64,000 nucleotides of DNA, taken from positions 1 to 64,000 of the forward strand of contig JAILLA010000002.1 in assembly GCA_024693325.1 (NCBI GenBank), written 5' to 3'. The DNA comes from Solobacterium sp. (GTDB taxonomy: Bacteria; Bacillota_I; Bacilli_A; Erysipelotrichales; Erysipelotrichaceae). This document shows, in pieces, positions 1-64,000 of this stretch; the first letter of the stretch is position 1, and each line of letters begins with the position of its first letter. The notes under the pieces were generated by a model. The model made no database searches and was not told where the DNA came from. It saw only the letters and a list, made by a program, of their open reading frames with translations. Both the position numbers and the translations under genes were made by a program.

Positions 1-78
1 TATGCACTTATGAGGCAGAAGGAGCAAATCCGGAGCTTGTTCTCTACAAAAAACGCTGATTTCCGCGGATACGCATGA
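1..78 (+). CDS. C-terminal tail of an unidentified gene (partial)
   Basis: Frame 1 is open from the left edge to a TGA at 76-78 and encodes 25 residues, mostly polar and basic, ending in FRGYA. The tail is too short to identify. It is followed by two near-identical 19-20 base direct repeats and then a terminator, an arrangement that would fit the end of an insertion sequence of the IS21 kind, but no transposase motif is visible. It could equally be the end of an ordinary gene. Confidence 0.3.
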   Translation, partial: YALMRQKEQIRSLFSTKNADFRGYA

Positions 79-86
79 TCCACCGG

Positions 87-135
87 TGTACTTTTAGGCG
101 CTCTTTCTATGGTTATGTACCTTTTACGCGCTCTT
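87..135. repeat. Imperfect direct repeat, two copies
   Basis: The copies at 87-105 and 116-135 share TGTAC, then TTTTA, then GCGCTCTT, differing by one inserted C and one G/C change. They are 29 bases apart, just after a truncated reading frame. Short tandem terminal repeats of this kind occur at the ends of some transposons, so this may be an element boundary; that is an inference. Confidence 0.45.
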
Positions 136-141
136 ACACAT

Positions 142-185
142 AAAAGAACGGTAATTTTGATAGAATTGCCGTTCTTTTCTTTTTG
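142..185 (+). terminator. Rho-independent terminator
   Basis: The arm AAAAGAACGGTAATT (142-156) pairs with AATTGCCGTTCTTTT (164-178) with one T-G mismatch, around a 7-base loop, and runs into a T-rich tail (TCTTTTT). It separates the left-edge tail from the XRE gene. The A-rich 5' arm means it could also work on the minus strand. Confidence 0.75.
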
Positions 186-379
186 TGCTATGATGATGAC
201 AGAGCAACCGAGGCCGAGGGTCTGTCTGCACTGTTGGATGACGATTGGTAACAGGTAGATAACTCGGGATTTTTGAGAGGACAGGTGTGTCTGGCTGGTT
301 ATTTTTAAGACTACTCAGGGTATGACATGTTCGTAACTGATAATAATTGCTAAGATCCCATCGAAAGGAGGTACAGAAA

Positions 380-961
380 ATGGATCAGATGAAAATAGGT
401 GCTTATCTGAAAAAACTCAGGAAAGAGAAGAATCTGACTCAGGAACAGATCGCCGAGAAATTCGGTGTATCACAAAGATCTGTATCGCGATGGGAGAACG
501 GGTATACCATGCCGGATATCAGTGTGCTGATTGAGCTGGCTGACTATTATGATGTTGACCTTCGCGAAATACTGAATGGCGAAAGGAAGGCAGAAAACAT
601 GAATGAAGATTTAAAACAAACGTTGGATATGGTGGCAGACTATACGAACGAAGAAAAGAAAAAACTTGTCAACTCCCTGTATTCTATAATCTGGACATGT
701 ATTGTGGCATTCGGAATCCTGATGCTGATCAATGTGTTCCATTTGACCAGAGAAAGCATTAACTGGGATACAACAGCAATTTTCTGTTCTGCAATTGGGC
801 TCATATATGCTGTTTCCTGCTTTGTCAGAGTGCTTCAGCTGACCGGAAAGATAGATAAGAAGTCCCATAGTAAAGTAATTATTGCATCACTGATTTTGTC
901 TGGAGGACTGTTTGTACTGACGATTGTTGCAGTTCTGTATGGGTGCGGGATTATCGGCTGA
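380..961 (+). CDS. XRE-family regulator with membrane-anchored C-terminus
   Basis: This 193-residue protein has an N-terminal lambda-repressor-type helix-turn-helix (about residues 5-60: LTQEQIAEKFGVSQRSVSRWENG) and a C-terminal half with about three hydrophobic helices (roughly residues 100-125, 130-155 and 165-190). The start at 380 is preceded by AAAGGAGGT at ideal spacing; an in-frame ATG further upstream has no such site. Membrane-tailed XRE proteins are common in Clostridia and Erysipelotrichia and are thought to bind DNA from the membrane. No target is evident; the next gene (nitroreductase) is the nearest candidate. DNA binding is well supported, the signal is unknown. Confidence 0.85.
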   Translation: MDQMKIGAYLKKLRKEKNLTQEQIAEKFGVSQRSVSRWENGYTMPDISVLIELADYYDVDLREILNGERKAENMNEDLKQTLDMVADYTNEEKKKLVNSLYSIIWTCIVAFGILMLINVFHLTRESINWDTTAIFCSAIGLIYAVSCFVRVLQLTGKIDKKSHSKVIIASLILSGGLFVLTIVAVLYGCGIIG

Positions 962-1006
962 ATCGGAATACGATAGCACAAATATAACCTGGAAGACCGC
1001 CGGGAG

Positions 1007-1045
1007 AAAGGAGAATCCAGTCATTATCGGTGACTGGATGATATG
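1007..1045 (+). promoter_or_regulatory. Shine-Dalgarno separated from the start codon by a hairpin
   Basis: A strong AAAGGAG (1007-1013) lies 29 bases before the ATG at 1043, too far to act directly. Between them CCAGTCA (1017-1023) and TGACTGG (1031-1037) form a perfect 7-bp stem with a 7-base loop. Folding this stem leaves an effective spacing of 8 bases. The structure may be required for, or may regulate, translation of the nitroreductase. Confidence 0.5.
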
Positions 1046-1837
1046 TGTACCATGATTATCATTGATAAAGAAAAATGTACAGGCTGCGGTGCCTGTGTCA
1101 GGGACTGTCTGAATAAAACCCTTGCAATAAGGGAAGGGAAAGCGGAATATATCCGCGACTGTTTCAAATGCATGCACTGCATCGCAGTATGTCCTGAGGA
1201 TGCGGTTTCCGTAAATGATCCTGATAACTCCATGGAAGAGATTTTTCCCATTGACGAATCCTGTCATGTTGATGCGGACAGGATGCTTCGCTTTATCAAA
1301 AGCCGTCGAACGATCAGACATTTCCAAAATCGTCCGGTAGAAAAGGAAAAGATCAATATGCTCCTCGATGCAGGCAGGTTTTCTCCAACCGGAAGCAATT
1401 CACAGAATGTTTCATACATTGTGATCCGGGAGCAAAGGGATGAGTTCAACGCACTTGCGATGAAGGAGTTCCGGAGCCTGAAAAGTCCGGACCGCTTTTC
1501 CCTTGTTTTTCCGCCGCCCTTTGACCTGAGCCGTATCGATTTTGAGGATGATGAATTTTTGTTTAAGGGAGCGGATACTATCATCCTTGCGGTATGTCCC
1601 TCAGATGTGAATGCGGCAATCGCTGCAGCAAACATGGAATTAACGGCGAACGGCATGGGGCTTGGCATGCTTTACGTGGGATTCTTCATACGTCTCGTTA
1701 ACGTAACCAAGCCCCTGAAGAAATATCTAGGCCTGTCTGAGGAAGATCATGTAGCGGTTGCTATGGGCTTCGGATATCCTGATGTGAAGTACTATCGTAC
1801 CGTACCCAGAAAACCCGCCAAAGTGACCTGGCTCTGA
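1043..1837 (+). CDS. Ferredoxin-nitroreductase fusion
   Basis: The 264-residue product starts with a two-cluster 4Fe-4S ferredoxin domain (CTGCGACVRDC, then CFKCMHCIAVCP; about residues 10-55). A nitroreductase-family FMN domain follows (RRTIRHFQNRPV from about residue 90, with the flavin-binding SPTGSNSQN segment). Such proteins pass electrons from ferredoxin clusters to FMN and reduce nitro or quinone-like compounds in anaerobes; the physiological substrate is not known. Length fits the family. The ATG at 1043 gives the full ferredoxin; its ribosome site is bridged by a hairpin. An alternative ATG at 1052 would lose only three residues. Confidence 0.88.
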   Translation: MCTMIIIDKEKCTGCGACVRDCLNKTLAIREGKAEYIRDCFKCMHCIAVCPEDAVSVNDPDNSMEEIFPIDESCHVDADRMLRFIKSRRTIRHFQNRPVEKEKINMLLDAGRFSPTGSNSQNVSYIVIREQRDEFNALAMKEFRSLKSPDRFSLVFPPPFDLSRIDFEDDEFLFKGADTIILAVCPSDVNAAIAAANMELTANGMGLGMLYVGFFIRLVNVTKPLKKYLGLSEEDHVAVAMGFGYPDVKYYRTVPRKPAKVTWL

Positions 1838-2128
1838 AATGTAAAGGAGCACCTTTATCAGCTGGGAAGAGTTTATTTCGGTGTATTCCATGATAAATAA
1901 GGTGACCGTAGGGCTGTTGTTTATATTTCCGTAGACACTGGTATTCACTGATCTGAGGTTAAATGCTGCAGTTGTTTGTGTGGCTGCTGCTGCAGCGGCG
2001 ATTTAAGAAAGGGATACAGTGAAAATGTAAACAGAACCGGTTCAGGATAGTCGAAGACTGATCAGATTTCTCGGTCTGTATAGGCATACTGATCACTGAG
2101 ATGCAGATGGTTACAGGAGAGTAAGGTT

Positions 2129-2572
2129 ATGAAAGAACAAGAAGCTGATGAGAAAGTCATACACGAACAGGACAAGATCATTGCTGCGTGCGGCAATGAC
2201 TGTTCTGCATGCCCGAGATATGTGAAGCATCCTTTTGAAAAAACAGATAACGAACTGCTTCATACCGCAGAACTATGGATGAAGATCGGATACCGTGATC
2301 ATGTTGTTTCCATCGAAGAAATTTCCTGCACCGGGTGCAAGCGTGAAAACTGGTGCAGATATCATGTAGTAAGCTGCTGTCAGGAACGTGAAGTGACGAA
2401 TTGCGGTCAGTGTTCTGACTATCCATGTGAAAAAATATGGGAGTGTTTTGCCGTTACGAAGTCTTTTGAACCGGCATGCAGAAATGCCTGTAGCGGGCAG
2501 GAGTACGAACAGTTAAAAAGAGCATTCTTCGAAAAAGAAAAGAATATGAACTCATCAGGCTCCAGCTTGTAA
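2129..2572 (+). CDS. DUF3795 cysteine-rich protein
   Basis: This 147-residue protein has many cysteines in pairs (ACGNDCSACPRY, CTGCKRENWC, CCQE, NCGQCSDYPC), the pattern of DUF3795, a small family suspected to bind zinc or an Fe-S cluster. It has no signal peptide or membrane segment, so it is probably cytosolic. It is preceded by GGAGAG before the ATG and stands alone between the nitroreductase and the SdpR pair. The function of the family is unknown. Confidence 0.75.
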   Translation: MKEQEADEKVIHEQDKIIAACGNDCSACPRYVKHPFEKTDNELLHTAELWMKIGYRDHVVSIEEISCTGCKRENWCRYHVVSCCQEREVTNCGQCSDYPCEKIWECFAVTKSFEPACRNACSGQEYEQLKRAFFEKEKNMNSSGSSL

Positions 2573-2712
2573 ACTTGTTCGGAATAAGGCAGTCTGCCGT
2601 AACCAATTTGGCTGTAATGCCGGTATTCATGGCAATATCCTGATGAACAGCGGGATTGTCCGACAACTAATAGCAATAAAAAGAGTTGCAAAAATCTGAT
2701 TTAGAAGGGGGT

Positions 2713-2732
2713 ATTTAGAAAAAAATCTAAAT
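2713..2732. promoter_or_regulatory. Upstream SdpR/ArsR-type operator
   Basis: Inverted repeat ATTTAGA-N6-TCTAAAT. It is the same 7-6-7 motif as the site at 2769-2788, with centres 56 bases apart, and lies just upstream of the -35 region of the sdpRI-like promoter. ArsR-family dimers bind such dyads, so autoregulation by the adjacent gene is likely. Confidence 0.7.
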
Positions 2733-2737
2733 ATCCC

Positions 2738-2766
2738 TTTACTGTAATGTGGTCAAATTGTATATT
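2738..2766 (+). promoter_or_regulatory. Promoter of the SdpR/SdpI unit
   Basis: TTTACT (2738-2743) and TATATT (2761-2766) are separated by exactly 17 bases and lie between the two ATTTAGA-N6-TCTAAAT operators. The second operator starts 3 bases after the -10 box, so a bound repressor would cover the transcription start. Confidence 0.6.
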
Positions 2767-2768
2767 CT

Positions 2769-2788
2769 ATTTAGATAAATATCTAAAT
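2769..2788. promoter_or_regulatory. Downstream SdpR/ArsR-type operator
   Basis: Inverted repeat ATTTAGA-N6-TCTAAAT that extends inwards to a 9-2-9 dyad. It overlaps the expected transcription start of the SdpR/SdpI unit, an arrangement typical of autorepression. Confidence 0.72.
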
Positions 2789-2812
2789 TGTTTTTTGGAA
2801 AGGAGAGGCAGA

Positions 2813-3094
2813 ATGGCATTTGCGGAAACGTTTAAAGCCTTGTCTGATCCGGTCAGACGACAGATTCTTGAATTGCTGAAAAAAGGGCCTCTTTCTGCCG
2901 GGGACATAGGATCTCACTTTGAAATGACAGGCGCAACGATTTCTTATCATCTAAAGATCCTGAAGCAGGCAGACCTGATTTTTGAGAGCAGGGAAAAGAA
3001 CTTCATTTACTACCAGTTAAACACAACTGTATTGGAAGAGATCATGCTGTGGATCTCGGAACTGAAAGGGGGCAATTCCGATGCTGAAAGCTAA
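2813..3094 (+). CDS. sdpR: SdpR-like ArsR-family autorepressor
   Basis: This 93-residue winged-helix protein of the ArsR family (FKALSDPVRRQILELLKKGPLSAGDIG, then ATISYHLKILKQADLI) lacks the metal-binding ELCV motif of true ArsR sensors, as in SdpR-type autorepressors. The start at 2813 follows AAGGAG; an in-frame ATG at 2747 lies upstream of the second operator and is unlikely. The coding region overlaps the SdpI-like gene by 14 bases, so the two are translationally coupled. In Bacillus subtilis SdpR represses sdpRI until SdpI binds the SDP toxin and sequesters SdpR at the membrane. Two matching operators upstream support autoregulation. Confidence 0.85.
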   Translation: MAFAETFKALSDPVRRQILELLKKGPLSAGDIGSHFEMTGATISYHLKILKQADLIFESREKNFIYYQLNTTVLEEIMLWISELKGGNSDAES

Positions 3095-3722
3095 CAGAAA
3101 GACTATGATCATAACAAGTATCCTGACGATCCTTCCCGTGCTGATCGGTATCATCTATTGGGATCGTCTGCCGGATGTGATGGCTACACATTTCGGATTC
3201 AATAATGAAGCTAACGGGTTCAGCAGCAAGCCTTTTGCTGTATTCGGAATACCTTTAATTCTTCTGGCTGTACTTTGGCTTGGAGCAATTGTCACAGCAT
3301 ATGATCCAAAAAGGCAGAACATCAGTCCGAAGATGTTCTCGCTTGTACTGTGGATCGCTCCGGTCATCTCTTTGATCGCTGCAGCAACGATGTATCCCGT
3401 CAATTTGGGCTATGAAGTGGATATCACTTTTTTCAGTGAATTATTGTTAGGCTTGATGTTCATCATAATCGGAAACTATCTGCCAAAAGCAAGGCAGAAC
3501 TACACGATCGGGATAAAGATTCCCTGGACGCTTGCAAATGAGGAAAACTGGAATCGGACACATCGCCTTGCCGGATATCTGTGGATGATATGCGGTATTC
3601 TGATGGTCTTAATATGTCTGACACAACTGGTTCCGTCTGAATGGCTGATCGGTATCATTCTGTTCATGACACTTGTGCCTTGCGTATATTCCTTCTGGCT
3701 GCACACGAAGAAAGGTCTGTGA
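3081..3722 (+). CDS. SdpI-family immunity/signal membrane protein
   Basis: This 213-residue protein has an N-terminal DUF1648 segment (PVLIGIIYWDRLPDVMATHFGFNNEANGF) followed by an SdpI domain with several membrane helices (NYLPKARQNYTIGIKIPWTLANEENWNRTHRLAGYLW is the family hallmark region). About six hydrophobic segments are visible. In the model system SdpI confers immunity to the SDP peptide toxin and controls SdpR. No SDP toxin gene is present here, so it may protect against toxins of other cells or control the next gene. It overlaps SdpR by 14 bases. Confidence 0.85.
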   Translation: MLKANRKTMIITSILTILPVLIGIIYWDRLPDVMATHFGFNNEANGFSSKPFAVFGIPLILLAVLWLGAIVTAYDPKRQNISPKMFSLVLWIAPVISLIAAATMYPVNLGYEVDITFFSELLLGLMFIIIGNYLPKARQNYTIGIKIPWTLANEENWNRTHRLAGYLWMICGILMVLICLTQLVPSEWLIGIILFMTLVPCVYSFWLHTKKGL

Positions 3723-3779
3723 CCTGCGTGCTCCAATGTTCAAGAAAATCATTGTGAACGGGGCAGGATGGAGATTTAT

Positions 3780-4538
3780 ATGAAAAGTTTTATAAAAGAT
3801 AATTGGAAGTTTCTGCTTTTTGTTTTATGCAGCGGATTGATCGGAGGATACTGTACAGCATTATACATTCTTGAAATGTATTCGCAGGAGATGCTGCAGC
3901 AATTACAGGGACAGGGTATGACCATTGAAATGCTGGCACTCAGCGGAGCGATCCAATACGGCATCTTATATGGTGTTCTACTTGGCGCGATCGGCCTGCA
4001 TATTTCAAAGAAAGTCGGTTTATGGAAAGAATTCCGACTTGATAAAAATTCAATCATGCCAACAGCAATTATCACGGTCATAAGCGCATTATGTTTGTTT
4101 CCGATTGACAAACTGTTATTTGGATCGTTCAGCAGTTGGGTAAATGATGTGTATAATGTATCTCCGGGACTGCCGAAAATCATCGCCGGTCTGCTTGTGG
4201 GGGGAGTTATTGAAGAAGTCATGATGAGACTGTTCTTTATGTCTCTGATGGTACTCATTATTTCAAAAATATTCTGTAAAAATAAAAAAGATATACCGGT
4301 GAAGATACTCGCTGCAGCAAATATTATATCCGCATTGTTGTTTGCGGCAGGGCATCTTCCCGGCACAATGGCCATGACGACACTGACTCCGTTATTGTTG
4401 TTCAGATGCTTTTTGTTCAACGGCGGACTTGGCCTGTGCTTTGGCTGGCTGTATCGAAAATACGGTATTGGCTATGCAATGATTGCTCATGGATTTGCTC
4501 ATTTGATTTCGGATTTGCTGATGGTCATATTCATATAA
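3780..4538 (+). CDS. CPBP-family intramembrane metalloprotease
   Basis: This is a 252-residue polytopic membrane protein with the CPBP (CAAX protease and bacteriocin-processing) motifs: EEVMMRLFF (EExxxR), a GHLPG histidine motif and a final HGFAHLISDL segment. These residues form the metal site of the family. I chose the ATG at 3780 because GGATGGAG sits 6 bases upstream; the ATG at 3768 has no well-spaced site. CPBP proteins are often next to bacteriocin or Sdp loci, where they give self-immunity or process peptides. That fits the neighbouring SdpRI pair, but the substrate is unknown. Confidence 0.82.
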   Translation: MKSFIKDNWKFLLFVLCSGLIGGYCTALYILEMYSQEMLQQLQGQGMTIEMLALSGAIQYGILYGVLLGAIGLHISKKVGLWKEFRLDKNSIMPTAIITVISALCLFPIDKLLFGSFSSWVNDVYNVSPGLPKIIAGLLVGGVIEEVMMRLFFMSLMVLIISKIFCKNKKDIPVKILAAANIISALLFAAGHLPGTMAMTTLTPLLLFRCFLFNGGLGLCFGWLYRKYGIGYAMIAHGFAHLISDLLMVIFI

Positions 4539-4724
4539 ATACAACTTACAGCCTGCCGATATGTTCATGACCGCTTTTTTCGAACAGGCAGCAGCGGATC
4601 ATTCAGCTCCTGTTCATCACATCGAAACAATCTGTTTACAGACAAATAAAAGGTAAAAAGGACTGCAGAAATCCTGAAAAACAGAATCAGTCTTTGTGCT
4701 CTTTATTTTATGATTACCGAGGAA

Positions 4725-4730
4725 TATAAT
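4725..4730 (+). promoter_or_regulatory. -10 box of a leader promoter
   Basis: A perfect TATAAT. The region 17 bases upstream (TTTATT) is a poor -35 box. The operator dyad begins 8 bases downstream, so it would overlap the transcription start. Confidence 0.5.
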
Positions 4731-4738
4731 AAATGAAG

Positions 4739-4754
4739 GTTAGTGATAGCTAAC
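4739..4754. promoter_or_regulatory. Operator GTTAG-N6-CTAAC, site 1
   Basis: Perfect 5-6-5 inverted repeat (spacer TGATAG) directly after a TATAAT box. The same dyad recurs at 5028 and 18550 and, with one mismatch, at 23475, in each case before a group of genes in the 5-31 kb cluster. The half-sites match those of DtxR/IdeR-type metal-repressor boxes, although the spacing differs. Confidence 0.7.
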
Positions 4755-5027
4755 ATTAACCGAGCTGACGATGTTTTACAATATTTCACGCAGAAAAAGG
4801 ACAGATCAAAAAACATCTGTCAGTTCAGCAGGCAGCCGGTCAATAAGCCGTCTCTGTATGCTTTAGATTTTGTGTATTTGGATTGAAGAAAATGACATGG
4901 CTTTGAACACTTTGAATATGTCTGTGCTGTTCCTGAGAATGAAATAATACCGGAACGGATCACAGCCAGGTGATCTTCTTATGTCTGTTATTTCAAAAAA
5001 CAGCAGATGTTATTTTTTTGACAATAG

Positions 5028-5043
5028 GTTAGTTTTCTCTAAC
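5028..5043. promoter_or_regulatory. Operator GTTAG-N6-CTAAC, site 2
   Basis: Perfect inverted repeat with spacer TTTTCT, 4 bases after a TTGACA (5018-5023) and immediately before the AAAGGAG of the first hydrolase gene. A protein bound here could block transcription or read-through from the leader. The TTGACA is too close to the start codon to be the -35 box of a promoter with a normal 5' leader. Confidence 0.7.
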
Positions 5044-5055
5044 AAAGGAGACTTT

Positions 5056-5817
5056 ATGTACATCAATGAATACGGAAATAAAAATGAACCTGTAATTGTG
5101 CTCCTTGCTCCAATGATGGTATCCGGTGAGGAACTTTATCAATTGATGCATCCGTATTTTAAAGGAAAATATCATTTCATTGCCCCGGATCAGGGCGGTC
5201 ACGGGAAAGCCGGAGCTTATGTCAGTGCGGATGAAGAATATAAAACACTGAAGAGCTTTCTGCTGAAGGAAGGGTATACACAGATCGAACTGGTGTATGG
5301 AGCGTCTCTGGGTGTGGCAATTGGCTGGAGACTCTTTATGGATCCGGATCTTACGATTCATCATGTATGGTTTGACGGTGTGGCACTCAGCAGAAATGCA
5401 GGTTTTGCGGAGTGGTTTATGAAACGCATGTTCAGAAGCCGTAAGAAAAAGCTGGCAAAAACAAAGACAGAAGCATCAGATTCACTGGTAAAGATGTATG
5501 GTTATGACTTTGCAAAGATGATGACAGGTAATTTTGAACGGATCACAATAAGCGATATCGATGCGATCTGCAGTGCCTGCTGTCACTACGATCTGCGGAA
5601 GCTGACCGCAGAAGAACAGGCAAAGCTCCATCTTGATTTCGGTGATAAGGACTTTGACCTGAAGTATTCAAAGAAGACGATTCCGGTTTACATGCCGGAT
5701 GCGGAAGTTGTGATCCGTCCGGGATACCAGCATTGCGGTTATATGGCCGCCCATCCAAAAGAATACGCTGAAGAAATTGAGAACTTCATCAGGAGGAAAC
5801 CGGATGTTCTGGGATAA
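5056..5817 (+). CDS. Alpha/beta-hydrolase paralogue A
   Basis: This 253-residue protein has the alpha/beta-hydrolase fold with nucleophile elbow G-A-S-L-G (Ser84) and a late histidine (His226 in YQHCGY), a Ser-His-Asp type arrangement. It is cytosolic, without a signal peptide. The start is the ATG at 5056 after AAAGGAG (5044-5050); an upstream in-frame ATG at 4981 would translate through the operator and is unlikely. Its N-terminus (MYINEYGNKN) resembles three other hydrolases in this cluster (8197, 11168, 17675), so they arose by duplication. It overlaps the following methyltransferase by 14 bases. The substrate is unknown; esters or thioesters are plausible. Confidence 0.8.
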   Translation: MYINEYGNKNEPVIVLLAPMMVSGEELYQLMHPYFKGKYHFIAPDQGGHGKAGAYVSADEEYKTLKSFLLKEGYTQIELVYGASLGVAIGWRLFMDPDLTIHHVWFDGVALSRNAGFAEWFMKRMFRSRKKKLAKTKTEASDSLVKMYGYDFAKMMTGNFERITISDIDAICSACCHYDLRKLTAEEQAKLHLDFGDKDFDLKYSKKTIPVYMPDAEVVIRPGYQHCGYMAAHPKEYAEEIENFIRRKPDVLG

Positions 5818-6424
5818 AGCGGCAGGTGTATATGACATTTTTGTTAATGTCATAAACAGAAAAACACATCATAAACTGAAGATCATTGTTTCGGATCTGA
5901 TCGGCACTGATGATACAGTGCTGGAATGCGCCTGCGGAACAGGGATGCTGAGCGGTGTTATAGCACCGAAATGCCGGCAGCTTACAGCAACGGATTTTTC
6001 TCCAGAAATGCTGAAGAAGGCCGAAAAAAACTGTGCTTCTTTCGGCAATATAACGTTCGCGCAGGCAGATATCACTAAACTTTCCTATTCGGATAACAGC
6101 TTTGATAAGGTCATTGCCGGTAATGTCATCCATTTGCTGGACAATCCATTGACAGCCTTGAGTGAACTGAACCGGGTATGCAGGGATGACGGAATGCTGG
6201 TCATCCCGACCTACATGAATAAAAATTCCAAGGGGAAAACAAGCGGGTTTGCGGCAGCTGCAGGAAAAGCCGGAGCTGATTTCAAACGGCAGTTTACTGC
6301 AGACAGCTACAAACAGTTCTTCCTGGATGCAGGGTATCATGATGTGCAGATCATACTTGCTGACGGACATATTCCCTGTGCCGTGGCAGTAATGAGAAAG
6401 GCGGTGAAAAATGAATCAGTATAA
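5804..6424 (+). CDS. Class I SAM-dependent methyltransferase
   Basis: This 206-residue protein has a Rossmann methyltransferase core: motif I VLECACGTGMLSG, the acidic post-I segment ATDFSPEMLKKAEKN, a QADITKLSYSDNSFDKV motif and HLLDNPLTALSELNRVCRDDG. This is the Methyltransf_11 pattern, typical of small-molecule methylation. The first motif residue is Glu, with Cys-Ala in place of the usual Gly-x. The start at 5804 is preceded by AGGAGG inside the hydrolase gene (14-base overlap), and it overlaps the next gene by 14 bases, so the three are translationally coupled. The substrate is unknown. Confidence 0.83.
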   Translation: MFWDKAAGVYDIFVNVINRKTHHKLKIIVSDLIGTDDTVLECACGTGMLSGVIAPKCRQLTATDFSPEMLKKAEKNCASFGNITFAQADITKLSYSDNSFDKVIAGNVIHLLDNPLTALSELNRVCRDDGMLVIPTYMNKNSKGKTSGFAAAAGKAGADFKRQFTADSYKQFFLDAGYHDVQIILADGHIPCAVAVMRKAVKNESV

Positions 6425-7043
6425 ACCGGAAAAGCTTGTGGCAGTCAGCCGTTATCAGAACTATTTTCCGACTCTGCCGGAAGAGATGCAGAAAGACACT
6501 TATGCACGGATGAAAGAGCTTCTGGAGGAAGAGAAGGAGTACTGTGACAAGGGCAATTATAAACATATGGCGCAGATCCTGACATCCATAGCACTGTATG
6601 AAACCTTGCAGAAACATGGGATGGGCGAAGATGAAGCATACAGGATCGTCTCTGAAGAAATGTGGAAATTCCTGGATCCCTCCGGAATGCAGAAACTGGC
6701 AAATAGAAGCTTTTTTCTGCCGCTTATGAAGAAGATCGTGCCTTTCGGATTTCAGAAAGGCTCAGGAACCGGCTGGCGCTATACATGGCATAAGGATGAT
6801 CCGAAAAACATATTCCGCTTTGAATGCAATGAATGTATATACGAGAAGATATTAAAACCCCGTGGCCTGATCAGACTTGGATCAATGTGCTGCCACGCTG
6901 ACATCATCAATTATGGAAATCTCCCATATACAGACTTCATCAGGACCCAGACGCTTTGCCAGGGCGGCTGCGTATGTGATTTCTGTTTTGTCCGCCATGA
7001 CACAGATGCCGGCAGTGGCTGGGAACGCAGCAGGAGTATTTAG
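6411..7043 (+). CDS. ATC-hydrolase-like protein 1
   Basis: This 210-residue protein matches the L-2-amino-thiazoline-4-carboxylic acid hydrolase family (PF14196 type): a helical N-terminal half, then a Cys-rich C-terminal half with FECNECIYEKILKPRGL, SMCCHADI and FIRTQTLCQGGCVCDFCF. The characterised Pseudomonas enzyme opens the thiazoline ring of ATC on the way to cysteine; most relatives are uncharacterised. It is one of five paralogues in the cluster. It overlaps the methyltransferase by 14 bases. The family call rests on the conserved Cys/Asp/Arg pattern near the C-terminus; the real reaction may differ. Confidence 0.7.
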   Translation: MNQYKPEKLVAVSRYQNYFPTLPEEMQKDTYARMKELLEEEKEYCDKGNYKHMAQILTSIALYETLQKHGMGEDEAYRIVSEEMWKFLDPSGMQKLANRSFFLPLMKKIVPFGFQKGSGTGWRYTWHKDDPKNIFRFECNECIYEKILKPRGLIRLGSMCCHADIINYGNLPYTDFIRTQTLCQGGCVCDFCFVRHDTDAGSGWERSRSI

Positions 7044-7062
7044 AAAAGAAGGTATATAAGCG

Positions 7063-7875
7063 ATGAAAAAATTTGAAGGAACAGCTAATACCCTGTTCGT
7101 ACCTCTTGTGGCACGGATCGCAATATCGAAGGAATTTCCAATGTATTTCTTCGATCAGAAAGCTCTGGAGCTGGAGCCATACCTTCCTGCTGATGCCGCA
7201 AAAGGTTCATCGCAGTACAGCAACATGGCTTCTGTGGCACGTTATTACAACATGGACAAGATGGTAATGGCATTTGCAGAAAAAAACCCGGAATGCAATG
7301 TTGTTTACCTCGGCGCAGGACTGGAGACTGCTTATGACCGTATGCATGACAGGCTTCCCGGAGTCAGCTGGTATGAATGTGATCTTCCGGAAGTGATCGA
7401 AGCCAGAAGAAAGGTATTCGGACAGCGCAGTCACGAAACTACGATCCCGGGGGATATGTTCAGGATGGAATGGACCTCATTGATTGACGCTTCCTTACCT
7501 GTGCTTCTGATCGTTTCAGGCGTGTTCCAGTATTTTCATGAAGAAGAAGTCATTGAATTTATCAAAAACTGCAGGACTGCTTTTCCCGCTGCAGAAATGA
7601 TCTTTGACGCTACGAGCAGGTTTGGCCTGCTGTATACCAACTGGTTTATCAAACGGACAGGAAACAAGAACGCTCTGATGTACTTCGGAATCAATGACAG
7701 CAGGAAATTTGCGGAAAAATGTGGAACAGTCCTGCTGGAAGAAAGAACATTCTTTCCGGACGCGCTGAAGATGCTGGGCAGAAAGCTGAACCTTGTGACA
7801 AGGATCTCTATGAAAACCGCAGAGCGGAGAAAACTGGTGCTGATCCTGCACCTGAAGCTGAGTTCCCGGGGATAA
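7063..7875 (+). CDS. LCMT-type O-methyltransferase 1
   Basis: This 270-residue protein resembles the leucine carboxyl methyltransferase/PPM1-type SAM methyltransferases. It has VVYLGAGLETAYDR (SAM-binding loop, about residues 80-93), WYECDLPEVIEARR (acidic SAM ribose site), then SGVFQYFHEEEVIEFI. Bacterial members usually methylate carboxyl or hydroxyl groups of natural products. A second paralogue lies at 13226. It starts 20 bases after the ATC-like gene with an AAGAAGG site. The substrate is unknown; context suggests a pathway shared with the other methyltransferases and hydrolases. Confidence 0.8.
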   Translation: MKKFEGTANTLFVPLVARIAISKEFPMYFFDQKALELEPYLPADAAKGSSQYSNMASVARYYNMDKMVMAFAEKNPECNVVYLGAGLETAYDRMHDRLPGVSWYECDLPEVIEARRKVFGQRSHETTIPGDMFRMEWTSLIDASLPVLLIVSGVFQYFHEEEVIEFIKNCRTAFPAAEMIFDATSRFGLLYTNWFIKRTGNKNALMYFGINDSRKFAEKCGTVLLEERTFFPDALKMLGRKLNLVTRISMKTAERRKLVLILHLKLSSRG

Positions 7876-8196
7876 AGAATGGTTTACAGACTTATCCGTT
7901 CTGTCTGTTCGATCGCGACGGAAGAATCGGACAAAAAGGGCAGATCATTATGTCTTGAAAACATTGCGGATTCCAAAGCACGGCGGGCACACACATGGAA
8001 GAGGATCTGTCCGGTTGTCGTTGTATATCAAACATTCAGGGCTGAAGACATCAGGCAGTAGGGTGCGGTCTGGTACATCCGCGAGTACTTTCAGAGGATT
8101 GCGTCAGCTTATGCACCTCATTTACAGCGGGTAATCAGAATATTAGGTCTGGTGGAAAATCATCTGGGTTATGGTGCAGAAGGAGGCACGAGAAAC
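7876..8196 (+). other. Intergenic gap without a recognisable gene
   Basis: About 320 bases separate the LCMT gene from hydrolase B. A 60-codon open frame at 7879-8061 has no clear ribosome site and a sequence resembling nothing I know. No operator dyad or T-tailed hairpin is evident. It may be the remnant of a lost gene. A ribosome site AGGAGG (8181-8186) at its right end serves the next gene. Confidence 0.5.
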
Positions 8197-8946
8197 ATGA
8201 GGATCTTCGAATATGGCAATGAGAATCCGGAGTGCATCCTGCTGATTCATCCGTCACTGGTTACATGGGACTATTTTGAATATGTTATCCCGCTGCTGGA
8301 TAAGCATTATCATCTGCTGATACCTGCGCTTCCGGGATATGACCTTCAGGATGATTCCCGGTTTACATCTGTTGAACAGATCGCTTCGGAACTGGCTGAT
8401 GATATTCTGCAGAAAGGAATTCAGGAAGTAAAAGCAGCCTACGGGTGTTCTATGGGCGGCAGTATCGTTCTCAGAATGGCGGCAGATGGGAAACTGAAAG
8501 CGAAAAACTACATCATGGATGGAGGGATCACACCTTATCAGCTGCCATGGATATTGACAAGGCTGATCGCTCTGCGTGATTTCGGAATGATGGCAATCGG
8601 CAAACTCGGCGGGGAAAAACTGATCGTAAAGGCATTCAGTTCCACCCAGTTCAGCGAGGATGACCTGAAATACGCAGCCAATATGTTCCGTCACTGTACA
8701 TTTCGGACTCTATGGAACACCTTTGATTCATGCAACAACTATCAGATGCCGAAGAAACCTGTGCGTTTTTCTGGAAATGTATATTACTGGTACGCGGAAA
8801 AAGAAGGCAGGGCAAGAGACTGGGATCTGAAATATATGCGGAAGTTTGTCCCCGATACTGTTTTCAAATGCTTTGCCGGGATGGATCACGGAGACATGGC
8901 TTTGTTTTATCCTGAGCAGATGGCGCATGAACTTCTTAAACTGTAA
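8197..8946 (+). CDS. Alpha/beta-hydrolase paralogue B
   Basis: This 249-residue protein has nucleophile motif G-C-S-M-G (Ser85) and C-terminal His231 (GMDHGD), both in the expected alpha/beta-hydrolase positions. The N-terminus MRIFEYGNEN is nearly the same as in the other three short hydrolases of the cluster. The start at 8197 follows AAGGAGG; an in-frame ATG at 8152 is less well placed. No signal peptide. Its stop is 23 bases before the ketopantoate-reductase-like gene. The substrate is unknown. Confidence 0.8.
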   Translation: MRIFEYGNENPECILLIHPSLVTWDYFEYVIPLLDKHYHLLIPALPGYDLQDDSRFTSVEQIASELADDILQKGIQEVKAAYGCSMGGSIVLRMAADGKLKAKNYIMDGGITPYQLPWILTRLIALRDFGMMAIGKLGGEKLIVKAFSSTQFSEDDLKYAANMFRHCTFRTLWNTFDSCNNYQMPKKPVRFSGNVYYWYAEKEGRARDWDLKYMRKFVPDTVFKCFAGMDHGDMALFYPEQMAHELLKL

Positions 8947-8969
8947 TGATTGCTCTGACAGGAGGACCT

Positions 8970-9944
8970 ATGAGAATTCTGGTATATGGAGCCGGTGTGA
9001 TCGGCGGACAGCTTGTACATGCACTGTCAGCAAATGGCAGCGACGTGACGGTGATCGCACGAGGTGCATGGGCTGAGATCCTTCGGACCGAAGGACTGCG
9101 GATCCATCATTACATTCAGCGGAAAGATACGGAGGACCATCCGCGCATCCTGGAAGCTCCAGACCAGGAGCAGTATGACATTGTCTTTGCGGTCATGCAG
9201 TACAGGCAGATGGAAAAAATCCTGCCGGACCTGGTGCGCATTAACAGTCCGATCGTTGTACTGACCGGCAACAACCTTTCTGCTCAGGAAATGGAGGCTT
9301 ATATACTTCAAAACAGCACAATACCAAAAACGGTGCTGTTCGGATTCGGATCAACTGCAGGGACTAGAGAGAACGGCAGACTTACGACCGTTCATACAGG
9401 TGACGGACGCCTTACAATTGGAAAAGCACATGAAAAGGTGCCGGAAACAGTGAAAGCTTTACTACGTCAGGTGTTCTCCGGCAGCAGGCTTTCTGTGGTT
9501 TACTGCGACAATATGGACGCATGGCTGAAATACCACGCCGCATTTATTCTGCCTGTCGTTTATCTATGTTACAAAACAGGATGTGATCTGAAAAAGTCTA
9601 CACGGTCGGAACGAAGGCTTCTGCTGGAAGCCGTCGGGGAAGCATATCATCTGCTCATGGCGCTCGGATATCCCGTACGTCCTGAAGGAGATGAAAAGTC
9701 ATTGGAACCCGGTCCTGCGAACGCAATGGTCAGGCTGGTCATTTATCTGATGTCAATAACCCGGATCGGAGCGCTCTGTACGACGGAACATTGCCGTCAC
9801 GCTCCGGGAGAAATGGAGGATCTGGATAAGGCGTTTCAGGCGATCCGTGACCTGAAACCGGATCATCCGATGCCTGAATTCGACCGTCTGAGGGCAATGA
9901 TGCCATCATGGGAACAGATTCGGCAGATATATAAAAATAAATAA
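8970..9944 (+). CDS. Ketopantoate-reductase-like oxidoreductase (ApbA/PanE family)
   Basis: This 324-residue protein begins with a dinucleotide-binding Rossmann motif (MRILVYGAGVIGGQL) followed by a basic VIARG, typical of NADP specificity. A helical ApbA_C-like second half follows (LKYHAAFILPVVYL, ALGYPVRP). Many PanE-like proteins are not pantothenate enzymes but reduce other 2-oxo or imine compounds. The ATG at 8970 is chosen because AGGAGG lies 3 bases upstream; an ATG at 8946 overlapping the hydrolase stop has no ribosome site. No other pantothenate gene is nearby, so a role in the cluster's own pathway is more likely than vitamin B5 synthesis. Confidence 0.8.
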   Translation: MRILVYGAGVIGGQLVHALSANGSDVTVIARGAWAEILRTEGLRIHHYIQRKDTEDHPRILEAPDQEQYDIVFAVMQYRQMEKILPDLVRINSPIVVLTGNNLSAQEMEAYILQNSTIPKTVLFGFGSTAGTRENGRLTTVHTGDGRLTIGKAHEKVPETVKALLRQVFSGSRLSVVYCDNMDAWLKYHAAFILPVVYLCYKTGCDLKKSTRSERRLLLEAVGEAYHLLMALGYPVRPEGDEKSLEPGPANAMVRLVIYLMSITRIGALCTTEHCRHAPGEMEDLDKAFQAIRDLKPDHPMPEFDRLRAMMPSWEQIRQIYKNK

Positions 9945-9963
9945 ATGGCATAAGGAGGGCAAT

Positions 9964-10461
9964 ATGCTGTTAACGATATTTCTGGCACTTGTGTGCTGCG
10001 GAGCGATCACGTGTCTGCTGATCGCTGCAGTGGCTTTTGTGCAGGAGCTCAGATTTTTCTCATCAGCCCCGAAGGAAGTACGATTGCTTCTGAAACCACG
10101 GAAAAAGGATCTGTTTTATGGGGCACGGACATTTGGATGGGTGATGATAGTCTTCAGCATATTGGCAATATCAGGAGCACTTTGCATCGCAGTCTGGGAC
10201 GGTCTTAGATGCGGTTATTCCTTTACACAGTTCTTCCTGCGTTTTGCTTTGATCTTAACGATCTATAAAATCTATGACATGGTTTTCTTCGACTGGTTTC
10301 TTCTGTGTAAGTTTCACTTTTTCCAGTATTACTATCCGGAGACAGAGCCTGCGCTTAGCGGAAGAAAGTACGGGTTTAATATCAGAAGCCAGCTGCTGAA
10401 ACTGCTTGTCATTTTCCCGGCGGTATCTGCACTGGCTGCCTGGATCTGCATACAGTTCTGA
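9964..10461 (+). CDS. Small membrane protein, family copy A
   Basis: This 165-residue protein has about four hydrophobic segments (residues 3-25, 55-80, 90-110 and 140-163). A motif IYDMVFFDWFLLCKFHFF is shared, as YD-x4-D followed by aromatic residues, with the proteins at 15482 and 22900. I do not recognise a named family. Three copies in one 13-kb stretch suggest a structural or transport role specific to this system. It follows the oxidoreductase by 19 bases with GGAGGG before the ATG. Confidence 0.7.
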   Translation: MLLTIFLALVCCGAITCLLIAAVAFVQELRFFSSAPKEVRLLLKPRKKDLFYGARTFGWVMIVFSILAISGALCIAVWDGLRCGYSFTQFFLRFALILTIYKIYDMVFFDWFLLCKFHFFQYYYPETEPALSGRKYGFNIRSQLLKLLVIFPAVSALAAWICIQF

Positions 10462-10493
10462 GAGAAACAGTTTTCTGCAATGAGGGTGAGGAT

Positions 10494-11093
10494 ATGAATC
10501 CGCTGAATAGTCAATTGTTTTACCGGGGCTTTTACAATAAACTGAAAGCTTCGCTTGGCAGGGAGTCTGCCGGAAAAATATGGGATGAAGCAGGGAAAGA
10601 ATACAGACGAATTCTGGAATCGCATCCGGAATTGAAACACCATAAAGGGGCAATGACACTGCCTGCTGTCGCACTTTACCGTGTGCTGACATCCCATGGA
10701 TCAGATGCTGCCGGACTTCTGAACAGCTATGGTGAGGATATGGGAAGGCGTTTTGCCCGGATCATTCATACTGTTACAAGTCTGCCGGGAGCTGACCGTC
10801 TTGTATGGCGTCATATTGAGAGCATCATGATAAAAATGAGCAGCGAAAAACTCGGCTACCGGAGGAAGCTTGTATCAGAACCTCCGGAAATGTACGGGGT
10901 GGACATTCTCTCCTGTCCTTACCATGAGCTGGCAAAACAGCTGGGAAACGAAAAAGCCGTCCTGTGCATCTGTCACATGGACAAAGAATATTCGCAGGGT
11001 TTCCGGCATATCCGCTACGACCGTAATTCCGTGGTATCAGAAGGAGCCAGGGCATGTGAATACAGGCTGCGGTTCGATCCTGATAAGGATTGA
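10494..11093 (+). CDS. ATC-hydrolase-like protein 2
   Basis: This 199-residue paralogue belongs to the group at 6411, 11961, 12589 and 14760. The conserved C-terminal pattern is present but altered: DILSCPYHELAKQLG, LCICHMDKEY, then ACEYRLRF in place of the usual CDF ending. The N-terminal half is helical. It is the most divergent copy at the RT-TL segment and may have lost or changed activity. It is preceded by GGGTGAGG at the ATG. The precise reaction is not predictable. Confidence 0.62.
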   Translation: MNPLNSQLFYRGFYNKLKASLGRESAGKIWDEAGKEYRRILESHPELKHHKGAMTLPAVALYRVLTSHGSDAAGLLNSYGEDMGRRFARIIHTVTSLPGADRLVWRHIESIMIKMSSEKLGYRRKLVSEPPEMYGVDILSCPYHELAKQLGNEKAVLCICHMDKEYSQGFRHIRYDRNSVVSEGARACEYRLRFDPDKD

Positions 11094-11167
11094 AAAACGA
11101 ATGAAGAGAAATATCTGAGAGCAGTTTTCTCAACACTGCTCAAAAGCAGGTATTGGAGGGATCATAT

Positions 11168-11941
11168 ATGAAGTTTACGGAAATGGGTCTGGAAAACGGG
11201 AAAACACTGATGCTGCTGCCGGGAACAGCATGCGATTACCAAACGAATTTCGCGGCAGTACTTGACCGGTTAGGAGAGAAGTATCACCTAATCTGCGTCA
11301 ATTATGACGGCTTTGACGGAAGTGATACTGTTTTCCCCGATATGATCACGGTTACTGAAAAGATCGAAAAGTATATAAAAGAAAATCACAATGGACATCT
11401 GGATGGTGCAATCGGGTCTTCATTGGGAAGCAGCTTTGTTGGACAGCTGATCCAGCGTGAAAATATTCATATTGATCACGGTATCTTCGGGAGTCCTGAC
11501 CTGGATCAGAGCGGGAAATTCAGCGCATGGCTGCAGTCAAAGCTTGTGGTTCCGCTGCTGACAAGCTTTACCGGAAACGAAAAGAAGAAAGCGAAAACAA
11601 GAGAAAAGCTTAAAAGTTTTTTTGAAATGAACGATGAGACGGCAGACCGTTTCATGGACTGTTTTGCAAAATTCAGTCCGGAGTCCATCAGAAACGAGTA
11701 TTATACGGATCTGCTCACCTGGCTCAGGAACGATATTTATGTGGAAAACACGAAAGTCCATTTCATCTACGCGAAGAAGATGGGTGAAAAATATCTGAAA
11801 CGCTACAGAAAGTATTTCCGGGATCCCGATATCCGTGAATTTGATATGCAGCATGAACAATGGCTTTTCGGTGGCGAGCAGTATACCGTACCGGTGCTGA
11901 AAGCAATTGACGAGTTTATGGAAATGCCGTCAGATCGATGA
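11168..11941 (+). CDS. Alpha/beta-hydrolase paralogue C
   Basis: This 257-residue hydrolase has G-S-S-L-G (Ser85) and a C-terminal His in MQHEQWLF. N-terminus MKFTEMGLEN matches the shared start motif of the other short hydrolases. The start at 11168 follows TTGGAGGG; an ATG 15 bases earlier overlaps the ribosome site. A basic stretch (about residues 135-150, EKKKAKTREKLK) follows the nucleophile domain, as in copy A. It is directly followed by two ATC-like genes. The substrate is unknown. Confidence 0.8.
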   Translation: MKFTEMGLENGKTLMLLPGTACDYQTNFAAVLDRLGEKYHLICVNYDGFDGSDTVFPDMITVTEKIEKYIKENHNGHLDGAIGSSLGSSFVGQLIQRENIHIDHGIFGSPDLDQSGKFSAWLQSKLVVPLLTSFTGNEKKKAKTREKLKSFFEMNDETADRFMDCFAKFSPESIRNEYYTDLLTWLRNDIYVENTKVHFIYAKKMGEKYLKRYRKYFRDPDIREFDMQHEQWLFGGEQYTVPVLKAIDEFMEMPSDR

Positions 11942-11960
11942 AGAAGGAGGAAATAGAACA

Positions 11961-12587
11961 ATGAAACTTGGAATCATAGGAAAGCTGTTTCCTCTGATGT
12001 TCAGCAAAACAGTTTATGGGTATACTGCAAAGGCAGTACCGGAAATGGATATCCGGGAGTTTAGGAAACAGCATAAAAAAGAATACCGGGCAATGGTGAA
12101 AAGGACTCCATCGGTCGGTTCGATGAAGGACAACATGTTCGCACCAGTGATGTATCTTGCGTGCTACGGTTTTTCGTATTACAAAGCGGATCCTGTGCAT
12201 ATCACGATGGAAGTCTTTGACGGAATGATCGAAGCTCTGTGCAAAAGTGACATGATGAAGCGTTTTTATCAGGGGAAAAACTGTTTCGATCAGAAAGAGA
12301 TCGATAAATATGTACGCGGTTCCATGCGTTCCCAAAAGCGTGAATATCCGATGGACTGGGTCTTTGATTTCTCATATGATCTTACGGTCCCGGAGTATTA
12401 TGTGACGCACCGGGAATGCGGTGTCTGCAAGATCGGACAGCAGGAAGGTCTGACATTTCTGACACCTCACATGTGTGTGATGGACTTTCCGACCATTGAG
12501 TATAAAGGCGGAAAGCTGCTACGTACAAAAACGCTGAGCACCGGAGGCGACTGCTGTGATTTTCATGTGATCAAGGGGGACAGATAA
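11961..12587 (+). CDS. ATC-hydrolase-like protein 3
   Basis: This 208-residue protein has the family's C-terminal signature intact: HRECGVCKIGQQEGL, MCVMDF, LLRTKTLSTGGDCCDFHV. Its start is the ATG at 11961 after AAGGAGG, 19 bases past the hydrolase stop; an upstream in-frame ATG lies within the hydrolase gene. It is adjacent to a second member (12589, 1 base apart), which suggests the pair may act together or as a heteromer. The ring-opening function is inferred from the family only. Confidence 0.72.
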   Translation: MKLGIIGKLFPLMFSKTVYGYTAKAVPEMDIREFRKQHKKEYRAMVKRTPSVGSMKDNMFAPVMYLACYGFSYYKADPVHITMEVFDGMIEALCKSDMMKRFYQGKNCFDQKEIDKYVRGSMRSQKREYPMDWVFDFSYDLTVPEYYVTHRECGVCKIGQQEGLTFLTPHMCVMDFPTIEYKGGKLLRTKTLSTGGDCCDFHVIKGDR

Positions 12588-12588
12588 A

Positions 12589-13221
12589 ATGAAATATACA
12601 GGAATGCCGTTAGGCATGTGGATTCTGTTTGAAAGATCATTCCGGGAACATTTATCATCGGTTTACGGTTATGATACTGAAGCGGCAGAATCTATAACAG
12701 GCAAAGCAAAGCTGAAGTATCAGGAGATCATCAGGCGCCTCCCGGAATTCGAAAAAAAAGACCGTTTTAAGATGAATATCGTCAGCTGTGCGATGCTGTC
12801 CGCTTTTCTGCTGAGTCTTCCGCAGAAGCCGTCTGTAGAAAAAACAACAGAATACTATCGCAAGTCGATGATGACTGAACCTATGAAATGGTTCTGCCGG
12901 AAGAGCGGAAAGAAGAAGTTCAGCAAAAAGGATATTCAGGGAATGAGGGATACTGCCGCTCTGCGTGCCGCGGACCGCAACAGGTATTCCTGGAACATGG
13001 ATTTTCGCCCGTATGAGGACGAAAGCGGTTATGAAGCAAGATTCTCCAGATGTGGTATCTGTACATTGATGCGGGAACTTGGACTGTTTGAATACGTTCC
13101 TGCGATGTGCAGTCTGGACTATACAATGAGCGAAGCAGGCGGGACGTCGGAATTTGTACGGGAATATACTCTGGCTTCCGGAGGTCCGTACTGCGATTGC
13201 GGCTATAAACGAAAGGGCTGA
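12589..13221 (+). CDS. ATC-hydrolase-like protein 4
   Basis: This 210-residue paralogue has FSRCGICTLMRELGL, MCSLDY, FVREYTLASGGPYCDCGY at its C-terminus. The RT-TL element is V-R-E-Y-T-L and the usual CDF is CDCGY, so residues near the presumed active site vary. It starts 1 base after the preceding gene's stop and uses AAGGGGG as ribosome site. N-terminal residues 60-75 are hydrophobic (MNIVSCAMLSAFLLSL) but this is probably a core helix rather than a membrane anchor. Confidence 0.7.
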   Translation: MKYTGMPLGMWILFERSFREHLSSVYGYDTEAAESITGKAKLKYQEIIRRLPEFEKKDRFKMNIVSCAMLSAFLLSLPQKPSVEKTTEYYRKSMMTEPMKWFCRKSGKKKFSKKDIQGMRDTAALRAADRNRYSWNMDFRPYEDESGYEARFSRCGICTLMRELGLFEYVPAMCSLDYTMSEAGGTSEFVREYTLASGGPYCDCGYKRKG

Positions 13222-13225
13222 TATT

Positions 13226-14059
13226 ATGAAATATCATATTGAGAAAAACACAGTACAGGAGACATTGGTGATCCCTCTGTTTGCGAGAATGATATGTTCA
13301 GAGCATTTTCCGGAGCTGTTTTCAGATTCCGAGGCAAAACGGATCTGTGACAGCCTGGACTATGACTTTTCGGACAAACGGAAGAAGATGGAATCTGCCG
13401 CAGGTCTGTTCGGTGCGCTGGAGGTAGCGCAGCGGCAGTACGATCTGCGCTGTGAAGTCAGGTCATATCTGAAGCAGCATCCGGCAGCTGCAGTCGTAAA
13501 TCTCGGCTGCGGTCTGGACGATACATTTTCCAAGGTTGATAACGGTTATTGCAGAGGCTATAACATAGACCTTCCGGACGTGATCCGTATCCGGAATGAC
13601 CTTCTGCCTGCGGGGGAGCGTGAGATCAATTTTGCCTGTGACCTGAATGATTTTTCCTGGATGGATCAGATCGATGCAGAGAACGGAGCAGTATTCTTTG
13701 CGGCAGGTGTTTTCTATTATTTCAGGAAAGAAGAAGTGAAGAAACTGTTCCGCGCCATGTCTGAACATTTTCCCGGAGCTGTGCTTGCCTTCGATTCCTG
13801 TAATGAAAGAGGGGCAAAGCTCATGCGGAAGACATGGCTGAAAGAAGCGGGAATTACTGATGTCAGTGCATTTTTCTCCCTGGAGGATGAATCAGAACTT
13901 AGGGGATGGAGTGAGCATTTTGCTTCTGTTACAGCGAAAAGCTATATGCGCGGATACCGGGATATTTACAGAAATGTCAGTATGTTCCATAAGCTGATGA
14001 TCCGTTTCTGTGATGGTCTTGTAAAGATGAAGATCGTCAGGATCGTTTTCGGAGGATGA
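13226..14059 (+). CDS. LCMT-type O-methyltransferase 2
   Basis: This 277-residue paralogue of the protein at 7063 has VVNLGCGLDDTFSK (SAM loop), YNIDLPDVIRIRN (acidic site), and AAGVFYYFRKEEVKKLF. The two copies share the same layout but are clearly divergent, so they may act on different groups of one product. The start at 13226 follows AAAGGG; an earlier in-frame ATG lies inside the preceding gene. It is followed after 3 bases by another methyltransferase, so two different methyl-transfer enzymes are translated together. Confidence 0.8.
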   Translation: MKYHIEKNTVQETLVIPLFARMICSEHFPELFSDSEAKRICDSLDYDFSDKRKKMESAAGLFGALEVAQRQYDLRCEVRSYLKQHPAAAVVNLGCGLDDTFSKVDNGYCRGYNIDLPDVIRIRNDLLPAGEREINFACDLNDFSWMDQIDAENGAVFFAAGVFYYFRKEEVKKLFRAMSEHFPGAVLAFDSCNERGAKLMRKTWLKEAGITDVSAFFSLEDESELRGWSEHFASVTAKSYMRGYRDIYRNVSMFHKLMIRFCDGLVKMKIVRIVFGG

Positions 14060-14062
14060 GTT

Positions 14063-14743
14063 ATGAATCGGAAAGAACAGATCAGAAGTGCCTACAAGCT
14101 GACCGGAGGTCATGCAGGCTTCTATGATGGGATGATGACATATTCCACGCTTCCCGGAAAGGCGATCTGCCGGATCGTCTGGAATATGGACGGGGAAAAG
14201 AATCTCCGGTATCTGGAGAAGGCACTGTCCGGTATCCCGGAGGATTTTTCAGGAAAACTTCTGGAAGTTCCTGTCGGGACCGGTGTACTGACGATGCCTG
14301 TTTACCGTGATCTGCCGAACGCTGATATTACCTGCCTGGATTATTCAGAAAATATGATGGCATCAGCACAGGAAAAAGCCGGAGCGCTCGGAATCAGAAA
14401 CATTACCTTTGTGCAGGGAGATGTCGGCGCATTGCCGTTTGAAGATGAAAGTTTTGATATCGTACTGTCTCTCAATGGTTTTCATGCCTTCCCGGACAAG
14501 GAAGCTGCTTACCGTGAAACCTTCCGGGTGCTGAAACCGGGCGGAACTTTCTGCGGATGCTTCTATGTGCAGGGCGGTCATAAGCGGACAGACTGGTTTA
14601 TCCGGCACCTGTATCAGCCAAAGGGTTTCTTCACACCGCCATATGAGACCGAACAGAGCCTTCGCACACGGCTATCAGGGCTTTACAAAGAAGCGGAAGT
14701 GACTATGGTGGAAGGAATCGGATGTTTCTGCTGCAGGAAATAA
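14063..14743 (+). CDS. Class I SAM-dependent methyltransferase
   Basis: This 226-residue protein has motif I LLEVPVGTGVLT, post-I LDYSENMMASAQEKA, FVQGDVGALPFEDESFDIVLSLNG and the FRVLKPGGTF motif, a typical Methyltransf_11/UbiE-like small-molecule methyltransferase. The last residues are Cys-rich (GCFCCRK), which is odd and may bind metal. GGAGG precedes the ATG, 3 bases after the LCMT stop. The substrate is unknown. Confidence 0.83.
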   Translation: MNRKEQIRSAYKLTGGHAGFYDGMMTYSTLPGKAICRIVWNMDGEKNLRYLEKALSGIPEDFSGKLLEVPVGTGVLTMPVYRDLPNADITCLDYSENMMASAQEKAGALGIRNITFVQGDVGALPFEDESFDIVLSLNGFHAFPDKEAAYRETFRVLKPGGTFCGCFYVQGGHKRTDWFIRHLYQPKGFFTPPYETEQSLRTRLSGLYKEAEVTMVEGIGCFCCRK

Positions 14744-14759
14744 AAGGGGATGAGAGATC

Positions 14760-15479
14760 ATGAAAGAAAAAGATCTTCCAATCGACCTGTCCGGACATAA
14801 GATCTATTCAAAGAACGCGAAAAAATGTGTTTTGAAACTTCTGCATCGTTATTACGACGATAAGACGACGGAAGACTTATGGGAGAAGATACAGCTTCAA
14901 TACTGTGTCTATCTGAAGGACGAGCCTGCACTTGCCGGATCGAAAATCACTGTCAGCATCTACGACCCGATCCTGATCTTTGCCTGGTATACCGTCGTTC
15001 CGGACAAACCGCCGCTGGAGGACATTCAGCAGGATGTATACAACTGCTTTATGGGGAGTTTTGATCTGCTGGGCAGGATCTTCGACCTGAACAGAAAAGC
15101 AGACAACAAGCTGGCTGGTATGATCTTCAGAAGGACGAGCGATATCCGGAAAGAAGAGAGCAGGAAATTTCCGCAATCTTTCCGTATGGGAGAGTTTGAT
15201 TATGACAAGGATAACGGTGTTATCCGCTACAGCTTTACTCAATGTCCCAATGCTGAATTCGCAAAACGCCATCATATGGAAGATGTGCTTCCGGTGATGT
15301 GCAACTGCGACCATCTGGCTATGCAGAAGCTGCATGCCACGCTTATCCGCGCAGGAACGTGCTGTACTGCTGCCTGCTGTGACTACTGCATTGCCGGTGA
15401 CAGGAATCCCATAGCGGCTGAATATGAGCTGGAAAAGACAGACAATGGTCTTTGGATCAGCGTAAAGAAAGAGGTGTGA
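14760..15479 (+). CDS. ATC-hydrolase-like protein 5
   Basis: This 239-residue protein is the longest copy of the family here. It has the C-terminal pattern YSFTQCPNAEFAKRHHM, VMCNCDH, TLIRAGTCCTAACCDYCIAGD, that is, more cysteines than the other copies and a longer tail. It lies between a methyltransferase and membrane protein B with gaps of 16 and 2 bases, so it belongs to the same transcript. The clustered cysteines could bind zinc or an Fe-S cluster; this is an inference. Confidence 0.7.
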   Translation: MKEKDLPIDLSGHKIYSKNAKKCVLKLLHRYYDDKTTEDLWEKIQLQYCVYLKDEPALAGSKITVSIYDPILIFAWYTVVPDKPPLEDIQQDVYNCFMGSFDLLGRIFDLNRKADNKLAGMIFRRTSDIRKEESRKFPQSFRMGEFDYDKDNGVIRYSFTQCPNAEFAKRHHMEDVLPVMCNCDHLAMQKLHATLIRAGTCCTAACCDYCIAGDRNPIAAEYELEKTDNGLWISVKKEV

Positions 15480-15481
15480 TC

Positions 15482-15988
15482 ATGAATCTGCGGATCATAT
15501 TGATCGAAATGGTAGTATTTGCGGCTGTTTTTACGGCAATCATCTTCACCTATTATCAAGGAGACAGAAAATACAGTCCTGCAAGCATACATAATTATCC
15601 GCCTGACATTCAGGAGGAATACTTTAAAACTCATGAGCGGATCGACGTCAGTTACAGATCCGGAAATGTTGTTCTGACAAAAGGCTTCGGAATACTGATC
15701 TTCACAGGCATTCTGCTGGTCTGTGCGCTTACTGCAGGAGCTGAAACATTCCGGCAGGGCTTCCTGCTGACCTTCGGTCTGATGGTATGGATCGGTATCT
15801 ATGATACCTGCTTCCTGGACTGGGTACTGTTTGCAAATCTCCCGATGTTCCGTCTGGAAGGAACTGAACATATGGACAAGGCTTATCATCAGAAGTGGTT
15901 TCACGCAAAGGGGATGCTGTTTCCCGGCATCATCTTTGCTCTGATCCCGGCAGCGACGGTCGGCTGGCTTATTACATTGATACGTTAA
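15482..15988 (+). CDS. Small membrane protein, family copy B
   Basis: This 168-residue protein has an N-terminal membrane helix (residues 3-24), a polar loop (about 25-65) and two or three further helices. It shares IYDTCFLDWVLFANLPMF with copies A (9964) and C (22900): YD-x4-D then hydrophobic/aromatic residues. The start at 15482 follows GAGGTG. It is unlike named families I know. The polar loop (DRKYSPASIHNYPPDIQEEYF) resembles the corresponding loop of copy C (FYPRPVREKVFELGL). Confidence 0.7.
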   Translation: MNLRIILIEMVVFAAVFTAIIFTYYQGDRKYSPASIHNYPPDIQEEYFKTHERIDVSYRSGNVVLTKGFGILIFTGILLVCALTAGAETFRQGFLLTFGLMVWIGIYDTCFLDWVLFANLPMFRLEGTEHMDKAYHQKWFHAKGMLFPGIIFALIPAATVGWLITLIR

Positions 15989-16003
15989 CCGGGAGACACA
16001 TGC

Positions 16004-16699
16004 ATGAACAGAGAAAAAGCTGAAAGATATTTAAAGACAGGTCTGTTTGGAGCAACACTGACACTGATCGGTGATCTTCTCATCGGGGCAGCGAAGTTTC
16101 CGGACGGGGCAGGTATGATCGAAGGCTATTTTGCTGCTGCGTTGGCTATGCCCGTATGGCGGCCGGTCCTGGGCGGACTGATCGGCTTTTTGGGAATATG
16201 CCTTGAATTTCCGGCCCTGATGATGATCGCTCCCCTCATCAGGGAAAAGATGCCAGGAGGAAGCCGGTTCTATCAGCTTGCGATGTATGTTTATCTCGCT
16301 GCAGGAGGCGGAGCAGTACATCTGTCCTGCGGCGTGCTCCTGTGGATCTATAGGGCTGTTTCCACTGCTGCCGGAAAGGCAGTCGGGTATGACATTGCAC
16401 TGAAATATCTGCTGTATTTTCTGCTTCCGTCTGCAGCTGTGTTCGGCGTATTCTTTATCGGCGCAAACATCGTACAGTTCATCGCTTTTCTCAAAGGCTG
16501 CACGCCGTTTCCAAAGTGGTACTGCGTATTCAATCCGATGATCGGAAAGACTGTATTCAACTCAGTGCGTCTGCTTGGCAATACAGCGCTGATCAACGGG
16601 ATCGGAACGTCAAACATGAGTCTTGGTGCGATCGTAATGTTTGCGGCGCTGCTTCTTGGCTGGGAAAAGTATGCGGGAGATAAGGAGTATGAATTATGA
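16004..16699 (+). CDS. Multi-pass membrane protein, DUF6796-like
   Basis: This 231-residue protein has about seven hydrophobic segments. The start TGLFGATLTLIGDLLIGAAKFPDG and the region MPVWRPVLGGLIGFLGICLEF look like DUF6796, a family of unknown function found in Bacillota. A role in uptake, export or membrane modification cannot be told apart from sequence. The gene ends in an ATGA overlap with the next hydrolase. Confidence 0.68.
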   Translation: MNREKAERYLKTGLFGATLTLIGDLLIGAAKFPDGAGMIEGYFAAALAMPVWRPVLGGLIGFLGICLEFPALMMIAPLIREKMPGGSRFYQLAMYVYLAAGGGAVHLSCGVLLWIYRAVSTAAGKAVGYDIALKYLLYFLLPSAAVFGVFFIGANIVQFIAFLKGCTPFPKWYCVFNPMIGKTVFNSVRLLGNTALINGIGTSNMSLGAIVMFAALLLGWEKYAGDKEYEL

Positions 16700-17678
16700 G
16701 CCTGTTATACAGCATCTTAAAGCCTGTTGTGCGCTGGGCTGTAAAGGGGAGTTCTCTTCATCGGGAAGAAAGCTATGAGGAGTTCAAACAGACTTCTTAT
16801 GACGTTCAGAAAAAGTTTAAATTCACTCTGCCCGTGATCAGTGGCTTTGAATTCCGGGATGAGCAGCTGGACGGATTCCATATCATCGTCGGTAAGGAAA
16901 CCGGAACAAATCCCGGCAAAGCAGTTGTCTATTTCCCCGGAGGTGGTTCCCGGCGTTGGCAGCTTCCTTACAAAAGCTCCATGAAGCACTACATACGTGA
17001 AACCGGAGCGGAGCTGTGGATCCCATTGTATCCGCTTCTGCCGGACCATGATCTGATGGAGGAAACGGAGTTCACCATCCGGGTACATGAGAAAATGCTG
17101 GAGAAGTTCCGCCCGGAGAACATCGTATGGCTGGGCTTTTCCGGCGGAGCGGACGTGCTGTTCCAGGCCGGACGGCATATGGTGCAGAAGCACCCTGATC
17201 TGCCGATGCCGGGAATGATGATTCCGGTGTCATGCTCAGGACTCCTTGTGAGCGATGGAGCCAAAGCGCGTATGAAAGAGATCGATCCCTGTGACCCGCT
17301 GCTTCACTGGGACATGTTTGAAAAAATGATCAGGTATTACGATCCGGACGGAGATCTTCCGCAGTACATACTCGGTAAGGCAGATGTAGACGATTATACG
17401 GGATTTCCGAAAGTCATTATGTATTTTGCCGGGGATGAGGTCTTTGCCGGGATCGCACCGGACTATGAAAAGTCTTTTATCCGCTGTGGGTAAAAGACTA
17501 CGAAATCAGGATCAGACCCGGCATGTTTCACGCCTGGCCGGTCTTCACTTTTTTGAAGGAAGGCAGAGAAGGTGAACAGGAGATCATTGAAGATATCAAA
17601 GAATTCTTCAGAAAAAAGCAGATGCACAAAGTATCGGAAACTGAACCGGAAAATCTAGAGGACGCGCCCAGACAATGA
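16696..17678 (+). pseudogene. Alpha/beta-hydrolase (esterase-like), frameshifted
   Basis: The first frame encodes 265 residues with an oxyanion-type FPGGGSRRW (about residues 80-88) and nucleophile G-F-S-G-G (Ser149), as in alpha/beta-hydrolase-3 esterases, then stops at 17491-17493. From about 17475 the -1 frame continues with YPLWVKDYEIRIRPGMFHAWPVF, the expected C-terminus with its catalytic His, up to TGA 17676-17678, which forms an ATGA overlap with the next gene. Adding one T to the TTTT at 17475-17478 restores a full protein of about 327 residues. This is probably a sequencing deletion or recent mutation; slippage at TTTT is less likely. Confidence 0.75.
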
Positions 17679-18454
17679 AATACTTTGAATTCGGAAAAGA
17701 GAATAATGAACTGATGGTTCTTTTACACGGCGGCGGGACGAGTTATCTGGGAGTCCTGCCTGCAGCGAAGAAGATCGCTGAGCGTTACCATGTTATTCTG
17801 CCTGCTTACGATGGCTTCAACCCGTCTGAGCCTAAGACAGAGTTTAAATCCACAGCCTATGAAGCGGATAAGCTGGAGGATTACATCATCGCAAATTATG
17901 GCAGGAAGGTGGATATCCTTTATGGTCTGTCATACGGTTGCCGCACATTGATGCAGGTGCTGGAAGATAACCGGCTTGAGATCACAACGACCATCGCAGA
18001 CGGCATGTCATTGCGGGATTATCCGGACATCAATAACGATATCCTGAAAGAGATTTATCTGTTTTTCTTTACCGGAATATTCTTTATCATCATGGGCAGA
18101 GCGGGAAAACTGCGCAAACGGTTCCTTGCAAAGATCACGGGACGCAGCCCGGAAGAAGCGGACAGGATCCTTTATACCAAAGCCAGCTGGAAAAGCTGGA
18201 AGAATCAGGACAGATGTCTGATCGGCAAAAAGACAGATTACAGTGTTTTCAGAAATACGGATATGCATATCTGGTACGGTATCAAAGGGACTGTGGACAG
18301 GAAGCTTTCGGCAGATCTGGATGGACTGAAAGCAAAGGGTTACCCATTCACCTACAGGATTTTTGAGGATATGGGACATGGAGGACTGATCGGCGAAAAC
18401 ACAGAGCAGTTCATCCGGGAAGTAGAAAAGGTACATCACCCGGTGACCGGGTGA
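17675..18454 (+). CDS. Alpha/beta-hydrolase paralogue D
   Basis: This 259-residue protein has N-terminus MKYFEFGKEN, LLHGGGTSYLG (oxyanion region), nucleophile G-L-S-Y-G (Ser86) and late His in MGHGGLIG. It is the fourth of the short hydrolases with the shared start motif and the best preserved at the HGGG element. It is translationally coupled to the preceding frameshifted hydrolase by ATGA. Its stop codon lies at the end of a perfect 8-bp hairpin (18436-18454). It is the last gene of this unit before the next operator. Confidence 0.82.
   Translation: MKYFEFGKENNELMVLLHGGGTSYLGVLPAAKKIAERYHVILPAYDGFNPSEPKTEFKSTAYEADKLEDYIIANYGRKVDILYGLSYGCRTLMQVLEDNRLEITTTIADGMSLRDYPDINNDILKEIYLFFFTGIFFIIMGRAGKLRKRFLAKITGRSPEEADRILYTKASWKSWKNQDRCLIGKKTDYSVFRNTDMHIWYGIKGTVDRKLSADLDGLKAKGYPFTYRIFEDMGHGGLIGENTEQFIREVEKVHHPVTG
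18436..18454 (+). other. Perfect hairpin spanning the stop codon
   Basis: TCACCCGG (18436-18443) and CCGGGTGA (18447-18454) form an 8-bp stem with a TGA loop; the last three bases are the stop codon of hydrolase D. There is no T-run, so it is not a classic terminator. A hairpin of the same geometry (8-3-8) overlaps the stop of the last gene of the cluster (31364-31382). Confidence 0.55.
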
Positions 18455-18549
18455 ACGGTTCTGCAGGAAACAGCTTGCCGTAAAACCAACTGCAAATGGT
18501 GCAGGCAGCAGGACAGCTGCCCGCAAGATACCGGATTTTGCATACATCA

Positions 18550-18565
18550 GTTAGTTTTATCTAAC
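18550..18565. promoter_or_regulatory. Operator GTTAG-N6-CTAAC, site 3
   Basis: Perfect dyad with spacer TTTTAT, extended by one flanking A/T pair (AGTTAG...CTAACT), 109 bases before the first ABC transporter gene. It marks the start of a second transcription unit under the same control as the first. No clear sigma-70 promoter could be assigned beside it. Confidence 0.72.
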
Positions 18566-18674
18566 TTATTTGACCTGTCCGCAGCGGCTGTCATTCCGTG
18601 TATGCGGATCATTTCAGAAGATGAATGAAGAGGATCATTCAATTTTAATTTTATAGAAAAAGGAGAGCGATTTT

Positions 18675-20456
18675 ATGAATGAAAAGAAAAAAAGCGATCT
18701 GGCCGTACTGCTTGATTATGCAGGCAGTTATAAAGGCCTGACGTTCCTGGGACTTGGTCTTTCGGGCGCTGCTATGGTATTGGGGATGCTGCCGTATATC
18801 TGCATCTGGCTGGTAATGAGAGATCTGATCGCAGCAGCGCCGGATTGGATGAAAGCAGTGGGGATCGCCCGCTACGGATGGATGGCTTTCGGATTTGCTG
18901 TTGCCGGTATTGCAGTATATTTTGCTGCATTGATGTGTACGCATCTGGCTGCTTTCCGGACAGCATCAAATATCCGCAAACAGGGGATGGAGCATCTGAT
19001 GAAGACTCCGCTTGGATTCTTTGATTCCAATGCTTCTGGACTGATCCGCAACAGGCTGGATGGTGCAGCTTCCGAAACCGAAACACTGCTGGCTCACAAT
19101 CTGGCTGATATCGTCGGAAGCGCAGCGATGGTGCTCTCTATGATCGTACTGATGTTTGTCTTTGACTGGCGGATGGGTGCTGCATGTCTTCTTGCGGCAG
19201 TGGTATCGATCGCAGCAATGTTTACCATGATGGGCGGCAAGAATGCCAGACTCATGGCGGAATACCAGGCTGCACAGGATGTCATGAGCAAAGCCGGAAC
19301 TGAGTATGTTCGCGGCATTCCAGTGGTCAAGGTATTTCAGCAGACGGTTTATTCATTCCGGGCTTTTAAACAAGCCATTGAAGATTACAGTGCCAAGGCA
19401 GAGCATTACCAGGGTGATGTCTGCCAGCTGCCTCAGTCAGTCAATCTGACATTCACAGAAGGAGCCTTCATCTTCCTTGTTCCCGTAGTTTTGTTTATGG
19501 CACCCGGGGCTCTGAAAACCGGAAATTTCACAGGCTTTGTCACTGATTTTGCATTTTATGCGGTGTTTTCCGCAATCGTATCGACTGCACTTGCCAGGAT
19601 CATGTTTGCAGCAAGCGGAACAATGCAGGCAAGTACAGCCCTCAGACGTATCGATCAGGTGATGAGCGCACCGGTTCTCAGGATCACGGATCATCCGCAG
19701 AAACCGGAAGACAACAGTGTGGAGTTCAAAGATGTCACCTTTACTTATGAAGGGTCAAAGATCCCTGCATTGGATCATGTTTCATTCCGAACGGAACCTG
19801 GACAGACTGTGGCGCTTGTTGGTCCGTCGGGAGGCGGTAAAACGACTGCTGCCAGTCTGATCCCGCGTTTCTGGGATGTCAGCTCCGGATCTGTGCTGGT
19901 CGGAGGTGTTGATGTACGCGAAACAGATCCTCATGTTCTCATGGATCAGGTCGCTTTTGTCTTCCAGAATGACAGGTTATTCAAGGCAAGCATTCTGGAA
20001 AATGTCAGGGCAGCTAGACCTGACGCATCACGGGATGAGGTGCGGGAAGCACTTTCAGCTGCACAGTGTGATGATATTCTGCAGAAACTTCCGGATGGTA
20101 TGGATACGGTCATCGGAACGGAAGGCACCTATCTTTCCGGCGGAGAGCAGCAGCGTGTGGCTCTGGCGAGGGCTATCCTGAAAAATGCTCCTATCGTTGT
20201 TCTGGATGAAGCGACAGCGTTCGCAGATCCGGAAAATGAAGCACTGATCCAGAAAGCTTTTGCTGCACTGATGAAAGGACGTACGGTCATTATGATCGCG
20301 CATCGTCTGTCAACTGTTGTTGGTGCGGATAAGATCATCGTGCTGGATTCTGGTCATGTTGTGGAAGAAGGAACGCACACGCAGCTTGTGTCTGCCGGCG
20401 GACTTTATGCCAGAATCTGGGCCGATTACAACCAGGCAGTGACCTGGCGCATATAG
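18675..20456 (+). CDS. ABC transporter, fused permease/ATPase, subunit 1 (YbtPQ/IrtAB-like)
   Basis: This 593-residue protein has six N-terminal membrane helices and a C-terminal ATPase: Walker A GPSGGGKTT (about residue 383), Q-loop, signature LSGGEQQRV (about 486), Walker B IVVLDEATAFADPENE, H-loop AHRLSTV. The DEATAFADPENE variant is one I associate with exporter-fold siderophore importers such as YbtP/YbtQ and IrtA/IrtB, rather than with drug exporters. It probably forms a heterodimer with the next gene. GGAGAG precedes the ATG. Substrate and direction are inferred: uptake of a metal chelate is plausible, export cannot be excluded. Confidence 0.82.
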   Translation: MNEKKKSDLAVLLDYAGSYKGLTFLGLGLSGAAMVLGMLPYICIWLVMRDLIAAAPDWMKAVGIARYGWMAFGFAVAGIAVYFAALMCTHLAAFRTASNIRKQGMEHLMKTPLGFFDSNASGLIRNRLDGAASETETLLAHNLADIVGSAAMVLSMIVLMFVFDWRMGAACLLAAVVSIAAMFTMMGGKNARLMAEYQAAQDVMSKAGTEYVRGIPVVKVFQQTVYSFRAFKQAIEDYSAKAEHYQGDVCQLPQSVNLTFTEGAFIFLVPVVLFMAPGALKTGNFTGFVTDFAFYAVFSAIVSTALARIMFAASGTMQASTALRRIDQVMSAPVLRITDHPQKPEDNSVEFKDVTFTYEGSKIPALDHVSFRTEPGQTVALVGPSGGGKTTAASLIPRFWDVSSGSVLVGGVDVRETDPHVLMDQVAFVFQNDRLFKASILENVRAARPDASRDEVREALSAAQCDDILQKLPDGMDTVIGTEGTYLSGGEQQRVALARAILKNAPIVVLDEATAFADPENEALIQKAFAALMKGRTVIMIAHRLSTVVGADKIIVLDSGHVVEEGTHTQLVSAGGLYARIWADYNQAVTWRI

Positions 20457-20468
20457 GAGGTGAGAATC

Positions 20469-22211
20469 ATGTTCACAAAAGAATTTCAGAGAAAATACGC
20501 TCTTACAGACCAGGGTTTAAAGAACACTAAACACGGAACGTTCTGGACGGTCATCGTCAATCTCCTTATGATGGGCGGCATGGGTATCCTGTATCTGCTG
20601 ATGTTTGAATACATGGCTGTTCTGACGGATGGGAAAGGGCTGCCGAATACTGTTGGTTTCATTGTACTTGTGCTGGCATTCCTGGTACTGTCGATCCTGA
20701 CGCATTTACAGCAGTATCATTCTACGTACGGTCTGGTTTATGGGGAAGTCAAAGCAGTCAGAATTGAGCTGGCTGAACGGCTCAGAAAGCTTCCGCTCGG
20801 TTACTTTGGAAAACGTGATCTGGCTGACCTCACAGAAACGATCATGGGTGATGTGAACCGGCTGGAACATGTCTGGTCCCATTGTCTGGGATACCTGTAT
20901 GGTTCCTACATTTCAACTGCGATCATAGCGATCGGCATGCTGGTATTTAACTGGCGCATGGCAATTGCCAGTCTCTGGGGAGTTCCCGTCGCATTCATTT
21001 TGCTTTTTGGAAGCCGTAAGCTGACTAAACGTAATTCCGAGATCACCAAAGAAGCCGGTATCCAGGTATCCGACGGGATACAGGAAACTCTGGAAAACAT
21101 CAGGGAGATCCGTGCGACAAATCAGGAAGACCGGTTCCTGGAAGCACTCAACGATAAAATCGACAATCATGAAAAGACCATGCTCAGAGGTGAACTGCAC
21201 ACAGGTATCTTTGTTAATTCCGCAAGTGTCATTATGAGGCTGGGTGTAGCAACAACGATCCTTACCGGAACAAGTCTGATCTTGTCCGGCCAGATCGATT
21301 TTATGACCCTGTTTATGTTCCTGCTGGCGATCACACGTGTTTATGCACCGTTTGATCAGGCACTGGCACTGATTGCGGAAATGTTCATGTCCCAGGTTTC
21401 TGCAAGCCGTCTGATGGAGATCTATGATGCAGAAACTGCCGAAGGGGCTGATCATTTCAGTCCGGACGGTCACGATATCGTTTTTGAGAATGTCGGATTT
21501 GCTTATGAAAATGAGCAGGTACTCCGCGGGGTAAGCTTTACCGCTAAAGAAGGTGAAGTGACTGCACTGGTCGGACCTTCCGGTTCCGGCAAGAGCACCT
21601 GTGCAAGACTTGCTGCCAGACTGTGGGATATTGACAGCGGAACGATCAAGGTCGGCGGAGTGAATATCGCGGATATCGATCCGGAAGTGCTGCTGACAGA
21701 TTACTCAATGGTATTCCAGAATGTCGTGCTTTTTGATGATACCGTGATGGAGAATATCCGCCTCGGTAAACACGGTGCTTCCGATGAAGAAGTCCTTGCA
21801 GCCGCCAGAGCAGCCAACTGTGATGAATTCGTAAACAAACTGCCTCAGGGTTATGCGACACCGATCGGCGAAAATGGGGCAAAGCTTTCCGGCGGAGAGC
21901 GTCAGCGTATATCCATTGCCAGAGCGCTTCTGAAGAATGCGCCGATCGTTCTTCTGGATGAAGCAACAGCATCTCTGGATGTGGAAAATGAAACTAAGGT
22001 ACAAGGTGCACTGTCCCGGCTGCTTGCCGGAAAGACCGTACTGGTTATCGCACACCGCATGCGCACAGTAGAGGCCGCTGACAAGATCGTAGTCCTTTCT
22101 GAAGGGAAAGTTGCTGAGGAAGGCAGTCCCGATGAACTGCTTGCAAAAGAAAACGGTATATTCAGACGGATGACACTGCTCCAGAGCGCCAGCGCAGACT
22201 GGAGTATTTAG
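20469..22211 (+). CDS. ABC transporter, fused permease/ATPase, subunit 2 (YbtPQ/IrtAB-like)
   Basis: This 580-residue partner of the preceding protein has six membrane helices, Walker A GPSGSGKST (about residue 369), signature LSGGERQRI and Walker B IVLLDEATASLDVENE. Start at ATG 20469 after AGGAGG; a GTG at 20460 lies within the ribosome site. The gap to subunit 1 is 12 bases. The two differ in their Walker B regions (FADPENE versus SLDVENE), as is usual in heterodimers of this class. Confidence 0.82.
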   Translation: MFTKEFQRKYALTDQGLKNTKHGTFWTVIVNLLMMGGMGILYLLMFEYMAVLTDGKGLPNTVGFIVLVLAFLVLSILTHLQQYHSTYGLVYGEVKAVRIELAERLRKLPLGYFGKRDLADLTETIMGDVNRLEHVWSHCLGYLYGSYISTAIIAIGMLVFNWRMAIASLWGVPVAFILLFGSRKLTKRNSEITKEAGIQVSDGIQETLENIREIRATNQEDRFLEALNDKIDNHEKTMLRGELHTGIFVNSASVIMRLGVATTILTGTSLILSGQIDFMTLFMFLLAITRVYAPFDQALALIAEMFMSQVSASRLMEIYDAETAEGADHFSPDGHDIVFENVGFAYENEQVLRGVSFTAKEGEVTALVGPSGSGKSTCARLAARLWDIDSGTIKVGGVNIADIDPEVLLTDYSMVFQNVVLFDDTVMENIRLGKHGASDEEVLAAARAANCDEFVNKLPQGYATPIGENGAKLSGGERQRISIARALLKNAPIVLLDEATASLDVENETKVQGALSRLLAGKTVLVIAHRMRTVEAADKIVVLSEGKVAEEGSPDELLAKENGIFRRMTLLQSASADWSI

Positions 22212-22232
22212 GATAGGGGAAGAATAAACAAA

Positions 22233-22787
22233 ATGAACAAAAAGAATATTCTGCGAATTGTACTGTATGCAGTGCTTTATTCTGTCATAACAGCAGTCGT
22301 CTGCTTCACAGGTGCGATCCATCCGGTCTTCTTTGTATGTTATCAGATCACAGCAGGAATCCTGCTGTCAGGAGTTGTTATTTCTGCATTCAGACAGATG
22401 AAGGCACCGGGAACAGCGGTCATCCTGTTCCTGGGTCTGCTGATCCTGCTTCTTGTGATACAGGATGCCTCGGCATGGCATGTGATTCCTCTGGTCATTA
22501 TCACAGTTCTGGCAGAAGTGATCCGGGCAGTTTTCAGATACAGTTGGAAGGGTGATGTGATCGCTGCAGCACTGATGACATTTTCGAGTTTTGGATATTA
22601 TGGACAGATATGGTTCAACCGTGCATATACGTATGAATGCGCTGTTGAAGAAATGCCTGCGGGATATGCCGATACACTGATGGCGGTCAGTCCGTCATGG
22701 GTGCTTCCAGCTGCAGTTGTGGTCGGTGTCATGCTTTCTGTTCTGATCTCAAATCAGACTGCCGGTCTCTATAAACTTGAAAAATGA
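22233..22787 (+). CDS. MptD/Trep_Strep-family ECF-type S-component
   Basis: This 184-residue protein has about five membrane helices, ending with a Lys-rich tail. The region FSSFGYYGQIWFNRAYTYECAVEEMPAGYADTL is the signature part of the Trep_Strep/MptD family, treated as substrate-binding S-components of ECF transporters. I recall such proteins beside YbtPQ-like ABC pairs in Bacillota, where they may deliver substrate to the pair in place of an ECF module. It follows the ABC gene by 21 bases. Confidence 0.72.
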   Translation: MNKKNILRIVLYAVLYSVITAVVCFTGAIHPVFFVCYQITAGILLSGVVISAFRQMKAPGTAVILFLGLLILLLVIQDASAWHVIPLVIITVLAEVIRAVFRYSWKGDVIAAALMTFSSFGYYGQIWFNRAYTYECAVEEMPAGYADTLMAVSPSWVLPAAVVVGVMLSVLISNQTAGLYKLEK

Positions 22788-22815
22788 AGACAATATGATC
22801 CTTAAGAAATACCCG

Positions 22816-22837
22816 GATCAGACATCACGGTCTGATC
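22816..22837. other. Intercistronic hairpin
   Basis: GATCAGAC (22816-22823) and GTCTGATC (22830-22837) form a perfect 8-bp stem with a 6-base loop between the S-component gene and membrane protein C. There is no T-run. It may stabilise the upstream message or reduce expression of the downstream gene. Confidence 0.45.
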
Positions 22838-22899
22838 AATACAGCTGTAATCTATATCATTTATATAGCCGAAGGACAGCAGAATAAGGAGTCTGTCAC

Positions 22900-23385
22900 A
22901 TGATCATCATTCAGCTTGTCATATACTGTGCTGTTTTTACACTGATGGTAAAGCTCGCTGTTGGGAACGATGCCCTGAACGGACTGTACTTTTATCCCAG
23001 ACCGGTCCGGGAAAAAGTTTTTGAACTGGGCTTAACTGATCGTGAAACCGTCAGAAGAAAAAGAAAACATTTTATGATCCCGTTTGTTCTGGTAATGCTT
23101 GTATTATTGCTGTTCATCATCGGGATATGGAACGGGATAAGGACATTTCAGACTGCGTATCTAAATTCGTTATTGTTTCTCGAAGTCATGAACTGGTATG
23201 ACGGGATCGTGATCGACCGTCTCTGGGTCGGACACAGCAGATTCTGGGTCATACCGGGTATGGAGGGGATCCCGTTTGTGCAGACATGGCCGCAGGTCCT
23301 GAAAAAACGGGGGATCCTGACACTCATCTGGATCGCAGGGTCGGCAGTCACCGCAGGGCTGACTGTGCTGTTATTCGGCGGCTGA
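22900..23385 (+). CDS. Small membrane protein, family copy C
   Basis: This 161-residue protein is a third copy of the family at 9964 and 15482. It has an N-terminal helix, a loop with DALNGLYFYPRPVREKVFELGL, a second helix (about 50-70), the motif NWYDGIVIDRLWVGHSRFW (YD-x4-D) and a C-terminal helix. Its position after the ABC/MptD genes links this family to both the enzyme unit and the transport unit. AAGGAG precedes the ATG. Confidence 0.7.
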   Translation: MIIIQLVIYCAVFTLMVKLAVGNDALNGLYFYPRPVREKVFELGLTDRETVRRKRKHFMIPFVLVMLVLLLFIIGIWNGIRTFQTAYLNSLLFLEVMNWYDGIVIDRLWVGHSRFWVIPGMEGIPFVQTWPQVLKKRGILTLIWIAGSAVTAGLTVLLFGG

Positions 23386-23458
23386 CCTAAGAAAACGTTT
23401 TTATGGATAACTGTATGCTTTGATGTCCTACGGATCATTGACAAATCAGATCGAAATG

Positions 23459-23498
23459 AATAACCTATTAGTTAGTTAGTATAAACTAATAGGTTATT
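23459..23498. promoter_or_regulatory. Long inverted repeat with embedded operator, site 4
   Basis: AATAACCTATTAGTT (23459-23473) is perfectly inverted at 23484-23498, a 15-bp AT-rich stem around 10 bases. Inside it 23475-23490 reads GTTAG-TATAAA-CTAAT, one mismatch from the cluster operator, and a second GTTAG begins at 23471. A TTGACA at 23438-23443 is a possible -35 box. It precedes the DUF6110/P-type ATPase unit by 27 bases. Confidence 0.65.
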
Positions 23499-23524
23499 TT
23501 CAGAATTGTTTATGGAGATGGAGT

Positions 23525-23779
23525 ATGAACTGGACAAAAACTAGATTTCTTGCATATGGATTCCTGCTTGGATCAGCAGGTCTGAAAGTACTGGCATCAA
23601 AGGACGCAAAAAAGGTATATACGAAGATCACTGCGGCAGGAATGAGATGCGCTGATGAAACGCTTCGTATCGTTGACGAACTGCGTGAAAATGCCGGAGA
23701 TATTGCGGCTGATGCCCGTCAGATCAATGAAGACAGAAAACGGGAAGAAGCTGAAAAAGTGATTGAAGATGCTGCCTGA
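23525..23779 (+). CDS. DUF6110-like small protein
   Basis: This 84-residue protein has an N-terminal hydrophobic segment (FLAYGFLLGSAGLKVLASKDAKKVY) and a helical, charged C-terminal half (VDELRENAGDIAADARQINEDRKREEAEK). The SKDAKKVYT and ENAGDI segments match my memory of DUF6110, a small family found next to metal P-type ATPases. It may be a membrane-associated chaperone or subunit of the pump; function is unknown. It is followed after 40 bases by the ATPase. Confidence 0.7.
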   Translation: MNWTKTRFLAYGFLLGSAGLKVLASKDAKKVYTKITAAGMRCADETLRIVDELRENAGDIAADARQINEDRKREEAEKVIEDAA

Positions 23780-23819
23780 GCAGCAATTCATGAAAACAGA
23801 AACTGCGAGGTGAAGACCG

Positions 23820-25937
23820 ATGAAATGTGTCATTCAGCATATGTCTGAAGACAGGATGCGTGTACATGTCGGGCAGGCTTTTATAACGCCCGAACAGGCA
23901 TGTATTCTTGAAAAATATCTGATGGGTATCAGGGGAGTCAGCAGTATACGGGTCAGTGAACGGACCGGAAATGCTGTGATCTGCTTCCATGCGGACAGTG
24001 AGGAAATACTGCATGCTTTATCGGTTTTTCATTTTGAGGAATATACAGCGGATGAAGCGGATCTGTCCGGCAGGAAACTGACAAGAGACTTTGAAGAAAA
24101 AGTTTTCTGGCATTGTACCAGGCGTGTATTTAAGAAACTGTTTCTGCCTGTTCCGATCCGGAATGCAGTGACTGTCCTGAATGCAGTCCCATATGTGTGG
24201 AACGGATTGAAGACACTGGTTAAAGGCAGGATCGAGGTGCCTGTACTGGACGGAACGACGATCGGAGTATCAGTATTTACAGGTGATTTTGCGACAGCTT
24301 CATCGATCATGTTCCTGCTTGGACTAAGTGAGATCCTGGAAGATTATACGCACCGGAAATCTGTCGATGACCTGGCAAGATCCATGGCGCTGAATATCGA
24401 TAAAGTGTGGATACTGGATGGATCAGGCGAACAGATACTAATGAATGTCAGTGAAGTACATGAAGGCGATATCATGGTCGTTCATTCGTCCAATACCATT
24501 CCCCTGGACGGCATCGTTGTATCCGGAGAAATGACTGTCAATCAGTCATCTATGACAGGTGAATCCGTTCCTTCACCGAAAGAAGCGGGATCGCCGGTCT
24601 ATGCCGGCACTGTCGTCGAGGAAGGTGAATGCCGGATCCGTGTAACCAATACAGCCGGGAGCGGCAGATATGACCGGATCGTAAAGATGATCGAAGAATC
24701 GGAAAAGCTGAAATCGGAGACCGAGGCAAAAGCAATCCATCTGGCTGACAGGCTTGTGCCGTATTCCTTTGCCGGTACGATCATCACTTATCTGCTGACC
24801 CGCAATACAGCAAGAGCACTTGCGGTTCTGATGGTAGACTACTCCTGTGCTCTGAAGCTTTCCATTCCGATCTCCGTTCTTTCAGCGATGCGGGAATGCG
24901 CACGTCACAGGATCTCGGTCAAGGGCGGACAGTTCCTGGAAAATATAGCCGCAGCAGAAACAGTCGTATTTGATAAGACTGGAACACTGACTTATTCAAG
25001 GACAAAAGTCGCTATGGTCATTCCTTTCGGCAAAAATGATGAGAATGAAATGCTGAGACTGGCAGCCTGTCTGGAAGAGCATTATCCGCACTCTATGGCA
25101 AATGCCGTAGTTGCTGAAGCGGAAAACCGCGGACTCATGCATGCAGAACGGCACACAAAAGTTGAATATATCGTTGCCCATGGAATTGCCAGTACGATCG
25201 ACGGACAGAAAGCTGTGATCGGAAGCAGGCATTTCGTGTTCGAAGATGAAGGTGTAAAGATCCCTGCACGGGAAAAGAAAAAGTTTGAACAGATCCCTGA
25301 CAGCTTCAGTCATCTGTATCTGGCGGTAGGCGGAAAACTTGCGGCAGTCATCTGCATTGAAGATCCGATCCGTCCGGAAGTACCTGCAGTGATCGGGACG
25401 CTGAAGAGAAGAGGGATCTGCAGTACCGTTATGATGACCGGTGATTCCCTGCGTACAGCCGCATCAGTGGCAGCTATGACCGGTGTAGACAGGTGGCAGG
25501 CAGAAGTACTGCCGGAAGACAAAGCAGCATTTATCAAAGAGGAACATGCACATGGCAGGAAAGTCATTATGCTGGGGGATGGCATCAATGATTCTCCGGC
25601 ACTTTCCGAGGCGGACTGCGGTATCGCAGTCAGTGACGGTGCGGCGATTGCCAGAGAGATCGCTGATGTGACAATAGCAGACGACGATCTGAATGCGCTG
25701 ATCGTACTGAAGGATATTTCCGACCGTCTGGACCAGAGAATACACCGGAATTACCGTTTTATCATGGCATTTAATACAGCACTGATCGTATCCGGAGCAG
25801 CCGGTATCCTTCCTGCAGCATCCGCGGCCTGGCTTCATAATATTTCCACTCTGGCAGTCAGTCTTCATTCCATGACTGATCTGCTGGATGAAGACAGCCT
25901 GGGAGAATCAGTGTGTTATCCGGGTTCATTAAACTGA
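23820..25937 (+). CDS. P1-type (heavy-metal-like) ATPase with atypical CPx motif
   Basis: This 705-residue P-type ATPase has a short HMA-like N-terminal domain (residues 1-75) without a CxxC metal site. Core motifs are TGES (actuator), DKTGTLT (Asp385 phosphorylated), the HP-type motif in EEHYPHSMANAV and GDGINDSPAL. The membrane motif that is CPC or CPx in copper, zinc and cadmium pumps is here YSCALKLS (about residues 341-348), so the ion is not obvious. Gram-positive pumps of this type have been linked to iron, manganese or zinc homeostasis. Start follows GAGGTG. The neighbouring DUF6110 and CydDC-like genes suggest a joint membrane function. Confidence 0.85.
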   Translation: MKCVIQHMSEDRMRVHVGQAFITPEQACILEKYLMGIRGVSSIRVSERTGNAVICFHADSEEILHALSVFHFEEYTADEADLSGRKLTRDFEEKVFWHCTRRVFKKLFLPVPIRNAVTVLNAVPYVWNGLKTLVKGRIEVPVLDGTTIGVSVFTGDFATASSIMFLLGLSEILEDYTHRKSVDDLARSMALNIDKVWILDGSGEQILMNVSEVHEGDIMVVHSSNTIPLDGIVVSGEMTVNQSSMTGESVPSPKEAGSPVYAGTVVEEGECRIRVTNTAGSGRYDRIVKMIEESEKLKSETEAKAIHLADRLVPYSFAGTIITYLLTRNTARALAVLMVDYSCALKLSIPISVLSAMRECARHRISVKGGQFLENIAAAETVVFDKTGTLTYSRTKVAMVIPFGKNDENEMLRLAACLEEHYPHSMANAVVAEAENRGLMHAERHTKVEYIVAHGIASTIDGQKAVIGSRHFVFEDEGVKIPAREKKKFEQIPDSFSHLYLAVGGKLAAVICIEDPIRPEVPAVIGTLKRRGICSTVMMTGDSLRTAASVAAMTGVDRWQAEVLPEDKAAFIKEEHAHGRKVIMLGDGINDSPALSEADCGIAVSDGAAIAREIADVTIADDDLNALIVLKDISDRLDQRIHRNYRFIMAFNTALIVSGAAGILPAASAAWLHNISTLAVSLHSMTDLLDEDSLGESVCYPGSLN

Positions 25938-25977
25938 CATACGGTTTCGTATGCAGGAAAGGCTTGAGTTTCATTTT

Positions 25978-27726
25978 ATGTTTGATCACAGATTAATGGA
26001 AATGTGTCCGGAAAGCAGACAGTACATCATCCGGAACGTTATCCTGCAATGGTGTGAGCTGATGATGAATGCGCTGATGATCGCTGTGATCGCAGTGATC
26101 TGTGAGCGTCTGTATCAGAATACACTGGCAATTGACTTCCTGATAAAAAGCTTCCTAATCGTCATCGTGACGATGGCAGTCCGCTTTTATGCGCGCAGAA
26201 GTTCAGTGCGGATGAGCTGGCTGGCATCCAGAACGATCAAGCGGATCATGCGGGAAAAGATCTATGAAAAGCTTCTGAAGCTTGGATCCGGTTATCGTGC
26301 GCATGTGGAAGAAGCAGAACTCGTGCAGGAATCGGTAGAGGGGACCGATCAGCTGGAAAGCTATTTCGGACAGTATGTTCCCCAGTTTTTCTATGCATTT
26401 CTGGCACCGCTGACACTTTTCCTGCTGTTTGGTATTGCCGGAAGCTGGAAAGCAGCGGCAGTGCTGCTTGTATGCGTTCCTTTGATTCCGGGTGCTATCA
26501 TGATGGTCCAGAAGATCGCAAAAAAACTGCTGGCAGGATACTGGGACCAGTATGCAAAGCTCGGAAGCACGTTTCTGGAGAATCTGCAGGGAATGACTGC
26601 GCTGAAGATCTATCAGGCAGATGCCTTCAAAAATGAACAGATGAATGAGGAATCAGAAAACTTCCGCAGGATCACCATGAAGGTCCTGACCATGCAGCTG
26701 AATTCCATTATTATCATGGATTTCTTCGCGTATGGCGGAGCAGCACTCGGCATCATCATGGCACTGCGTGCTTTCTGTGCTCATACGATAGGAATCGCAG
26801 GATGCCTGTTTATGATCCTTCTGTCTGCAGACTTTTTCCTGCCGATGCGCCAGCTCGGAAGCTATTTCCATGTTGCAATGAACGGGATGGCCGCAAGTGA
26901 CCGGATATTCCGTTTTCTGAATGAAGAAGAACCTCCTGTAAAAACTGAGATCATCCCTTCAGATGCAGGAGATATAGGACTGCAAGGTGTTTCTTTTTCA
27001 TACAATGACGATCAGGAAGTGCTGCATGATATATCCATGACATTTCCGAAAGGAAGCTTTACCGGTATCGTCGGTGAAAGCGGCAGCGGCAAGTCAACGA
27101 TCGCAGGCCTGCTGATGGGAAGAAATGTACTTCAAACAGGTGATTTGACGATCGGAGGAAAGAAGATCTCTGAGATCAGGGAAGACAGTTTGTTTGATCA
27201 TCTGACTTATATCGGGTCAGACAGCGTCTTCTTCAAAGGCACACTCAGGGAGAATCTGATCGTTGCCCGTAACGGTGCTTCGGATGATAAGATCATGAAT
27301 GTGCTTGATCAGTGCGGGATCGGGGAATACTTCCGGCAGAACGGAGGACTTGATGCACAGCTGAAGGAAAATGCGGAGAATCTTTCGGGAGGACAGCGGC
27401 AGCGCCTGGCGCTGGCAAGAGCGATCCTGCATGATTCTCCTGTATGGATCTTCGATGAGGCTACCAGCAATATCGATATTGAAAGTGAAGAAACGATTCT
27501 TGATCAGATCAGTAAGATGCGGAGTCGTAAGACGATCATTATGATCACCCATCGTCTGGCAAATGTGACCGGGGCAGACAGGATCTACTGTATGGAACAT
27601 GGAACGATTGCCGGAGAGGGTACTCACAAAGAACTGCTCGAACATTGTGCGGTTTACAGGAATCTGTGGAATACCCAGCAGGAACTTGAAAACTTCGGAA
27701 AGGAGAACGGACATGAAGCAGAATAA
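25978..27726 (+). CDS. CydD-like ABC transporter, permease/ATPase
   Basis: This roughly 582-residue protein has six membrane helices and a C-terminal ATPase: Walker A GESGSGKST (about residue 366), signature LSGGQRQRL, Walker B VWIFDEATSNIDIESEE. The ESVEGTDQLESYFGQYVPQFFYAFLAPLTLF segment is the hallmark of CydD-type subunits, whose E. coli member exports cysteine and glutathione. The start is uncertain: ATG 25951 and ATG 25978 are both possible, neither with a strong ribosome site; 25978 (MFDHRL) fits related N-termini I remember. It overlaps its CydC-like partner by 14 bases. Thiol export is a family-based guess; a metal complex or haem-like substrate is also possible. Confidence 0.8.
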   Translation: MFDHRLMEMCPESRQYIIRNVILQWCELMMNALMIAVIAVICERLYQNTLAIDFLIKSFLIVIVTMAVRFYARRSSVRMSWLASRTIKRIMREKIYEKLLKLGSGYRAHVEEAELVQESVEGTDQLESYFGQYVPQFFYAFLAPLTLFLLFGIAGSWKAAAVLLVCVPLIPGAIMMVQKIAKKLLAGYWDQYAKLGSTFLENLQGMTALKIYQADAFKNEQMNEESENFRRITMKVLTMQLNSIIIMDFFAYGGAALGIIMALRAFCAHTIGIAGCLFMILLSADFFLPMRQLGSYFHVAMNGMAASDRIFRFLNEEEPPVKTEIIPSDAGDIGLQGVSFSYNDDQEVLHDISMTFPKGSFTGIVGESGSGKSTIAGLLMGRNVLQTGDLTIGGKKISEIREDSLFDHLTYIGSDSVFFKGTLRENLIVARNGASDDKIMNVLDQCGIGEYFRQNGGLDAQLKENAENLSGGQRQRLALARAILHDSPVWIFDEATSNIDIESEETILDQISKMRSRKTIIMITHRLANVTGADRIYCMEHGTIAGEGTHKELLEHCAVYRNLWNTQQELENFGKENGHEAE

Positions 27727-29364
27727 AATTACCGTTCTTCTGAGAATGCTGAAGCTTGTTGACCCCCTGAGATGGTTCATGGTGCTGGCTGTTGTGCTGG
27801 GAACTTTTGGATTCATGGCTGCACAGATGATTCCGATCCTCGGCGTATGGGGTATTCTCGCTGTACTTGGCGAAGGTTCCCCGCTTTCTTTCAGGACGAT
27901 CATGATCATCCTGCCTGTTCTCGCTGTTGTCAGAGCGGTATGCCGCTTCAGCGAGCAGAGAACGAACCATTATATTGCATTTACGCTTCTCGCCATTGTA
28001 CGTGACCGTGTATTTCAGGCTTTGCGCAGACTTTGTCCTGCCAGACTGGAAGGCAGGGACAGCGGTGATCTGGTTTCCCTGATCACGTCGGATGTTGAGC
28101 TGATGGAAGTCTTCTATGCACATACGATCTCACCGATCTGCATTGCTTTGGTAACGGAAACGATCATGGTTCTTTTCATCGGCCATTATCATCCGCTGCA
28201 GGGTCTGCTTGCCTTATGTGCATATCTGTGCATCGGCATAGCGCTTCCGGCATGGATCTCGAAGCGCAGCGGAACACTTGGAGATGATCTGAGAAGAAAA
28301 GCAGGAGATCTGGCAGCTCATATGCTGGAAAGCATTCGCGGGATCGATACGACACTTCAATATCATGACGGAGAGCACCGTCTGAAGGAGATCAGTGAAA
28401 AAACCGCTGAACTTTCAAAAGATCAGGGTGAGCTGAACAGGCTGACAGGTACAAATGCCGCTCTGGCAAATACATTGATCCTGATCTTCAATCTGCTGAT
28501 GCTGTGTCTCTCTGTATACCTGTACCGGAACGGATCAGTCACATTTGAAGGATTCCTGATCCCGCTTACTGCACTGATGTCCTCCTATGGACCTGTAAGT
28601 GCTCTGGCAGCGCTTGGTACGACCCTGCAGAATACGACAGCGGCGGGCGGGCGTGTACTGGCTCTGATTGATGAACTGCCGGAGACAGAAGAGATCAGCG
28701 GTTATCCGGAAATATCATGGAACGGTGCCAAGGCAGACAATGTCTCATTCTCTTATGGCGGGGAAACAGTTTTGGAGAATGTTTCTCTGGATATACCCGA
28801 AAAGGGTATTACCGGGATTTCAGGAAAGAGCGGCAGCGGCAAATCCACGCTGCTGAAACTGCTGATGCGTTTCTGGAAAGCAAAGAGCGGTCATATCATG
28901 ATCTCCGGACAGACATTGATAAGATCAATACTGTAAATCTGAGAAACATGGAAAGCTATATGACGCAGGATACGGTCCTGTTCAAAGATACGATCGCCAA
29001 TAACGTCAGGATCGGAAAACTTGACGCGTCTTTACAGGAAGTAGAAGATGCCTGCAGAAGAGCTTCATTGCATGAATTCATTATGTCCCTGCCGGAAGGT
29101 TATGATACAGTGATCGGTCCAGAAAGAGCTCTCTCCGGAGGTGAACGGCAGAGGCTGGGACTGGCAAGGGCATTTCTGCACGAAGCAGAACTGATCCTGC
29201 TGGATGAGCCGACAAGCAATCTCGACAGCCTGAATGAAGCAATCGTACTGAAGGCGCTGTATCAGGAAAAAGAAAAGAGATCGATCGTGATCGTTTCACA
29301 TCGTCTGTCAACCATGCGGATCGCCGATCAGGTGTATCCCATGTCACAGGGAAGGATCTCATGA
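27713..29364 (+). pseudogene. CydC-like ABC transporter, frameshifted
   Basis: The first frame from ATG 27713 (after AAAGGAG) encodes six membrane helices and Walker A GKSGSGKST (about residue 370), then runs off frame at about 28907-28912 and stops at 28936. The +2 frame continues without a break with DIDKINTVNLRNMESYMTQDTVLF, signature LSGGERQRL, Walker B LILLDEPTSNLD and an H-loop, to TGA 29364, which overlaps the next gene as ATGA. Inserting one base near 28908 restores a full protein of about 550 residues. This is either an assembly deletion or a recent inactivation of the CydD partner. Confidence 0.8.
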
Positions 29365-29708
29365 ACGATACAGCAGGTAAACGTGAAAAGGAAAAAAGGA
29401 TCGTAAAGGAAATGATCGTCCTGTACTGTCACGGGCATCATCATGCAGCGGACGGACAAGAGATGTGTGATGAATGCCGTGCACTGTGCGATTATGCATG
29501 GAAGCGCAGTGATCTCTGCCCGTTTATGGAAACAAAGACATTCTGTTCCAATTGTACGGTGCACTGCTATCAGCCGGAAATGCGTGAAAAGATAAGAACT
29601 GTCATGCGCTGGAGCGGGCCCAGGATGATATTCCATCATCCCGTTATGGCACTCAGCCATGCGATTGCATCAAAAAGAGAAAAAAGATTAGGAGGAGTTT
29701 CAAAATGA
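29361..29708 (+). CDS. Nitrous-oxide-stimulated-promoter (YgbA) family protein
   Basis: This 115-residue protein carries the cysteine pattern of the YgbA family (PF11756): REKEKRIVKEMIVLYCHGHHH, MCDECRALCDYAWKRSDLCPF, FCSNCTVHCYQPEMREKIRTVMRWSGPRMIFHHP. The E. coli relative is controlled by the NO-responsive repressor NsrR; the molecular role is not settled. Six or more cysteines suggest metal or Fe-S binding. It is coupled to the CydC-like gene (ATGA) and to the following methyltransferase (ATGA), so it is part of the operon. Confidence 0.8.
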   Translation: MNDTAGKREKEKRIVKEMIVLYCHGHHHAADGQEMCDECRALCDYAWKRSDLCPFMETKTFCSNCTVHCYQPEMREKIRTVMRWSGPRMIFHHPVMALSHAIASKREKRLGGVSK

Positions 29709-30490
29709 GTACTAAACCTGATTATGCCAACTGGATGCCTGCTGAGATGGTTTATGGCGGTGCGTTCGGAGCCGGGCTGCTGGCTGCAGCAGACGCTGTT
29801 GTTTCCAGGTCGGATCTGCCTTACAGAAAACCATTTTCAATTCTGCTGAAAGCAGGTGCCGGTGCAGCAGGCATCTGGACAGTCTACAGCTATGCAGCAA
29901 GATCAGCCTTTTCCTATGAAGGAAAACGGCAGCTTTCCAGAGATATCATTGAGGGAATTGCGGAATATGTGAATCTTCCGGAAGGAGGAACATGTCTGGA
30001 TGTGGGATGCGGAAGCGGTGCATTGACGATCGCAGTTGCAAAACGCAATCCGGAGGCGACAGTAACCGGCATCGATCCCTGGGGAATGGAATACAGGGAT
30101 TTCAGCAGGCAGGTATGCATTGACAATGCAGAGACTGAAGGTGTCAATAACGTCCGCTTTGAGAAAGGCAATGCTGTTAAACTGGATTATCCGGATGAGT
30201 CATTTGACGCAGTTACCAGCAACTACGTGTATCACAACATTTCCGGAAAGAACAAACAGGATCTTCTGGTGGAAACACTGCGTGTTCTGAAAAAAGGAGG
30301 AACGTTTGCGATCCACGATCTCATGAGTGAGTCACGATACGGAGATATGACTTCTTTTGTAAAGAAACTGAAGAACATGGGCTATGAAGAAGTACGTCTG
30401 ATCGACACAAGAAGGGAATTCTTTAAGAATCCGATGGAAGCCAATGTTCTGATGCTTGGCGGGTCCAGGCTGCTGGTAGGAAGGAAATGA
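29705..30490 (+). CDS. SAM-dependent methyltransferase with hydrophobic N-terminus
   Basis: This 261-residue protein has two hydrophobic N-terminal stretches (about residues 15-32 and 45-62) and then a class I core: CLDVGCGSGALTIAVA, VTGIDPWGMEYRDFS, VRFEKGNAVKLDYPDESFDAVTSNYVYHNI, LRVLKKGGTFAIHD. It may be membrane-attached. It is the fifth methyltransferase of the cluster and the only one in the metal-ATPase unit. GGAGG precedes the start, with an ATGA overlap to the YgbA-like gene. The substrate is unknown; a lipid or quinone-like compound would fit membrane attachment. Confidence 0.8.
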   Translation: MSTKPDYANWMPAEMVYGGAFGAGLLAAADAVVSRSDLPYRKPFSILLKAGAGAAGIWTVYSYAARSAFSYEGKRQLSRDIIEGIAEYVNLPEGGTCLDVGCGSGALTIAVAKRNPEATVTGIDPWGMEYRDFSRQVCIDNAETEGVNNVRFEKGNAVKLDYPDESFDAVTSNYVYHNISGKNKQDLLVETLRVLKKGGTFAIHDLMSESRYGDMTSFVKKLKNMGYEEVRLIDTRREFFKNPMEANVLMLGGSRLLVGRK

Positions 30491-30494
30491 TCTG

Positions 30495-31367
30495 ATGTCA
30501 AAAACCGATTCCAAAGGACAGGAAATTTTTATGTCTTATCTGTTCCGGGGGACGGAGATCTTCAAGCCGGCACAGACCGGAGTGATCGATGAACGGGTAA
30601 AATGCCTTCGGGAATACGTGGCCAATATCTTCTTTTATACCAAAGAAGGAACGACCATCATGATCGATGCCGGATACAATTATGAACGTCTGAAAGAAAA
30701 GATGGCATGGCTTGATCTTGATCCTTCAGATATCAGGCATATCCTGATCACACATCAGGACACAGACCATGTCGGTGCCGTGGAGGATGACAGTGATCTG
30801 CTGTTCAAAGACGCAAAGCTGTATATAGGTGAAATCGAAAACAGATATCTGACCGGTGAAGAGAAACGTATGGTCATGCACAGGACATTTGCACTTTCCA
30901 GGATCCGCACATCCAACGAAAAAGTGCTGCTGAAGGATGGCGAGATCTTCTACATTGATCATATTAAGATCGAGTGCATTCTTGTACCCGGACATACCTG
31001 GGGGCATATGGTCTATCTGATCGATGACGAGTATCTGTTTACCGGTGATACCATCTGGTTTGGAGCCGACGGAGGATACAGCTTTATCGCCATGCTGGCA
31101 GAGGACAATAACCTTGCTGTAAAGTCCCTTGCGAAACTGGAACATCTCCTTGTAAAAAGAAACCTTTACCCGAAGATCATTACCGGTCATACCGGATGGA
31201 CTTCGGACAGATTTATGGCATTTGCTCACAGAGACAGACTCTGCATCTGGAAAGACAGAAATCTTGTCCATGATCCGGAAGCACCATATGACGGATACGA
31301 CGAGAGTAATGATACAGAAGAACTTGCAAGGAATCATCCTGTCGCTGAAAAACAGTTCATCCGCTGA
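30495..31367 (+). CDS. MBL-fold metallo-hydrolase
   Basis: This 290-residue metallo-beta-lactamase-fold protein has ITHQDTDHVGA, VPGHTWGHMVYLIDD, YLFTGDTIW and a late GHTG. The first motif is H-x-D-x-D-H rather than the classical H-x-H-x-D-H: one metal-binding His is Asp, a variation seen in several Bacillota MBL proteins. It may hydrolyse esters, thioesters or lactones. It begins 4 bases after the methyltransferase and is the last gene of the cluster; its stop codon is inside a perfect hairpin. The substrate is unknown. Confidence 0.8.
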   Translation: MSKTDSKGQEIFMSYLFRGTEIFKPAQTGVIDERVKCLREYVANIFFYTKEGTTIMIDAGYNYERLKEKMAWLDLDPSDIRHILITHQDTDHVGAVEDDSDLLFKDAKLYIGEIENRYLTGEEKRMVMHRTFALSRIRTSNEKVLLKDGEIFYIDHIKIECILVPGHTWGHMVYLIDDEYLFTGDTIWFGADGGYSFIAMLAEDNNLAVKSLAKLEHLLVKRNLYPKIITGHTGWTSDRFMAFAHRDRLCIWKDRNLVHDPEAPYDGYDESNDTEELARNHPVAEKQFIR

Positions 31368-31382
31368 GCAGTGTCTGCTCAG
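31364..31382 (+). other. Perfect hairpin at the stop codon of the MBL gene
   Basis: CTGAGCAG (31364-31371) and CTGCTCAG (31375-31382) form an 8-bp stem with a 3-base loop containing no T-tail. The TGA stop is bases 31365-31367. It has the same 8-3-8 geometry as the hairpin at 18436-18454. Confidence 0.55.
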
Positions 31383-31414
31383 TTCAATCGTTCAGAGAAT
31401 CAGCATAATTGATG

Positions 31415-31440
31415 GCCGGTGATCCCGGCTTTTTCTTTTT
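31415..31440 (+). terminator. Rho-independent terminator of the metal-ATPase unit
   Basis: GCCGG (31415-31419) pairs with CCGGC (31425-31429) around a 5-base loop and is followed by TTTTTCTTTTT. It lies 48 bases after the MBL stop and ends the co-directional cluster that begins near 4725. Confidence 0.8.
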
Positions 31441-31633
31441 CAAACAGAACTATCCGGTTTTTCGTGATCCGCCATCAGCTTTTTTATAGCAGATTCCTTT
31501 GAATCGGATATCTCCTGCAGTAATATAAAGGCAGATATAGTTGATCTTCTGCAGACTGACTGTGGAAAGACACTGCTGAAAGATCTCATTAAAGCTGTCA
31601 TATGGATTAAATAACATGGAGGAACAAACTGCT

Positions 31634-32359
31634 ATGGCTCAGTATTATATTGCAAGCTGTGTTTTCACTTCTCAGTTTCCTGAATTAAGTCTCAGAATTC
31701 AGGATTACATAAAGGACCGTTACGGTTTTACTGTAGTGCGCTGCTGTATTCCCAAATACAAGATACGTGAGTTTGAAGAAAAAATGCCGGAGGGGAGACT
31801 CAGGGAATGCTGGAGCAGACTTCCTGATTCCTGTGTTTTCAAGGAAGGAGATCAAGTCTTCTCACTCTGTCACAACTGCAGCAATATCATCGAAGAGATG
31901 CGTCCCGGTGTTCAGGTCCGTTCTCTGTGGGAACTGATCGATTCCGACCCGTTATTCTCTTTCCCGGATCATCATGGCCTTAAGGCATATGTTCAGGACT
32001 GCTGGCGTGCAAAAGACCGCCGGGATGAACAAGATGCTGTCCGCAGTCTGCTGGCAAAGATGAATATTGAAGTGATGGAGATACAGGAAAACAGAGAGAG
32101 TACGGATTTCTGCGGTGCTTCTCTGTATCGAGCCCAGCCTCCGAGAAATCCTGTATTGGCACCGAAGCACTATGTGGAGGGAGCGGCCGGAAAGTTTATT
32201 CCTCATTCACCTGAAGAGCAGAAAGAAAAAATGCAGGAGTACTGCCGTCAGTTTAACGGCTGCAAAGTTGTATGTTACTGCCATTACTGTTATGAAGGTC
32301 TTCAGCTCGGCGGAGCTGATGCATCACATCTTGCGCAGATGTTGTTTCCAAGTGATTGA
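31634..32359 (+). CDS. Cysteine-rich (CCG/heterodisulfide-reductase-like) protein
   Basis: This 241-residue protein has cysteines spread in pairs: SLCHNCSNIIEE in the middle and VVCYCHYCYEGLQLGGADASHLAQMLF at the end. The latter resembles the end of CCG-domain proteins (heterodisulfide reductase subunit B, glycolate oxidase Fe-S subunits). A non-cubane Fe-S cluster is possible. It has no signal peptide. I chose ATG 31634 because GGAGGAA lies 9 bases upstream, inside the earlier in-frame ATG at 31616. It stands alone between terminators. Confidence 0.62.
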   Translation: MAQYYIASCVFTSQFPELSLRIQDYIKDRYGFTVVRCCIPKYKIREFEEKMPEGRLRECWSRLPDSCVFKEGDQVFSLCHNCSNIIEEMRPGVQVRSLWELIDSDPLFSFPDHHGLKAYVQDCWRAKDRRDEQDAVRSLLAKMNIEVMEIQENRESTDFCGASLYRAQPPRNPVLAPKHYVEGAAGKFIPHSPEEQKEKMQEYCRQFNGCKVVCYCHYCYEGLQLGGADASHLAQMLFPSD

Positions 32360-32420
32360 ATGCACGGAGAAACAAATATTTCGATTAAATAATCCGATAT
32401 TTTAAATATGGAGAAATCGT

Positions 32421-32479
32421 AAAAAGTCATGCTCAGATAATGTAACTAAACGCCGGATTATTTCTGACATGATTTTTTT
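32421..32479 (+). terminator. Long terminator after the CCG-like gene
   Basis: AAAAAGTCATG plus CAGATAAT (32421-32441) pairs, with small bulges, with ATTATTTCTGACATGATTTTT (32457-32477), followed by a run of seven T. The stem is long and AT-rich. Confidence 0.6.
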
Positions 32480-32525
32480 ATGATCGTAAAGATGAATTTG
32501 ACAGGTTATTTGTCGGTCACAACAG

Positions 32526-32554
32526 TTGATGCCCTTTACTTATGTGTATATATT
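32526..32554 (+). promoter_or_regulatory. Promoter of the KdgT/LarA unit
   Basis: TTGATG (32526-32531) and TATATT (32549-32554) are separated by 17 bases, 57 bases before the kdgT-like ATG. Confidence 0.5.
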
Positions 32555-32610
32555 AAAAATAGTTCATCCATTCTTATCTTATTTCATAATGTTTATTAAG
32601 GAGATAGAGT

Positions 32611-33633
32611 ATGAAAGAGAGTAAACTGGGCAACATTCCTATTCTGGACACAATCAACAAGATCCCCGGAGGACTTATGGTCGTTCCTCTGTTCCTGGGT
32701 GTTATCGTCAACTCTTTATTCCCGGACTTCCTCGAAATCGGAAGTTTCACAACAGCCCTGTTTAAGAACGGCGCAAATGCATTGATCGCGGCGTTGTTCT
32801 TCTGCTCCGGTGCACAGATTCAGTTCAAAAGTGCCGGACAGTCACTCTACAAAGGTCTTGTCCTGAATACCAGCAAAGTCTTATTTGGCGTATCGCTTGG
32901 TGTGATTCTTGCCAAGATCGGCGGTCCCGGTGCAGTGGTTCTCGGTGTGACACCGCTTGCTCTGATCGGCTGCATGTCCAACTCCAACGGCGGTCTTTAC
33001 ACTGCTCTTGCTACGAAATACGGCACAAAAACTGACGTTGGTGCTGTTGCGATCATTTCTTCGAATGACGGACCTTTCTTTGAAATGCTGTTTATGGGTC
33101 TGACCGGTGTTGCCAATATTCCGATCAAGACTCTGATCGCCTGCATTTTCCCGATCATCGTCGGTATGATCCTTGGCAACCTTGATAATAAGCTCCGTGA
33201 TTTCTTAAAACCCGGCATGCTTATTTCCATCTTCCTGTTCTCATTCCCGCTGGGTGCAGGTATGAACTTCAAGACTCTGATCACAGCCGGTATTCCGGGT
33301 ATCCTCCTCGGTGTCCTGACAGTGCTGTGGACAGGTATTCCTTCTTATTTCATTTACAAACTGCTGGTTAAGAAAGAAAACAGAAGAAGCTGTGCAGTCG
33401 GTGCCGCTATTGGTACATCTGCAGGCAACTCTGTTGCAACACCTGCTGCGATCGCAGCTGTTGACGCAACATGGGAACCGTATGCTGCTGCAGCAACAGC
33501 ACAGTGCGCTGCTTCCGTTATCGTTACAGCTCTGCTGACACCTTTCGTTGTCAATGCTCTTTACAAGTATGAAGAGAAGAAGGGTCTGATCAACTATGAC
33601 CTTCCTCTTGCTTCAGAAGACGACAGCGAATAA
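32611..33633 (+). CDS. kdgT: 2-keto-3-deoxygluconate permease family protein
   Basis: This 340-residue protein has about ten membrane helices. It matches the KdgT family throughout: IPGGLMVVPLFLGVIVNSLFP, ALIAALFFCSGAQI, CMSNSNGGLYTAL, ISSNDGPFFEMLFMG and GTSAGNSVATPAAIAAVDATWEPYA. Family members carry 2-keto-3-deoxygluconate with protons; here the linked gene is LarA-like, so a 2-hydroxy or 2-oxo acid is a likely substrate. GGAG precedes the ATG. An intercistronic hairpin separates it from the racemase-like gene. Confidence 0.88.
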   Translation: MKESKLGNIPILDTINKIPGGLMVVPLFLGVIVNSLFPDFLEIGSFTTALFKNGANALIAALFFCSGAQIQFKSAGQSLYKGLVLNTSKVLFGVSLGVILAKIGGPGAVVLGVTPLALIGCMSNSNGGLYTALATKYGTKTDVGAVAIISSNDGPFFEMLFMGLTGVANIPIKTLIACIFPIIVGMILGNLDNKLRDFLKPGMLISIFLFSFPLGAGMNFKTLITAGIPGILLGVLTVLWTGIPSYFIYKLLVKKENRRSCAVGAAIGTSAGNSVATPAAIAAVDATWEPYAAAATAQCAASVIVTALLTPFVVNALYKYEEKKGLINYDLPLASEDDSE

Positions 33634-33670
33634 ACCGCAGTTCAATTGAATTTCTTTTAGAAAAATACAC

Positions 33671-33703
33671 GAAGGCTGCTGTGCCTGAAGGCCGGCAGTC
33701 TTC
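33671..33703 (+). other. Intercistronic hairpin between KdgT and LarA genes
   Basis: GAAGGCTGC (33671-33679) pairs with GCAGTCTTC (33695-33703) with one G-T pair. There is no T-tail. It may be an RNA-processing or stabilising element that sets different levels of permease and racemase. Confidence 0.45.
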
Positions 33704-33752
33704 ACCAAAGTAATTTGGTCCATGTTTTCAATCATTGCCATTGGAGGTAAAT

Positions 33753-35024
33753 ATGAAAATATCATTCCCTTACGGAAAAGAATTCATTGACTATGATTTT
33801 TCAGATGAAAGAGTTCAGGGGGTTCTCGTATCAAATCTTCACCACTATGTGGCTGAAAAAGATCCTCTGACTCTGGTCGAAGAAGCACTGGCGAACCCGA
33901 TCGGAAGTCCCAGGCTTTCGGAACTTGCAAAGGGGAAGAATAAGGTCGTCCTGATCGCTTCCGACCATACAAGACCCGTACCCAGCAAAGTGATCGTTCC
34001 GCCTATGCTGAGAGAGATCCGTGAAGGAAATCCGGATGCTGATATCACGATCCTCATCAGTACCGGCTGTCACCGCGGAACCACAAAAGAAGAACTGATC
34101 AGCAAGTTCGGCGAAGAGATCGTTGCCAAAGAAAAGATCGTTGTGCATGACTGTGACGAATCACCGCTTGTGCATATCGGAACATTACCCAGCGGCGGCG
34201 AACTCATCATCAACAAGCTTGTAGTAGATGCCGATCTGGTATGCTCTGAAGGATTTATCGAACCGCATTTCTTTGCGGGATTCTCAGGCGCAAGAAAATC
34301 CATTCTTCCGGGAATCGCTTCCAGGGTAACTGTCATGGCGAACCACTGCTCGGAATTCATTGCAGACCCGCATGCACGTACCGGTATCCTTGAAGGCAAT
34401 CCGATCCATAAAGATATGGTTTGGGCAGCAAGGACTGCAAAGCTTGCATTTATCTGCAATGTTGTCATCAACGCAGAAAAAGAAGCTATATTCGCTGTTG
34501 CCGGAGATCTGGAAGAAGCACATAAAGTAGGGTGTGACTTCCTTTCTTCACTCTGCAAAGTCGATGCGAAACCGGCTGATATCGTTATTACCACAAACGG
34601 CGGTTACCCGCTTGATCAGAATATCTACCAGGCAGTCAAAGGTATGACAGCAGCAGAAGCTACTGTTAAGAAGGGCGGCGTCATCATCATGATGGCTAAG
34701 AGCAATGACGGTCACGGCGGTGAGCATTTCTATCATCAGATGGCAGATGAGCCGGATATCGAAAAGACACTGGCACTCTTCCTGTCCAGAGGCAGAAATG
34801 AAACCGTACCTGATCAGTGGCAGACACAGATCTTTATCCGCGTACTGCAGAAGGCAAAAGTCGTCTACATATCCGATGCACCGGATGAGATGGTCAGAGG
34901 ACTGCATATGATCCCGGTACATACACTGGAAGAAGCTATGGCAGTTGCTGAAGATATCGTTGGAAATAAGAATGCAACAATAACTGCTATTCCCGACGGT
35001 GTTTCAGTCATGGTCATTGAATAA
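33753..35024 (+). CDS. larA: LarA-family nickel-pincer racemase/epimerase
   Basis: This 423-residue protein keeps the catalytic residues of lactate racemase LarA: DHTRPVPS, His107 in CHRGTT, EPHFFAGFSGARK with His172 and Lys182, and His198 in MANHC, almost at the same numbers as H108, H174, K184 and H200 of the Lactiplantibacillus enzyme. LarA needs the nickel-pincer cofactor made by LarB, LarC and LarE, none of which is in this window. Relatives act on malate, phenyllactate or sugar acids, and the adjacent KdgT-like permease favours a sugar-derived hydroxy acid. Start at 33753 after TGGAGG; an upstream ATG at 33735 is within the leader. Confidence 0.85.
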   Translation: MKISFPYGKEFIDYDFSDERVQGVLVSNLHHYVAEKDPLTLVEEALANPIGSPRLSELAKGKNKVVLIASDHTRPVPSKVIVPPMLREIREGNPDADITILISTGCHRGTTKEELISKFGEEIVAKEKIVVHDCDESPLVHIGTLPSGGELIINKLVVDADLVCSEGFIEPHFFAGFSGARKSILPGIASRVTVMANHCSEFIADPHARTGILEGNPIHKDMVWAARTAKLAFICNVVINAEKEAIFAVAGDLEEAHKVGCDFLSSLCKVDAKPADIVITTNGGYPLDQNIYQAVKGMTAAEATVKKGGVIIMMAKSNDGHGGEHFYHQMADEPDIEKTLALFLSRGRNETVPDQWQTQIFIRVLQKAKVVYISDAPDEMVRGLHMIPVHTLEEAMAVAEDIVGNKNATITAIPDGVSVMVIE

Positions 35025-35057
35025 CGAAAAGTAACTTAGAGCGTAAGAGGAGAAATG

Positions 35058-35966
35058 ATGCAGGTCTTTGTAAAAAATGTTGTTGAAAGCTATATTATCT
35101 TTCTGTTTTTTGAAGGCCTGCTGCTCTTCAGTCTGTTAAAGTCAGGAGCGAAAAGCAGAAAAAAGGCAAAGGCAGTGCTGATCATTACACTTGCTTCGGC
35201 GTTGATCTGGATCGATTATTATCTGATCTATGTAAACCGTCTGCCTATGAGCATGGCATTGATCGTACCGGCTGTACTGCTTGCCCTGGGTATTATGTTC
35301 AGAAGTACCGTATTTCCATTCAGGACTCATTGTGTTAACTGCGGGAAAGCACTCAGCATATCGGAATTTCTATCGATGGATGAACATCTGTGTGCTTCCT
35401 GTTACCAGGAGATCCACCCTGAATCGGTCAAACTGAGTCCGGATGAACAGTACCGCAGGGAAACAGAAGAAAAAAAGAAAGACTGGCAGGGCTGGAAACC
35501 GGACAGGGAATATGTGCTGGTGTTCGCGTTTGATGAAAAGTCAAACGTTCTGCTGATCGATAATCTCAATATGCCCAAAAGTCCCGGCAAGCATTCCGGT
35601 GTGATCGGGGCGATCAATGCACGGAGTGACAAATACAAAACTGCATCGAATGCCCTGAAAAGAGAAACAGGCATTGTTTGCGAAAGACCTGACTACATGG
35701 GAAGATTGAATTTCCAGATGCCTGATACGAATGTCCGCTTCTATATTTTTATCGCAAGGGAGTTTTCCGGTACGTTAAAAGAAGGGGGCAGTAAAAAACC
35801 GATCTGGGTCCCGCTGAAAAAACTGGACTATGACCTGATGAGTATGGATTATCCTTTATGGCTTCCGAGAATGTTGAGGGGACAGTATGTTGAGTACTAT
35901 GCCAAGGTGAACCCGGAAGGGAAGATCTACGAGGATATTCTTGATCTTGATGCAAAGAACGGATGA
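35058..35966 (+). CDS. Membrane protein with zinc ribbon and degenerate NUDIX domain
   Basis: This 302-residue protein has two or three N-terminal membrane helices (about residues 5-26, 38-58 and 65-85), a zinc-ribbon-like CVNCGK...CASCYQ (about 95-117) and a C-terminal domain resembling NUDIX hydrolases (YVLVFAFDEKSNVLLI, SGVIGAINA, ALKRETGI). The NUDIX box lacks the REXXEE glutamates, so it is probably a sensor or binding domain rather than a pyrophosphatase. AGAGGAG gives best spacing to ATG 35058. It follows LarA by 33 bases and ends at a strong terminator. Function is unknown. Confidence 0.65.
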   Translation: MQVFVKNVVESYIIFLFFEGLLLFSLLKSGAKSRKKAKAVLIITLASALIWIDYYLIYVNRLPMSMALIVPAVLLALGIMFRSTVFPFRTHCVNCGKALSISEFLSMDEHLCASCYQEIHPESVKLSPDEQYRRETEEKKKDWQGWKPDREYVLVFAFDEKSNVLLIDNLNMPKSPGKHSGVIGAINARSDKYKTASNALKRETGIVCERPDYMGRLNFQMPDTNVRFYIFIAREFSGTLKEGGSKKPIWVPLKKLDYDLMSMDYPLWLPRMLRGQYVEYYAKVNPEGKIYEDILDLDAKNG

Positions 35967-36114
35967 GGAGCTGCACCGGATCATACTCAGGTACCGGTTA
36001 AAACCGTGATGAAAGAAGTCGTAAACCGGTATGCTGGACATGGTGAAAATGTTCTGTAAAGACGGTCCAAATTGTCTGAAGTGAGTCAAAAACGATCGTC
36101 GTATAAAACTTGAT

Positions 36115-36157
36115 AAGGTCTCAGCCAGTCAGTCATCACTGGCAAGAGACCTTTTTT
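36115..36157 (+). terminator. Strong rho-independent terminator
   Basis: AAGGTCTC (36115-36122) and CCAGT (36125-36129) pair with ACTGG (36138-36142) and GAGACCTT (36146-36153) in a two-part stem, followed by a T-run. It ends the KdgT-LarA-NUDIX-like unit. Confidence 0.85.
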
Positions 36158-36264
36158 CATTTTGCTTATTGATGGGAATAACCTTACCGATACAGGTATA
36201 ATGAATATAAAGAAACGGCTGTAAATATCAGTACAGAAAAGATGATCATTTGATGAGGTACAGG

Positions 36265-36804
36265 ATGAAGAGGTTTATTGCCCTGCTGAGAGGCATCAAT
36301 ATCAGCGGCAGAAACAGGATCGCAATGGCCGATCTGAAACCTGCAGTAGAAGAACTCGGATATGAGAACGTTGTTACGCATCTCAACAGCGGCAATGTTA
36401 TTTTTTCATCCAATGAAGAGAATGAAACTGTCCTGACGGAAAACATAAAGATGATGCTGGACAGGCGCTTTGCAATGAAGATCCCGGTTTTTGTCATCGG
36501 ATGCGATGAACTTGAAAGCCTGCTGGATAAAGCACCGGACTGGTGGGGAACAGATGACAAAAACATTTATGACAATCTGATCTTTGTGATCCCGCCCGCG
36601 GATGTGCAGGAGCTTTGTAAGAAGATCGGTGCGCCGACAGAAGGTCTGGAACAGATACAGATCTCCGGCAATGCTGTGTTCTGGTCATTTGACAGACAGA
36701 AATATGCGAAAGCAAACTGGTGGAAAAGAACAGCAGAAGCCGGGATCGGGGAGATGATCACGATCAGGACAGCCAATACACTGCGTAAGATCGTTAAGAT
36801 GTAA
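36265..36804 (+). CDS. DUF1697 protein
   Basis: This 179-residue protein is a clear DUF1697 member: MKRFIALLRGINISGRNRIAMADLK, LGYENVVTHLNSGNVIF, and the C-terminal ITIRTANTLRKIVKM. The family is widespread and of unknown function. The ATG at 36265 fits the usual family N-terminus and has an AGG site 6 bases upstream; earlier in-frame starts at 36250 (TTG) and 36253 do not. It is likely cytosolic and monocistronic. Confidence 0.85.
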   Translation: MKRFIALLRGINISGRNRIAMADLKPAVEELGYENVVTHLNSGNVIFSSNEENETVLTENIKMMLDRRFAMKIPVFVIGCDELESLLDKAPDWWGTDDKNIYDNLIFVIPPADVQELCKKIGAPTEGLEQIQISGNAVFWSFDRQKYAKANWWKRTAEAGIGEMITIRTANTLRKIVKM

Positions 36805-36956
36805 TTCATTGATCCTGAGGGGAAAACAGATCCTGTTCCCGGACTGAATCAATGTCAGCCGGACGAAACTGTTCACCTGCAACATGGCTGGTTTTGCCGG
36901 CATGCCCGATCTGTGTTCAAAAGGAATGCCGGAAAACGGCATAGGAGGACTGTATC

Positions 36957-37631
36957 ATGAGCATGATTTTCCTGATTCTTGGGCTTATAGCACTTGCGTT
37001 CTATATCCCCGAGAAGCTGAGAGGATATACACTGAAGGCAGTATTTAGAAAAAGCATCGTTTCCGTATTGTTCATTGCCGTCGCAGTTTCGGCAGGAGCT
37101 TCCGGTAAAATGCCGATGTTTGTGATCCTTGGACTGGTATGCGGTCTGCTCGGGGATATCTGGCTCGATCTCAAATATGTATTTCCTCTGCATGATGAAC
37201 CATTTACATATGCGGGTTTTATATCATTTGGGATCGGACATATCCTTTATGTGACCGGACTGCTTCTGCAGTACGGCACAGGTAAATATCTTCCTTTGTC
37301 ATTTGTGCTGGCCGCAATTGCCGCAGGACTTGTTTCTGTTCTTGAAGGACCGATGAAGCTTGTCTATGGAAAAATGAAGCCTGTGGTATTGGCATATGGA
37401 TTTCTGCTGTTTTCCAGTGTATTTGTATCAGGCGGTCTTCTTCTGTCAGAAGGCGGCTGGACACTTCTGCTGTTCTTTGCTGGAAGCGTACTGTTCGCTG
37501 TTTCGGACCTGATCCTGAGCGGTACATATTTCGGAAAAGGGAAGGATACAGCTCCCTATATCATCAGTAATTACCTGTCCTATTACGGCGGTCAGTTCCT
37601 GATCGCGTACGCTCTGGTATTTCTTGTGTAA
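36957..37631 (+). CDS. YhhN/TMEM86-family membrane protein (lysoplasmalogenase-like)
   Basis: This 224-residue protein has seven or eight hydrophobic helices and the two acidic motifs of the family: GLLGDIWLD (about residue 65) and VLFAVSDLILSGTYF (about 180). Characterised relatives hydrolyse the vinyl-ether bond of lysoplasmalogens. Plasmalogens occur in anaerobic bacteria, so that role would fit. AGGAGG precedes the ATG. It is separated by a terminator from the convergent gene downstream. Confidence 0.8.
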   Translation: MSMIFLILGLIALAFYIPEKLRGYTLKAVFRKSIVSVLFIAVAVSAGASGKMPMFVILGLVCGLLGDIWLDLKYVFPLHDEPFTYAGFISFGIGHILYVTGLLLQYGTGKYLPLSFVLAAIAAGLVSVLEGPMKLVYGKMKPVVLAYGFLLFSSVFVSGGLLLSEGGWTLLLFFAGSVLFAVSDLILSGTYFGKGKDTAPYIISNYLSYYGGQFLIAYALVFLV

Positions 37632-37731
37632 GATCTGTTCGCGGTCGACATAGAAGATGCTCTGTGTTGAGAATAGCAAGTGAGGCGATTAGGAATTTTC
37701 CCTGTTGATTCAAACGTTCCGGATAAATAAA

Positions 37732-37755
37732 TGAAGGCGGCAGATCCCGCCTTCA
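37732..37755. terminator. Terminator between convergent genes
   Basis: TGAAGGCGG (37732-37740) and CCGCCTTCA (37747-37755) form a perfect 9-bp stem with a 6-base loop. On the minus strand it is followed by TTTATTTATCC, so it mainly serves the serine hydrolase gene; it may act in both directions. Confidence 0.72.
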
Positions 37756-37778
37756 ATGTTTATAAGCTGTTGTTTTGT

Positions 37779-38761
37779 TCAGAAACTTCTCAAGAGTTCG
37801 AGGCCAGGTTCTTCTACCTTGAGCAGGGCATAGTTTGTGCCGATAAAGACCGCTGTTTTGTTTTTGCGGCATAAGCCGAGCCATGCACTGAATGCACCGG
37901 CACTGCCTGTATGCCAGGAGATCCCGTCATCGGTCAGACGCCATGCCAGACCGCTCTTGAAGTCTTTTTCACCATGTCCGTGCACCTGGTGGCAAAGATC
38001 CAGATAAGGCCTGTTTTCATCCATCTGGATCGAGGCGTATTTCAGCATATCCGCAGCAGTAGAATTCAGTGCGCCTGCAGACATGATGACATCGCTTTTC
38101 TCCCATTTCCAGCAGGAACAGGGATTTTCCTTTTTGTCATATCCGGTCAGTGTTACGTTTCCGATCATGGTATCTTTGAGCCCGAGGTCGTTCTGTGCAT
38201 AGTCATTCATCAGATCCCAGTAATTCTCTCCTCCGATGATACCCAGGATATAGCCAAGGATCCCATAGGCAAGATTGGAATACTCAAATTTATATTCTTT
38301 ATCCTGCAGCTTTGTCTCTCTGATCAGCTTCAGCATGACTTCTTCATCAAGCGTACCGCGGAACGGATTGACATGCAGAAGACCGTCCGGTTTGTTCATG
38401 TTTGCAAGTCTTAACAGTGTTTCCACTGTTGTGAAAGGTTTTCCGCCGTATCCGGAGGAATGAACTGCAAGCGGCGAAGAGAAGGATAATACTGATCAGG
38501 CAGACCGCTGATATATGCGGAAAGTGGATCGATCAGATCCGCTTTTCCCTCTGACACATATTTCGCGAGCAGGGAAGCGGTAAAAGTCTTGCAGATAGAA
38601 CCGACCGGATACGTAAGTGTTTCATCGGACTCGTTCTGCTGGGGGTCAAGATGAATGATCTGTGTATTCCCATCCTGAAGGATACCGAGTGTCAGTTCCA
38701 TATGTGAAGTCTTCGGATACAGTTTCCGGATGACGGGTTCGGCAGCTTTTCTGATTTCCAT
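37779..38761 (-). pseudogene. Serine hydrolase (beta-lactamase/class C family), frameshifted
   Basis: Reading leftwards from ATG 38761 (after AAGGAG), the first frame has S55-I-C-K58 (the SxxK active-site motif) and runs to SLRR, after which the frame is lost at about 38468-38477. The other frame continues as LAVHSSGYGGKPFTTVETLLRLANMNKPDG, then EYSNLAYG (YSN motif) and WHTGSAGAFSAW (HTG motif) to the stop at 37779. One inserted base restores a protein of about 327 residues. The family includes DD-peptidases and esterases; no signal peptide is visible. All catalytic motifs remain, so the break is recent or an assembly error. Confidence 0.78.
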
Positions 38762-39148
38762 AATGATCTCCTTATTGCGCAATATGATCTGTCTCAATTA
38801 TATCAGTCCGCATAACGCAGGAAACTTCCAGACTGAACAAAACACAGTTAAAAAAGTCTTTATATCGAATAATATCTGCTTGATGAGTTCCGTTTCCATT
38901 TACTGAAAGACCGGTCATGTTTTACCGTATAGTCCAGGGCTGTTTTTTTGAGGCTGAATGTAATGTCAGGAAGGCATGCTGCAGCATTTTCAGGTGTGTG
39001 CTGATTGCTTGATACGTTTTGAAAGTCATGGATATAATATTTAAAATCTTCGATCAATCATGTTTGAAACATTCAGAAGTTCATAAATGAATCTTTGGCA
39101 CGTAATGACATGAAATTGTTCTTATCAATAGGTATTGGAGTTATGTAA
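38762..39148. other. Intergenic region without a recognisable gene
   Basis: This region contains a TATAAT on the minus strand (38797-38802) upstream of the serine hydrolase, with no good -35 box. A 65-codon minus-strand open frame (38860-39057) lacks a ribosome site and looks like chance. The remainder is AT-rich leader for the plus-strand MFS gene, whose own ribosome site (TATTGGAG) is at its right end. Confidence 0.5.
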
Positions 39149-40384
39149 ATGGAAAAAAAGAATGAAAGATATTTATTCCTGGCAGTTTTCCTGTTCTGGT
39201 TTTCTGTCTATACATATCCTTCATTCCTGACTACCTATGTGACCAATAAACTGGGTGCCGCAAAAACACTTGCCGGCATGATCGTAGGCAGTTATGGTTT
39301 GACACAGATGATCCTCAGGATCCCGCTCGGCATTTTGTCGGATGCTATTAAAAAGCGGAAGCTGTTTGTGATGATCGGCTTTGCTGTTTCGATCGCCGCT
39401 TCAGCGGGACTTGCACTGACCGCACTGATCGCCGGAAGGGAACATATCCCGGAAGGACTGGCATACGCAGTTCTCATATTCCGCGGTATGTCGGGAATGA
39501 CAGCTGCCACATGGGTAAATTTTTCTGTTCTTTATGCGTCCAGCTATCAGGGAGATCAGGTGGCGAAAGCAATGAGCCGGGTGATCGTACCGCAATGCGG
39601 GTCACAGATCATTGCAATGCTGTTGGGTGCACAGCTTGCTGGAAATATCGGAGAGATCTGGGCGTTCCTGCTGGCAGCCGCAGCAGGGATTGCCGGACTT
39701 GTCATAATGTCCAAAGTCAAAGACCAGCCTCCGACCGGAGATCCGATCACGATCAAAGGCTTCCTGGAAGTGACAAGAAACATTCAGCTGATCAGCGGTA
39801 CTGTTCTTGCGACGATCTATCAGCTTGTTGTATGGATGACCGTACAGGGGTTTGTCCAGAACTGGGCAAGGGACGTGATCGGTATGATGACTGCCCAGCT
39901 GGGATATCTTTCTGTAGCAAACCTGCTTCCCAATACGATCGTTTCCCGCTTTTCAGGTACGGTTTTTGCGCCGAAATTCGGCAGAAGGTCTGTTCTTGCG
40001 GCCGGGTTTGCGGCCATGGCAGCAGCGTGCTTTCTTTATCCGAGAACTGATTCCATGTTCTCTCTGTTGTCAGTACAGGTCCTTCTTGGTACAGGAGTCG
40101 GACTGATCATGCCGCTGACGATGGCAAGCGCGATCGAAACCGTTCCAAATGCCAGACGGGGCGCGGCAATGGGGATCTATCAGGCAGTTTACGGAGCCGG
40201 AATGTTTGTCGGACCGGTGATCGCAGGAATGATCATTGACCGGTTCGGCGGAACAGGAGAGCATGTCAACCTGACAGCCGGTTACACTGCCAACTTCTAT
40301 GCGGCAATGTGCGTGGCAGTTATCGGAGGCATCCTGGCGGTATTGCTTACAAAAAAAAAGGTCCGCCAGAGTCATGGAAGATAA
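39149..40384 (+). CDS. MFS transporter
   Basis: This 411-residue protein has 12 predicted membrane helices. A major-facilitator loop motif is present between helices 2 and 3 (RIPLGILSDAIKKRK), and a second half starts near residue 210. The N-terminal FSVYTYPSFLTTYVTNKLGA and FGRRSVLAAGFAAM are typical of the multidrug/sugar-efflux group, but the substrate cannot be predicted. A TTGGAG site precedes the ATG. It is followed by a separate PrsW gene. Confidence 0.82.
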   Translation: MEKKNERYLFLAVFLFWFSVYTYPSFLTTYVTNKLGAAKTLAGMIVGSYGLTQMILRIPLGILSDAIKKRKLFVMIGFAVSIAASAGLALTALIAGREHIPEGLAYAVLIFRGMSGMTAATWVNFSVLYASSYQGDQVAKAMSRVIVPQCGSQIIAMLLGAQLAGNIGEIWAFLLAAAAGIAGLVIMSKVKDQPPTGDPITIKGFLEVTRNIQLISGTVLATIYQLVVWMTVQGFVQNWARDVIGMMTAQLGYLSVANLLPNTIVSRFSGTVFAPKFGRRSVLAAGFAAMAAACFLYPRTDSMFSLLSVQVLLGTGVGLIMPLTMASAIETVPNARRGAAMGIYQAVYGAGMFVGPVIAGMIIDRFGGTGEHVNLTAGYTANFYAAMCVAVIGGILAVLLTKKKVRQSHGR

Positions 40385-40512
40385 CGGATCAAAAGCGGAG
40401 TGATCCGGTCCGAGTGAACTGAGGTCATCCGGAGTTCTATTTCGTAAGTGACTCAATACGGTCAGTCATGCTAAAACATACCGTTTTCTGATAATGATTA
40501 GAAGGAGTTTAT

Positions 40513-41289
40513 ATGATACTTTTCAGTCTTGCTGTTTCGTTCTTTCTTTACTGGCTGATCCTGCAGAATAAAAAGAACGACCCGTTTCCAAAGGGAGGAG
40601 TGCTGCGCCTGGTGATCGCGGGAACTGTAAGTGTTCTGCTTGCAACGATCCTCACATTTCCGATCGGCGGAATTATCATGATGATCAGGTTCGGTGTATT
40701 CAGAGACATCTCCATATGGATGCAGGCAGCTAAAGAGGGGTCAGAAGCGCTGGCCGCTCTGGCCCAGGAAACCGTAAGAAATCACCCTCCGACATTCTTT
40801 GCGAATTTGATAAACATGTTCTTTAGTGCCGGTCTGCTGGAAGAAGGTCTTAAGTACCTGACATGCCGTATCGCTGTCAGAAAGGAAGGTATGATCCGGA
40901 CATGGATGGATTGTGCTGCTGTATTTGCGGTTGTTGGGATCACTTTCGAAATGCTGGAGAACGTTTTATATGGAGCAGGTTCTTCGATCGTTTCAATCAT
41001 TGCCAGAGCGCTCGCTCCCGCACATTTTGCGTTCGGTGTTGTTATGGGATATTTCTATGGGAAATACCTTATCAGCAAACAGAAGAAGTACAGGCTGCTT
41101 TCTGTCGCGATTCCTGTCGCGCTCCACACACTGTCAAATGCTTTTGCGATGTCGATGGATCTGGGGCCCTTCTTTCATGTTCTCGGGACTGTTTCGGGGA
41201 TCAGCCGTATCGTGTTTTCACTTGCGGCTGTCATCATCGTGATCCGCTGGCAGAAGAACAGAACTCTGGATATTCCGATCGATAGATAA
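40513..41289 (+). CDS. PrsW-family intramembrane metalloprotease
   Basis: This 258-residue polytopic protein has the PrsW motifs: LLEEGLKYL (EExxK), TFEMLENVLYG, APAHFAFGVVMG and PVALHTLSNAF, which carry the presumed zinc-binding Glu and His residues. Bacillus PrsW makes the first cut in the RsiW anti-sigma factor. No sigma/anti-sigma pair is nearby, so the substrate is unknown. AAGGAG precedes the ATG. It is probably monocistronic. Confidence 0.85.
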   Translation: MILFSLAVSFFLYWLILQNKKNDPFPKGGVLRLVIAGTVSVLLATILTFPIGGIIMMIRFGVFRDISIWMQAAKEGSEALAALAQETVRNHPPTFFANLINMFFSAGLLEEGLKYLTCRIAVRKEGMIRTWMDCAAVFAVVGITFEMLENVLYGAGSSIVSIIARALAPAHFAFGVVMGYFYGKYLISKQKKYRLLSVAIPVALHTLSNAFAMSMDLGPFFHVLGTVSGISRIVFSLAAVIIVIRWQKNRTLDIPIDR

Positions 41290-41526
41290 TAGTGTCATCG
41301 TTCGAAAAGGCCACAGGAAGTAAATGGTATGATTTTAGTTAGTCTGTTTCAAAATTGCAGGATCTTTGATTTCAGCATTTCCTGAAAGACGGTTTTATGT
41401 TGATGCGGAAATGATAAATAAATACAGGATGAGAAACAGAGATTATATTTTCCAGATCTGGAAATCAATGGTGATTCAAGGTTTTGCTATGGTATTGTGA
41501 TAATGTGGAAAGGGGACCATTACAAA

Positions 41527-42741
41527 ATGAAAGAAAACAAAAATCTAATGTACTGGATGGTTGTGATTGCCGGGTGCGGACTGATCGGTACAACGATCGG
41601 ACTTGGGATCAATGTTGCAGGTCTGTTTTTCAGCCCGATCGCTTCGGATTTCGGTGTAGGAAGGGGAAGTGTGTCTGCAACACTGACCGTATATAATCTC
41701 GTCCAGGCGTTTACAGCTTTGCTTGCTCCAAAACTGCTCCGCAGATTTACATTTAAACAGATGGCTGTAGCCGGTACACTGATCCAGGTATGTACGACGT
41801 TCTTAATATCTATGACGCCGAATATTCCGGTCATGATGGTTTTGAACGGAATAAGAGGCTTTGGAGCCGGACTGATCGGAACCGTTACAGTCACGGTCAT
41901 GATCAACTACTGGTTCAATAAAAACAATGGCCTGATGATCAGTTTTGCATTGGGCTTCTCCGGTCTTGTTGGTGCTGTGCTGTCACCGATCCTGACGAAT
42001 ATCATCGCTTCCAGCGGCTGGCGTACAGGATATGTTGTAGTTGCTGTACTGACAGTGCTCTTCAATCTTCCGGCGATCATTTTCCCGATCGCGCTTAAGC
42101 CTGATTACAAAAATATGGAACCTTATGGCGGAAGAAAAGATACAGGCGTATCAAATACGGCTTCACCTGAGTCGCTGACGATCTCTGTATCCATGGTTGT
42201 AATTCTGATGATCTATACAGCATGCTCTGCCGCTACATCTGCTCTGCCGCAGCATTTTTCCGGAATTGCGGAATCCTATAATATGGTCGCAACCGGTGCT
42301 ATGATGGTCAGTGCCTGCATGATCGCTAATACAGCAGGCAAGATCATTCTCGGTGTTTTGATCGACCGTTTCGGTTCCAGAGTTTCTGTTTCCATATATG
42401 CAGTCATCGTAGCTATCGGTGCATTGCTGATCGTTGTCAGCAGAAATTCCTTTGTTCTTGTAGCGGCAGCTGTCATGTACGGAATGTGCTATTCTATGGG
42501 AACCGTGTCAACGTCAATGCTGGCGAGAGAGATGTTCGGCTCGGCAAAATACAGCCGCGTATATCCGAGACTGTCTATGACAACGACTGTATCCAACGCG
42601 ATCTTTACAACAGTAGTCGGACTGCTGTATGACCTGACCGGTACCTATACATCGATCATCCTGTTCCTTGCATGCCTGATCATGATCGCCTTCAGCATGA
42701 TCCAGCTGGCATATATTAAAAAAGCAAAAGAAGCGATCTGA
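41527..42741 (+). CDS. MFS transporter, OxlT-like monocarboxylate group
   Basis: This 404-residue protein with 12 helices starts MKENKNLMYWMVVIAGCGLIGTTIGLGINVAGLFFSPIASDFG. It has the GFSGLVGAVLSPI and GKIILGVLIDRFGSRVS elements seen in the OxlT/oxalate-formate antiporter-like group. It is clearly related to the MFS at 56337 (same AGLFF-PIA start and SSGWRT segment). Carboxylates are likely substrates. The start at 41527 fits that paralogue; an earlier ATG lies within the leader. It is followed by a terminator. Confidence 0.83.
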   Translation: MKENKNLMYWMVVIAGCGLIGTTIGLGINVAGLFFSPIASDFGVGRGSVSATLTVYNLVQAFTALLAPKLLRRFTFKQMAVAGTLIQVCTTFLISMTPNIPVMMVLNGIRGFGAGLIGTVTVTVMINYWFNKNNGLMISFALGFSGLVGAVLSPILTNIIASSGWRTGYVVVAVLTVLFNLPAIIFPIALKPDYKNMEPYGGRKDTGVSNTASPESLTISVSMVVILMIYTACSAATSALPQHFSGIAESYNMVATGAMMVSACMIANTAGKIILGVLIDRFGSRVSVSIYAVIVAIGALLIVVSRNSFVLVAAAVMYGMCYSMGTVSTSMLAREMFGSAKYSRVYPRLSMTTTVSNAIFTTVVGLLYDLTGTYTSIILFLACLIMIAFSMIQLAYIKKAKEAI

Positions 42742-42754
42742 AGACAGATCAAAG

Positions 42755-42781
42755 ACATCCGGTCAGCGCCGGATGTTTTTT
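42755..42781 (+). terminator. Rho-independent terminator
   Basis: ACATCCGG (42755-42762) and CCGGATGT (42769-42776) form a perfect 8-bp stem with a 6-base loop, followed by six T. Confidence 0.88.
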
Positions 42782-42887
42782 CTGCCTGAATCAATATGCT
42801 GGCGGTATTGCCTGTACCGGATACGGCGCATAATATAATCATAAACAAAACAGATCAATATGGATCTGACTCCCGGAGGTTTGGCTT

Positions 42888-43841
42888 ATGAGAAAAATGA
42901 AGACCATTTCCATGATCCCTTTGGTCCTGACAGTATGCATCATGTCTGCAGGATGCAGTTATCAGACACCTGATCAGCAGAAGCTGCCTGCCGCTGAATC
43001 TTTCACACCGGTAATTCCAGATGATGCATCGGTCAGTTATCTGGGTCCGCAGGGAACTTATACAGAAGAAGCTGCACAGTTTTTCTCTGTAACTGATGCG
43101 GATCTGATTCCGAAGACAACTGTCGAAGAAGCAATCGCGGATGTTGTAAACGGTTCTTCAGACTATGCGGTGATCCCTCAGGAAAATACGGTAGGCGGAG
43201 CAGTTACAAATTATGTGGATGCTTTGATCGCTGTTGAGAATATCTATGTGATAGGAGAAGTGATCCTGCCGATCAGCCAGACATTAATGGGAATACCCGG
43301 AAGTACCGTCAAAGATATCAAGACTGTCTGCTCGCACGCCCAGGGGATCACCCAGAGCGCAAAATGGAGAAAGGAACATATGCCGGACGCTGAAACAAGA
43401 GAGATGGCAAGTACTGCCGCAGCTGCCAGTTATGTAGCCGAAACAGGCGACAAAACGATCGCAGCGATCGCCGCTCCGGCAGCCGCATCCCTGTACGGGC
43501 TTTCCGTTCTGGCTGAGAATGTGCAGATCACAGATGCCAACAAGACCAGGTTTTATGTACTCTCTGCATCAATGTCGGAAAACAGCAGATCTCAGAGGGC
43601 GGTATTTGTCGCGGATTGTGAAGCTAACAGGATCGATGATATCATCATCGAAATTTCCAAAGCAGGACTGGAACTTGTGACGATCCATGACCGTCCTGAA
43701 GGAAGTCAGCTGGGTTCCTATCATTACATCATTGAAGTGGAGAATCCAGACGGGATATCAGCTGAACAGCTGGAAAAGATCAAAGCAGTTTCAGAGGTTC
43801 GTTATCTGGGAAGTTTTAATTCCGCGGAAAAGAAGAATTAA
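42888..43841 (+). CDS. Lipoprotein with a prephenate-dehydratase-like domain and ACT domain
   Basis: This 317-residue protein has a lipoprotein signal peptide with lipobox S-A-G-C (Cys23). It is followed by a PheA-type fold: YLGPQGTYTEEAAQFF (residues 51-66), VIPQENTVGGAV, and the catalytic T-R-F motif (residues 220-222). An ACT-like domain comes after it (SQRAVFVADCEANRIDDIIIEISKAGLELVTIHDRP). Prephenate dehydratases are normally cytosolic enzymes of phenylalanine synthesis; an exported lipid-anchored one is unusual. It may be a cell-surface dehydratase or a binding protein. It lies after a terminator and a TATAAT (42834-42839), before the HEAT-repeat gene. Confidence 0.82.
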   Translation: MRKMKTISMIPLVLTVCIMSAGCSYQTPDQQKLPAAESFTPVIPDDASVSYLGPQGTYTEEAAQFFSVTDADLIPKTTVEEAIADVVNGSSDYAVIPQENTVGGAVTNYVDALIAVENIYVIGEVILPISQTLMGIPGSTVKDIKTVCSHAQGITQSAKWRKEHMPDAETREMASTAAAASYVAETGDKTIAAIAAPAAASLYGLSVLAENVQITDANKTRFYVLSASMSENSRSQRAVFVADCEANRIDDIIIEISKAGLELVTIHDRPEGSQLGSYHYIIEVENPDGISAEQLEKIKAVSEVRYLGSFNSAEKKN

Positions 43842-43864
43842 ACGGCTGATGAGGAGATATCAGG

Positions 43865-44470
43865 GTGAACGAAACAGAACTTTATAAAGAACTGGGAAAA
43901 CTGACGAAAGACAAATGCAGGTGGGAGGAAAGCATTCCGTATGTTTCTTCTCTGCTTGAGCATGAGTCTGTGAAAATACAGGCAAAAGCACTCTGGCTGC
44001 TTGGTGAGATGGGACTGCTGTATCCTAAGCAGGTACAGGACAGTATCCCGATGATCGCTTCATTCCTTGACAGCAGCGAAGCGCTGTTGAGGGAACGTGC
44101 AGTCAATGCAATGGGCAGGATCGGCAGGGGCTGTTACCGGCTGATTGAACCTGAATGGAAAGATCTGTTCCGTTTTGCGGCAGATAAAGAACCCAAGGTC
44201 AGATTAAGCTTTATCTGGGCATCAGAGAATATTGCAGTGAATTCACCTGATATTTATGAGGAATACATGGATGTATTTGCTGAACTTCTGCATGATCCGG
44301 ATGACAGGGTAAGAATGGAAGCTCCGGAGATCTTCAGGGTGCTGGGCAGACGCAGACCGGAATTCGTCAGACCATATCGGGAACTGCTGCAGAAGACAGC
44401 GGAAGATGACAATAACCGTGTCGTAAGGATTCACTGTCTGGGTGCGCTCAAAGCGATCTCTTCCAATTGA
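43865..44470 (+). CDS. HEAT-repeat protein
   Basis: This 201-residue protein consists of repeated helix pairs of the HEAT type: SVKIQAKALWLLGEMGLLYP, LLRERAVNAMGRIGRG, KVRLSFIWASENIAVNSP, RVRMEAPEIFRVLGRRRPE, VVRIHCLGALKAISS. HEAT/PBS-lyase-like repeats are protein-binding scaffolds. The start is GTG at 43865, after GAGGAG, 23 bases past the lipoprotein gene, which suggests co-transcription. The partner is unknown. Confidence 0.78.
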   Translation: MNETELYKELGKLTKDKCRWEESIPYVSSLLEHESVKIQAKALWLLGEMGLLYPKQVQDSIPMIASFLDSSEALLRERAVNAMGRIGRGCYRLIEPEWKDLFRFAADKEPKVRLSFIWASENIAVNSPDIYEEYMDVFAELLHDPDDRVRMEAPEIFRVLGRRRPEFVRPYRELLQKTAEDDNNRVVRIHCLGALKAISSN

Positions 44471-44506
44471 GCAGATGTGCACGTAAATCAGATAAAACTT
44501 CATAAA

Positions 44507-44550
44507 TCAAAAGAAGATTTCCGGAGATATGTTCCGGGAATCTTCTTTGA
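44507..44550. terminator. Bidirectional terminator between convergent genes
   Basis: The arms at 44507-44525 and 44533-44550 pair over 18 bp with one bulge and one G-T pair (TCAAAAGAAGATT with AATCTTCTTTGA, CCGGA with TCCGG). T-rich sequence is present on both sides, so it can end both the HEAT gene and the minus-strand dehydratase gene. Confidence 0.8.
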
Positions 44551-44594
44551 TCAGAAATGATTATTTTTCGTTGTGATATGTAAATTCTGATGTA

Positions 44595-45776
44595 TCAGGA
44601 AATTGTATAAACAGTTGCGTGTGACATCGCAAAGTCAGAGAGATCCTGGCCGATACCGGGGAGATTTGGTACATCGATGTAGCTGTTTACCGGCTGGTAA
44701 TCATAGATACCCATTTTACGGATCTTATCAAAGGTATTGGTAATGTGATGTTCATGAATAATGAAATTCGGGACTGCGGCTTCCAGATGAAGGGCAACAG
44801 CAACACTGATCGGTGAATTGCAGGCGTGACTCTGAACGGAAACATCGTAAACCTGGCACATTGCTGCTATGCGCATGAATTCGGTAACACCGCCGCAGTT
44901 TCCGATATCGGGCTGAGCTACGGAAATAGCGCCCTGTTCCAGGAAAGGACGGAATCCCCAGCGAGTGAATATTCTTTCACCTGCTGCGATCGGGATCGTA
45001 GTGGAATTTGCGATCTTCTGATAATTTGCTGCAGAAAGGGGCATGCAGGGTTCCTCCAGATAAAGGATCCCGTATGGTTCCGCCATCTGCGCAAACTGTA
45101 TGGCAGTCGTGACATCTGTGTTTCCATTGTTTTCCGCAACAATGAGAGCATCAGGTCCCATGACTTCACGTACCACACGGATGCGCTCTTCTGCAGTACG
45201 CAGCATCTGCGGTGACAGTGTGTTTTTCAGGGAAGCGTTGGGATTGGTGCGCCCTTGTTCATCCATCGCGAGAAAGTTTACCTTTACAGCATCATATCCC
45301 TGTTCCTTAGCGCGCAGAGCAGACTCCCTGTATGCGTCAAGTGATCCGATGCGGTCAAAGTCCTGTCCTCCCCAGTTAAAGTGAAGCTGGCTGGCGTAAG
45401 CATGGATCTTGTCCCGGTATTTTCCGCCTAAAGCCTGATAGAGCGGAACACCCAATGCCTTTGCTTTGATATCCCAAAGTGCAGTATCAAGCGCGCTGAT
45501 CGATGACATGACGACCGGTCCGTTGCTCATTGCCCAGAATGTATCCCGGAACAGGTTTTCCCAGATAACGGAATGATCCAGGGGATTTTTGCCAATCAGA
45601 AGAGGTGCATAGTCTTTCAGCATACCGAATACGGCTTTTGAACCATTCAGAATGGCCATTCCTGCTTCACCGATCCCGGAGGTACCTTCATCAGTATGGA
45701 TCCTGGTAAAGACGGGGCAGAATGATTCACCTAAAATCGATTCGATTGCGATCAGATCAATACTTGTAATTTTCAT
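44595..45776 (-). CDS. Mandelate racemase/muconate-lactonizing-type dehydratase (enolase superfamily)
   Basis: This 393-residue protein has the enolase-superfamily capping domain and barrel: VKVNF, metal ligands in IVAENNGN and LYLEEP and AAGERIFTRWGF, and the catalytic His in VQSHACNSP. That combination fits acid-sugar dehydratases of the mannonate/galactonate group; the particular sugar acid cannot be assigned. ATG 45776 is best spaced from AAGGAG (6 bases); earlier in-frame ATGs exist. It may work with the KdgT/LarA unit in sugar-acid use, although it is 10 kb away. Confidence 0.83.
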   Translation of the reverse strand: MKITSIDLIAIESILGESFCPVFTRIHTDEGTSGIGEAGMAILNGSKAVFGMLKDYAPLLIGKNPLDHSVIWENLFRDTFWAMSNGPVVMSSISALDTALWDIKAKALGVPLYQALGGKYRDKIHAYASQLHFNWGGQDFDRIGSLDAYRESALRAKEQGYDAVKVNFLAMDEQGRTNPNASLKNTLSPQMLRTAEERIRVVREVMGPDALIVAENNGNTDVTTAIQFAQMAEPYGILYLEEPCMPLSAANYQKIANSTTIPIAAGERIFTRWGFRPFLEQGAISVAQPDIGNCGGVTEFMRIAAMCQVYDVSVQSHACNSPISVAVALHLEAAVPNFIIHEHHITNTFDKIRKMGIYDYQPVNSYIDVPNLPGIGQDLSDFAMSHATVYTIS

Positions 45777-46060
45777 CATTATCTCCTTCATTTGATCATT
45801 CAAAAACAGACCTCAGCATGATCTGTTCTGAGTGATGTCTTCATAATTAAAATTTATATAAAAATCCCGTTGATTACAATCATATTTGGTTTATTGATCC
45901 TTCTGAAACATGCAGTGCCATGAACAGCACTTAGAACGGGAAAAGATATTTCATTCATCGGATCTGTATGCCGGTCAGTAAGTGAAAGATTCATTATCTT
46001 CATATAAAAAGTGTATGTTTCATGCAGAAACTGAAGTATATTGTGTATCAGGTGAACATG

Positions 46061-47251
46061 ATGCAGACGATTACAAAACAGCAGGCCAGACAGTTCATTC
46101 TTGCAAAGCAGGGATTGATCGGCAGTTATAAATTTACAGGAAAAGAAGGTGCACTTGCCTATGTCCGTCAGGCAGGATGTATTCAGTTCGATCCGGTCGA
46201 TGTCTGCGGTAAAAATGCGGAATTGACCCTTCAATCAAGAGTAAAAGGGTTCCGCAAAACAATGCTGCAGGAACTGCTGTATCAGGACCGGAAACTGGTC
46301 GACTATGTTGATAAAGAACTTTCCATATGGCCGACGGAAGACTGGCCGTATTTCTCTTCATTCAGGGAGCGCAGCCTCCAGATGAGTGAAACGTTTGAGG
46401 GACTGCAGGAGCTGAAAGAAACAGCACTCAGTTATATCGATGAACATGGTCCCGTTTCCAGTGACTCACTTCCTGTTGAAGGAGAGATTTTCTGGCATTC
46501 TTCCATGCACTGGAGCGGTAACTGGCATAAGAAATCAGCTGCTGCCAGATCGGTCCTTGAACAGCTGTATACCGATGGAACATTGATCATTCATCATAAA
46601 AATGGCAGCAGGAAATATTATGACATCGCTGAGAAATACCTGCCTGCAGAGATGTTGAATGCTGAAAATCCCTGCAGAACAGATTCAGAGTATACAGCAT
46701 GGCGGGTACTCCGCAGGATCGGTGCTGTTGGTCTCTTATGGGATAAAAACAGTCCTGCTTTGCTTGGTATTCAAGTGAAAGCTGAACAGAGAAAAAAGAT
46801 ACTGGCAGATCTCACAGAAGAAAGAAAAATATGTCAGATCATGGTAGAGGATGTGAAAACACCGTTTTACTACTTGTCTTCTGATGAAGAACTGATGCAG
46901 AAAGTGAAGGAGGGCAGCGCAGATCTGAAACCCCGCATGTCATTCATAGCACCGCTTGATCCGCTGTTATGGGATAAAGCACTGATCACAGCGCTGTTTG
47001 ACTTTACATATGCATGGGAGATCTATACTCCGGCTGAAAAACGTAAGTATGGATACTATACACTTCCCATTCTGTATGGTGACCGTTTTATCGGCAGGAT
47101 CGAAGCAGTTCCCGGCAAAGACGGTATTCTGCGTGTCAATGGACTGTGGTGGGAACCGGGAGTCAGACAGACGAAAAAGCTGAATACAGCTCTGGACAGA
47201 ACACTTCAGAATTTTGCCGGATTCAATGGATGCAGGAATTACGAACTGTGA
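46061..47251 (+). CDS. AlkZ-like (YcaQ/DUF1006) DNA glycosylase-type protein
   Basis: This 396-residue protein belongs to the HTH_42 family of winged-helix DNA glycosylases. Residues 42-44 are Q-F-D, the catalytic Q-x-D variant of the AlkZ-like subgroup; AlkZ proper has Q-x-Q. The family also shows in FDPVDVCGKNAELTLQSRVKGF and in RMSFIAPLDPLLWDKAL near the end. AlkZ-type enzymes unhook inter-strand crosslinks, often in producers of DNA-alkylating natural products; AlkZ-like copies are broader stress enzymes. The start is chosen at ATG 46061 (6 bases after AGGTG); 46022 and 46058 are alternatives. Confidence 0.8.
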   Translation: MQTITKQQARQFILAKQGLIGSYKFTGKEGALAYVRQAGCIQFDPVDVCGKNAELTLQSRVKGFRKTMLQELLYQDRKLVDYVDKELSIWPTEDWPYFSSFRERSLQMSETFEGLQELKETALSYIDEHGPVSSDSLPVEGEIFWHSSMHWSGNWHKKSAAARSVLEQLYTDGTLIIHHKNGSRKYYDIAEKYLPAEMLNAENPCRTDSEYTAWRVLRRIGAVGLLWDKNSPALLGIQVKAEQRKKILADLTEERKICQIMVEDVKTPFYYLSSDEELMQKVKEGSADLKPRMSFIAPLDPLLWDKALITALFDFTYAWEIYTPAEKRKYGYYTLPILYGDRFIGRIEAVPGKDGILRVNGLWWEPGVRQTKKLNTALDRTLQNFAGFNGCRNYEL

Positions 47252-47270
47252 AACAGAAAAGGGCAATCAA

Positions 47271-47717
47271 ATGATCATCGTTCAAAAGGTTGATAAGAAT
47301 ACTGAAACAGCCGATAAGCTGCTGGACTTTGTGAATCATTTTTCATGGCAGGAAATTAAGGAACACACTGTCAAAGTGATCAAAGACTGGGAGTTTACGG
47401 ATTGGGAGTCACCGTTTGCGGCAATGGATGACGAACGCATTGTCGGGATGGCTGTGATCGTTAAAACAGACTATTATCCGCTCCCTGAGATCTTTCCGTG
47501 GATCTCAACGATATTTGTAAGCGAAGAGTATCGCGGCAGAAGGATCAGTGAGAAGCTCATTGATCATGTAAATGCGTACGCGAAAGAACTGGGATTTGAG
47601 AAGACCTATATACCGACTGATTATGCCGGCCTTTATGAAAAATACGGATACAGATATGTAAAAGATATCGTCAACTACGGAAACGGAACTGACCGTCTGT
47701 ACGTCAAGGATATCTGA
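47271..47717 (+). CDS. GNAT-family N-acetyltransferase
   Basis: This 148-residue protein has the acetyl-CoA-binding signature of GNAT enzymes: WISTIFVSEEYRGRRISEKLIDHVNAYAKELGFEK, followed by YGLYEKYGYRYV-type ending (DYAGLYEKYGYRYVKD). The substrate is unknown. ATG 47271 is 19 bases after the AlkZ-like stop with AAAGGG nearby, so it is likely co-transcribed. An in-frame ATG at 47214 lies inside the preceding gene. Confidence 0.82.
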   Translation: MIIVQKVDKNTETADKLLDFVNHFSWQEIKEHTVKVIKDWEFTDWESPFAAMDDERIVGMAVIVKTDYYPLPEIFPWISTIFVSEEYRGRRISEKLIDHVNAYAKELGFEKTYIPTDYAGLYEKYGYRYVKDIVNYGNGTDRLYVKDI

Positions 47718-47760
47718 TGACTGCCGGATCAACGATTTTACTTTAAAGTATATGAAATAA

Positions 47761-47790
47761 ATGCCCCTGGACCGATGAGCTCAGGGGCAT
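47761..47790. terminator. Bidirectional terminator
   Basis: ATGCCCCTG (47761-47769) and CAGGGGCAT (47782-47790) form a perfect 9-bp stem between the convergent GNAT and LysR genes; the minus-strand side continues TTTATTTC. Confidence 0.8.
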
Positions 47791-47793
47791 GAT

Positions 47794-48675
47794 TCATTCG
47801 CTGATCTTACGGACAGCTTTGATAAATTTCAATGTTGCGGCAGTTGGTTCCTTTGCATAGATCAAACCATACGGCATCGTGATGTCGGTCTGCAGGGGGA
47901 TCGTGATCAGGTTCGGATGGATATCTTGATAGACAGGCTGTGTGATCAGGATATAGGAATTCATTTCACACAGGGCAAATGTATCAACACCATAGTAGTC
48001 AGAATCAATGATCTTTACGGAAGGATAGTCGTGAATGATCATATCACGGAAGGCATCTATTTCCTTTGCGACACCTTTGACCGGCATCACGAGCACTTCA
48101 CCGTTCAAATCCTGCATGGATAGTTCTGAAGTATTTGCCAGTCTGTGGTTCCGGGAGACGGCGCAGCAGACAGGAGTACGGCTCAGTTCCAGAAACATAC
48201 AGGAACCATCCCATGCACTTGCATAGATGCCTTCGAACAGATCAAAGTCCAGGCCAAGACGGGAAAAGACGGTCGTTCTGTTTGCGTATTCTTTCATCGG
48301 CCGTATCTCAATTCTGAGGTCCGGCTGTATTTCGTTTACCTTTGGCCAGAGATCTGACAGGATCCTGCACTTGTAGAGAAGACTCGTACCGATCCTGAGG
48401 GTAGATTCGGAACTTTCCGCAAGCAGTCTGGCCTTCTGCAGGGATTCTTCTGAAAACCGTATCATTGTCTTTGCGTCTTCATAGAGTGATCTGCCGGCAG
48501 GTGTAAGCTTTACACCATGATTCGTCCGCACAAACAGCCGGAAACCGCACAGGTTTTCCAGCAGATTGATCTGCTGGATCACTGCAGTAGATGATATATA
48601 CAGTGCTTCTCCGGCTTTTCCAAAGGAACCGAGATCAGCGGTTTTGATAAAGGTATCAAGCTGGTGATTATACAT
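47794..48675 (-). CDS. LysR-family regulator
   Basis: This 293-residue protein has the LysR winged helix (MYNHQLDTFIKTADLGSFGKAGEALYISSTAVIQQINLLE, residues 1-40) and a periplasmic-binding-like effector domain. The start at 48675 follows CAGGAG; the reading frame extends upstream but without support. It is divergent from the acetyltransferase gene at 48802, and a perfect 12-bp palindrome AAGTTATAACTT (48692-48703) lies just upstream of its start. It probably controls the divergent unit (acetyltransferase, NTF2-like, SDR, AKR and flavodoxin genes). The effector is unknown. Confidence 0.83.
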   Translation of the reverse strand: MYNHQLDTFIKTADLGSFGKAGEALYISSTAVIQQINLLENLCGFRLFVRTNHGVKLTPAGRSLYEDAKTMIRFSEESLQKARLLAESSESTLRIGTSLLYKCRILSDLWPKVNEIQPDLRIEIRPMKEYANRTTVFSRLGLDFDLFEGIYASAWDGSCMFLELSRTPVCCAVSRNHRLANTSELSMQDLNGEVLVMPVKGVAKEIDAFRDMIIHDYPSVKIIDSDYYGVDTFALCEMNSYILITQPVYQDIHPNLITIPLQTDITMPYGLIYAKEPTAATLKFIKAVRKISE

Positions 48676-48691
48676 AATGCACTCCTGTATA

Positions 48692-48703
48692 AAGTTATAA
48701 CTT
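48692..48703. promoter_or_regulatory. Palindrome between divergent LysR and acetyltransferase genes
   Basis: Perfect 12-base palindrome AAGTTATAACTT, 17 bases upstream of the LysR start codon. It could be an autoregulatory LysR half-site region; it is AT-rich, so chance is possible. Confidence 0.4.
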
Positions 48704-48801
48704 GGCACCATGATAACATATCCATACTTCCGCGGCAAATGAGGAACGGGTAGACTGATAAGTGTAAATAACAGATCACTGAAAAACGAAGGAAGTGTTT
48801 T

Positions 48802-49362
48802 ATGAACGTATTTGAAAAACTGAAAAACGGGGAACCCGTTGATATGCACTCGGAAGAATACCATCCCGCTGTTGAGGAACTGCACCGGGCGGATAAAGCG
48901 CTTTTTCACCTGAATCACGCTGAACCTCAGTCCGAAGAATGGAAAAATGCATTAAGTGAATTGTTTGAAGGAAATATTCCGGAAGGACTTGGTATATTCA
49001 CACCTGCTCAGATCGATTTTCCAAAACAGATCACATTCGGGAAGCGGGTCTTCATCAACCACAGCTTCACCGCAATGTCGATCGGCGGCATTGAATTCGG
49101 TGATTATGTACAGGTCGGTCCTCATGTGACCATTGTTACCGACAATCATGATTTCAATGACAGGTATGTTCTGAAATGCAGGAAAGTCGTGATCGGCAAT
49201 AATGTCTGGATCGGTGCCGGTGCCAGCATTATGCCGGGCGTTCATATCGGGGACAATGCGGTGATTGCCGGCGGTGCCGTTGTCACAAAGGATGTGCCTG
49301 CCAATACAGTGGTCGGCGGTAATCCTGCAAAGGTAATACGTCAGCTGGACGCAGCAGAGTGA
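48802..49362 (+). CDS. Maltose/galactoside O-acetyltransferase family protein
   Basis: This 186-residue protein has an N-terminal helical cap ([22 protein letters not shown]) and left-handed beta-helix hexapeptide repeats ([62 protein letters not shown]), with the catalytic His in DNHDF. This is the LacA/Maa type: acetyl-CoA-dependent acetylation of sugars. The start at 48802 is preceded by GAAGG. Its stop overlaps the next start (TGATG). Confidence 0.87.
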
Positions 49363-49907
49363 TGAAGAGACAGCTGCAGCTGATCCTGATCATACTGACA
49401 GCCTGGTCACTGAATGTCTGCATGATGACTGAAGATGCTGCAGTGAATGAGCAGGAAGAACTGATCACCGTACAGGAAGGAGAAACAGAGATCATGGAAT
49501 ATGACTTTCGGGAATTCAAAAATGTAAATATCACAGGGATCGATATCACTTCGCTGAATGAAGAAGAACTGGCTGTTCTATACGCACAGGCAAGATACTG
49601 TCAGGCAATGACGGATGCGGATATCGATACGATGAGAGAACTGGTCTCAGAGGATAAGATCTATGTGCATATGAGCGGCATGAAGCAGACAAGGGAACAG
49701 TATTTCGCAGATGTCGCTGACGGAAGCCTCAACTACTTTACGATCGGTATTTCTGATCCCGTCATCAAAGTGGATGGCGATCGGGCAGAGATCACATATA
49801 CATCGGTCCTGAATGCTGATGCATATGGTGCAAGAGGTACATTCCGTATGAAGGGGACGCATCCTTATGAGAAAAGGGCCGGTGCCTGGATCTCAGTCAA
49901 TAGATAA
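49362..49907 (+). CDS. Exported NTF2/SnoaL-like protein
   Basis: This 181-residue protein has a hydrophobic N-terminal signal or anchor (QLQLILIILTAWSLNVCMM) and a C-terminal cone-shaped NTF2-like domain (YAQARYCQAMTDADIDTMRELVSEDKIYVHMSGMKQTREQYFADVADG, RGTFRMKGTH). A catalytic role such as isomerase or hydrolase is possible but not shown. It overlaps the acetyltransferase stop by one base, so it is translationally coupled. Confidence 0.75.
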   Translation: MKRQLQLILIILTAWSLNVCMMTEDAAVNEQEELITVQEGETEIMEYDFREFKNVNITGIDITSLNEEELAVLYAQARYCQAMTDADIDTMRELVSEDKIYVHMSGMKQTREQYFADVADGSLNYFTIGISDPVIKVDGDRAEITYTSVLNADAYGARGTFRMKGTHPYEKRAGAWISVNR

Positions 49908-49933
49908 ATTGTGGATCATGTGGAGGAATGAAA

Positions 49934-50782
49934 ATGATTTTTGACAGAAATGAGAAAAAAGAAGTGATTGCACTGCTTGGAGCAGGCAGTATGGGAACAG
50001 CGATCGTCAGAAGGATCGCTGCCGGCAGAAAGATCCTGCTGGGGGATATCAGTGAGAAGAACCTGGAAAGGGTTTCTCATGATCTCCGGTACAGCGGATA
50101 TGATGTTGAAACGATGATTGTCAACGCACTGGAGAAAGACAGTATTGAAGCGTTTGCCCGGAAAGCTGCTTCTCTGGGTGATGTGAAGTATTTCATTGAT
50201 ACGGCAGGCGCTTCTCCCAGTCAGGCATCACCTGAACATATCCTGGCTCTTGATATGGTAGGCACGGGATATGCTGTAGATGCTTTTGGGAAAGTCATGG
50301 CAAAAGGCGGGGCAGGACTGATCGTTTCGAGTCAGACAGGATATATGTACCCGATCCCCTATGAAACAGAAATTGAGATCCTGAATACACCGACAGAGAA
50401 GCTGATGGATCTGCCCATCATGAAAGAAACAGCCATGCAGCGTTCCGGTACTGCCTATATGATCGCAAAGCGCGTCAACCAGCTGCAGGCACAGAAAGCA
50501 GCCGCAACAACATGGAAAGAACGCCGTGCCAGGATCAATACGATAAGCCCTGGTGTGATCGTAACGCCGCTTGCCTATGATGAATTCAATTCCGCAGGCA
50601 ACGGTTACCAGGCAATGGTATATTCTTCTGCGGCAGAACGCTGCGGAACTTCTGATGAGATCGCAGAAGCAGGTGCTTTCCTGCTTGGGGAACACGCCGG
50701 CTTTATCACAGGTACCGATCTGCTGATCGATGGCGGAGTGATCGCGTCGATCAGGACCGGTGCTTACAAACTGCATAGATAA
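49934..50782 (+). CDS. Short-chain dehydrogenase/reductase (atypical)
   Basis: This 282-residue SDR-fold protein has nucleotide-binding motif IALLGAGSMGTAIVRRI, in place of the usual TGxxxGxG, a Y-x3-K catalytic pair in AYMIAKRVNQ, RINTISPGVIVTPL and the C-terminal FITGTDLLIDGG. It most likely uses NAD(P)H on a carbonyl substrate. ATG 49934 has TGGAGG at 7 bases; the ATG at 49928 is too close. The gene is co-directional with the SnoaL-like, AKR and flavodoxin genes. Confidence 0.82.
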   Translation: MIFDRNEKKEVIALLGAGSMGTAIVRRIAAGRKILLGDISEKNLERVSHDLRYSGYDVETMIVNALEKDSIEAFARKAASLGDVKYFIDTAGASPSQASPEHILALDMVGTGYAVDAFGKVMAKGGAGLIVSSQTGYMYPIPYETEIEILNTPTEKLMDLPIMKETAMQRSGTAYMIAKRVNQLQAQKAAATTWKERRARINTISPGVIVTPLAYDEFNSAGNGYQAMVYSSAAERCGTSDEIAEAGAFLLGEHAGFITGTDLLIDGGVIASIRTGAYKLHR

Positions 50783-50804
50783 AGAGAAGAAGGAGACTAA
50801 GAAT

Positions 50805-51239
50805 ATGACGATCCAGGAAATACAGGACAGAATGGAGATCAGGGAACTGACTGACATGTTTGCAAATCTGGCAGACACAAAGGAAGTGGATAAACAGGTC
50901 GAATTGTTTCTTCCGGAAGGAAAACTGGAGTTTCAGATTGGATTTGACGGAGAGATCAAAGAGATCATCGGAAGGGAAGCTTTGCAGCAGGCATTCGGCA
51001 GAACTGTCGGTCCTGCAAAGAATGTCTACCACCTGAACGGTCAGCAGACGCTGACTTCCTACAGCGGAAATGAGGCAGAAGGCATCGCTTACTGCCAGGC
51101 AACACTGGTAAATACTGTTGACGGCAAAGATGTCACTACGACAAATTATGTGCGTTATACCGATCACTATGCGAAGGTTGACGGGAAGTGGTACATCAGA
51201 CAGCGCAGAACAACATTCCTGTTCAGGGAAACAAGATAG
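50805..51239 (+). CDS. SnoaL-like (nuclear transport factor 2 family) protein
   Basis: This 144-residue cytosolic NTF2-like protein has IQDRMEIRELTDMFANLADTKEVDKQVELFLPEGKLEF, a loop with GREALQQAF, and TTTNYVRYTDHYAKVDGKWYIRQRRTTFLF. This SnoaL_4 type often accompanies SDR and AKR enzymes. ATG 50805 after AAGGAG fits the family; an in-frame start upstream lies in the SDR gene. Its role is unknown. Confidence 0.78.
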   Translation: MTIQEIQDRMEIRELTDMFANLADTKEVDKQVELFLPEGKLEFQIGFDGEIKEIIGREALQQAFGRTVGPAKNVYHLNGQQTLTSYSGNEAEGIAYCQATLVNTVDGKDVTTTNYVRYTDHYAKVDGKWYIRQRRTTFLFRETR

Positions 51240-51249
51240 AGGCTAATTG

Positions 51250-52212
51250 ATGAAGAATAGAATGCTGCGGGATATCGAAGTATCTGAAGTGGGAATGGGG
51301 TGCATGGCATTCTCCCATGGGTACGGAAAGATCCCGGATGAAAAATACAGTATCGAAGCGATCCGTGATGCCTATGACCATGGCTGTACTTTCTTCGATA
51401 CGGCTGAAGTATACAGTCCGAATCTGTCAGGAATCGGCCATAATGAGCTGATCGTCGGCAAAGCCCTGAATGATCATCGTGATAACGTCGTTATTGCAAC
51501 GAAACTGATGCTGCATGGATTTGGTTTCGGTGATATGTATCACAATATCAGGAAACATCTGGAAGGATCACTGGAACGTCTGCAGACAGATCATGTGGAT
51601 GTCTATTATCTGCATCGTATGAATGCTGTACCGGTAGAGAAGGTAGCTGAAGCTATGGGAAGGCTGATCAACGAGGGACTGATCCGCGGATGGGGTCTTT
51701 CCCAGGTGGATGTTGATGTGATCGACCGCGCACAGCAGGTAACACCTCTTGCGGCGATCCAGAATATTTACTCGATGGTGGAACGTGACTCTGAGGAAGA
51801 GATCATTCCGTACTGCATGGAGAACAATATCGGTTTTGTGCCGTTTTCGCCGATCGCCAGCGGATTGCTGTCAGGAAAGATCACACCGCAGACACAGTTT
51901 GAGAAACATGATGATGTGAGAAACTGGGTACCTCAGCTTTCCAAAGCAAACATAGTCGGCAACCAGCCGATCGTAGAGATGCTGAAGGACTTTGCCGCAA
52001 AGAAAGAAGCGACCCCGGCACAGATATCTCTTGCATGGATGCTGCATAAGTATCCGAATGTTGTACCGATCCCCGGTTCCAAGAACAAAGGCAGGATTAT
52101 CGAGAACCTTGATTCCGCAAATGTTATATTGACGGATGAGGAGTTTGATGCCTTGGAAAAATCACTGAACAGCCTGAAGGTTTACGGACACAGAGGTCTG
52201 GGCGGTTTCTGA
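51250..52212 (+). CDS. Aldo/keto reductase
   Basis: This 320-residue protein has the AKR signature: GMGCMAFSHGYG, FFDTAEVYSPN (Asp/Tyr of the tetrad), VVIATKLM (Lys), VDVYYLHRM (His), and the NADPH-binding VVPIPGSKNKGRIIENL. It is close to the group of voltage-gated-channel-like/YajO AKRs. ATG 51250 is 7 bases after AGAGG. With the SDR and flavodoxin genes it forms a reductive unit. Confidence 0.88.
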   Translation: MKNRMLRDIEVSEVGMGCMAFSHGYGKIPDEKYSIEAIRDAYDHGCTFFDTAEVYSPNLSGIGHNELIVGKALNDHRDNVVIATKLMLHGFGFGDMYHNIRKHLEGSLERLQTDHVDVYYLHRMNAVPVEKVAEAMGRLINEGLIRGWGLSQVDVDVIDRAQQVTPLAAIQNIYSMVERDSEEEIIPYCMENNIGFVPFSPIASGLLSGKITPQTQFEKHDDVRNWVPQLSKANIVGNQPIVEMLKDFAAKKEATPAQISLAWMLHKYPNVVPIPGSKNKGRIIENLDSANVILTDEEFDALEKSLNSLKVYGHRGLGGF

Positions 52213-52226
52213 CAGGAGGACGATCA

Positions 52227-52964
52227 ATGAAAAATATGAAATGCATATTAAACGTGATGCTGAGTCTGGGCCTGGCAGTATCACTTACTGCCTGCGGCAG
52301 TTCTGCCGGCAGTGAAAGCAGTCAGAATGCAGCAGAAACAGCAGTACCCGATGCGGCAGAGATCACTGAAACTAGCAGCCCTCAGCCGGAAACACCATCC
52401 GGCAATCCATCTGCTGAGGAACAGAATGAAGAAGGCAGTGACATCCTGGTCGTTTACTTCTCCCGTACGGGTGAGCAGTACACAGTAGGTGTGATCGACC
52501 ACGGAAATACCGCGATCGTTGCGGAGATGATCAAAGAGGAGACCGGTGCAGATCTGTTTGAGATCCTTCCGGCTGATGATCATTACCCGATGACTTATGC
52601 CGAGCTGACAGACATTGCAAAGAAGGAACAGAATGAGAACGCCAGGCCGGAATATGCAGGGGAGATCCCCGATCTGTCGCAGTACAGCACGATCTTTATC
52701 GGTTCTCCTGTATGGTGGGGTGACTGGCCGATGATCATGTATACATTCTTTGAAGAAAACGCGGATGCACTTGCAGGGAACGATCTTGTTCCGTTCAACT
52801 CGAATGAAGGATCAGGACTTGCCGGCTTTGACAGGAAACTGGCTTCTAAGTGTCCTGAAAGCACGATCCTGAAAGGACTGGCAGTACGCGGAAATGACTG
52901 TCAGAATAAACAGGACAGTGTCAGACAGGCTGTTTCCGACTGGATCGCGGAACTGGGATACTAA
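52227..52964 (+). CDS. Exported lipoprotein flavodoxin
   Basis: This 245-residue protein has a lipoprotein signal (Cys23 in LTAC), a Ser/Pro/Glu-rich linker (residues 24-68) and a flavodoxin domain with an FMN-binding loop (VVYFSRTGEQY), the TIFIGSPVWWGDWPMIM segment and a late GLAVRGND. This is the Flavodoxin_4 kind. Flavodoxins are normally cytosolic; lipid-anchored ones may carry electrons outside the membrane. GGAGG precedes the ATG, 14 bases after the AKR. Confidence 0.85.
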   Translation: MKNMKCILNVMLSLGLAVSLTACGSSAGSESSQNAAETAVPDAAEITETSSPQPETPSGNPSAEEQNEEGSDILVVYFSRTGEQYTVGVIDHGNTAIVAEMIKEETGADLFEILPADDHYPMTYAELTDIAKKEQNENARPEYAGEIPDLSQYSTIFIGSPVWWGDWPMIMYTFFEENADALAGNDLVPFNSNEGSGLAGFDRKLASKCPESTILKGLAVRGNDCQNKQDSVRQAVSDWIAELGY

Positions 52965-52991
52965 ACGATCATAAAAATGATCAGTGATGAA

Positions 52992-53024
52992 AGTCTGTTC
53001 ATTGATGAGATGAACGGCTTTTTT
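52992..53024 (+). terminator. Rho-independent terminator
   Basis: GTTCAT (52997-53002) and ATGAAC (53010-53015) form the core stem, extended by GTCT/GGCT pairs, followed by six T. It ends the acetyltransferase-flavodoxin unit. Confidence 0.7.
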
Positions 53025-53170
53025 CGTCAAACGGAATAAATGGAAATACACAAACTTAAGAATGATCATATTTATCCTTTCAGTGCACTATGATACTTTT
53101 ATATTGAGATCGCCGGATCTGTCTTAGATGAGAATAAGCTGAGGCAGATCAAGAAATAAATGGAGACAAA

Positions 53171-54232
53171 ATGATTCGGATCCTGCTCAGATTTTTACTG
53201 TTCCTGCTCAGACTGCTTCCGCTGGTCATCCTGTATATTGCACTGTACAGGGATGCCGGTCATCTGAAGCTGCAGAAAGCAGGCATCATGGAAAAAGAGA
53301 TCATCGTCGGTGATGTTCGTTTTCATTATGCTGAATCTCCGGATAACAGGAAACCCGTTCTTCTGCTGATCCATGCGCAGCTGCTGGACTGGTTTTCCTA
53401 TCAGCGTGTCATGATACCGCTGTCACAGCATTTTCATGTATATGCCGTGGATTGTCCCGGACATGGTAAGACCAGATGCCCGGATGATTTTCAGATGAAT
53501 GCGGACCGGATCGGTTCCGTGCTGGCGCAGTTCATTGAGAAAGTGATCGGAAAGCCGACTGCTGTCTGCGGGAATTCATCCGGAGGCCTGCTGGCTGTGT
53601 GGCTTGCCGCAAACAGACCGGAACTGATCAGGGCAGCAGTACTGGAAGATCCGCCGCTGTTTTCCTCAGAATATCCTGCGATCAGACATACGATCGCATA
53701 TCGTACGTTTGCGGTCAGTGACCGGGCAGTACGGCAGGATAACGAAGGGGACTATGTCAGGTTCTGGATCAGAAGCTCCCCTGATTTCTTCAAAAACAAT
53801 ACATTTCCCGGGGCCCGTACGATGGTCCGCGTCCTCATCATGCTCTACAGGATGCTGCACTGGCAGAGTATCGTTGAGCTGCCGTTTGTGCCTGTTCTCT
53901 TCAGGGAGATGATCAGAGGCATGGATCAGTATGACCCGCATTTCGGGCAGGCATTCTATGACGGTACGTGGAATGAAAACTTCGACCATGCGGAAGCGCT
54001 GCGGCGGATCAGATGTCCTGTCCTCCTGATGCAGGCAGATACGTCTTTTCTTCCAGACGGAACATTGAACGGTGCCATGTCGGAAGAAAATGCGCAGTTC
54101 GCATGCAGCAGACTGCAGGATGTCAGGTTTATAAAAGTCAATGCGAGACATGTGGTTCATCTGGAAAAACCGGAAGAATACCTGAAACATGTGCTGCCGT
54201 TTTTGAGAGATCACAGCAGAAATGACAATTGA
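53171..54232 (+). CDS. Membrane-anchored alpha/beta-hydrolase
   Basis: This 353-residue protein has an N-terminal transmembrane helix (FLLFLLRLLPLVILYIALY) and an alpha/beta-hydrolase domain with LLIHAQLLDWFSY, YAVDCPGHGKT, the nucleophile elbow G-N-S-S-G and late ARHVVHLEKPEEY with His. The catalytic domain may face outside. It is longer than and not closely related to the cluster hydrolases at 5-18 kb. It follows a gap of about 200 bases. The substrate is unknown. Confidence 0.82.
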   Translation: MIRILLRFLLFLLRLLPLVILYIALYRDAGHLKLQKAGIMEKEIIVGDVRFHYAESPDNRKPVLLLIHAQLLDWFSYQRVMIPLSQHFHVYAVDCPGHGKTRCPDDFQMNADRIGSVLAQFIEKVIGKPTAVCGNSSGGLLAVWLAANRPELIRAAVLEDPPLFSSEYPAIRHTIAYRTFAVSDRAVRQDNEGDYVRFWIRSSPDFFKNNTFPGARTMVRVLIMLYRMLHWQSIVELPFVPVLFREMIRGMDQYDPHFGQAFYDGTWNENFDHAEALRRIRCPVLLMQADTSFLPDGTLNGAMSEENAQFACSRLQDVRFIKVNARHVVHLEKPEEYLKHVLPFLRDHSRNDN

Positions 54233-54234
54233 AA

Positions 54235-54260
54235 AGACCGGCTTCGTATGAAACCGGTCT
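54235..54260. terminator. Terminator between convergent genes
   Basis: AGACCGG (54235-54241) and CCGGTCT (54254-54260) pair around a 12-base loop that can pair further (CTT with AAA side). The minus-strand side ends in TTTTC, so it serves DUF2812 and probably also the hydrolase. Confidence 0.65.
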
Positions 54261-54264
54261 GCTG

Positions 54265-54768
54265 TTATTCATGGAGTCTGCGTTCCTGGCGGAGTGCTTC
54301 GATCTTGCCGTGGATACGGCCAACAGCGTACATCAGCAGTGCTGCGCATAACAGATTGATAAATCCCATATGTACAGGAAGGATCGAGTTTGCGATCCCG
54401 ATGATGATATTTATGAAGCCGATGATCATCAGAAGATTGGCAATTCCTTTCAGATGACTGATCTTCGAGTCAATATCGGAGAAGATATTGAATTCACCGA
54501 ACTCTGCTTTTCTGCGGAAGTACATCCAGCCGAAAAACTTCGCAATCAGTTCGGCACCAGTATCCTCCATAAATTCGATATATCCCGGATCAAAACCGCC
54601 ATGCATCTCCATACGGATGATGTATTCACCCGGTTCACAGTTCACGAATGTGTATCTGCAGATCTGATAGCTGTCAAGGACCCAACCCTGTTCAGCCATC
54701 TCATTGAGCCATTGTTCTTCTTTATCAAAATCCCAAACCCAGAACAATTTGTAGAATGTCTTCATCAT
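54265..54768 (-). CDS. DUF2812 membrane protein
   Basis: This 167-residue protein has the DUF2812 domain (KTFYKLFWVWDFDKEEQWLNEMAEQGWVLDSY at the N-terminus) and two C-terminal hydrophobic helices (about residues 108-128 and 133-150). In Bacillota it is commonly paired with a PadR regulator, as here: its start lies 2 bases past the PadR stop with AAAGGAG inside the PadR end. It may be the membrane protein that PadR controls. Function is unknown. Confidence 0.84.
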   Translation of the reverse strand: MMKTFYKLFWVWDFDKEEQWLNEMAEQGWVLDSYQICRYTFVNCEPGEYIIRMEMHGGFDPGYIEFMEDTGAELIAKFFGWMYFRRKAEFGEFNIFSDIDSKISHLKGIANLLMIIGFINIIIGIANSILPVHMGFINLLCAALLMYAVGRIHGKIEALRQERRLHE

Positions 54769-54769
54769 T

Positions 54770-55087
54770 TTATATTTCTCCTTTCAGAACAGCTTCTCCA
54801 TTACTGACTAATTCTCTGAGCCGTTCCAGTTCATTTTCCAGGATGTCCATGCCTTCATCGGTCAGTACATACTGTTTTCTGCGGCTTCCCGCTTCTACAG
54901 GAAGCTGAGTGATCCATCCTTTATCTACAAGTGCATTTAAAGCACCGTACAGTGTTCCTGCCGCAAGATGGATCCTTTCGTTTGAAAGCTTTTCCACCGT
55001 CTGCATGATCCCGTATCCATGACACGGTTTCACCAGGGCAAGCAGGATATAATATGTCGTTTCTGTTAATGCATATAGATCGTTCAT
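54770..55087 (-). CDS. PadR-family transcriptional regulator
   Basis: This 105-residue winged-helix protein has the PadR fold: TETTYYILLALVKPCHGYGIMQTVEKL, AAGTLYGALNALVDKGWITQLPVEAGSRRKQYVLTDEGMDIL. ATG 55087 follows AAGGAG. Upstream are two identical-arm operators (TATATCG-N5-CGATATA), one overlapping its -10/-35 region. It therefore most likely represses itself and the downstream DUF2812 gene, with induction by a small molecule. Confidence 0.87.
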   Translation of the reverse strand: MNDLYALTETTYYILLALVKPCHGYGIMQTVEKLSNERIHLAAGTLYGALNALVDKGWITQLPVEAGSRRKQYVLTDEGMDILENELERLRELVSNGEAVLKGEI

Positions 55088-55103
55088 ATATATCGTCTCC
55101 TTG

Positions 55104-55122
55104 TATATCGACAACCGATATA
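55104..55122. promoter_or_regulatory. PadR operator, proximal
   Basis: TATATCG-N5-CGATATA (7-5-7), 17 bases upstream of the PadR start codon. It matches the general ATAT-rich dyads bound by PadR proteins. Confidence 0.72.
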
Positions 55123-55132
55123 TCGTAATTCC

Positions 55133-55161
55133 AATATATCGGCTAACGATATAATTGTCAA
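55133..55161 (-). promoter_or_regulatory. PadR/DUF2812 promoter
   Basis: On the minus strand TTGACA (55161-55156) and TATATT (55138-55133) are 17 bases apart. The distal operator lies inside this promoter. Confidence 0.75.
55135..55153. promoter_or_regulatory. PadR operator, distal
   Basis: TATATCG-N5-CGATATA with arms identical to those of the site at 55104-55122; the centres are 31 bases apart, about three helical turns, which allows binding on the same face of DNA. It covers most of the spacer and -10 of the promoter. Confidence 0.75.
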
Positions 55162-55297
55162 TACCGGATATGATTTATTCTGAACGATCTGTTTATAACG
55201 ATCATTCACGACAAATCACATGTAATGCGACCTGATGTCATGATACGGATATGAAAAATCGTGCAGGATAAATTATAATTTTCATAAGGGTGTGTTT

Positions 55298-55327
55298 TTG
55301 ACATCAGGCTGTCAAAAGACAGACAAT
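55298..55327 (+). promoter_or_regulatory. LysR promoter with palindromic -35
   Basis: TTGACA (55298-55303) is followed after 6 bases by TGTCAA (55310-55315), a perfect 6-6-6 dyad. A -10-like GACAAT lies at 55322-55327, 18 bases after the TTGACA. The dyad may be an operator over the -35 box of the LysR gene. Confidence 0.5.
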
Positions 55328-55377
55328 ACAGCATATGATATCATTCAATTACCGGGAAGAAGGGGGAAAATGATCTT

Positions 55378-56268
55378 ATGGAAATCCGTGTTCTGAGATA
55401 TTTTCTGACGATTGCAAAAATGGAAAATATTACGAAAGCTGCTGAGGCGCTTCATATAACCCAGCCGACATTGAGCCGTCAGATCCGGGAACTGGAAGAA
55501 GAGATCGGTACAGAACTGTTCTTCCGTGATTCCAGGAGGATCAGACTGACACCGGAAGGCTTTCTGCTCAAAGAACGTGCTGAGGAGATCCTGGAACTGA
55601 CAGATAAAACAATCGAAGACCTGAGAGCCAGCAGTGATAAAGTTGAAGGTATGATCACGATCAGCACCGGTCTGATCAGATCGACACAACTGCTGACAAA
55701 GATCATGACGGAATTCCGGAAATCGTATCCGAATGTACGTTTTACGCTCATGACAGCTACAGCCGATACGATCCGCTATCAGCTGAACCGGAGTCTGATC
55801 GATTTTGGCGTTATGCTTGAACCGGTCGATCTGACAGGACTGAGCTTTATGCGTTTTCCCGTACAGGAAACATGGAATGTGATCATGCGGTCAGATGATC
55901 CCTTAGCAGGGAAGGAGAGGATCTGTGCTGAGGATCTGTATGACCGTGAACTGATCCTTCCGTTCAGAGGTCCTCTGGCAGCGGAGCTTTACCGCTGGCT
56001 CGGCAAAGATCCTGATGAACTGAACATTGTCTGCTACAACGCATTAGGCGGAACTGCTGTACATATCGTCAATAACAGCCACGCTGTGTCGCTGAATGTT
56101 GATGGATCATTGCCGTTCCTCGATCATACGCAGATCAGTGCTGTTCCGCTTTCACCTCCGCTGAATGGAAGCAGTGCAATAGCCTGGAAACGGGATGCTG
56201 TACATACGGAACCTGCAAAACGGTTTATCGACTTTATATCATGCTTTTCAGGCATGAAAGATGCATAA
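55378..56268 (+). CDS. LysR-family regulator of the adjacent MFS/cupin unit
   Basis: This 296-residue protein has the LysR helix-turn-helix MEIRVLRYFLTIAKMENITKAAEALHITQPTLSRQIRELEEEIG and an effector-binding domain (MITISTGLIRSTQLLTKIM onward). It lies 68 bases upstream of an MFS gene transcribed in the same direction from its own promoter, so it probably controls uptake of that transporter's substrate. The ATG is not preceded by a consensus ribosome site; GGGGGAAAATG is 8 to 13 bases away. The effector is unknown. Confidence 0.86.
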   Translation: MEIRVLRYFLTIAKMENITKAAEALHITQPTLSRQIRELEEEIGTELFFRDSRRIRLTPEGFLLKERAEEILELTDKTIEDLRASSDKVEGMITISTGLIRSTQLLTKIMTEFRKSYPNVRFTLMTATADTIRYQLNRSLIDFGVMLEPVDLTGLSFMRFPVQETWNVIMRSDDPLAGKERICAEDLYDRELILPFRGPLAAELYRWLGKDPDELNIVCYNALGGTAVHIVNNSHAVSLNVDGSLPFLDHTQISAVPLSPPLNGSSAIAWKRDAVHTEPAKRFIDFISCFSGMKDA

Positions 56269-56279
56269 ATATTAAGTAT

Positions 56280-56308
56280 TTGATATGTATTTGATCTGAA
56301 TCTATACT
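56280..56308 (+). promoter_or_regulatory. Promoter of the MFS/cupin unit
   Basis: TTGATA (56280-56285) and TATACT (56303-56308) have a 17-base spacer, 28 bases before the MFS start codon. It lies after the LysR stop and is AT-rich upstream, as LysR-activated promoters often are. Confidence 0.65.
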
Positions 56309-56336
56309 GAAGCCGTAAAGAAAAGGAGTTAAAAAT

Positions 56337-57548
56337 ATGAAGGGAAGATATTTGATTATACTTGCATCACTCTGCGGACTGATCGCTTCCGGAGTCGGTC
56401 TGATCACAAATGTAGCCGGACTGTTCTTCAATCCGATCGCTGCTGAACTGGGGCTGCTGAGAGGCGCCGTCAGTATGACCGTAACCATCAATAACCTGCT
56501 GTTTGCATTAGGCGGATTGATGTCTCCCAAATTCATGTCTGAAAAAACACTGAAACCCGGCCTGATCATCGGAACTGCCGTGATCGCAGGAAGTACGGCA
56601 CTGCTTGCCGCAACAAATTCGATCATGGTGATGTATATTCTGAATGCGCTGCGCGGATTCGCGTCAGGTATTCTCGGATTCGTATTCGTTACGATGGTCA
56701 TCAATAACTGGTTCCACTCCAATGTAGGTCTGGCAACTTCGATCGCTATGGGCTTCAGCGGTCTTGCCGGAGCTGTGTTCTCACCGATCGTCTCCTCTGT
56801 TATTCAGAGCAGCGGCTGGAGAACAGCATATCTGATGAACGCGGCACTGATGGTCATTATGAATCTTCCTGCGATCTTCCTGATCCCGTCCATCGATCCC
56901 GCTGTAAAAGGGTTAAAACCGCTTGGACAAAAAGCAGCTGTCGCTGCGGGTGAGAATAAGACAGATACTGCACTTCCGATCGTTATGTCAATGCTTGTGA
57001 TCATGTGTGTATATGCAGCGTGCGGAGCAGGTTCAACATCTCTGACACAGCACTTCACAGGTATCGCAGAAGAAAGAGGACTTGCTGCATCAGTCGGCGC
57101 AACGATGCTGTCTGCCTGCATGCTTGCCAATACAGGCGGTAAGGTCGTTCTCGGTGCTCTGGTCGACAGGATCGGTGCCAAGAAGTCACTGCTGACATAT
57201 GCATGCCTGATCATGTGCGCAGTACTTATCATGCTGTTTATTCCTTCCGGAACTGCAATGTATGTCGCAGCGTTCTTCTTCGGTCTGACATATTCCATGG
57301 CTACAGTCGGTGTCGTGTCCATTACAAAAGACCTGTTCGGTCTGGCAAACTACAGCAAGACATATCCGAAGATCAATCTCTGCGGAACAATGTTCAGTGC
57401 TGCATTCTCTTCCATCATCGGATTCATGTATGATGCTTTCGGAAGCTACAACGTCCCTCTGTTCATTATCATGGCGATGGCAGCGATCGATTTCATCATC
57501 ATCCTGTATGTATACAAAACAATTGACGCAAGAACAAAGAACGCATAA
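56337..57548 (+). CDS. MFS transporter, OxlT-like
   Basis: This 403-residue protein with 12 helices is closely similar to the MFS at 41527: NVAGLFFNPIAAELGLLRGAVSM, GFSGLAGAVFSPIVSSVIQSSGWRTAY, GGKVVLGALVDRIGAKKSLLTYA. This group includes oxalate-formate and monocarboxylate antiporters. It is paired with a cupin enzyme, so an organic acid substrate is plausible. AAGGAG precedes the ATG. Confidence 0.86.
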   Translation: MKGRYLIILASLCGLIASGVGLITNVAGLFFNPIAAELGLLRGAVSMTVTINNLLFALGGLMSPKFMSEKTLKPGLIIGTAVIAGSTALLAATNSIMVMYILNALRGFASGILGFVFVTMVINNWFHSNVGLATSIAMGFSGLAGAVFSPIVSSVIQSSGWRTAYLMNAALMVIMNLPAIFLIPSIDPAVKGLKPLGQKAAVAAGENKTDTALPIVMSMLVIMCVYAACGAGSTSLTQHFTGIAEERGLAASVGATMLSACMLANTGGKVVLGALVDRIGAKKSLLTYACLIMCAVLIMLFIPSGTAMYVAAFFFGLTYSMATVGVVSITKDLFGLANYSKTYPKINLCGTMFSAAFSSIIGFMYDAFGSYNVPLFIIMAMAAIDFIIILYVYKTIDARTKNA

Positions 57549-57564
57549 AGAGAGGAAAAGGATT

Positions 57565-57999
57565 ATGAGAAAAGAAGATGTATCACCGTTCGCAGTAGGA
57601 GATGTCAATCCTGTTGCCCAGTATTTCACCGGCGAAACATTCCTTGCAAGACTGACAGGACCGGATGCCCAGACAGATATCTCCAATGTCACATTTGAAC
57701 CTGCCTGCCGCAACAACTGGCATGTTCATCACGGATGCCAGCAGATCCTAGTCTGTGTCGGCGGTAAGGGATGGTATCAGGAGTGGGGAAAAGAACCCGT
57801 TCTGATGACGCCCGGCAGTGTTGTTGAGATCCCGCTGGATGTCAAGCACTGGCATGGTGCCGCAAAGGACAGCTGGTTCTCACATCTCTCTGTTATGTCA
57901 AGAACAGTTGAAGGTTCTCATGAATGGCTGGAACCGGTAGATGATGAACAGTATGAAGCTGTACATCAGACACAGGCATATCTTGATACACTGAAATAA
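57565..57999 (+). CDS. Cupin-domain protein
   Basis: This 144-residue single-domain cupin has metal-binding motif 1 in NNWHVHHGCQQILVCVGGKGWYQEWG (HxH and later Glu) and a second motif in VVEIPLDVKHWHGAAKDSWFSHLSVM (His). Such cupins fold as small dioxygenases, decarboxylases or isomerases. ATG 57565 follows AGAGGA, 16 bases after the MFS stop; longer in-frame starts lie within the MFS gene. It probably acts on the substrate brought in by the MFS protein. Confidence 0.84.
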   Translation: MRKEDVSPFAVGDVNPVAQYFTGETFLARLTGPDAQTDISNVTFEPACRNNWHVHHGCQQILVCVGGKGWYQEWGKEPVLMTPGSVVEIPLDVKHWHGAAKDSWFSHLSVMSRTVEGSHEWLEPVDDEQYEAVHQTQAYLDTLK

Positions 58000-58006
58000 G
58001 CAAAGT

Positions 58007-58034
58007 AAAAGAAGGATCATTTCCTTCTTTTTTT
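58007..58034 (+). terminator. Rho-independent terminator
   Basis: AAAAGAAGGA (58007-58016) and TCCTTCTTTT (58022-58031) form a perfect 10-bp stem with a 5-base loop and a T-tail. It ends the LysR-MFS-cupin unit. Confidence 0.88.
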
Positions 58035-58056
58035 GCGGCCATGATCTACGAAAGGA

Positions 58057-58605
58057 TCAGGTCAGCGGATGGGTCGTTGTTTCGAAAAAGAAATCGCTGA
58101 TCTCTTCAGGTGAGTACTGTCTGTTTGCGGTCCACCAGCGGACTGTTTCCGCAAAGTCACATATCATATGATTCAGCACATAATCGTAAGGGGCATTGTA
58201 AGCAGATTCCGGCAGTACTGCGGAGAAAAGATCTTTCAGATGCTGTTTGAAGAAATGCATGAAGATCTCGCCGCTCTCACCCGCAACAAGTCCGGGCAGA
58301 TAATCCATATGCTCCTGCAGATGATAAAGAACATGCGTGATCATCGTACGGGTATCATGGTGATCGGAAAAGTCATGTGTTTTTTCCTTCTGGAGATCTT
58401 CCGAGAAAACGTGGTCAAAGATCTCGGAGCAGAGGCTACTGAGAAGATCATCCTTTGTTTCAAAATGAGCATAAAAAGTTGTACGTCCGATATCTGCTGT
58501 GTCGATGATCTCCTGTACAGTGATCCTGGAATAGGATCCGGTTTTCAGTAATTGTGTAAAGGCATTGTATATTGCCTGTCTAGTTTTCCGTTGCCTGCGG
58601 TCCAT
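58057..58605 (-). CDS. TetR-family regulator
   Basis: This 182-residue protein has the TetR N-terminal domain (RQAIYNAFTQLLKTGSYSRITVQEIIDTADIGRTTFYAHFETKDDLL) and an all-helical C-terminal ligand domain of the DhaS-like size. The start at 58605 lies after AAAGGA; the longer reading frame upstream is unlikely. The target is not clear: no divergent enzyme is present, and the gene upstream on the other strand is an XRE-desulfoferrodoxin fusion. Confidence 0.84.
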   Translation of the reverse strand: MDRRQRKTRQAIYNAFTQLLKTGSYSRITVQEIIDTADIGRTTFYAHFETKDDLLSSLCSEIFDHVFSEDLQKEKTHDFSDHHDTRTMITHVLYHLQEHMDYLPGLVAGESGEIFMHFFKQHLKDLFSAVLPESAYNAPYDYVLNHMICDFAETVRWWTANRQYSPEEISDFFFETTTHPLT

Positions 58606-58695
58606 ATGGTCAGTTCCTTTCAATATGCATTTTTCTTCTGTTCCTGACGAACACACCGCACATTCTGATGGCGGTCTTGGCTGATCTTAATCGTA

Positions 58696-58712
58696 TGTTC
58701 GAAAGCAGAACA
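58696..58712. promoter_or_regulatory. Candidate TetR operator
   Basis: TGTTC-N7-GAACA, 91 bases upstream of the TetR start, with a further ATGTTC at 58715-58720. Spacing and symmetry fit a TetR-type dyad, but there is only one full copy. Confidence 0.35.
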
Positions 58713-58843
58713 CAATGTTCGGTAACAAATACAGTATGCGTAAATGATATACGGTTGTCAATGCTTGAACTGCTGCTCTACTTTACGTAGATAGCGGGAT
58801 CCTCTCATCTGTTCTACAATCTGATTGCAGGAGGGCAAACAGG

Positions 58844-59515
58844 ATGGATCAATATGTGACAGGAGCAGTCATCAAAGAACTGCGGGAGAAGAACCGGATG
58901 ACACAGCTTCAGCTGGCTGAAAAGATCGGCGTCAGCGACAAGACAGTCTCTAAATGGGAAAACGGAAAAGGGTACCCGGATATTACTCTGCTGGAACCGA
59001 TCGCAGCGGCTTTCCGCATCTCAGTAGCCGAACTGATCTCAGGGAATACAGTACGCAATGCCAATGTATCTGCGAATATGCTTCGTTCAAAGTTTTATGT
59101 ATGTCCAGTATGCGGAAATGCGATCCACAGTACCGGTGAAGCAGTGATCCAATGCCATGGGGTATTGCTGAAACCTCTGGAGGCGGAACAAACGGATGAA
59201 GAGCACATGATATTCATTGAACGTGTTGAAAATGAGTACTATGTCCGCATCGGACATGAGATGTCAAAACAGCACTATATCTCTTTCATCGCAGCTTTAT
59301 CACCTGATGAGATACAGATGGTCAGGCTGTATCCGGAAGGTCCGGCTCAAGCGTATTTCAGGATGCGGGGAGTCAAAAAGATCTGTTTCTTCTGCAATCA
59401 TGACGGACTGTTCTCCATCGAAGTGATGAAGGGCATTGACGATAAGGACAGAAGTTATGACGACACACAGGAACGGATGGAACTGGAAAGGGCAGCTGCC
59501 AGGTTATTCGGCTGA
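58844..59515 (+). CDS. XRE regulator fused to a desulfoferrodoxin/superoxide-reductase-like domain
   Basis: This 223-residue protein has an XRE helix-turn-helix (residues 8-62: MTQLQLAEKIGVSDKTVSKWENG) fused to a desulfoferrodoxin-like region: rubredoxin-like CPVC (87-90) and CH (104-105), then DEEHMIFIERVENEYYVRIGHEMSKQHYISF with candidate Fe ligands His121, His138 and His144, and CFFCNHDGLF with Cys184 and His186. In canonical superoxide reductases the last motif is C-x-x-H; here it is C-x-H, and one of the four Cys of the first centre is missing. It may be a redox-sensing repressor rather than an enzyme. GGAGGG precedes the ATG. Confidence 0.8.
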   Translation: MDQYVTGAVIKELREKNRMTQLQLAEKIGVSDKTVSKWENGKGYPDITLLEPIAAAFRISVAELISGNTVRNANVSANMLRSKFYVCPVCGNAIHSTGEAVIQCHGVLLKPLEAEQTDEEHMIFIERVENEYYVRIGHEMSKQHYISFIAALSPDEIQMVRLYPEGPAQAYFRMRGVKKICFFCNHDGLFSIEVMKGIDDKDRSYDDTQERMELERAAARLFG

Positions 59516-59536
59516 AACTTCATTCATATGACAGAG

Positions 59537-59562
59537 ACACCTGCGCAGGGTGTTTTTTCTTT
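59537..59562 (+). terminator. Rho-independent terminator
   Basis: ACACC (59537-59541) and GGTGT (59549-59553) flank a CTGCGCAG core and are followed by TTTTTCTTT. It serves the XRE-desulfoferrodoxin gene. Confidence 0.75.
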
Positions 59563-59568
59563 ATAAGC

Positions 59569-59596
59569 AAAAAAAGAAGCAGACAATGGCTGCTTC
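59569..59596 (-). terminator. Rho-independent terminator (minus strand)
   Basis: On the minus strand GAAGCAG (59596-59590) and CTGCTTC (59582-59576) pair around a 7-base loop, followed by seven T (59575-59569). It serves the VOC gene just upstream on that strand. Confidence 0.85.
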
Positions 59597-59604
59597 GGCT
59601 GAAG

Positions 59605-59955
59605 TTATATGAACTGTACCCTGACTCCGGCAGGATCTGTTGTGAAGAAGAAACGGACATGCGGGCTCGGCGTGATCATTGGTGAAACAGGGAAACCTGC
59701 CTGCAGCATCAGTTCCCGTTTCTGCTCCGGATCATCTGTACGGAATCCGATGGACAGATGTTCATTTCCGGCATTTCCTGCTTCAGGATCATGGATGATC
59801 TCGATCTCTGTGTCTCCTTCCTGATCAGCCAGGAATACCATCTTTCTGCCGGCAGGGCGCATATCTCTTGTAATATGCAGTCCGGCATGTTCCGTATAGA
59901 ATGCGATCTCTTCGTCAAAGTGATCCGTATGGATCGTTACGTGCAGCAGTTTCAT
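59605..59955 (-). CDS. VOC-superfamily (glyoxalase-like) protein
   Basis: This 116-residue protein has the VOC fold: MKLLHVTIHTDHFDEEIAFYTEHAGL, KMVFLADQEGDTEIEIIHDP, GNEHLSIGFRTDDPE, and FFFTTDPAGVRVQFI. Members include glyoxalase I, epoxide-inactivating and ring-cleaving enzymes. It starts 12 bases after the dehydrogenase stop (GAAGGAAAC site), so the two are likely co-transcribed. The substrate is unknown. Confidence 0.83.
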   Translation of the reverse strand: MKLLHVTIHTDHFDEEIAFYTEHAGLHITRDMRPAGRKMVFLADQEGDTEIEIIHDPEAGNAGNEHLSIGFRTDDPEQKRELMLQAGFPVSPMITPSPHVRFFFTTDPAGVRVQFI

Positions 59956-59967
59956 GTTTCCTTCTGT

Positions 59968-60912
59968 TTAATATCCAAGTGTTCTGTCAACGATGTGTAC
60001 CGGCGGCTTTCCTTCGAGATAAAGCGTCAGGTTATTGATGACGACATCAATTACACGCTCATAGTTGACGCCTGCCCTGTATCCGCCCGAGATGTGCGGC
60101 GTGATATAAACGCGGGGTGTTGTCCAGAGAGGGTGTCCTTTCGGCAGAGGTTCGGGATCCATGACATCCAGACATGCGGCTTTCAGGTGTCCTTCATTCA
60201 TTACCTTGATCAGGTCATCCGTTACGATCGAATTGCCGCGTCCGACATTGAGCAGTACTGCTGTCTTCTTCATCATGCGGAGTTTCTTTTCGTCAAACAT
60301 TCCGGCAACTTCCGGAGTGCCCGGAAGGCTGAGCGCAACAACATCCATCTCCGGCAGAAGGGTGTCCAGATCGTCCTGTGTGATGAGCGTCTTTACAAAC
60401 CCCGGCTGATCATGCAGGGTCCTTCTGACGCCATAGCATTCCGCTCCAAGAGCATTTGCCATGCGCAGATAGGCTGTTCCGATCGCACCCATGCCGACAG
60501 ACATGACTTTGGCGTTTTCAATACGCCTGATATCCTTCAGCAACGTCCAGTCCTGGTGCTGCTGCATATCCAGATATTCAGGCATTCTCTTCAGTGCCAT
60601 CAATGTTGTTGTAAGCATATGCTCGGCAATGACGTCACCGTAAGCACCATATGCGTTGGCAAGGATGATATGTTCCGGAAGCCATGTATAATTGTTTGCT
60701 CCGGCACTGTACAGCTGTACATAGCGCAGCTTCGGCATCTGTGCACACATATCCGGGCTCAGACTGCCGACAAAGATCTCAGTATCTGCCAGATCCTCCG
60801 GTTTTATATCTTCTTTTTTCGGTGCGAATATGACCTCAGCATCAGGAAGTGATCTGAACTTCTGTATGGTCTCATCGCTGTGTGTGTTGGTGACAATGAT
60901 CCTGACTGGCAT
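59968..60912 (-). CDS. D-2-hydroxyacid dehydrogenase
   Basis: This 314-residue protein has the D-isomer-specific 2-hydroxyacid dehydrogenase fold: VMSVGMGAIGTAYLRMANALG (NAD site with the GxGxxG variant GMGAIG), DVVALSLPGTPEVAGMFDEKKLRMMKKTAVLLNVGRGNSI, ACLDVMDPEPLPKGHPLWTTPRVYITPHISGG with the catalytic Glu and His. It oxidises or reduces a D-2-hydroxy acid. ATG 60912 follows GGAGGT with 7-base spacing; the frame extends to 60936 without support. Confidence 0.86.
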   Translation of the reverse strand: MPVRIIVTNTHSDETIQKFRSLPDAEVIFAPKKEDIKPEDLADTEIFVGSLSPDMCAQMPKLRYVQLYSAGANNYTWLPEHIILANAYGAYGDVIAEHMLTTTLMALKRMPEYLDMQQHQDWTLLKDIRRIENAKVMSVGMGAIGTAYLRMANALGAECYGVRRTLHDQPGFVKTLITQDDLDTLLPEMDVVALSLPGTPEVAGMFDEKKLRMMKKTAVLLNVGRGNSIVTDDLIKVMNEGHLKAACLDVMDPEPLPKGHPLWTTPRVYITPHISGGYRAGVNYERVIDVVINNLTLYLEGKPPVHIVDRTLGY

Positions 60913-61098
60913 AGCAATTACCTCCGGCTTCATCATACAACAGGAATATGATCCATGCCGCTCCGGTGATCAGAACAGGGTGCAGGTCAGGAAAATGACA
61001 GTTTTCAGGCCAGGTTCATGCGGCACGATCAGTTTGGCGTACCGGAATCGTAATGGATCTGAAATGCGGAACAACTGTTTTGCTGTATCGTTGAAAAA

Positions 61099-62931
61099 AT
61101 GAGTGCCGCCAGTTATCATGAATCATGTATGAGTAAGGAAATGAATGACGTACCGGTGAAAAAGAAAAAAATCAGTATGCTGCTGCAGATCGCGATCCTT
61201 TTTGCGATCGGGGCGGTCATGATCGGCGTTTTGTTATCAAATGAAGTGAAGAACGTTTCCTATGATCTTTTCATGCTGAAGCAGAAAGAAAACGCTGAAT
61301 CTTCTGCGGAAGATCTTGCAGGATATCTTGAAAGTTTCCCGGCACACGATTGGCTGATCCGTTACTGGTATGACCACTATGATGAGCTGGATATCGAATA
61401 TGATGCGCCTTACAGCGCGGATACGGTCACTGCCGGAAAGTACAGTCTTCTCATGGAACGCAATCCCGGGTTTATTCCCGAATATGCAGAGATAAAGGAT
61501 GTTGAAAAACTCACAGAAGAAGACCGGAAACTGTATGCTGAGATCGAATATTCACGATTGATCTCACGTATCGACCAGATCAAAAAGACACAGAATATTT
61601 CCTATGTGTTCGGTGTGGTTACGGAAAAACCATATGATAATCAGAAAGTCCTGTTCATATCAGCGGGACCGGGTGAAATACGCGGAAGTGAAAAGGGTCA
61701 GGTATATCCGATCGGAACAGAACTGATCGTTACGGAAGAAAGGCAGAACGCAGTATTGAATGCCATCTCCGGTGAGCCGCAGTTTTCCTATAATGAAGAC
61801 GAAAAGTACTTTGACTATTATTATCCGTTCTGTTCGATTGATTCTCACGATGTCCTGATCGTGATCTCAATGTATGTTCCCAAAGTAGAGATGCCGTTTT
61901 ATGACAGTATGGCCAAGCTGAGTGTGATGACGATTGAATTTATGGCCCTGCTGGCAGCGATCTGTCTTGCGATGATCATAATGGTCATCCTGCTTCCGCT
62001 GAAAGATGTTCAGGACAATATCAGTCTGTTTAAGAATACAAAGGACAGCAGTACTGTTGTGGAAAATCTGTCAAAGATCAGTTCTCATAACGAGATCGCC
62101 GAACTTTCTTCTGATTTTGCGTCAATGGTTGTGGAACTGAACGCATACATGATCCGGAATGAAGAAACTGCAGTCAGGGAAGAACACAACAAAACAGAGC
62201 TGGCTCTTGCAAACAGGATCCAGACTGCGATGCTGCCGAATGTATTCCCGTCATATCCTGACAGAACAGATTTTGATATCTATGCTTCAATGACTCCTGC
62301 AAGGGAAGTCGGCGGAGACTTCTATGATTTCTTCCTGGTTGATGATGAGCATTTGTGCCTGGTGATCGCAGATGTATCCGGCAAAGGAGTACCGGCTGCA
62401 CTGTACATGATGGCAACGAAGATCTTATTGTCACAGATGATCAAAACAGACAGATCAGCAGCTCAGATCCTCAATGACGCAAATGCTTCGATCTGCTCAA
62501 AAAATCCCGAAGAAATGTTTGTAACCGTCTGGCTCGGTATCCTGGATCTGACAACAGGGATCATGACATGTGCAAATGCCGGCCATGAATACCCGATGCT
62601 GAAGAAAGCAGGGGGACAGTTTGAACTGGTCAAAGATAAACACGGTCTTGTGATCGGTGCTATTGAAGGAGCAGTGTACCAGGATTATGAACTTCGTCTG
62701 GATCCCGGAGCATCCGTGTTCGTCTATACAGACGGTCTGGCAGAAGCTTCCAGCAGTGATCATCAGATGTTTGGAACAGACAGGATCCTTGAGAATCTGA
62801 ATACAGATCCCGACAGAACACCGGAAATGATCCTGCAGGATATGAAACAGGCGGTCAGCAGCTTTACGCAGAGTACGGAACTGTTTGATGACCTGACGAT
62901 GATGTGCATAACATATCACGGAAAAGTCTGA
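61099..62931 (+). CDS. Membrane sensor with SpoIIE/PP2C phosphatase domain
   Basis: This protein of up to 610 residues has a transmembrane helix near residues 30-48, an extracellular sensor region (about 50-275), a second helix (about 280-305), a HAMP-like linker (SSHNEIAELSSDFASMVVELN) and a C-terminal SpoIIE/PP2C domain (REVGGDFYDFF, VIADVSGKGVPAALYM, CANAGHEYPML, YTDGLAEA) with the metal-binding Asp residues. Such proteins dephosphorylate anti-sigma factor antagonists in partner-switching stress responses. No anti-sigma genes are adjacent. The start is uncertain: 61099, 61129 or 61141, none with a strong ribosome site. Confidence 0.84.
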   Translation: MSAASYHESCMSKEMNDVPVKKKKISMLLQIAILFAIGAVMIGVLLSNEVKNVSYDLFMLKQKENAESSAEDLAGYLESFPAHDWLIRYWYDHYDELDIEYDAPYSADTVTAGKYSLLMERNPGFIPEYAEIKDVEKLTEEDRKLYAEIEYSRLISRIDQIKKTQNISYVFGVVTEKPYDNQKVLFISAGPGEIRGSEKGQVYPIGTELIVTEERQNAVLNAISGEPQFSYNEDEKYFDYYYPFCSIDSHDVLIVISMYVPKVEMPFYDSMAKLSVMTIEFMALLAAICLAMIIMVILLPLKDVQDNISLFKNTKDSSTVVENLSKISSHNEIAELSSDFASMVVELNAYMIRNEETAVREEHNKTELALANRIQTAMLPNVFPSYPDRTDFDIYASMTPAREVGGDFYDFFLVDDEHLCLVIADVSGKGVPAALYMMATKILLSQMIKTDRSAAQILNDANASICSKNPEEMFVTVWLGILDLTTGIMTCANAGHEYPMLKKAGGQFELVKDKHGLVIGAIEGAVYQDYELRLDPGASVFVYTDGLAEASSSDHQMFGTDRILENLNTDPDRTPEMILQDMKQAVSSFTQSTELFDDLTMMCITYHGKV

Positions 62932-62962
62932 AATATGCATTCACACAGGAAGGGGACTGATC

Positions 62963-63154
62963 ATGGAACGCTTGGAAGCTTTTGAAAAAATGCTGGACGA
63001 TATCCGCAGACAGGCTGATCTTGAGAAAAGGAAAATGGATGAGCTGAAGGCTGAAGGAAAAGAAAAAACAGCAACTTACCGTCAGTATTTCGGAAACCGT
63101 CTTGTACTCAAAACGATCCTGGATAAGTACAGGGAATACGGCCTTCTGGACTGA
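62963..63154 (+). CDS. Short coiled-coil protein
   Basis: This 63-residue protein is almost wholly helical and charged (FEKMLDDIRRQADLEKRKMDELKAEGKEKTATYRQYFGNRLVLKTILDKYREYGLLD), with heptad spacing typical of a coiled coil. GAAGGGG precedes the ATG, 31 bases after the phosphatase gene, so it may be co-transcribed. No family is recognised. It is followed by a strong terminator. Confidence 0.65.
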   Translation: MERLEAFEKMLDDIRRQADLEKRKMDELKAEGKEKTATYRQYFGNRLVLKTILDKYREYGLLD

Positions 63155-63180
63155 CCGTTCCTGTAAACAGGAAAATACAA

Positions 63181-63243
63181 AAAAGGAACTGTTTTATGCG
63201 GGTGATGATCATAGATCATCCGAGCATATGACAGTTCCTTTAT
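63181..63243 (+). terminator. Rho-independent terminator
   Basis: AAAGGAACTGT (63182-63192) and ACAGTTCCTTT (63231-63241) form a perfect 11-bp outer stem with an inner stem around GATGATC/GATCATC. The tail is T-rich, and it lies between convergent genes. Confidence 0.8.
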
Positions 63244-63262
63244 TATCAGCTGTGTATACAGA

Positions 63263-63604
63263 TCAGCCGTTGATATCTTTGATGAGTTTGAGCAGGTATA
63301 CCGCAATGCAGATATCCACAACACTTGTGCCGATATTTACTCCGCCGGCTTTGTTTATAATGCCGAGGACACAGCTCGCAATGTCAAGGATGATCGCTAC
63401 CCAAAGAAGGAATGAAGCTGACTTTGCCTTTGAAGGATCTGTCGCAGACATATAGCAGTAAAGACCTGTGATCGCTGTAATTGCTCCTGCAATAAAGTAC
63501 GGAATTTTTCCGGACGCAACGATCAGACCTTCAACCGCATATACCAAACCAAAGATGATCTCAATCATCGAAAGAGTTCTTAAAGATTTCTGTTTATCAC
63601 TCAT
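63263..63604 (-). CDS. Small membrane protein, unknown function
   Basis: This 113-residue protein has about four hydrophobic helices (residues 12-30, 35-55, 66-85 and 90-106). ATG 63604 follows GGAGGT. It is not a named family I recognise; the overall pattern resembles small four-helix membrane proteins of Bacillota. It is convergent with the coiled-coil gene. Confidence 0.65.
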   Translation of the reverse strand: MSDKQKSLRTLSMIEIIFGLVYAVEGLIVASGKIPYFIAGAITAITGLYCYMSATDPSKAKSASFLLWVAIILDIASCVLGIINKAGGVNIGTSVVDICIAVYLLKLIKDING

Positions 63605-63699
63605 AAATGTCACCTCCAGTTGAAATTAAAATACCCAATGAAAATAAATGTAAATAAAATGAAAATAATGTAAACGCATAATTACACTGTTATTTACCG

Positions 63700-64000
63700 T
63701 TATTGACCGTTTTTCTTCTGCGCAGCGATCAGATACCGATGGATCGTTCCTTTTACTGTACCATTCCGTTTGATTTCTTCCTGCATTTCCAGCAGGTGAT
63801 CAAAACAATGTTCTACCGAAAATCCGGGAAATTCCCATTCAATGATACGGGCAAACCAGACAAATGCACCGACATCAAAGAATCTGATCGGTCGGAAAGC
63901 CTCTTCAGCACGGAGGATCTCAAAACCGGCTTCTTTCAATCTGTCTGTCTGAATATGTAATTCAGCTTCCGGAAAGGGGAGTGGTGTACCGGGCAGGACC
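63700..64000 (-). CDS. Class I SAM-dependent methyltransferase, C-terminal part (cut by right edge)
   Basis: The minus-strand frame is open from the right edge (LPGTPLPFPEAELHIQTDRLKEAGFEILRAEEAFRPIRFFDVGAFVWFARIIEWEFPGFSVEHCFDHLL) to the stop at 63700. The arrangement of an LKEAGF segment, then FFDVGAFVWF and PGFSVE is the C-terminal half of a methyltransferase of the Methyltransf_11/25 type. The SAM-binding motif lies outside the window. About 99 residues are visible. Confidence 0.75.
   Translation of the reverse strand, partial: VLPGTPLPFPEAELHIQTDRLKEAGFEILRAEEAFRPIRFFDVGAFVWFARIIEWEFPGFSVEHCFDHLLEMQEEIKRNGTVKGTIHRYLIAAQKKNGQ

Follow-up and report, generated by a model that had tools for sequence, protein, structure and literature searches.

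A helix-turn-helix protein with a rebuilt desulfoferrodoxin-like domain in Solobacterium sp., a putative self-controlling sensor

The window analysed here, a stretch of 64,000 nucleotides from Solobacterium sp. (contig JAILLA010000002.1), carries near its end a single, real open reading frame that encodes a fusion of an XRE-type helix-turn-helix (HTH) with a desulfoferrodoxin (Dfx)-like domain. The gene and the elements around it are:

58778..58790, plus strand: dyad CTAC-TTTAC-GTAG, the proposed operator, conserved among relatives
58792..58797, plus strand: poor -35 slot TAGCGG, 17 nt before the -10 box
58815..58820, plus strand: -10 box TACAAT, 24 bases after the dyad
58844..59515, plus strand: XRE-HTH / Dx-SOR fusion gene, open frame of 223 aa, stop included
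58871..59035, plus strand: XRE helix-turn-helix domain, residues 10-64 (HTH_3, E 1.7e-16)
59087..59416, plus strand: desulfoferrodoxin-like domain, residues 82-191 (TIGR00320, PDB 2ji2, model Z 13-15)
59102..59158, plus strand: remodelled centre I, codons C87, C90, C104 and His105 (2ji2 alignment)
59204..59404, plus strand: remodelled centre II, codons H121, H138, H144, C184 and Asp187 (2ji2 alignment)
59423..59512, plus strand: C-terminal tail, residues 194-223, with a predicted helix at 208-222 (tail motif; helix in the model)
59533..59557, plus strand: terminator-like hairpin behind the gene (consensus scan)

The gene is probably transcribed alone, since a hairpin lies behind it and the next gene downstream is on the opposite strand; the consensus scan found two such hairpins on both strands, against 0.7 in shuffled sequence. 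Upstream, a TetR-family gene (58057-58656, minus strand) is divergent from the fusion gene and has the upstream region in common with it. This divergence is not conserved, as a minus-strand frame occupies that place in only 24 of 107 loci of the Cys3His type described below. Further along, a 63-aa frame (62963-63154, plus strand) matches HNH_repeat with an E-value of 8.1e-4, below the Pfam cut-off.

A sequence-only reading of this DNA had described an XRE DNA-binding domain joined to a domain like that of superoxide reductase (SOR), and both parts were recovered. HTH_3 scores 60.4 bits, against a Pfam gathering score of 23. Over residues 82-191 the NCBIfam model TIGR00320 gives an E-value of 2.7e-10, but its 40.5 bits remain under the cut-off of 146.9, and Pfam Desulfoferrodox (E 0.049) is likewise below its cut-off; the solved Dfx structure 2ji2 was matched with an E-value of 1.5e-8. 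The desulfoferrodoxin match is not a chance one, since every row of the relatives' alignment (97 of 97) matches TIGR00320 at E <= 0.01. Structure prediction, a check that the earlier reading had named, returned a SOR fold and not the absence of one. In the AlphaFold2 model (80-row alignment; mean pLDDT 84, pTM 0.57) the C-terminal part superimposes best on 1y07 (Z 15.1, rmsd 1.9, 114 aligned residues), followed by 1dfx (Z 13.4) and 2ji1 (Z 13.2), and the N-terminal part resembles P22 C2 and SinR (Z around 11). The relative placement of the two domains is not fixed by the model, given the low pTM and a pLDDT below 50 for linker residues 70-76.

SOR enzymes reduce superoxide at an Fe(His)4Cys centre, and the lysine before the first His matters for catalysis. 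In the alignment with 2ji2 three of the centre-I cysteines are retained in the window protein (C87, C90 and C104) and the fourth is replaced by His105, in agreement with the earlier remark that the first centre has lost a Cys. Of centre II, H121, H138, H144 and C184 are kept, D187 replaces the last His, and E120, preceded by E119, stands where the lysine would be. The resulting arrangement (E119, E120, H121-x16-H138-x5-H144-x39-C184-x2-D187) departs from the enzyme motif (E)(K)H(x)19-27H(x)5H(x)40-63C(x)2H, as given in PMC11980386. The same reading had placed a C-x-H motif at the end of centre II, and in this it was mistaken. The letters are C184-N-H186-D187, and it is D187 that aligns with the ligand His; the C-x-H reading arose from H186, which sits on a variable position (R in 94 and H in 11 of 118 Cys3His relatives), and C-x-H was rejected as a new ligand motif. 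As aligned, the true change at the last centre-II ligand is from C-x-x-H to C-x-x-D.

Relatives were collected from genome_contigs (the best 80 of 557 by similarity to the query) and from whole genomes. Once five frames without CxxC and duplicates had been removed, the set comprised 269 distinct C-terminal domains. An HTH was detected in 230; the 39 frames "without HTH" include a small number of fusions with a truncated or overlooked N-terminus. Such a fusion, which the sequence-only reading had proposed to look for in other anaerobes, has been known as HTH-Dx-SOR since 2011. A sample of one family had matches to the C-terminal domain at E <= 1e-22 in 69 of its 299 genomes, and a sample of its class in 77 of 391, where at least two frames are too short for an HTH. 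The closest named relative among the best 80 of 557 is from a goat-gut Solobacterium MAG, with a domain 94% identical.

The 230 fusions fall into two types by the fourth position of centre I, which is His in 118 (Cys3His) and Cys in 112 (Cys4), a Cys3His share that is biased upwards, as the genome_contigs loci were chosen for their resemblance to the query (best 80 of 557); the share is 27 of 64 in the family sample and 10 of 72 in the class sample. The last centre-II position follows this division, being Asp in 113 of the 118 Cys3His fusions and His in 93 of the 112 Cys4 fusions. All 118 Cys3His fusions have the positions of C87, C90, C104 and His105, and H121 (114), H138 (117), H144 (117), C184 (117) and D187 (113) are nearly invariant, the four residues H121, H138, H144 and C184 occurring jointly in 114. 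The lysine before the first His is found in 21 of the 230 fusions versus 34 of the 39 frames without a detected HTH. The full set of SOR residues (E, K, three His, Cys and the last His) is present in none of the Cys3His fusions, in 3 of the 112 Cys4 fusions and in 34 of the 39 frames without HTH. The C-terminal tail motif is likewise specific, occurring in 82 of 118 Cys3His versus 0 of 112 Cys4 fusions. Two other frames of the same genome (G000:C23:19257-19634 and G000:C107:19661-20047; 144 and 132 aa) are 27% and 32% identical to the domain and have no detected HTH; judged by these matches they are separate desulfoferrodoxin-like genes.

When 166 fusions were placed in a tree with 8 Dfx rows, built without the two state columns, the centre-I state changed about four times. 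The subclade of the window protein sits among the HTH-Dx-SOR fusions, and 56 of the 59 Cys3His tips form one clade (SH-aLRT 84, quick search), with three elsewhere. The pairing of Cys3His with Asp is therefore mainly a matter of common descent. A repeated, independent coupling of the two centres was considered and dropped, as about four changes, with two independent pairs on well-supported branches, are too few for a test. Some relatives look broken (L013, L015, L336 and L352). G134 and G019 each have a single stop within the match; an internal deletion remnant (G931) and an altered frame (G666) both still lie behind the dyad.

The inverted-repeat search covered the 160 bases upstream of each gene (regions shorter than 100 bases were dropped, leaving 220 of 230). 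The dyad CTAC-N5-GTAG precedes 77 of 90 non-redundant Cys3His genes (shuffle mean 0.1) and 25 of 105 Cys4 genes, or, counting all rows, 100 of 114 and 25 of 106. In the family sample 32 of 62 genes are preceded by the GTAG form, and in the class sample 19 of 70. Neither dyad form, GTAG or the CGTT variant described below, was found within 2.5 kb, or the shorter stretch present, at 11 of 114 Cys3His and 51 of 106 Cys4 genes. Elsewhere in the same loci the dyad is rare (18 strand-counts, that is nine sites, per 2.64 million strand-bases), and four of the nine precede likely operons of fusion genes.

In 70 of 101 aligned Cys3His promoters, and in 19 of 48 Cys4 promoters, the distance from the dyad to the start of a -10-like box is exactly 24 bases. 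Within the largest Cys3His group (the T/N-helix group) the -10 matches five or six of six positions in 77 of 90 promoters. The -35 slot starts with TTG in 7 of these 90 versus 46 of 51 Cys4 promoters. If the transcript starts 7 bases after the -10 box, as is assumed here, the dyad would be centred near -43 and so lie outside the transcript. The window also permits a second promoter, TTGAAC (58765-58770) with TAGATA (58788-58793), whose 17-nt spacer would hold the dyad; its TTGAAC -35 is not conserved among the aligned promoters of relatives. A class-I promoter scan listed three sites, all on the minus strand, and the proposed promoter was not among them.

The form of the dyad goes together with the end of the recognition helix of the HTH. 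Where WE is followed by T, N or another residue, 115 of 154 promoters carry the GTAG half and none the CGTT half, whereas with R or C after WE the counts are 8 (GTAG) and 25 (CGTT) of 61. Restricted to the Cys4 type, the comparison gives 22 and 0 of 47 versus 3 and 25 of 56. The Fisher values (7.5e-17 and 2.8e-16) overstate this evidence because the rows are related, and the five Cys3His proteins with R or C in the helix all keep the GTAG half, which speaks against a simple rule. On balance the promoter comparisons point to the HTH as the reader of the dyad. XRE proteins with a similar HTH but other C-terminal parts, among them an XRE-ABC fusion, show the same layout with a variant dyad. One such protein (L332:1570-2703) was tested and carries an ABC-transporter ATPase domain, with similar ones in L340, L358, L360 and L361. 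In several Lachnospiraceae-type genomes a near-identical dyad (TCTACCGTTGGTAGGT) and a -10 box precede the XRE-ABC genes, so this arrangement of the promoter extends beyond the Dx-SOR fusions.

Candidate targets were sought with the strict dyad plus -10 box in the 299 genomes of one family. This gave 51 places in 48 genomes, against 15 places for the reversed control. They comprise 33 fusion promoters, 2 that resemble remnants of fusion genes (G931 and G666), 8 other XRE genes (one, L355, assigned by a near-identical site alone), 2 CAT-family genes (G881 and G768), 1 FMN_red gene (G720), 1 acylase gene (G914), which itself precedes a fusion gene, and 4 unassigned places. Looser patterns matched the fusion gene's own promoter in most genomes that had a match. 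Many further targets from these patterns were rejected, since the reversed control was about as frequent (16 versus 17 places; 38 versus 42); for the same reason, scattered loose matches carry no meaning without a -10 box and a gene. At four extra sites inspected, the -10 slot is good in G720 (TAAAAT), fair at one site of G639 (TATTTT) and absent at the other G639 site and in G888.

The enzymes linked to the fusion were followed in fusion-bearing genomes picked by hand (35 for CAT, 34 for FMN_red). With the G881 gene as query, a perfect dyad was found at 3 of 27 CAT genes, all three among the four nearest to the query, which is itself one of them; the fourth (G673) lies directly behind a fusion gene. 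A site in G686 has the CGTT half, as predicted by its R-helix regulator, with a -10 slot that matches one of six positions. Of 221 fusion genes, 6 have a CAT gene no more than three frames away, directly behind in three cases. Among eight FMN_red relatives (query G720) a perfect dyad precedes those of G720 and G901, in the latter in front of an apparent operon of the FMN_red gene and then the fusion gene; the G1137 gene lies 16 bases behind a fusion gene, and no perfect dyad was found at the other five in the 34 genomes. A methyltransferase gene of the LCM type directly adjoins the fusion gene in 8 of 221 loci (seven behind, one before). In the latter (G581) the pair is preceded by a one-mismatch dyad with TACATT at +24. 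The LCM gene tested (L042:2661-3539) belongs to PF04072, and those of the seven other loci are assigned to the same family.

Most fusion genes lack CAT, LCM, FMN_red or acylase neighbours; no linked enzyme was found at the window's own fusion gene, and among 1048 neighbouring frames no family recurs at more than 13 loci. On contig 18 of the same genome a paralogue 77% identical to the window protein is preceded by a two-mismatch dyad, with TACAAT at the same spacing. An aldo/keto reductase-like frame, named from its sequence, follows this paralogue at 24 bases. Taken together, the linked genes in relatives seem to point to small-molecule chemistry at least as much as to the superoxide, iron or oxygen sensing that had been suggested.

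An origin of the fusion from a phage or plasmid was set aside. On the phage side there was one related IMG/VR contig by alignment, one HTH-only match and one phage record, and on the plasmid side two records of a plasmid collection, of which one spans 2.6 million bases. The phage record (MT835563.1, 21718-22296; "Bacteriophage sp." from human faeces) holds a relative 55% identical over 85% of the protein, and this copy is possibly prophage-borne or mis-assigned.

The rebuilt metal sites of the relatives and the conserved dyad before their own genes suggest a self-controlling sensor and not an enzyme. We consider it fairly probable that the fusion protein is an autoregulatory one-component sensor and transcription factor, and probably an activator in the Cys3His subclade. 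The conservation of the dyad, and its change with the helix class, suggest that the XRE domain binds CTAC-N5-GTAG near -43 of its own promoter. The SOR-fold domain would very probably be without SOR catalysis, as the lysine before the first His is missing and Asp stands in for the last Fe-ligand His; it is most likely a metal-binding, sensing or allosteric part, metal binding being favoured by the near-invariance of the would-be ligands (Cys3His and His3CysAsp). A good -10 box and a poor -35 slot beside the dyad make a class II activator the most likely form in the Cys3His subclade, comparable to lambda CI at PRM. The regulon would comprise the gene itself and a few others, in some relatives including one enzyme that modifies small molecules, and the signal, as a first guess, would be the redox state or a redox-active small molecule. 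The suggestion of a sensor in place of a catalyst thus retains its footing in the loss of the C-x-x-H ligand and the lysine and in the dyad form that follows the HTH class, but not in the misplaced C-x-H motif.

Activation and repression are told apart by promoter layout only, for the second promoter in the window, with the dyad in its 17-nt spacer, would suit a repressor. An autorepressor would sit on its own promoter and block RNA polymerase until released by the signal, and it is in favour of this that the dyad touches the -35 slot and adjoins a TTG -35 in 46 of 51 Cys4 relatives. The poor -35 of the Cys3His promoters (TTG in 7 of 90), with the -10 at +24 kept in 77 of 90, implies however a weak promoter with little to repress, and we regard autorepression as somewhat unlikely. 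The SOR-derived domain could instead serve only structure or dimerisation, holding zinc or no functional metal, in a protein that answers a ligand outside redox chemistry. This would agree with a model that resembles Dfx in fold only and with the CAT, LCM methyltransferase, GNAT and acylase genes linked in some relatives. The joint retention of H121, H138, H144 and C184 in 114 of 118 proteins and the FMN_red flavoprotein gene linked in three genomes argue the other way, so that this, too, appears rather unlikely.

The protein might still work as an enzyme: a SOR or peroxidase-like catalyst tethered to an HTH and merely subject to autoregulation. The fold is kept, and with few strong sites beyond its own promoter the protein itself may be the output; yet both the lysine and the last ligand His are lost, and the genome has two further, weakly matching frames (C23 and C107) of the family with the canonical residues, which makes a catalytic role improbable. 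Drift towards loss of a decaying gene would account for the relatives with a stop (G134 and G019) or a deletion (G931), but the new residues (Asp in 113 of 118) and the promoter element are conserved across many species and the tail is kept in 82 of 118, and we hold decay to be very improbable. Returning to the self-controlling sensor, a wider scenario can be offered, though we think it doubtful. A SOR would have become the sensory part in a class of transcription factors widespread among anaerobes, one subclade of which rebuilt both centres (Cys3His and His3CysAsp), gained a C-terminal helix and lost the -35 in a switch from (auto)repression to obligate activation, such that the factor is switched on by redox-active small molecules, as is a single acetyl-, methyl- or flavin-dependent modifying enzyme in some species. 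The sensing of superoxide and redox-active compounds by strict anaerobes is only partly known, and a putative operator, a spacing rule and two types of metal site make the question directly testable by gel shift and reporter.

The window protein has the fold (Z 13.2-13.4), the domain order and most ligand positions in common with desulfoferrodoxin / 2Fe-SOR (1dfx, 2ji1 and 2ji2), and differs in its fused HTH, in the changes from Cys to His in centre I and from His to Asp in centre II, and in the lack of the lysine before the first His. The SOR of Treponema pallidum (1y07), the best structural match, has no HTH and is not known to have a centre I. With the XRE / Cro-CI regulators P22 C2 and SinR the protein has the HTH domain in common (Z around 11; HTH_3 above its cut-off), and the C-terminal parts of these regulators are not known to be SOR-like.

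The nearest described group is HTH-Dx-SOR, named by SORGOdb in 2011 with 19 proteins (PMC3116461), in which, as here, an N-terminal HTH precedes a Dx-SOR module; the window protein differs from the class, as described in the available text, in that its centre I has no CC pair and its centre II no last His. That text gives the ncDx motif as CXXCX15CC and assigns proteins with a mutated ncDx to "Atypical-SOR" (PMC3116461). The window protein reads CXXC-X13-CH, which is not an unmutated ncDx in this sense, and would on that wording be an Atypical-SOR, yet by descent it lies within the fusions. The account of the class, in the part available, describes no operator or target (PMC3116461), and our search of the open-licence literature turned up no study of what these fusions do. 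Two oxygen-response regulators of anaerobes invite comparison: OseR, of the Spx/YusI kind (PMC11481553), and TrtA, an XRE HTH protein of 104 residues whose part after residue 81 has no similarity to functional proteins (PMC12724145). Unlike for the window protein, the accessible parts of these papers mention a SOR domain for neither, and C. difficile OseR, being Spx-like by the same partial account (PMC11481553), was rejected as a relative. The fusion as such is thus already known. What is new is the Cys3His / His3CysAsp subclade, the dyad CTAC-N5-GTAG with its fixed -10 spacing and a right half that changes with the helix class, and the tie, through the same element or operon, of the fusion gene to one small-molecule enzyme in some relatives.
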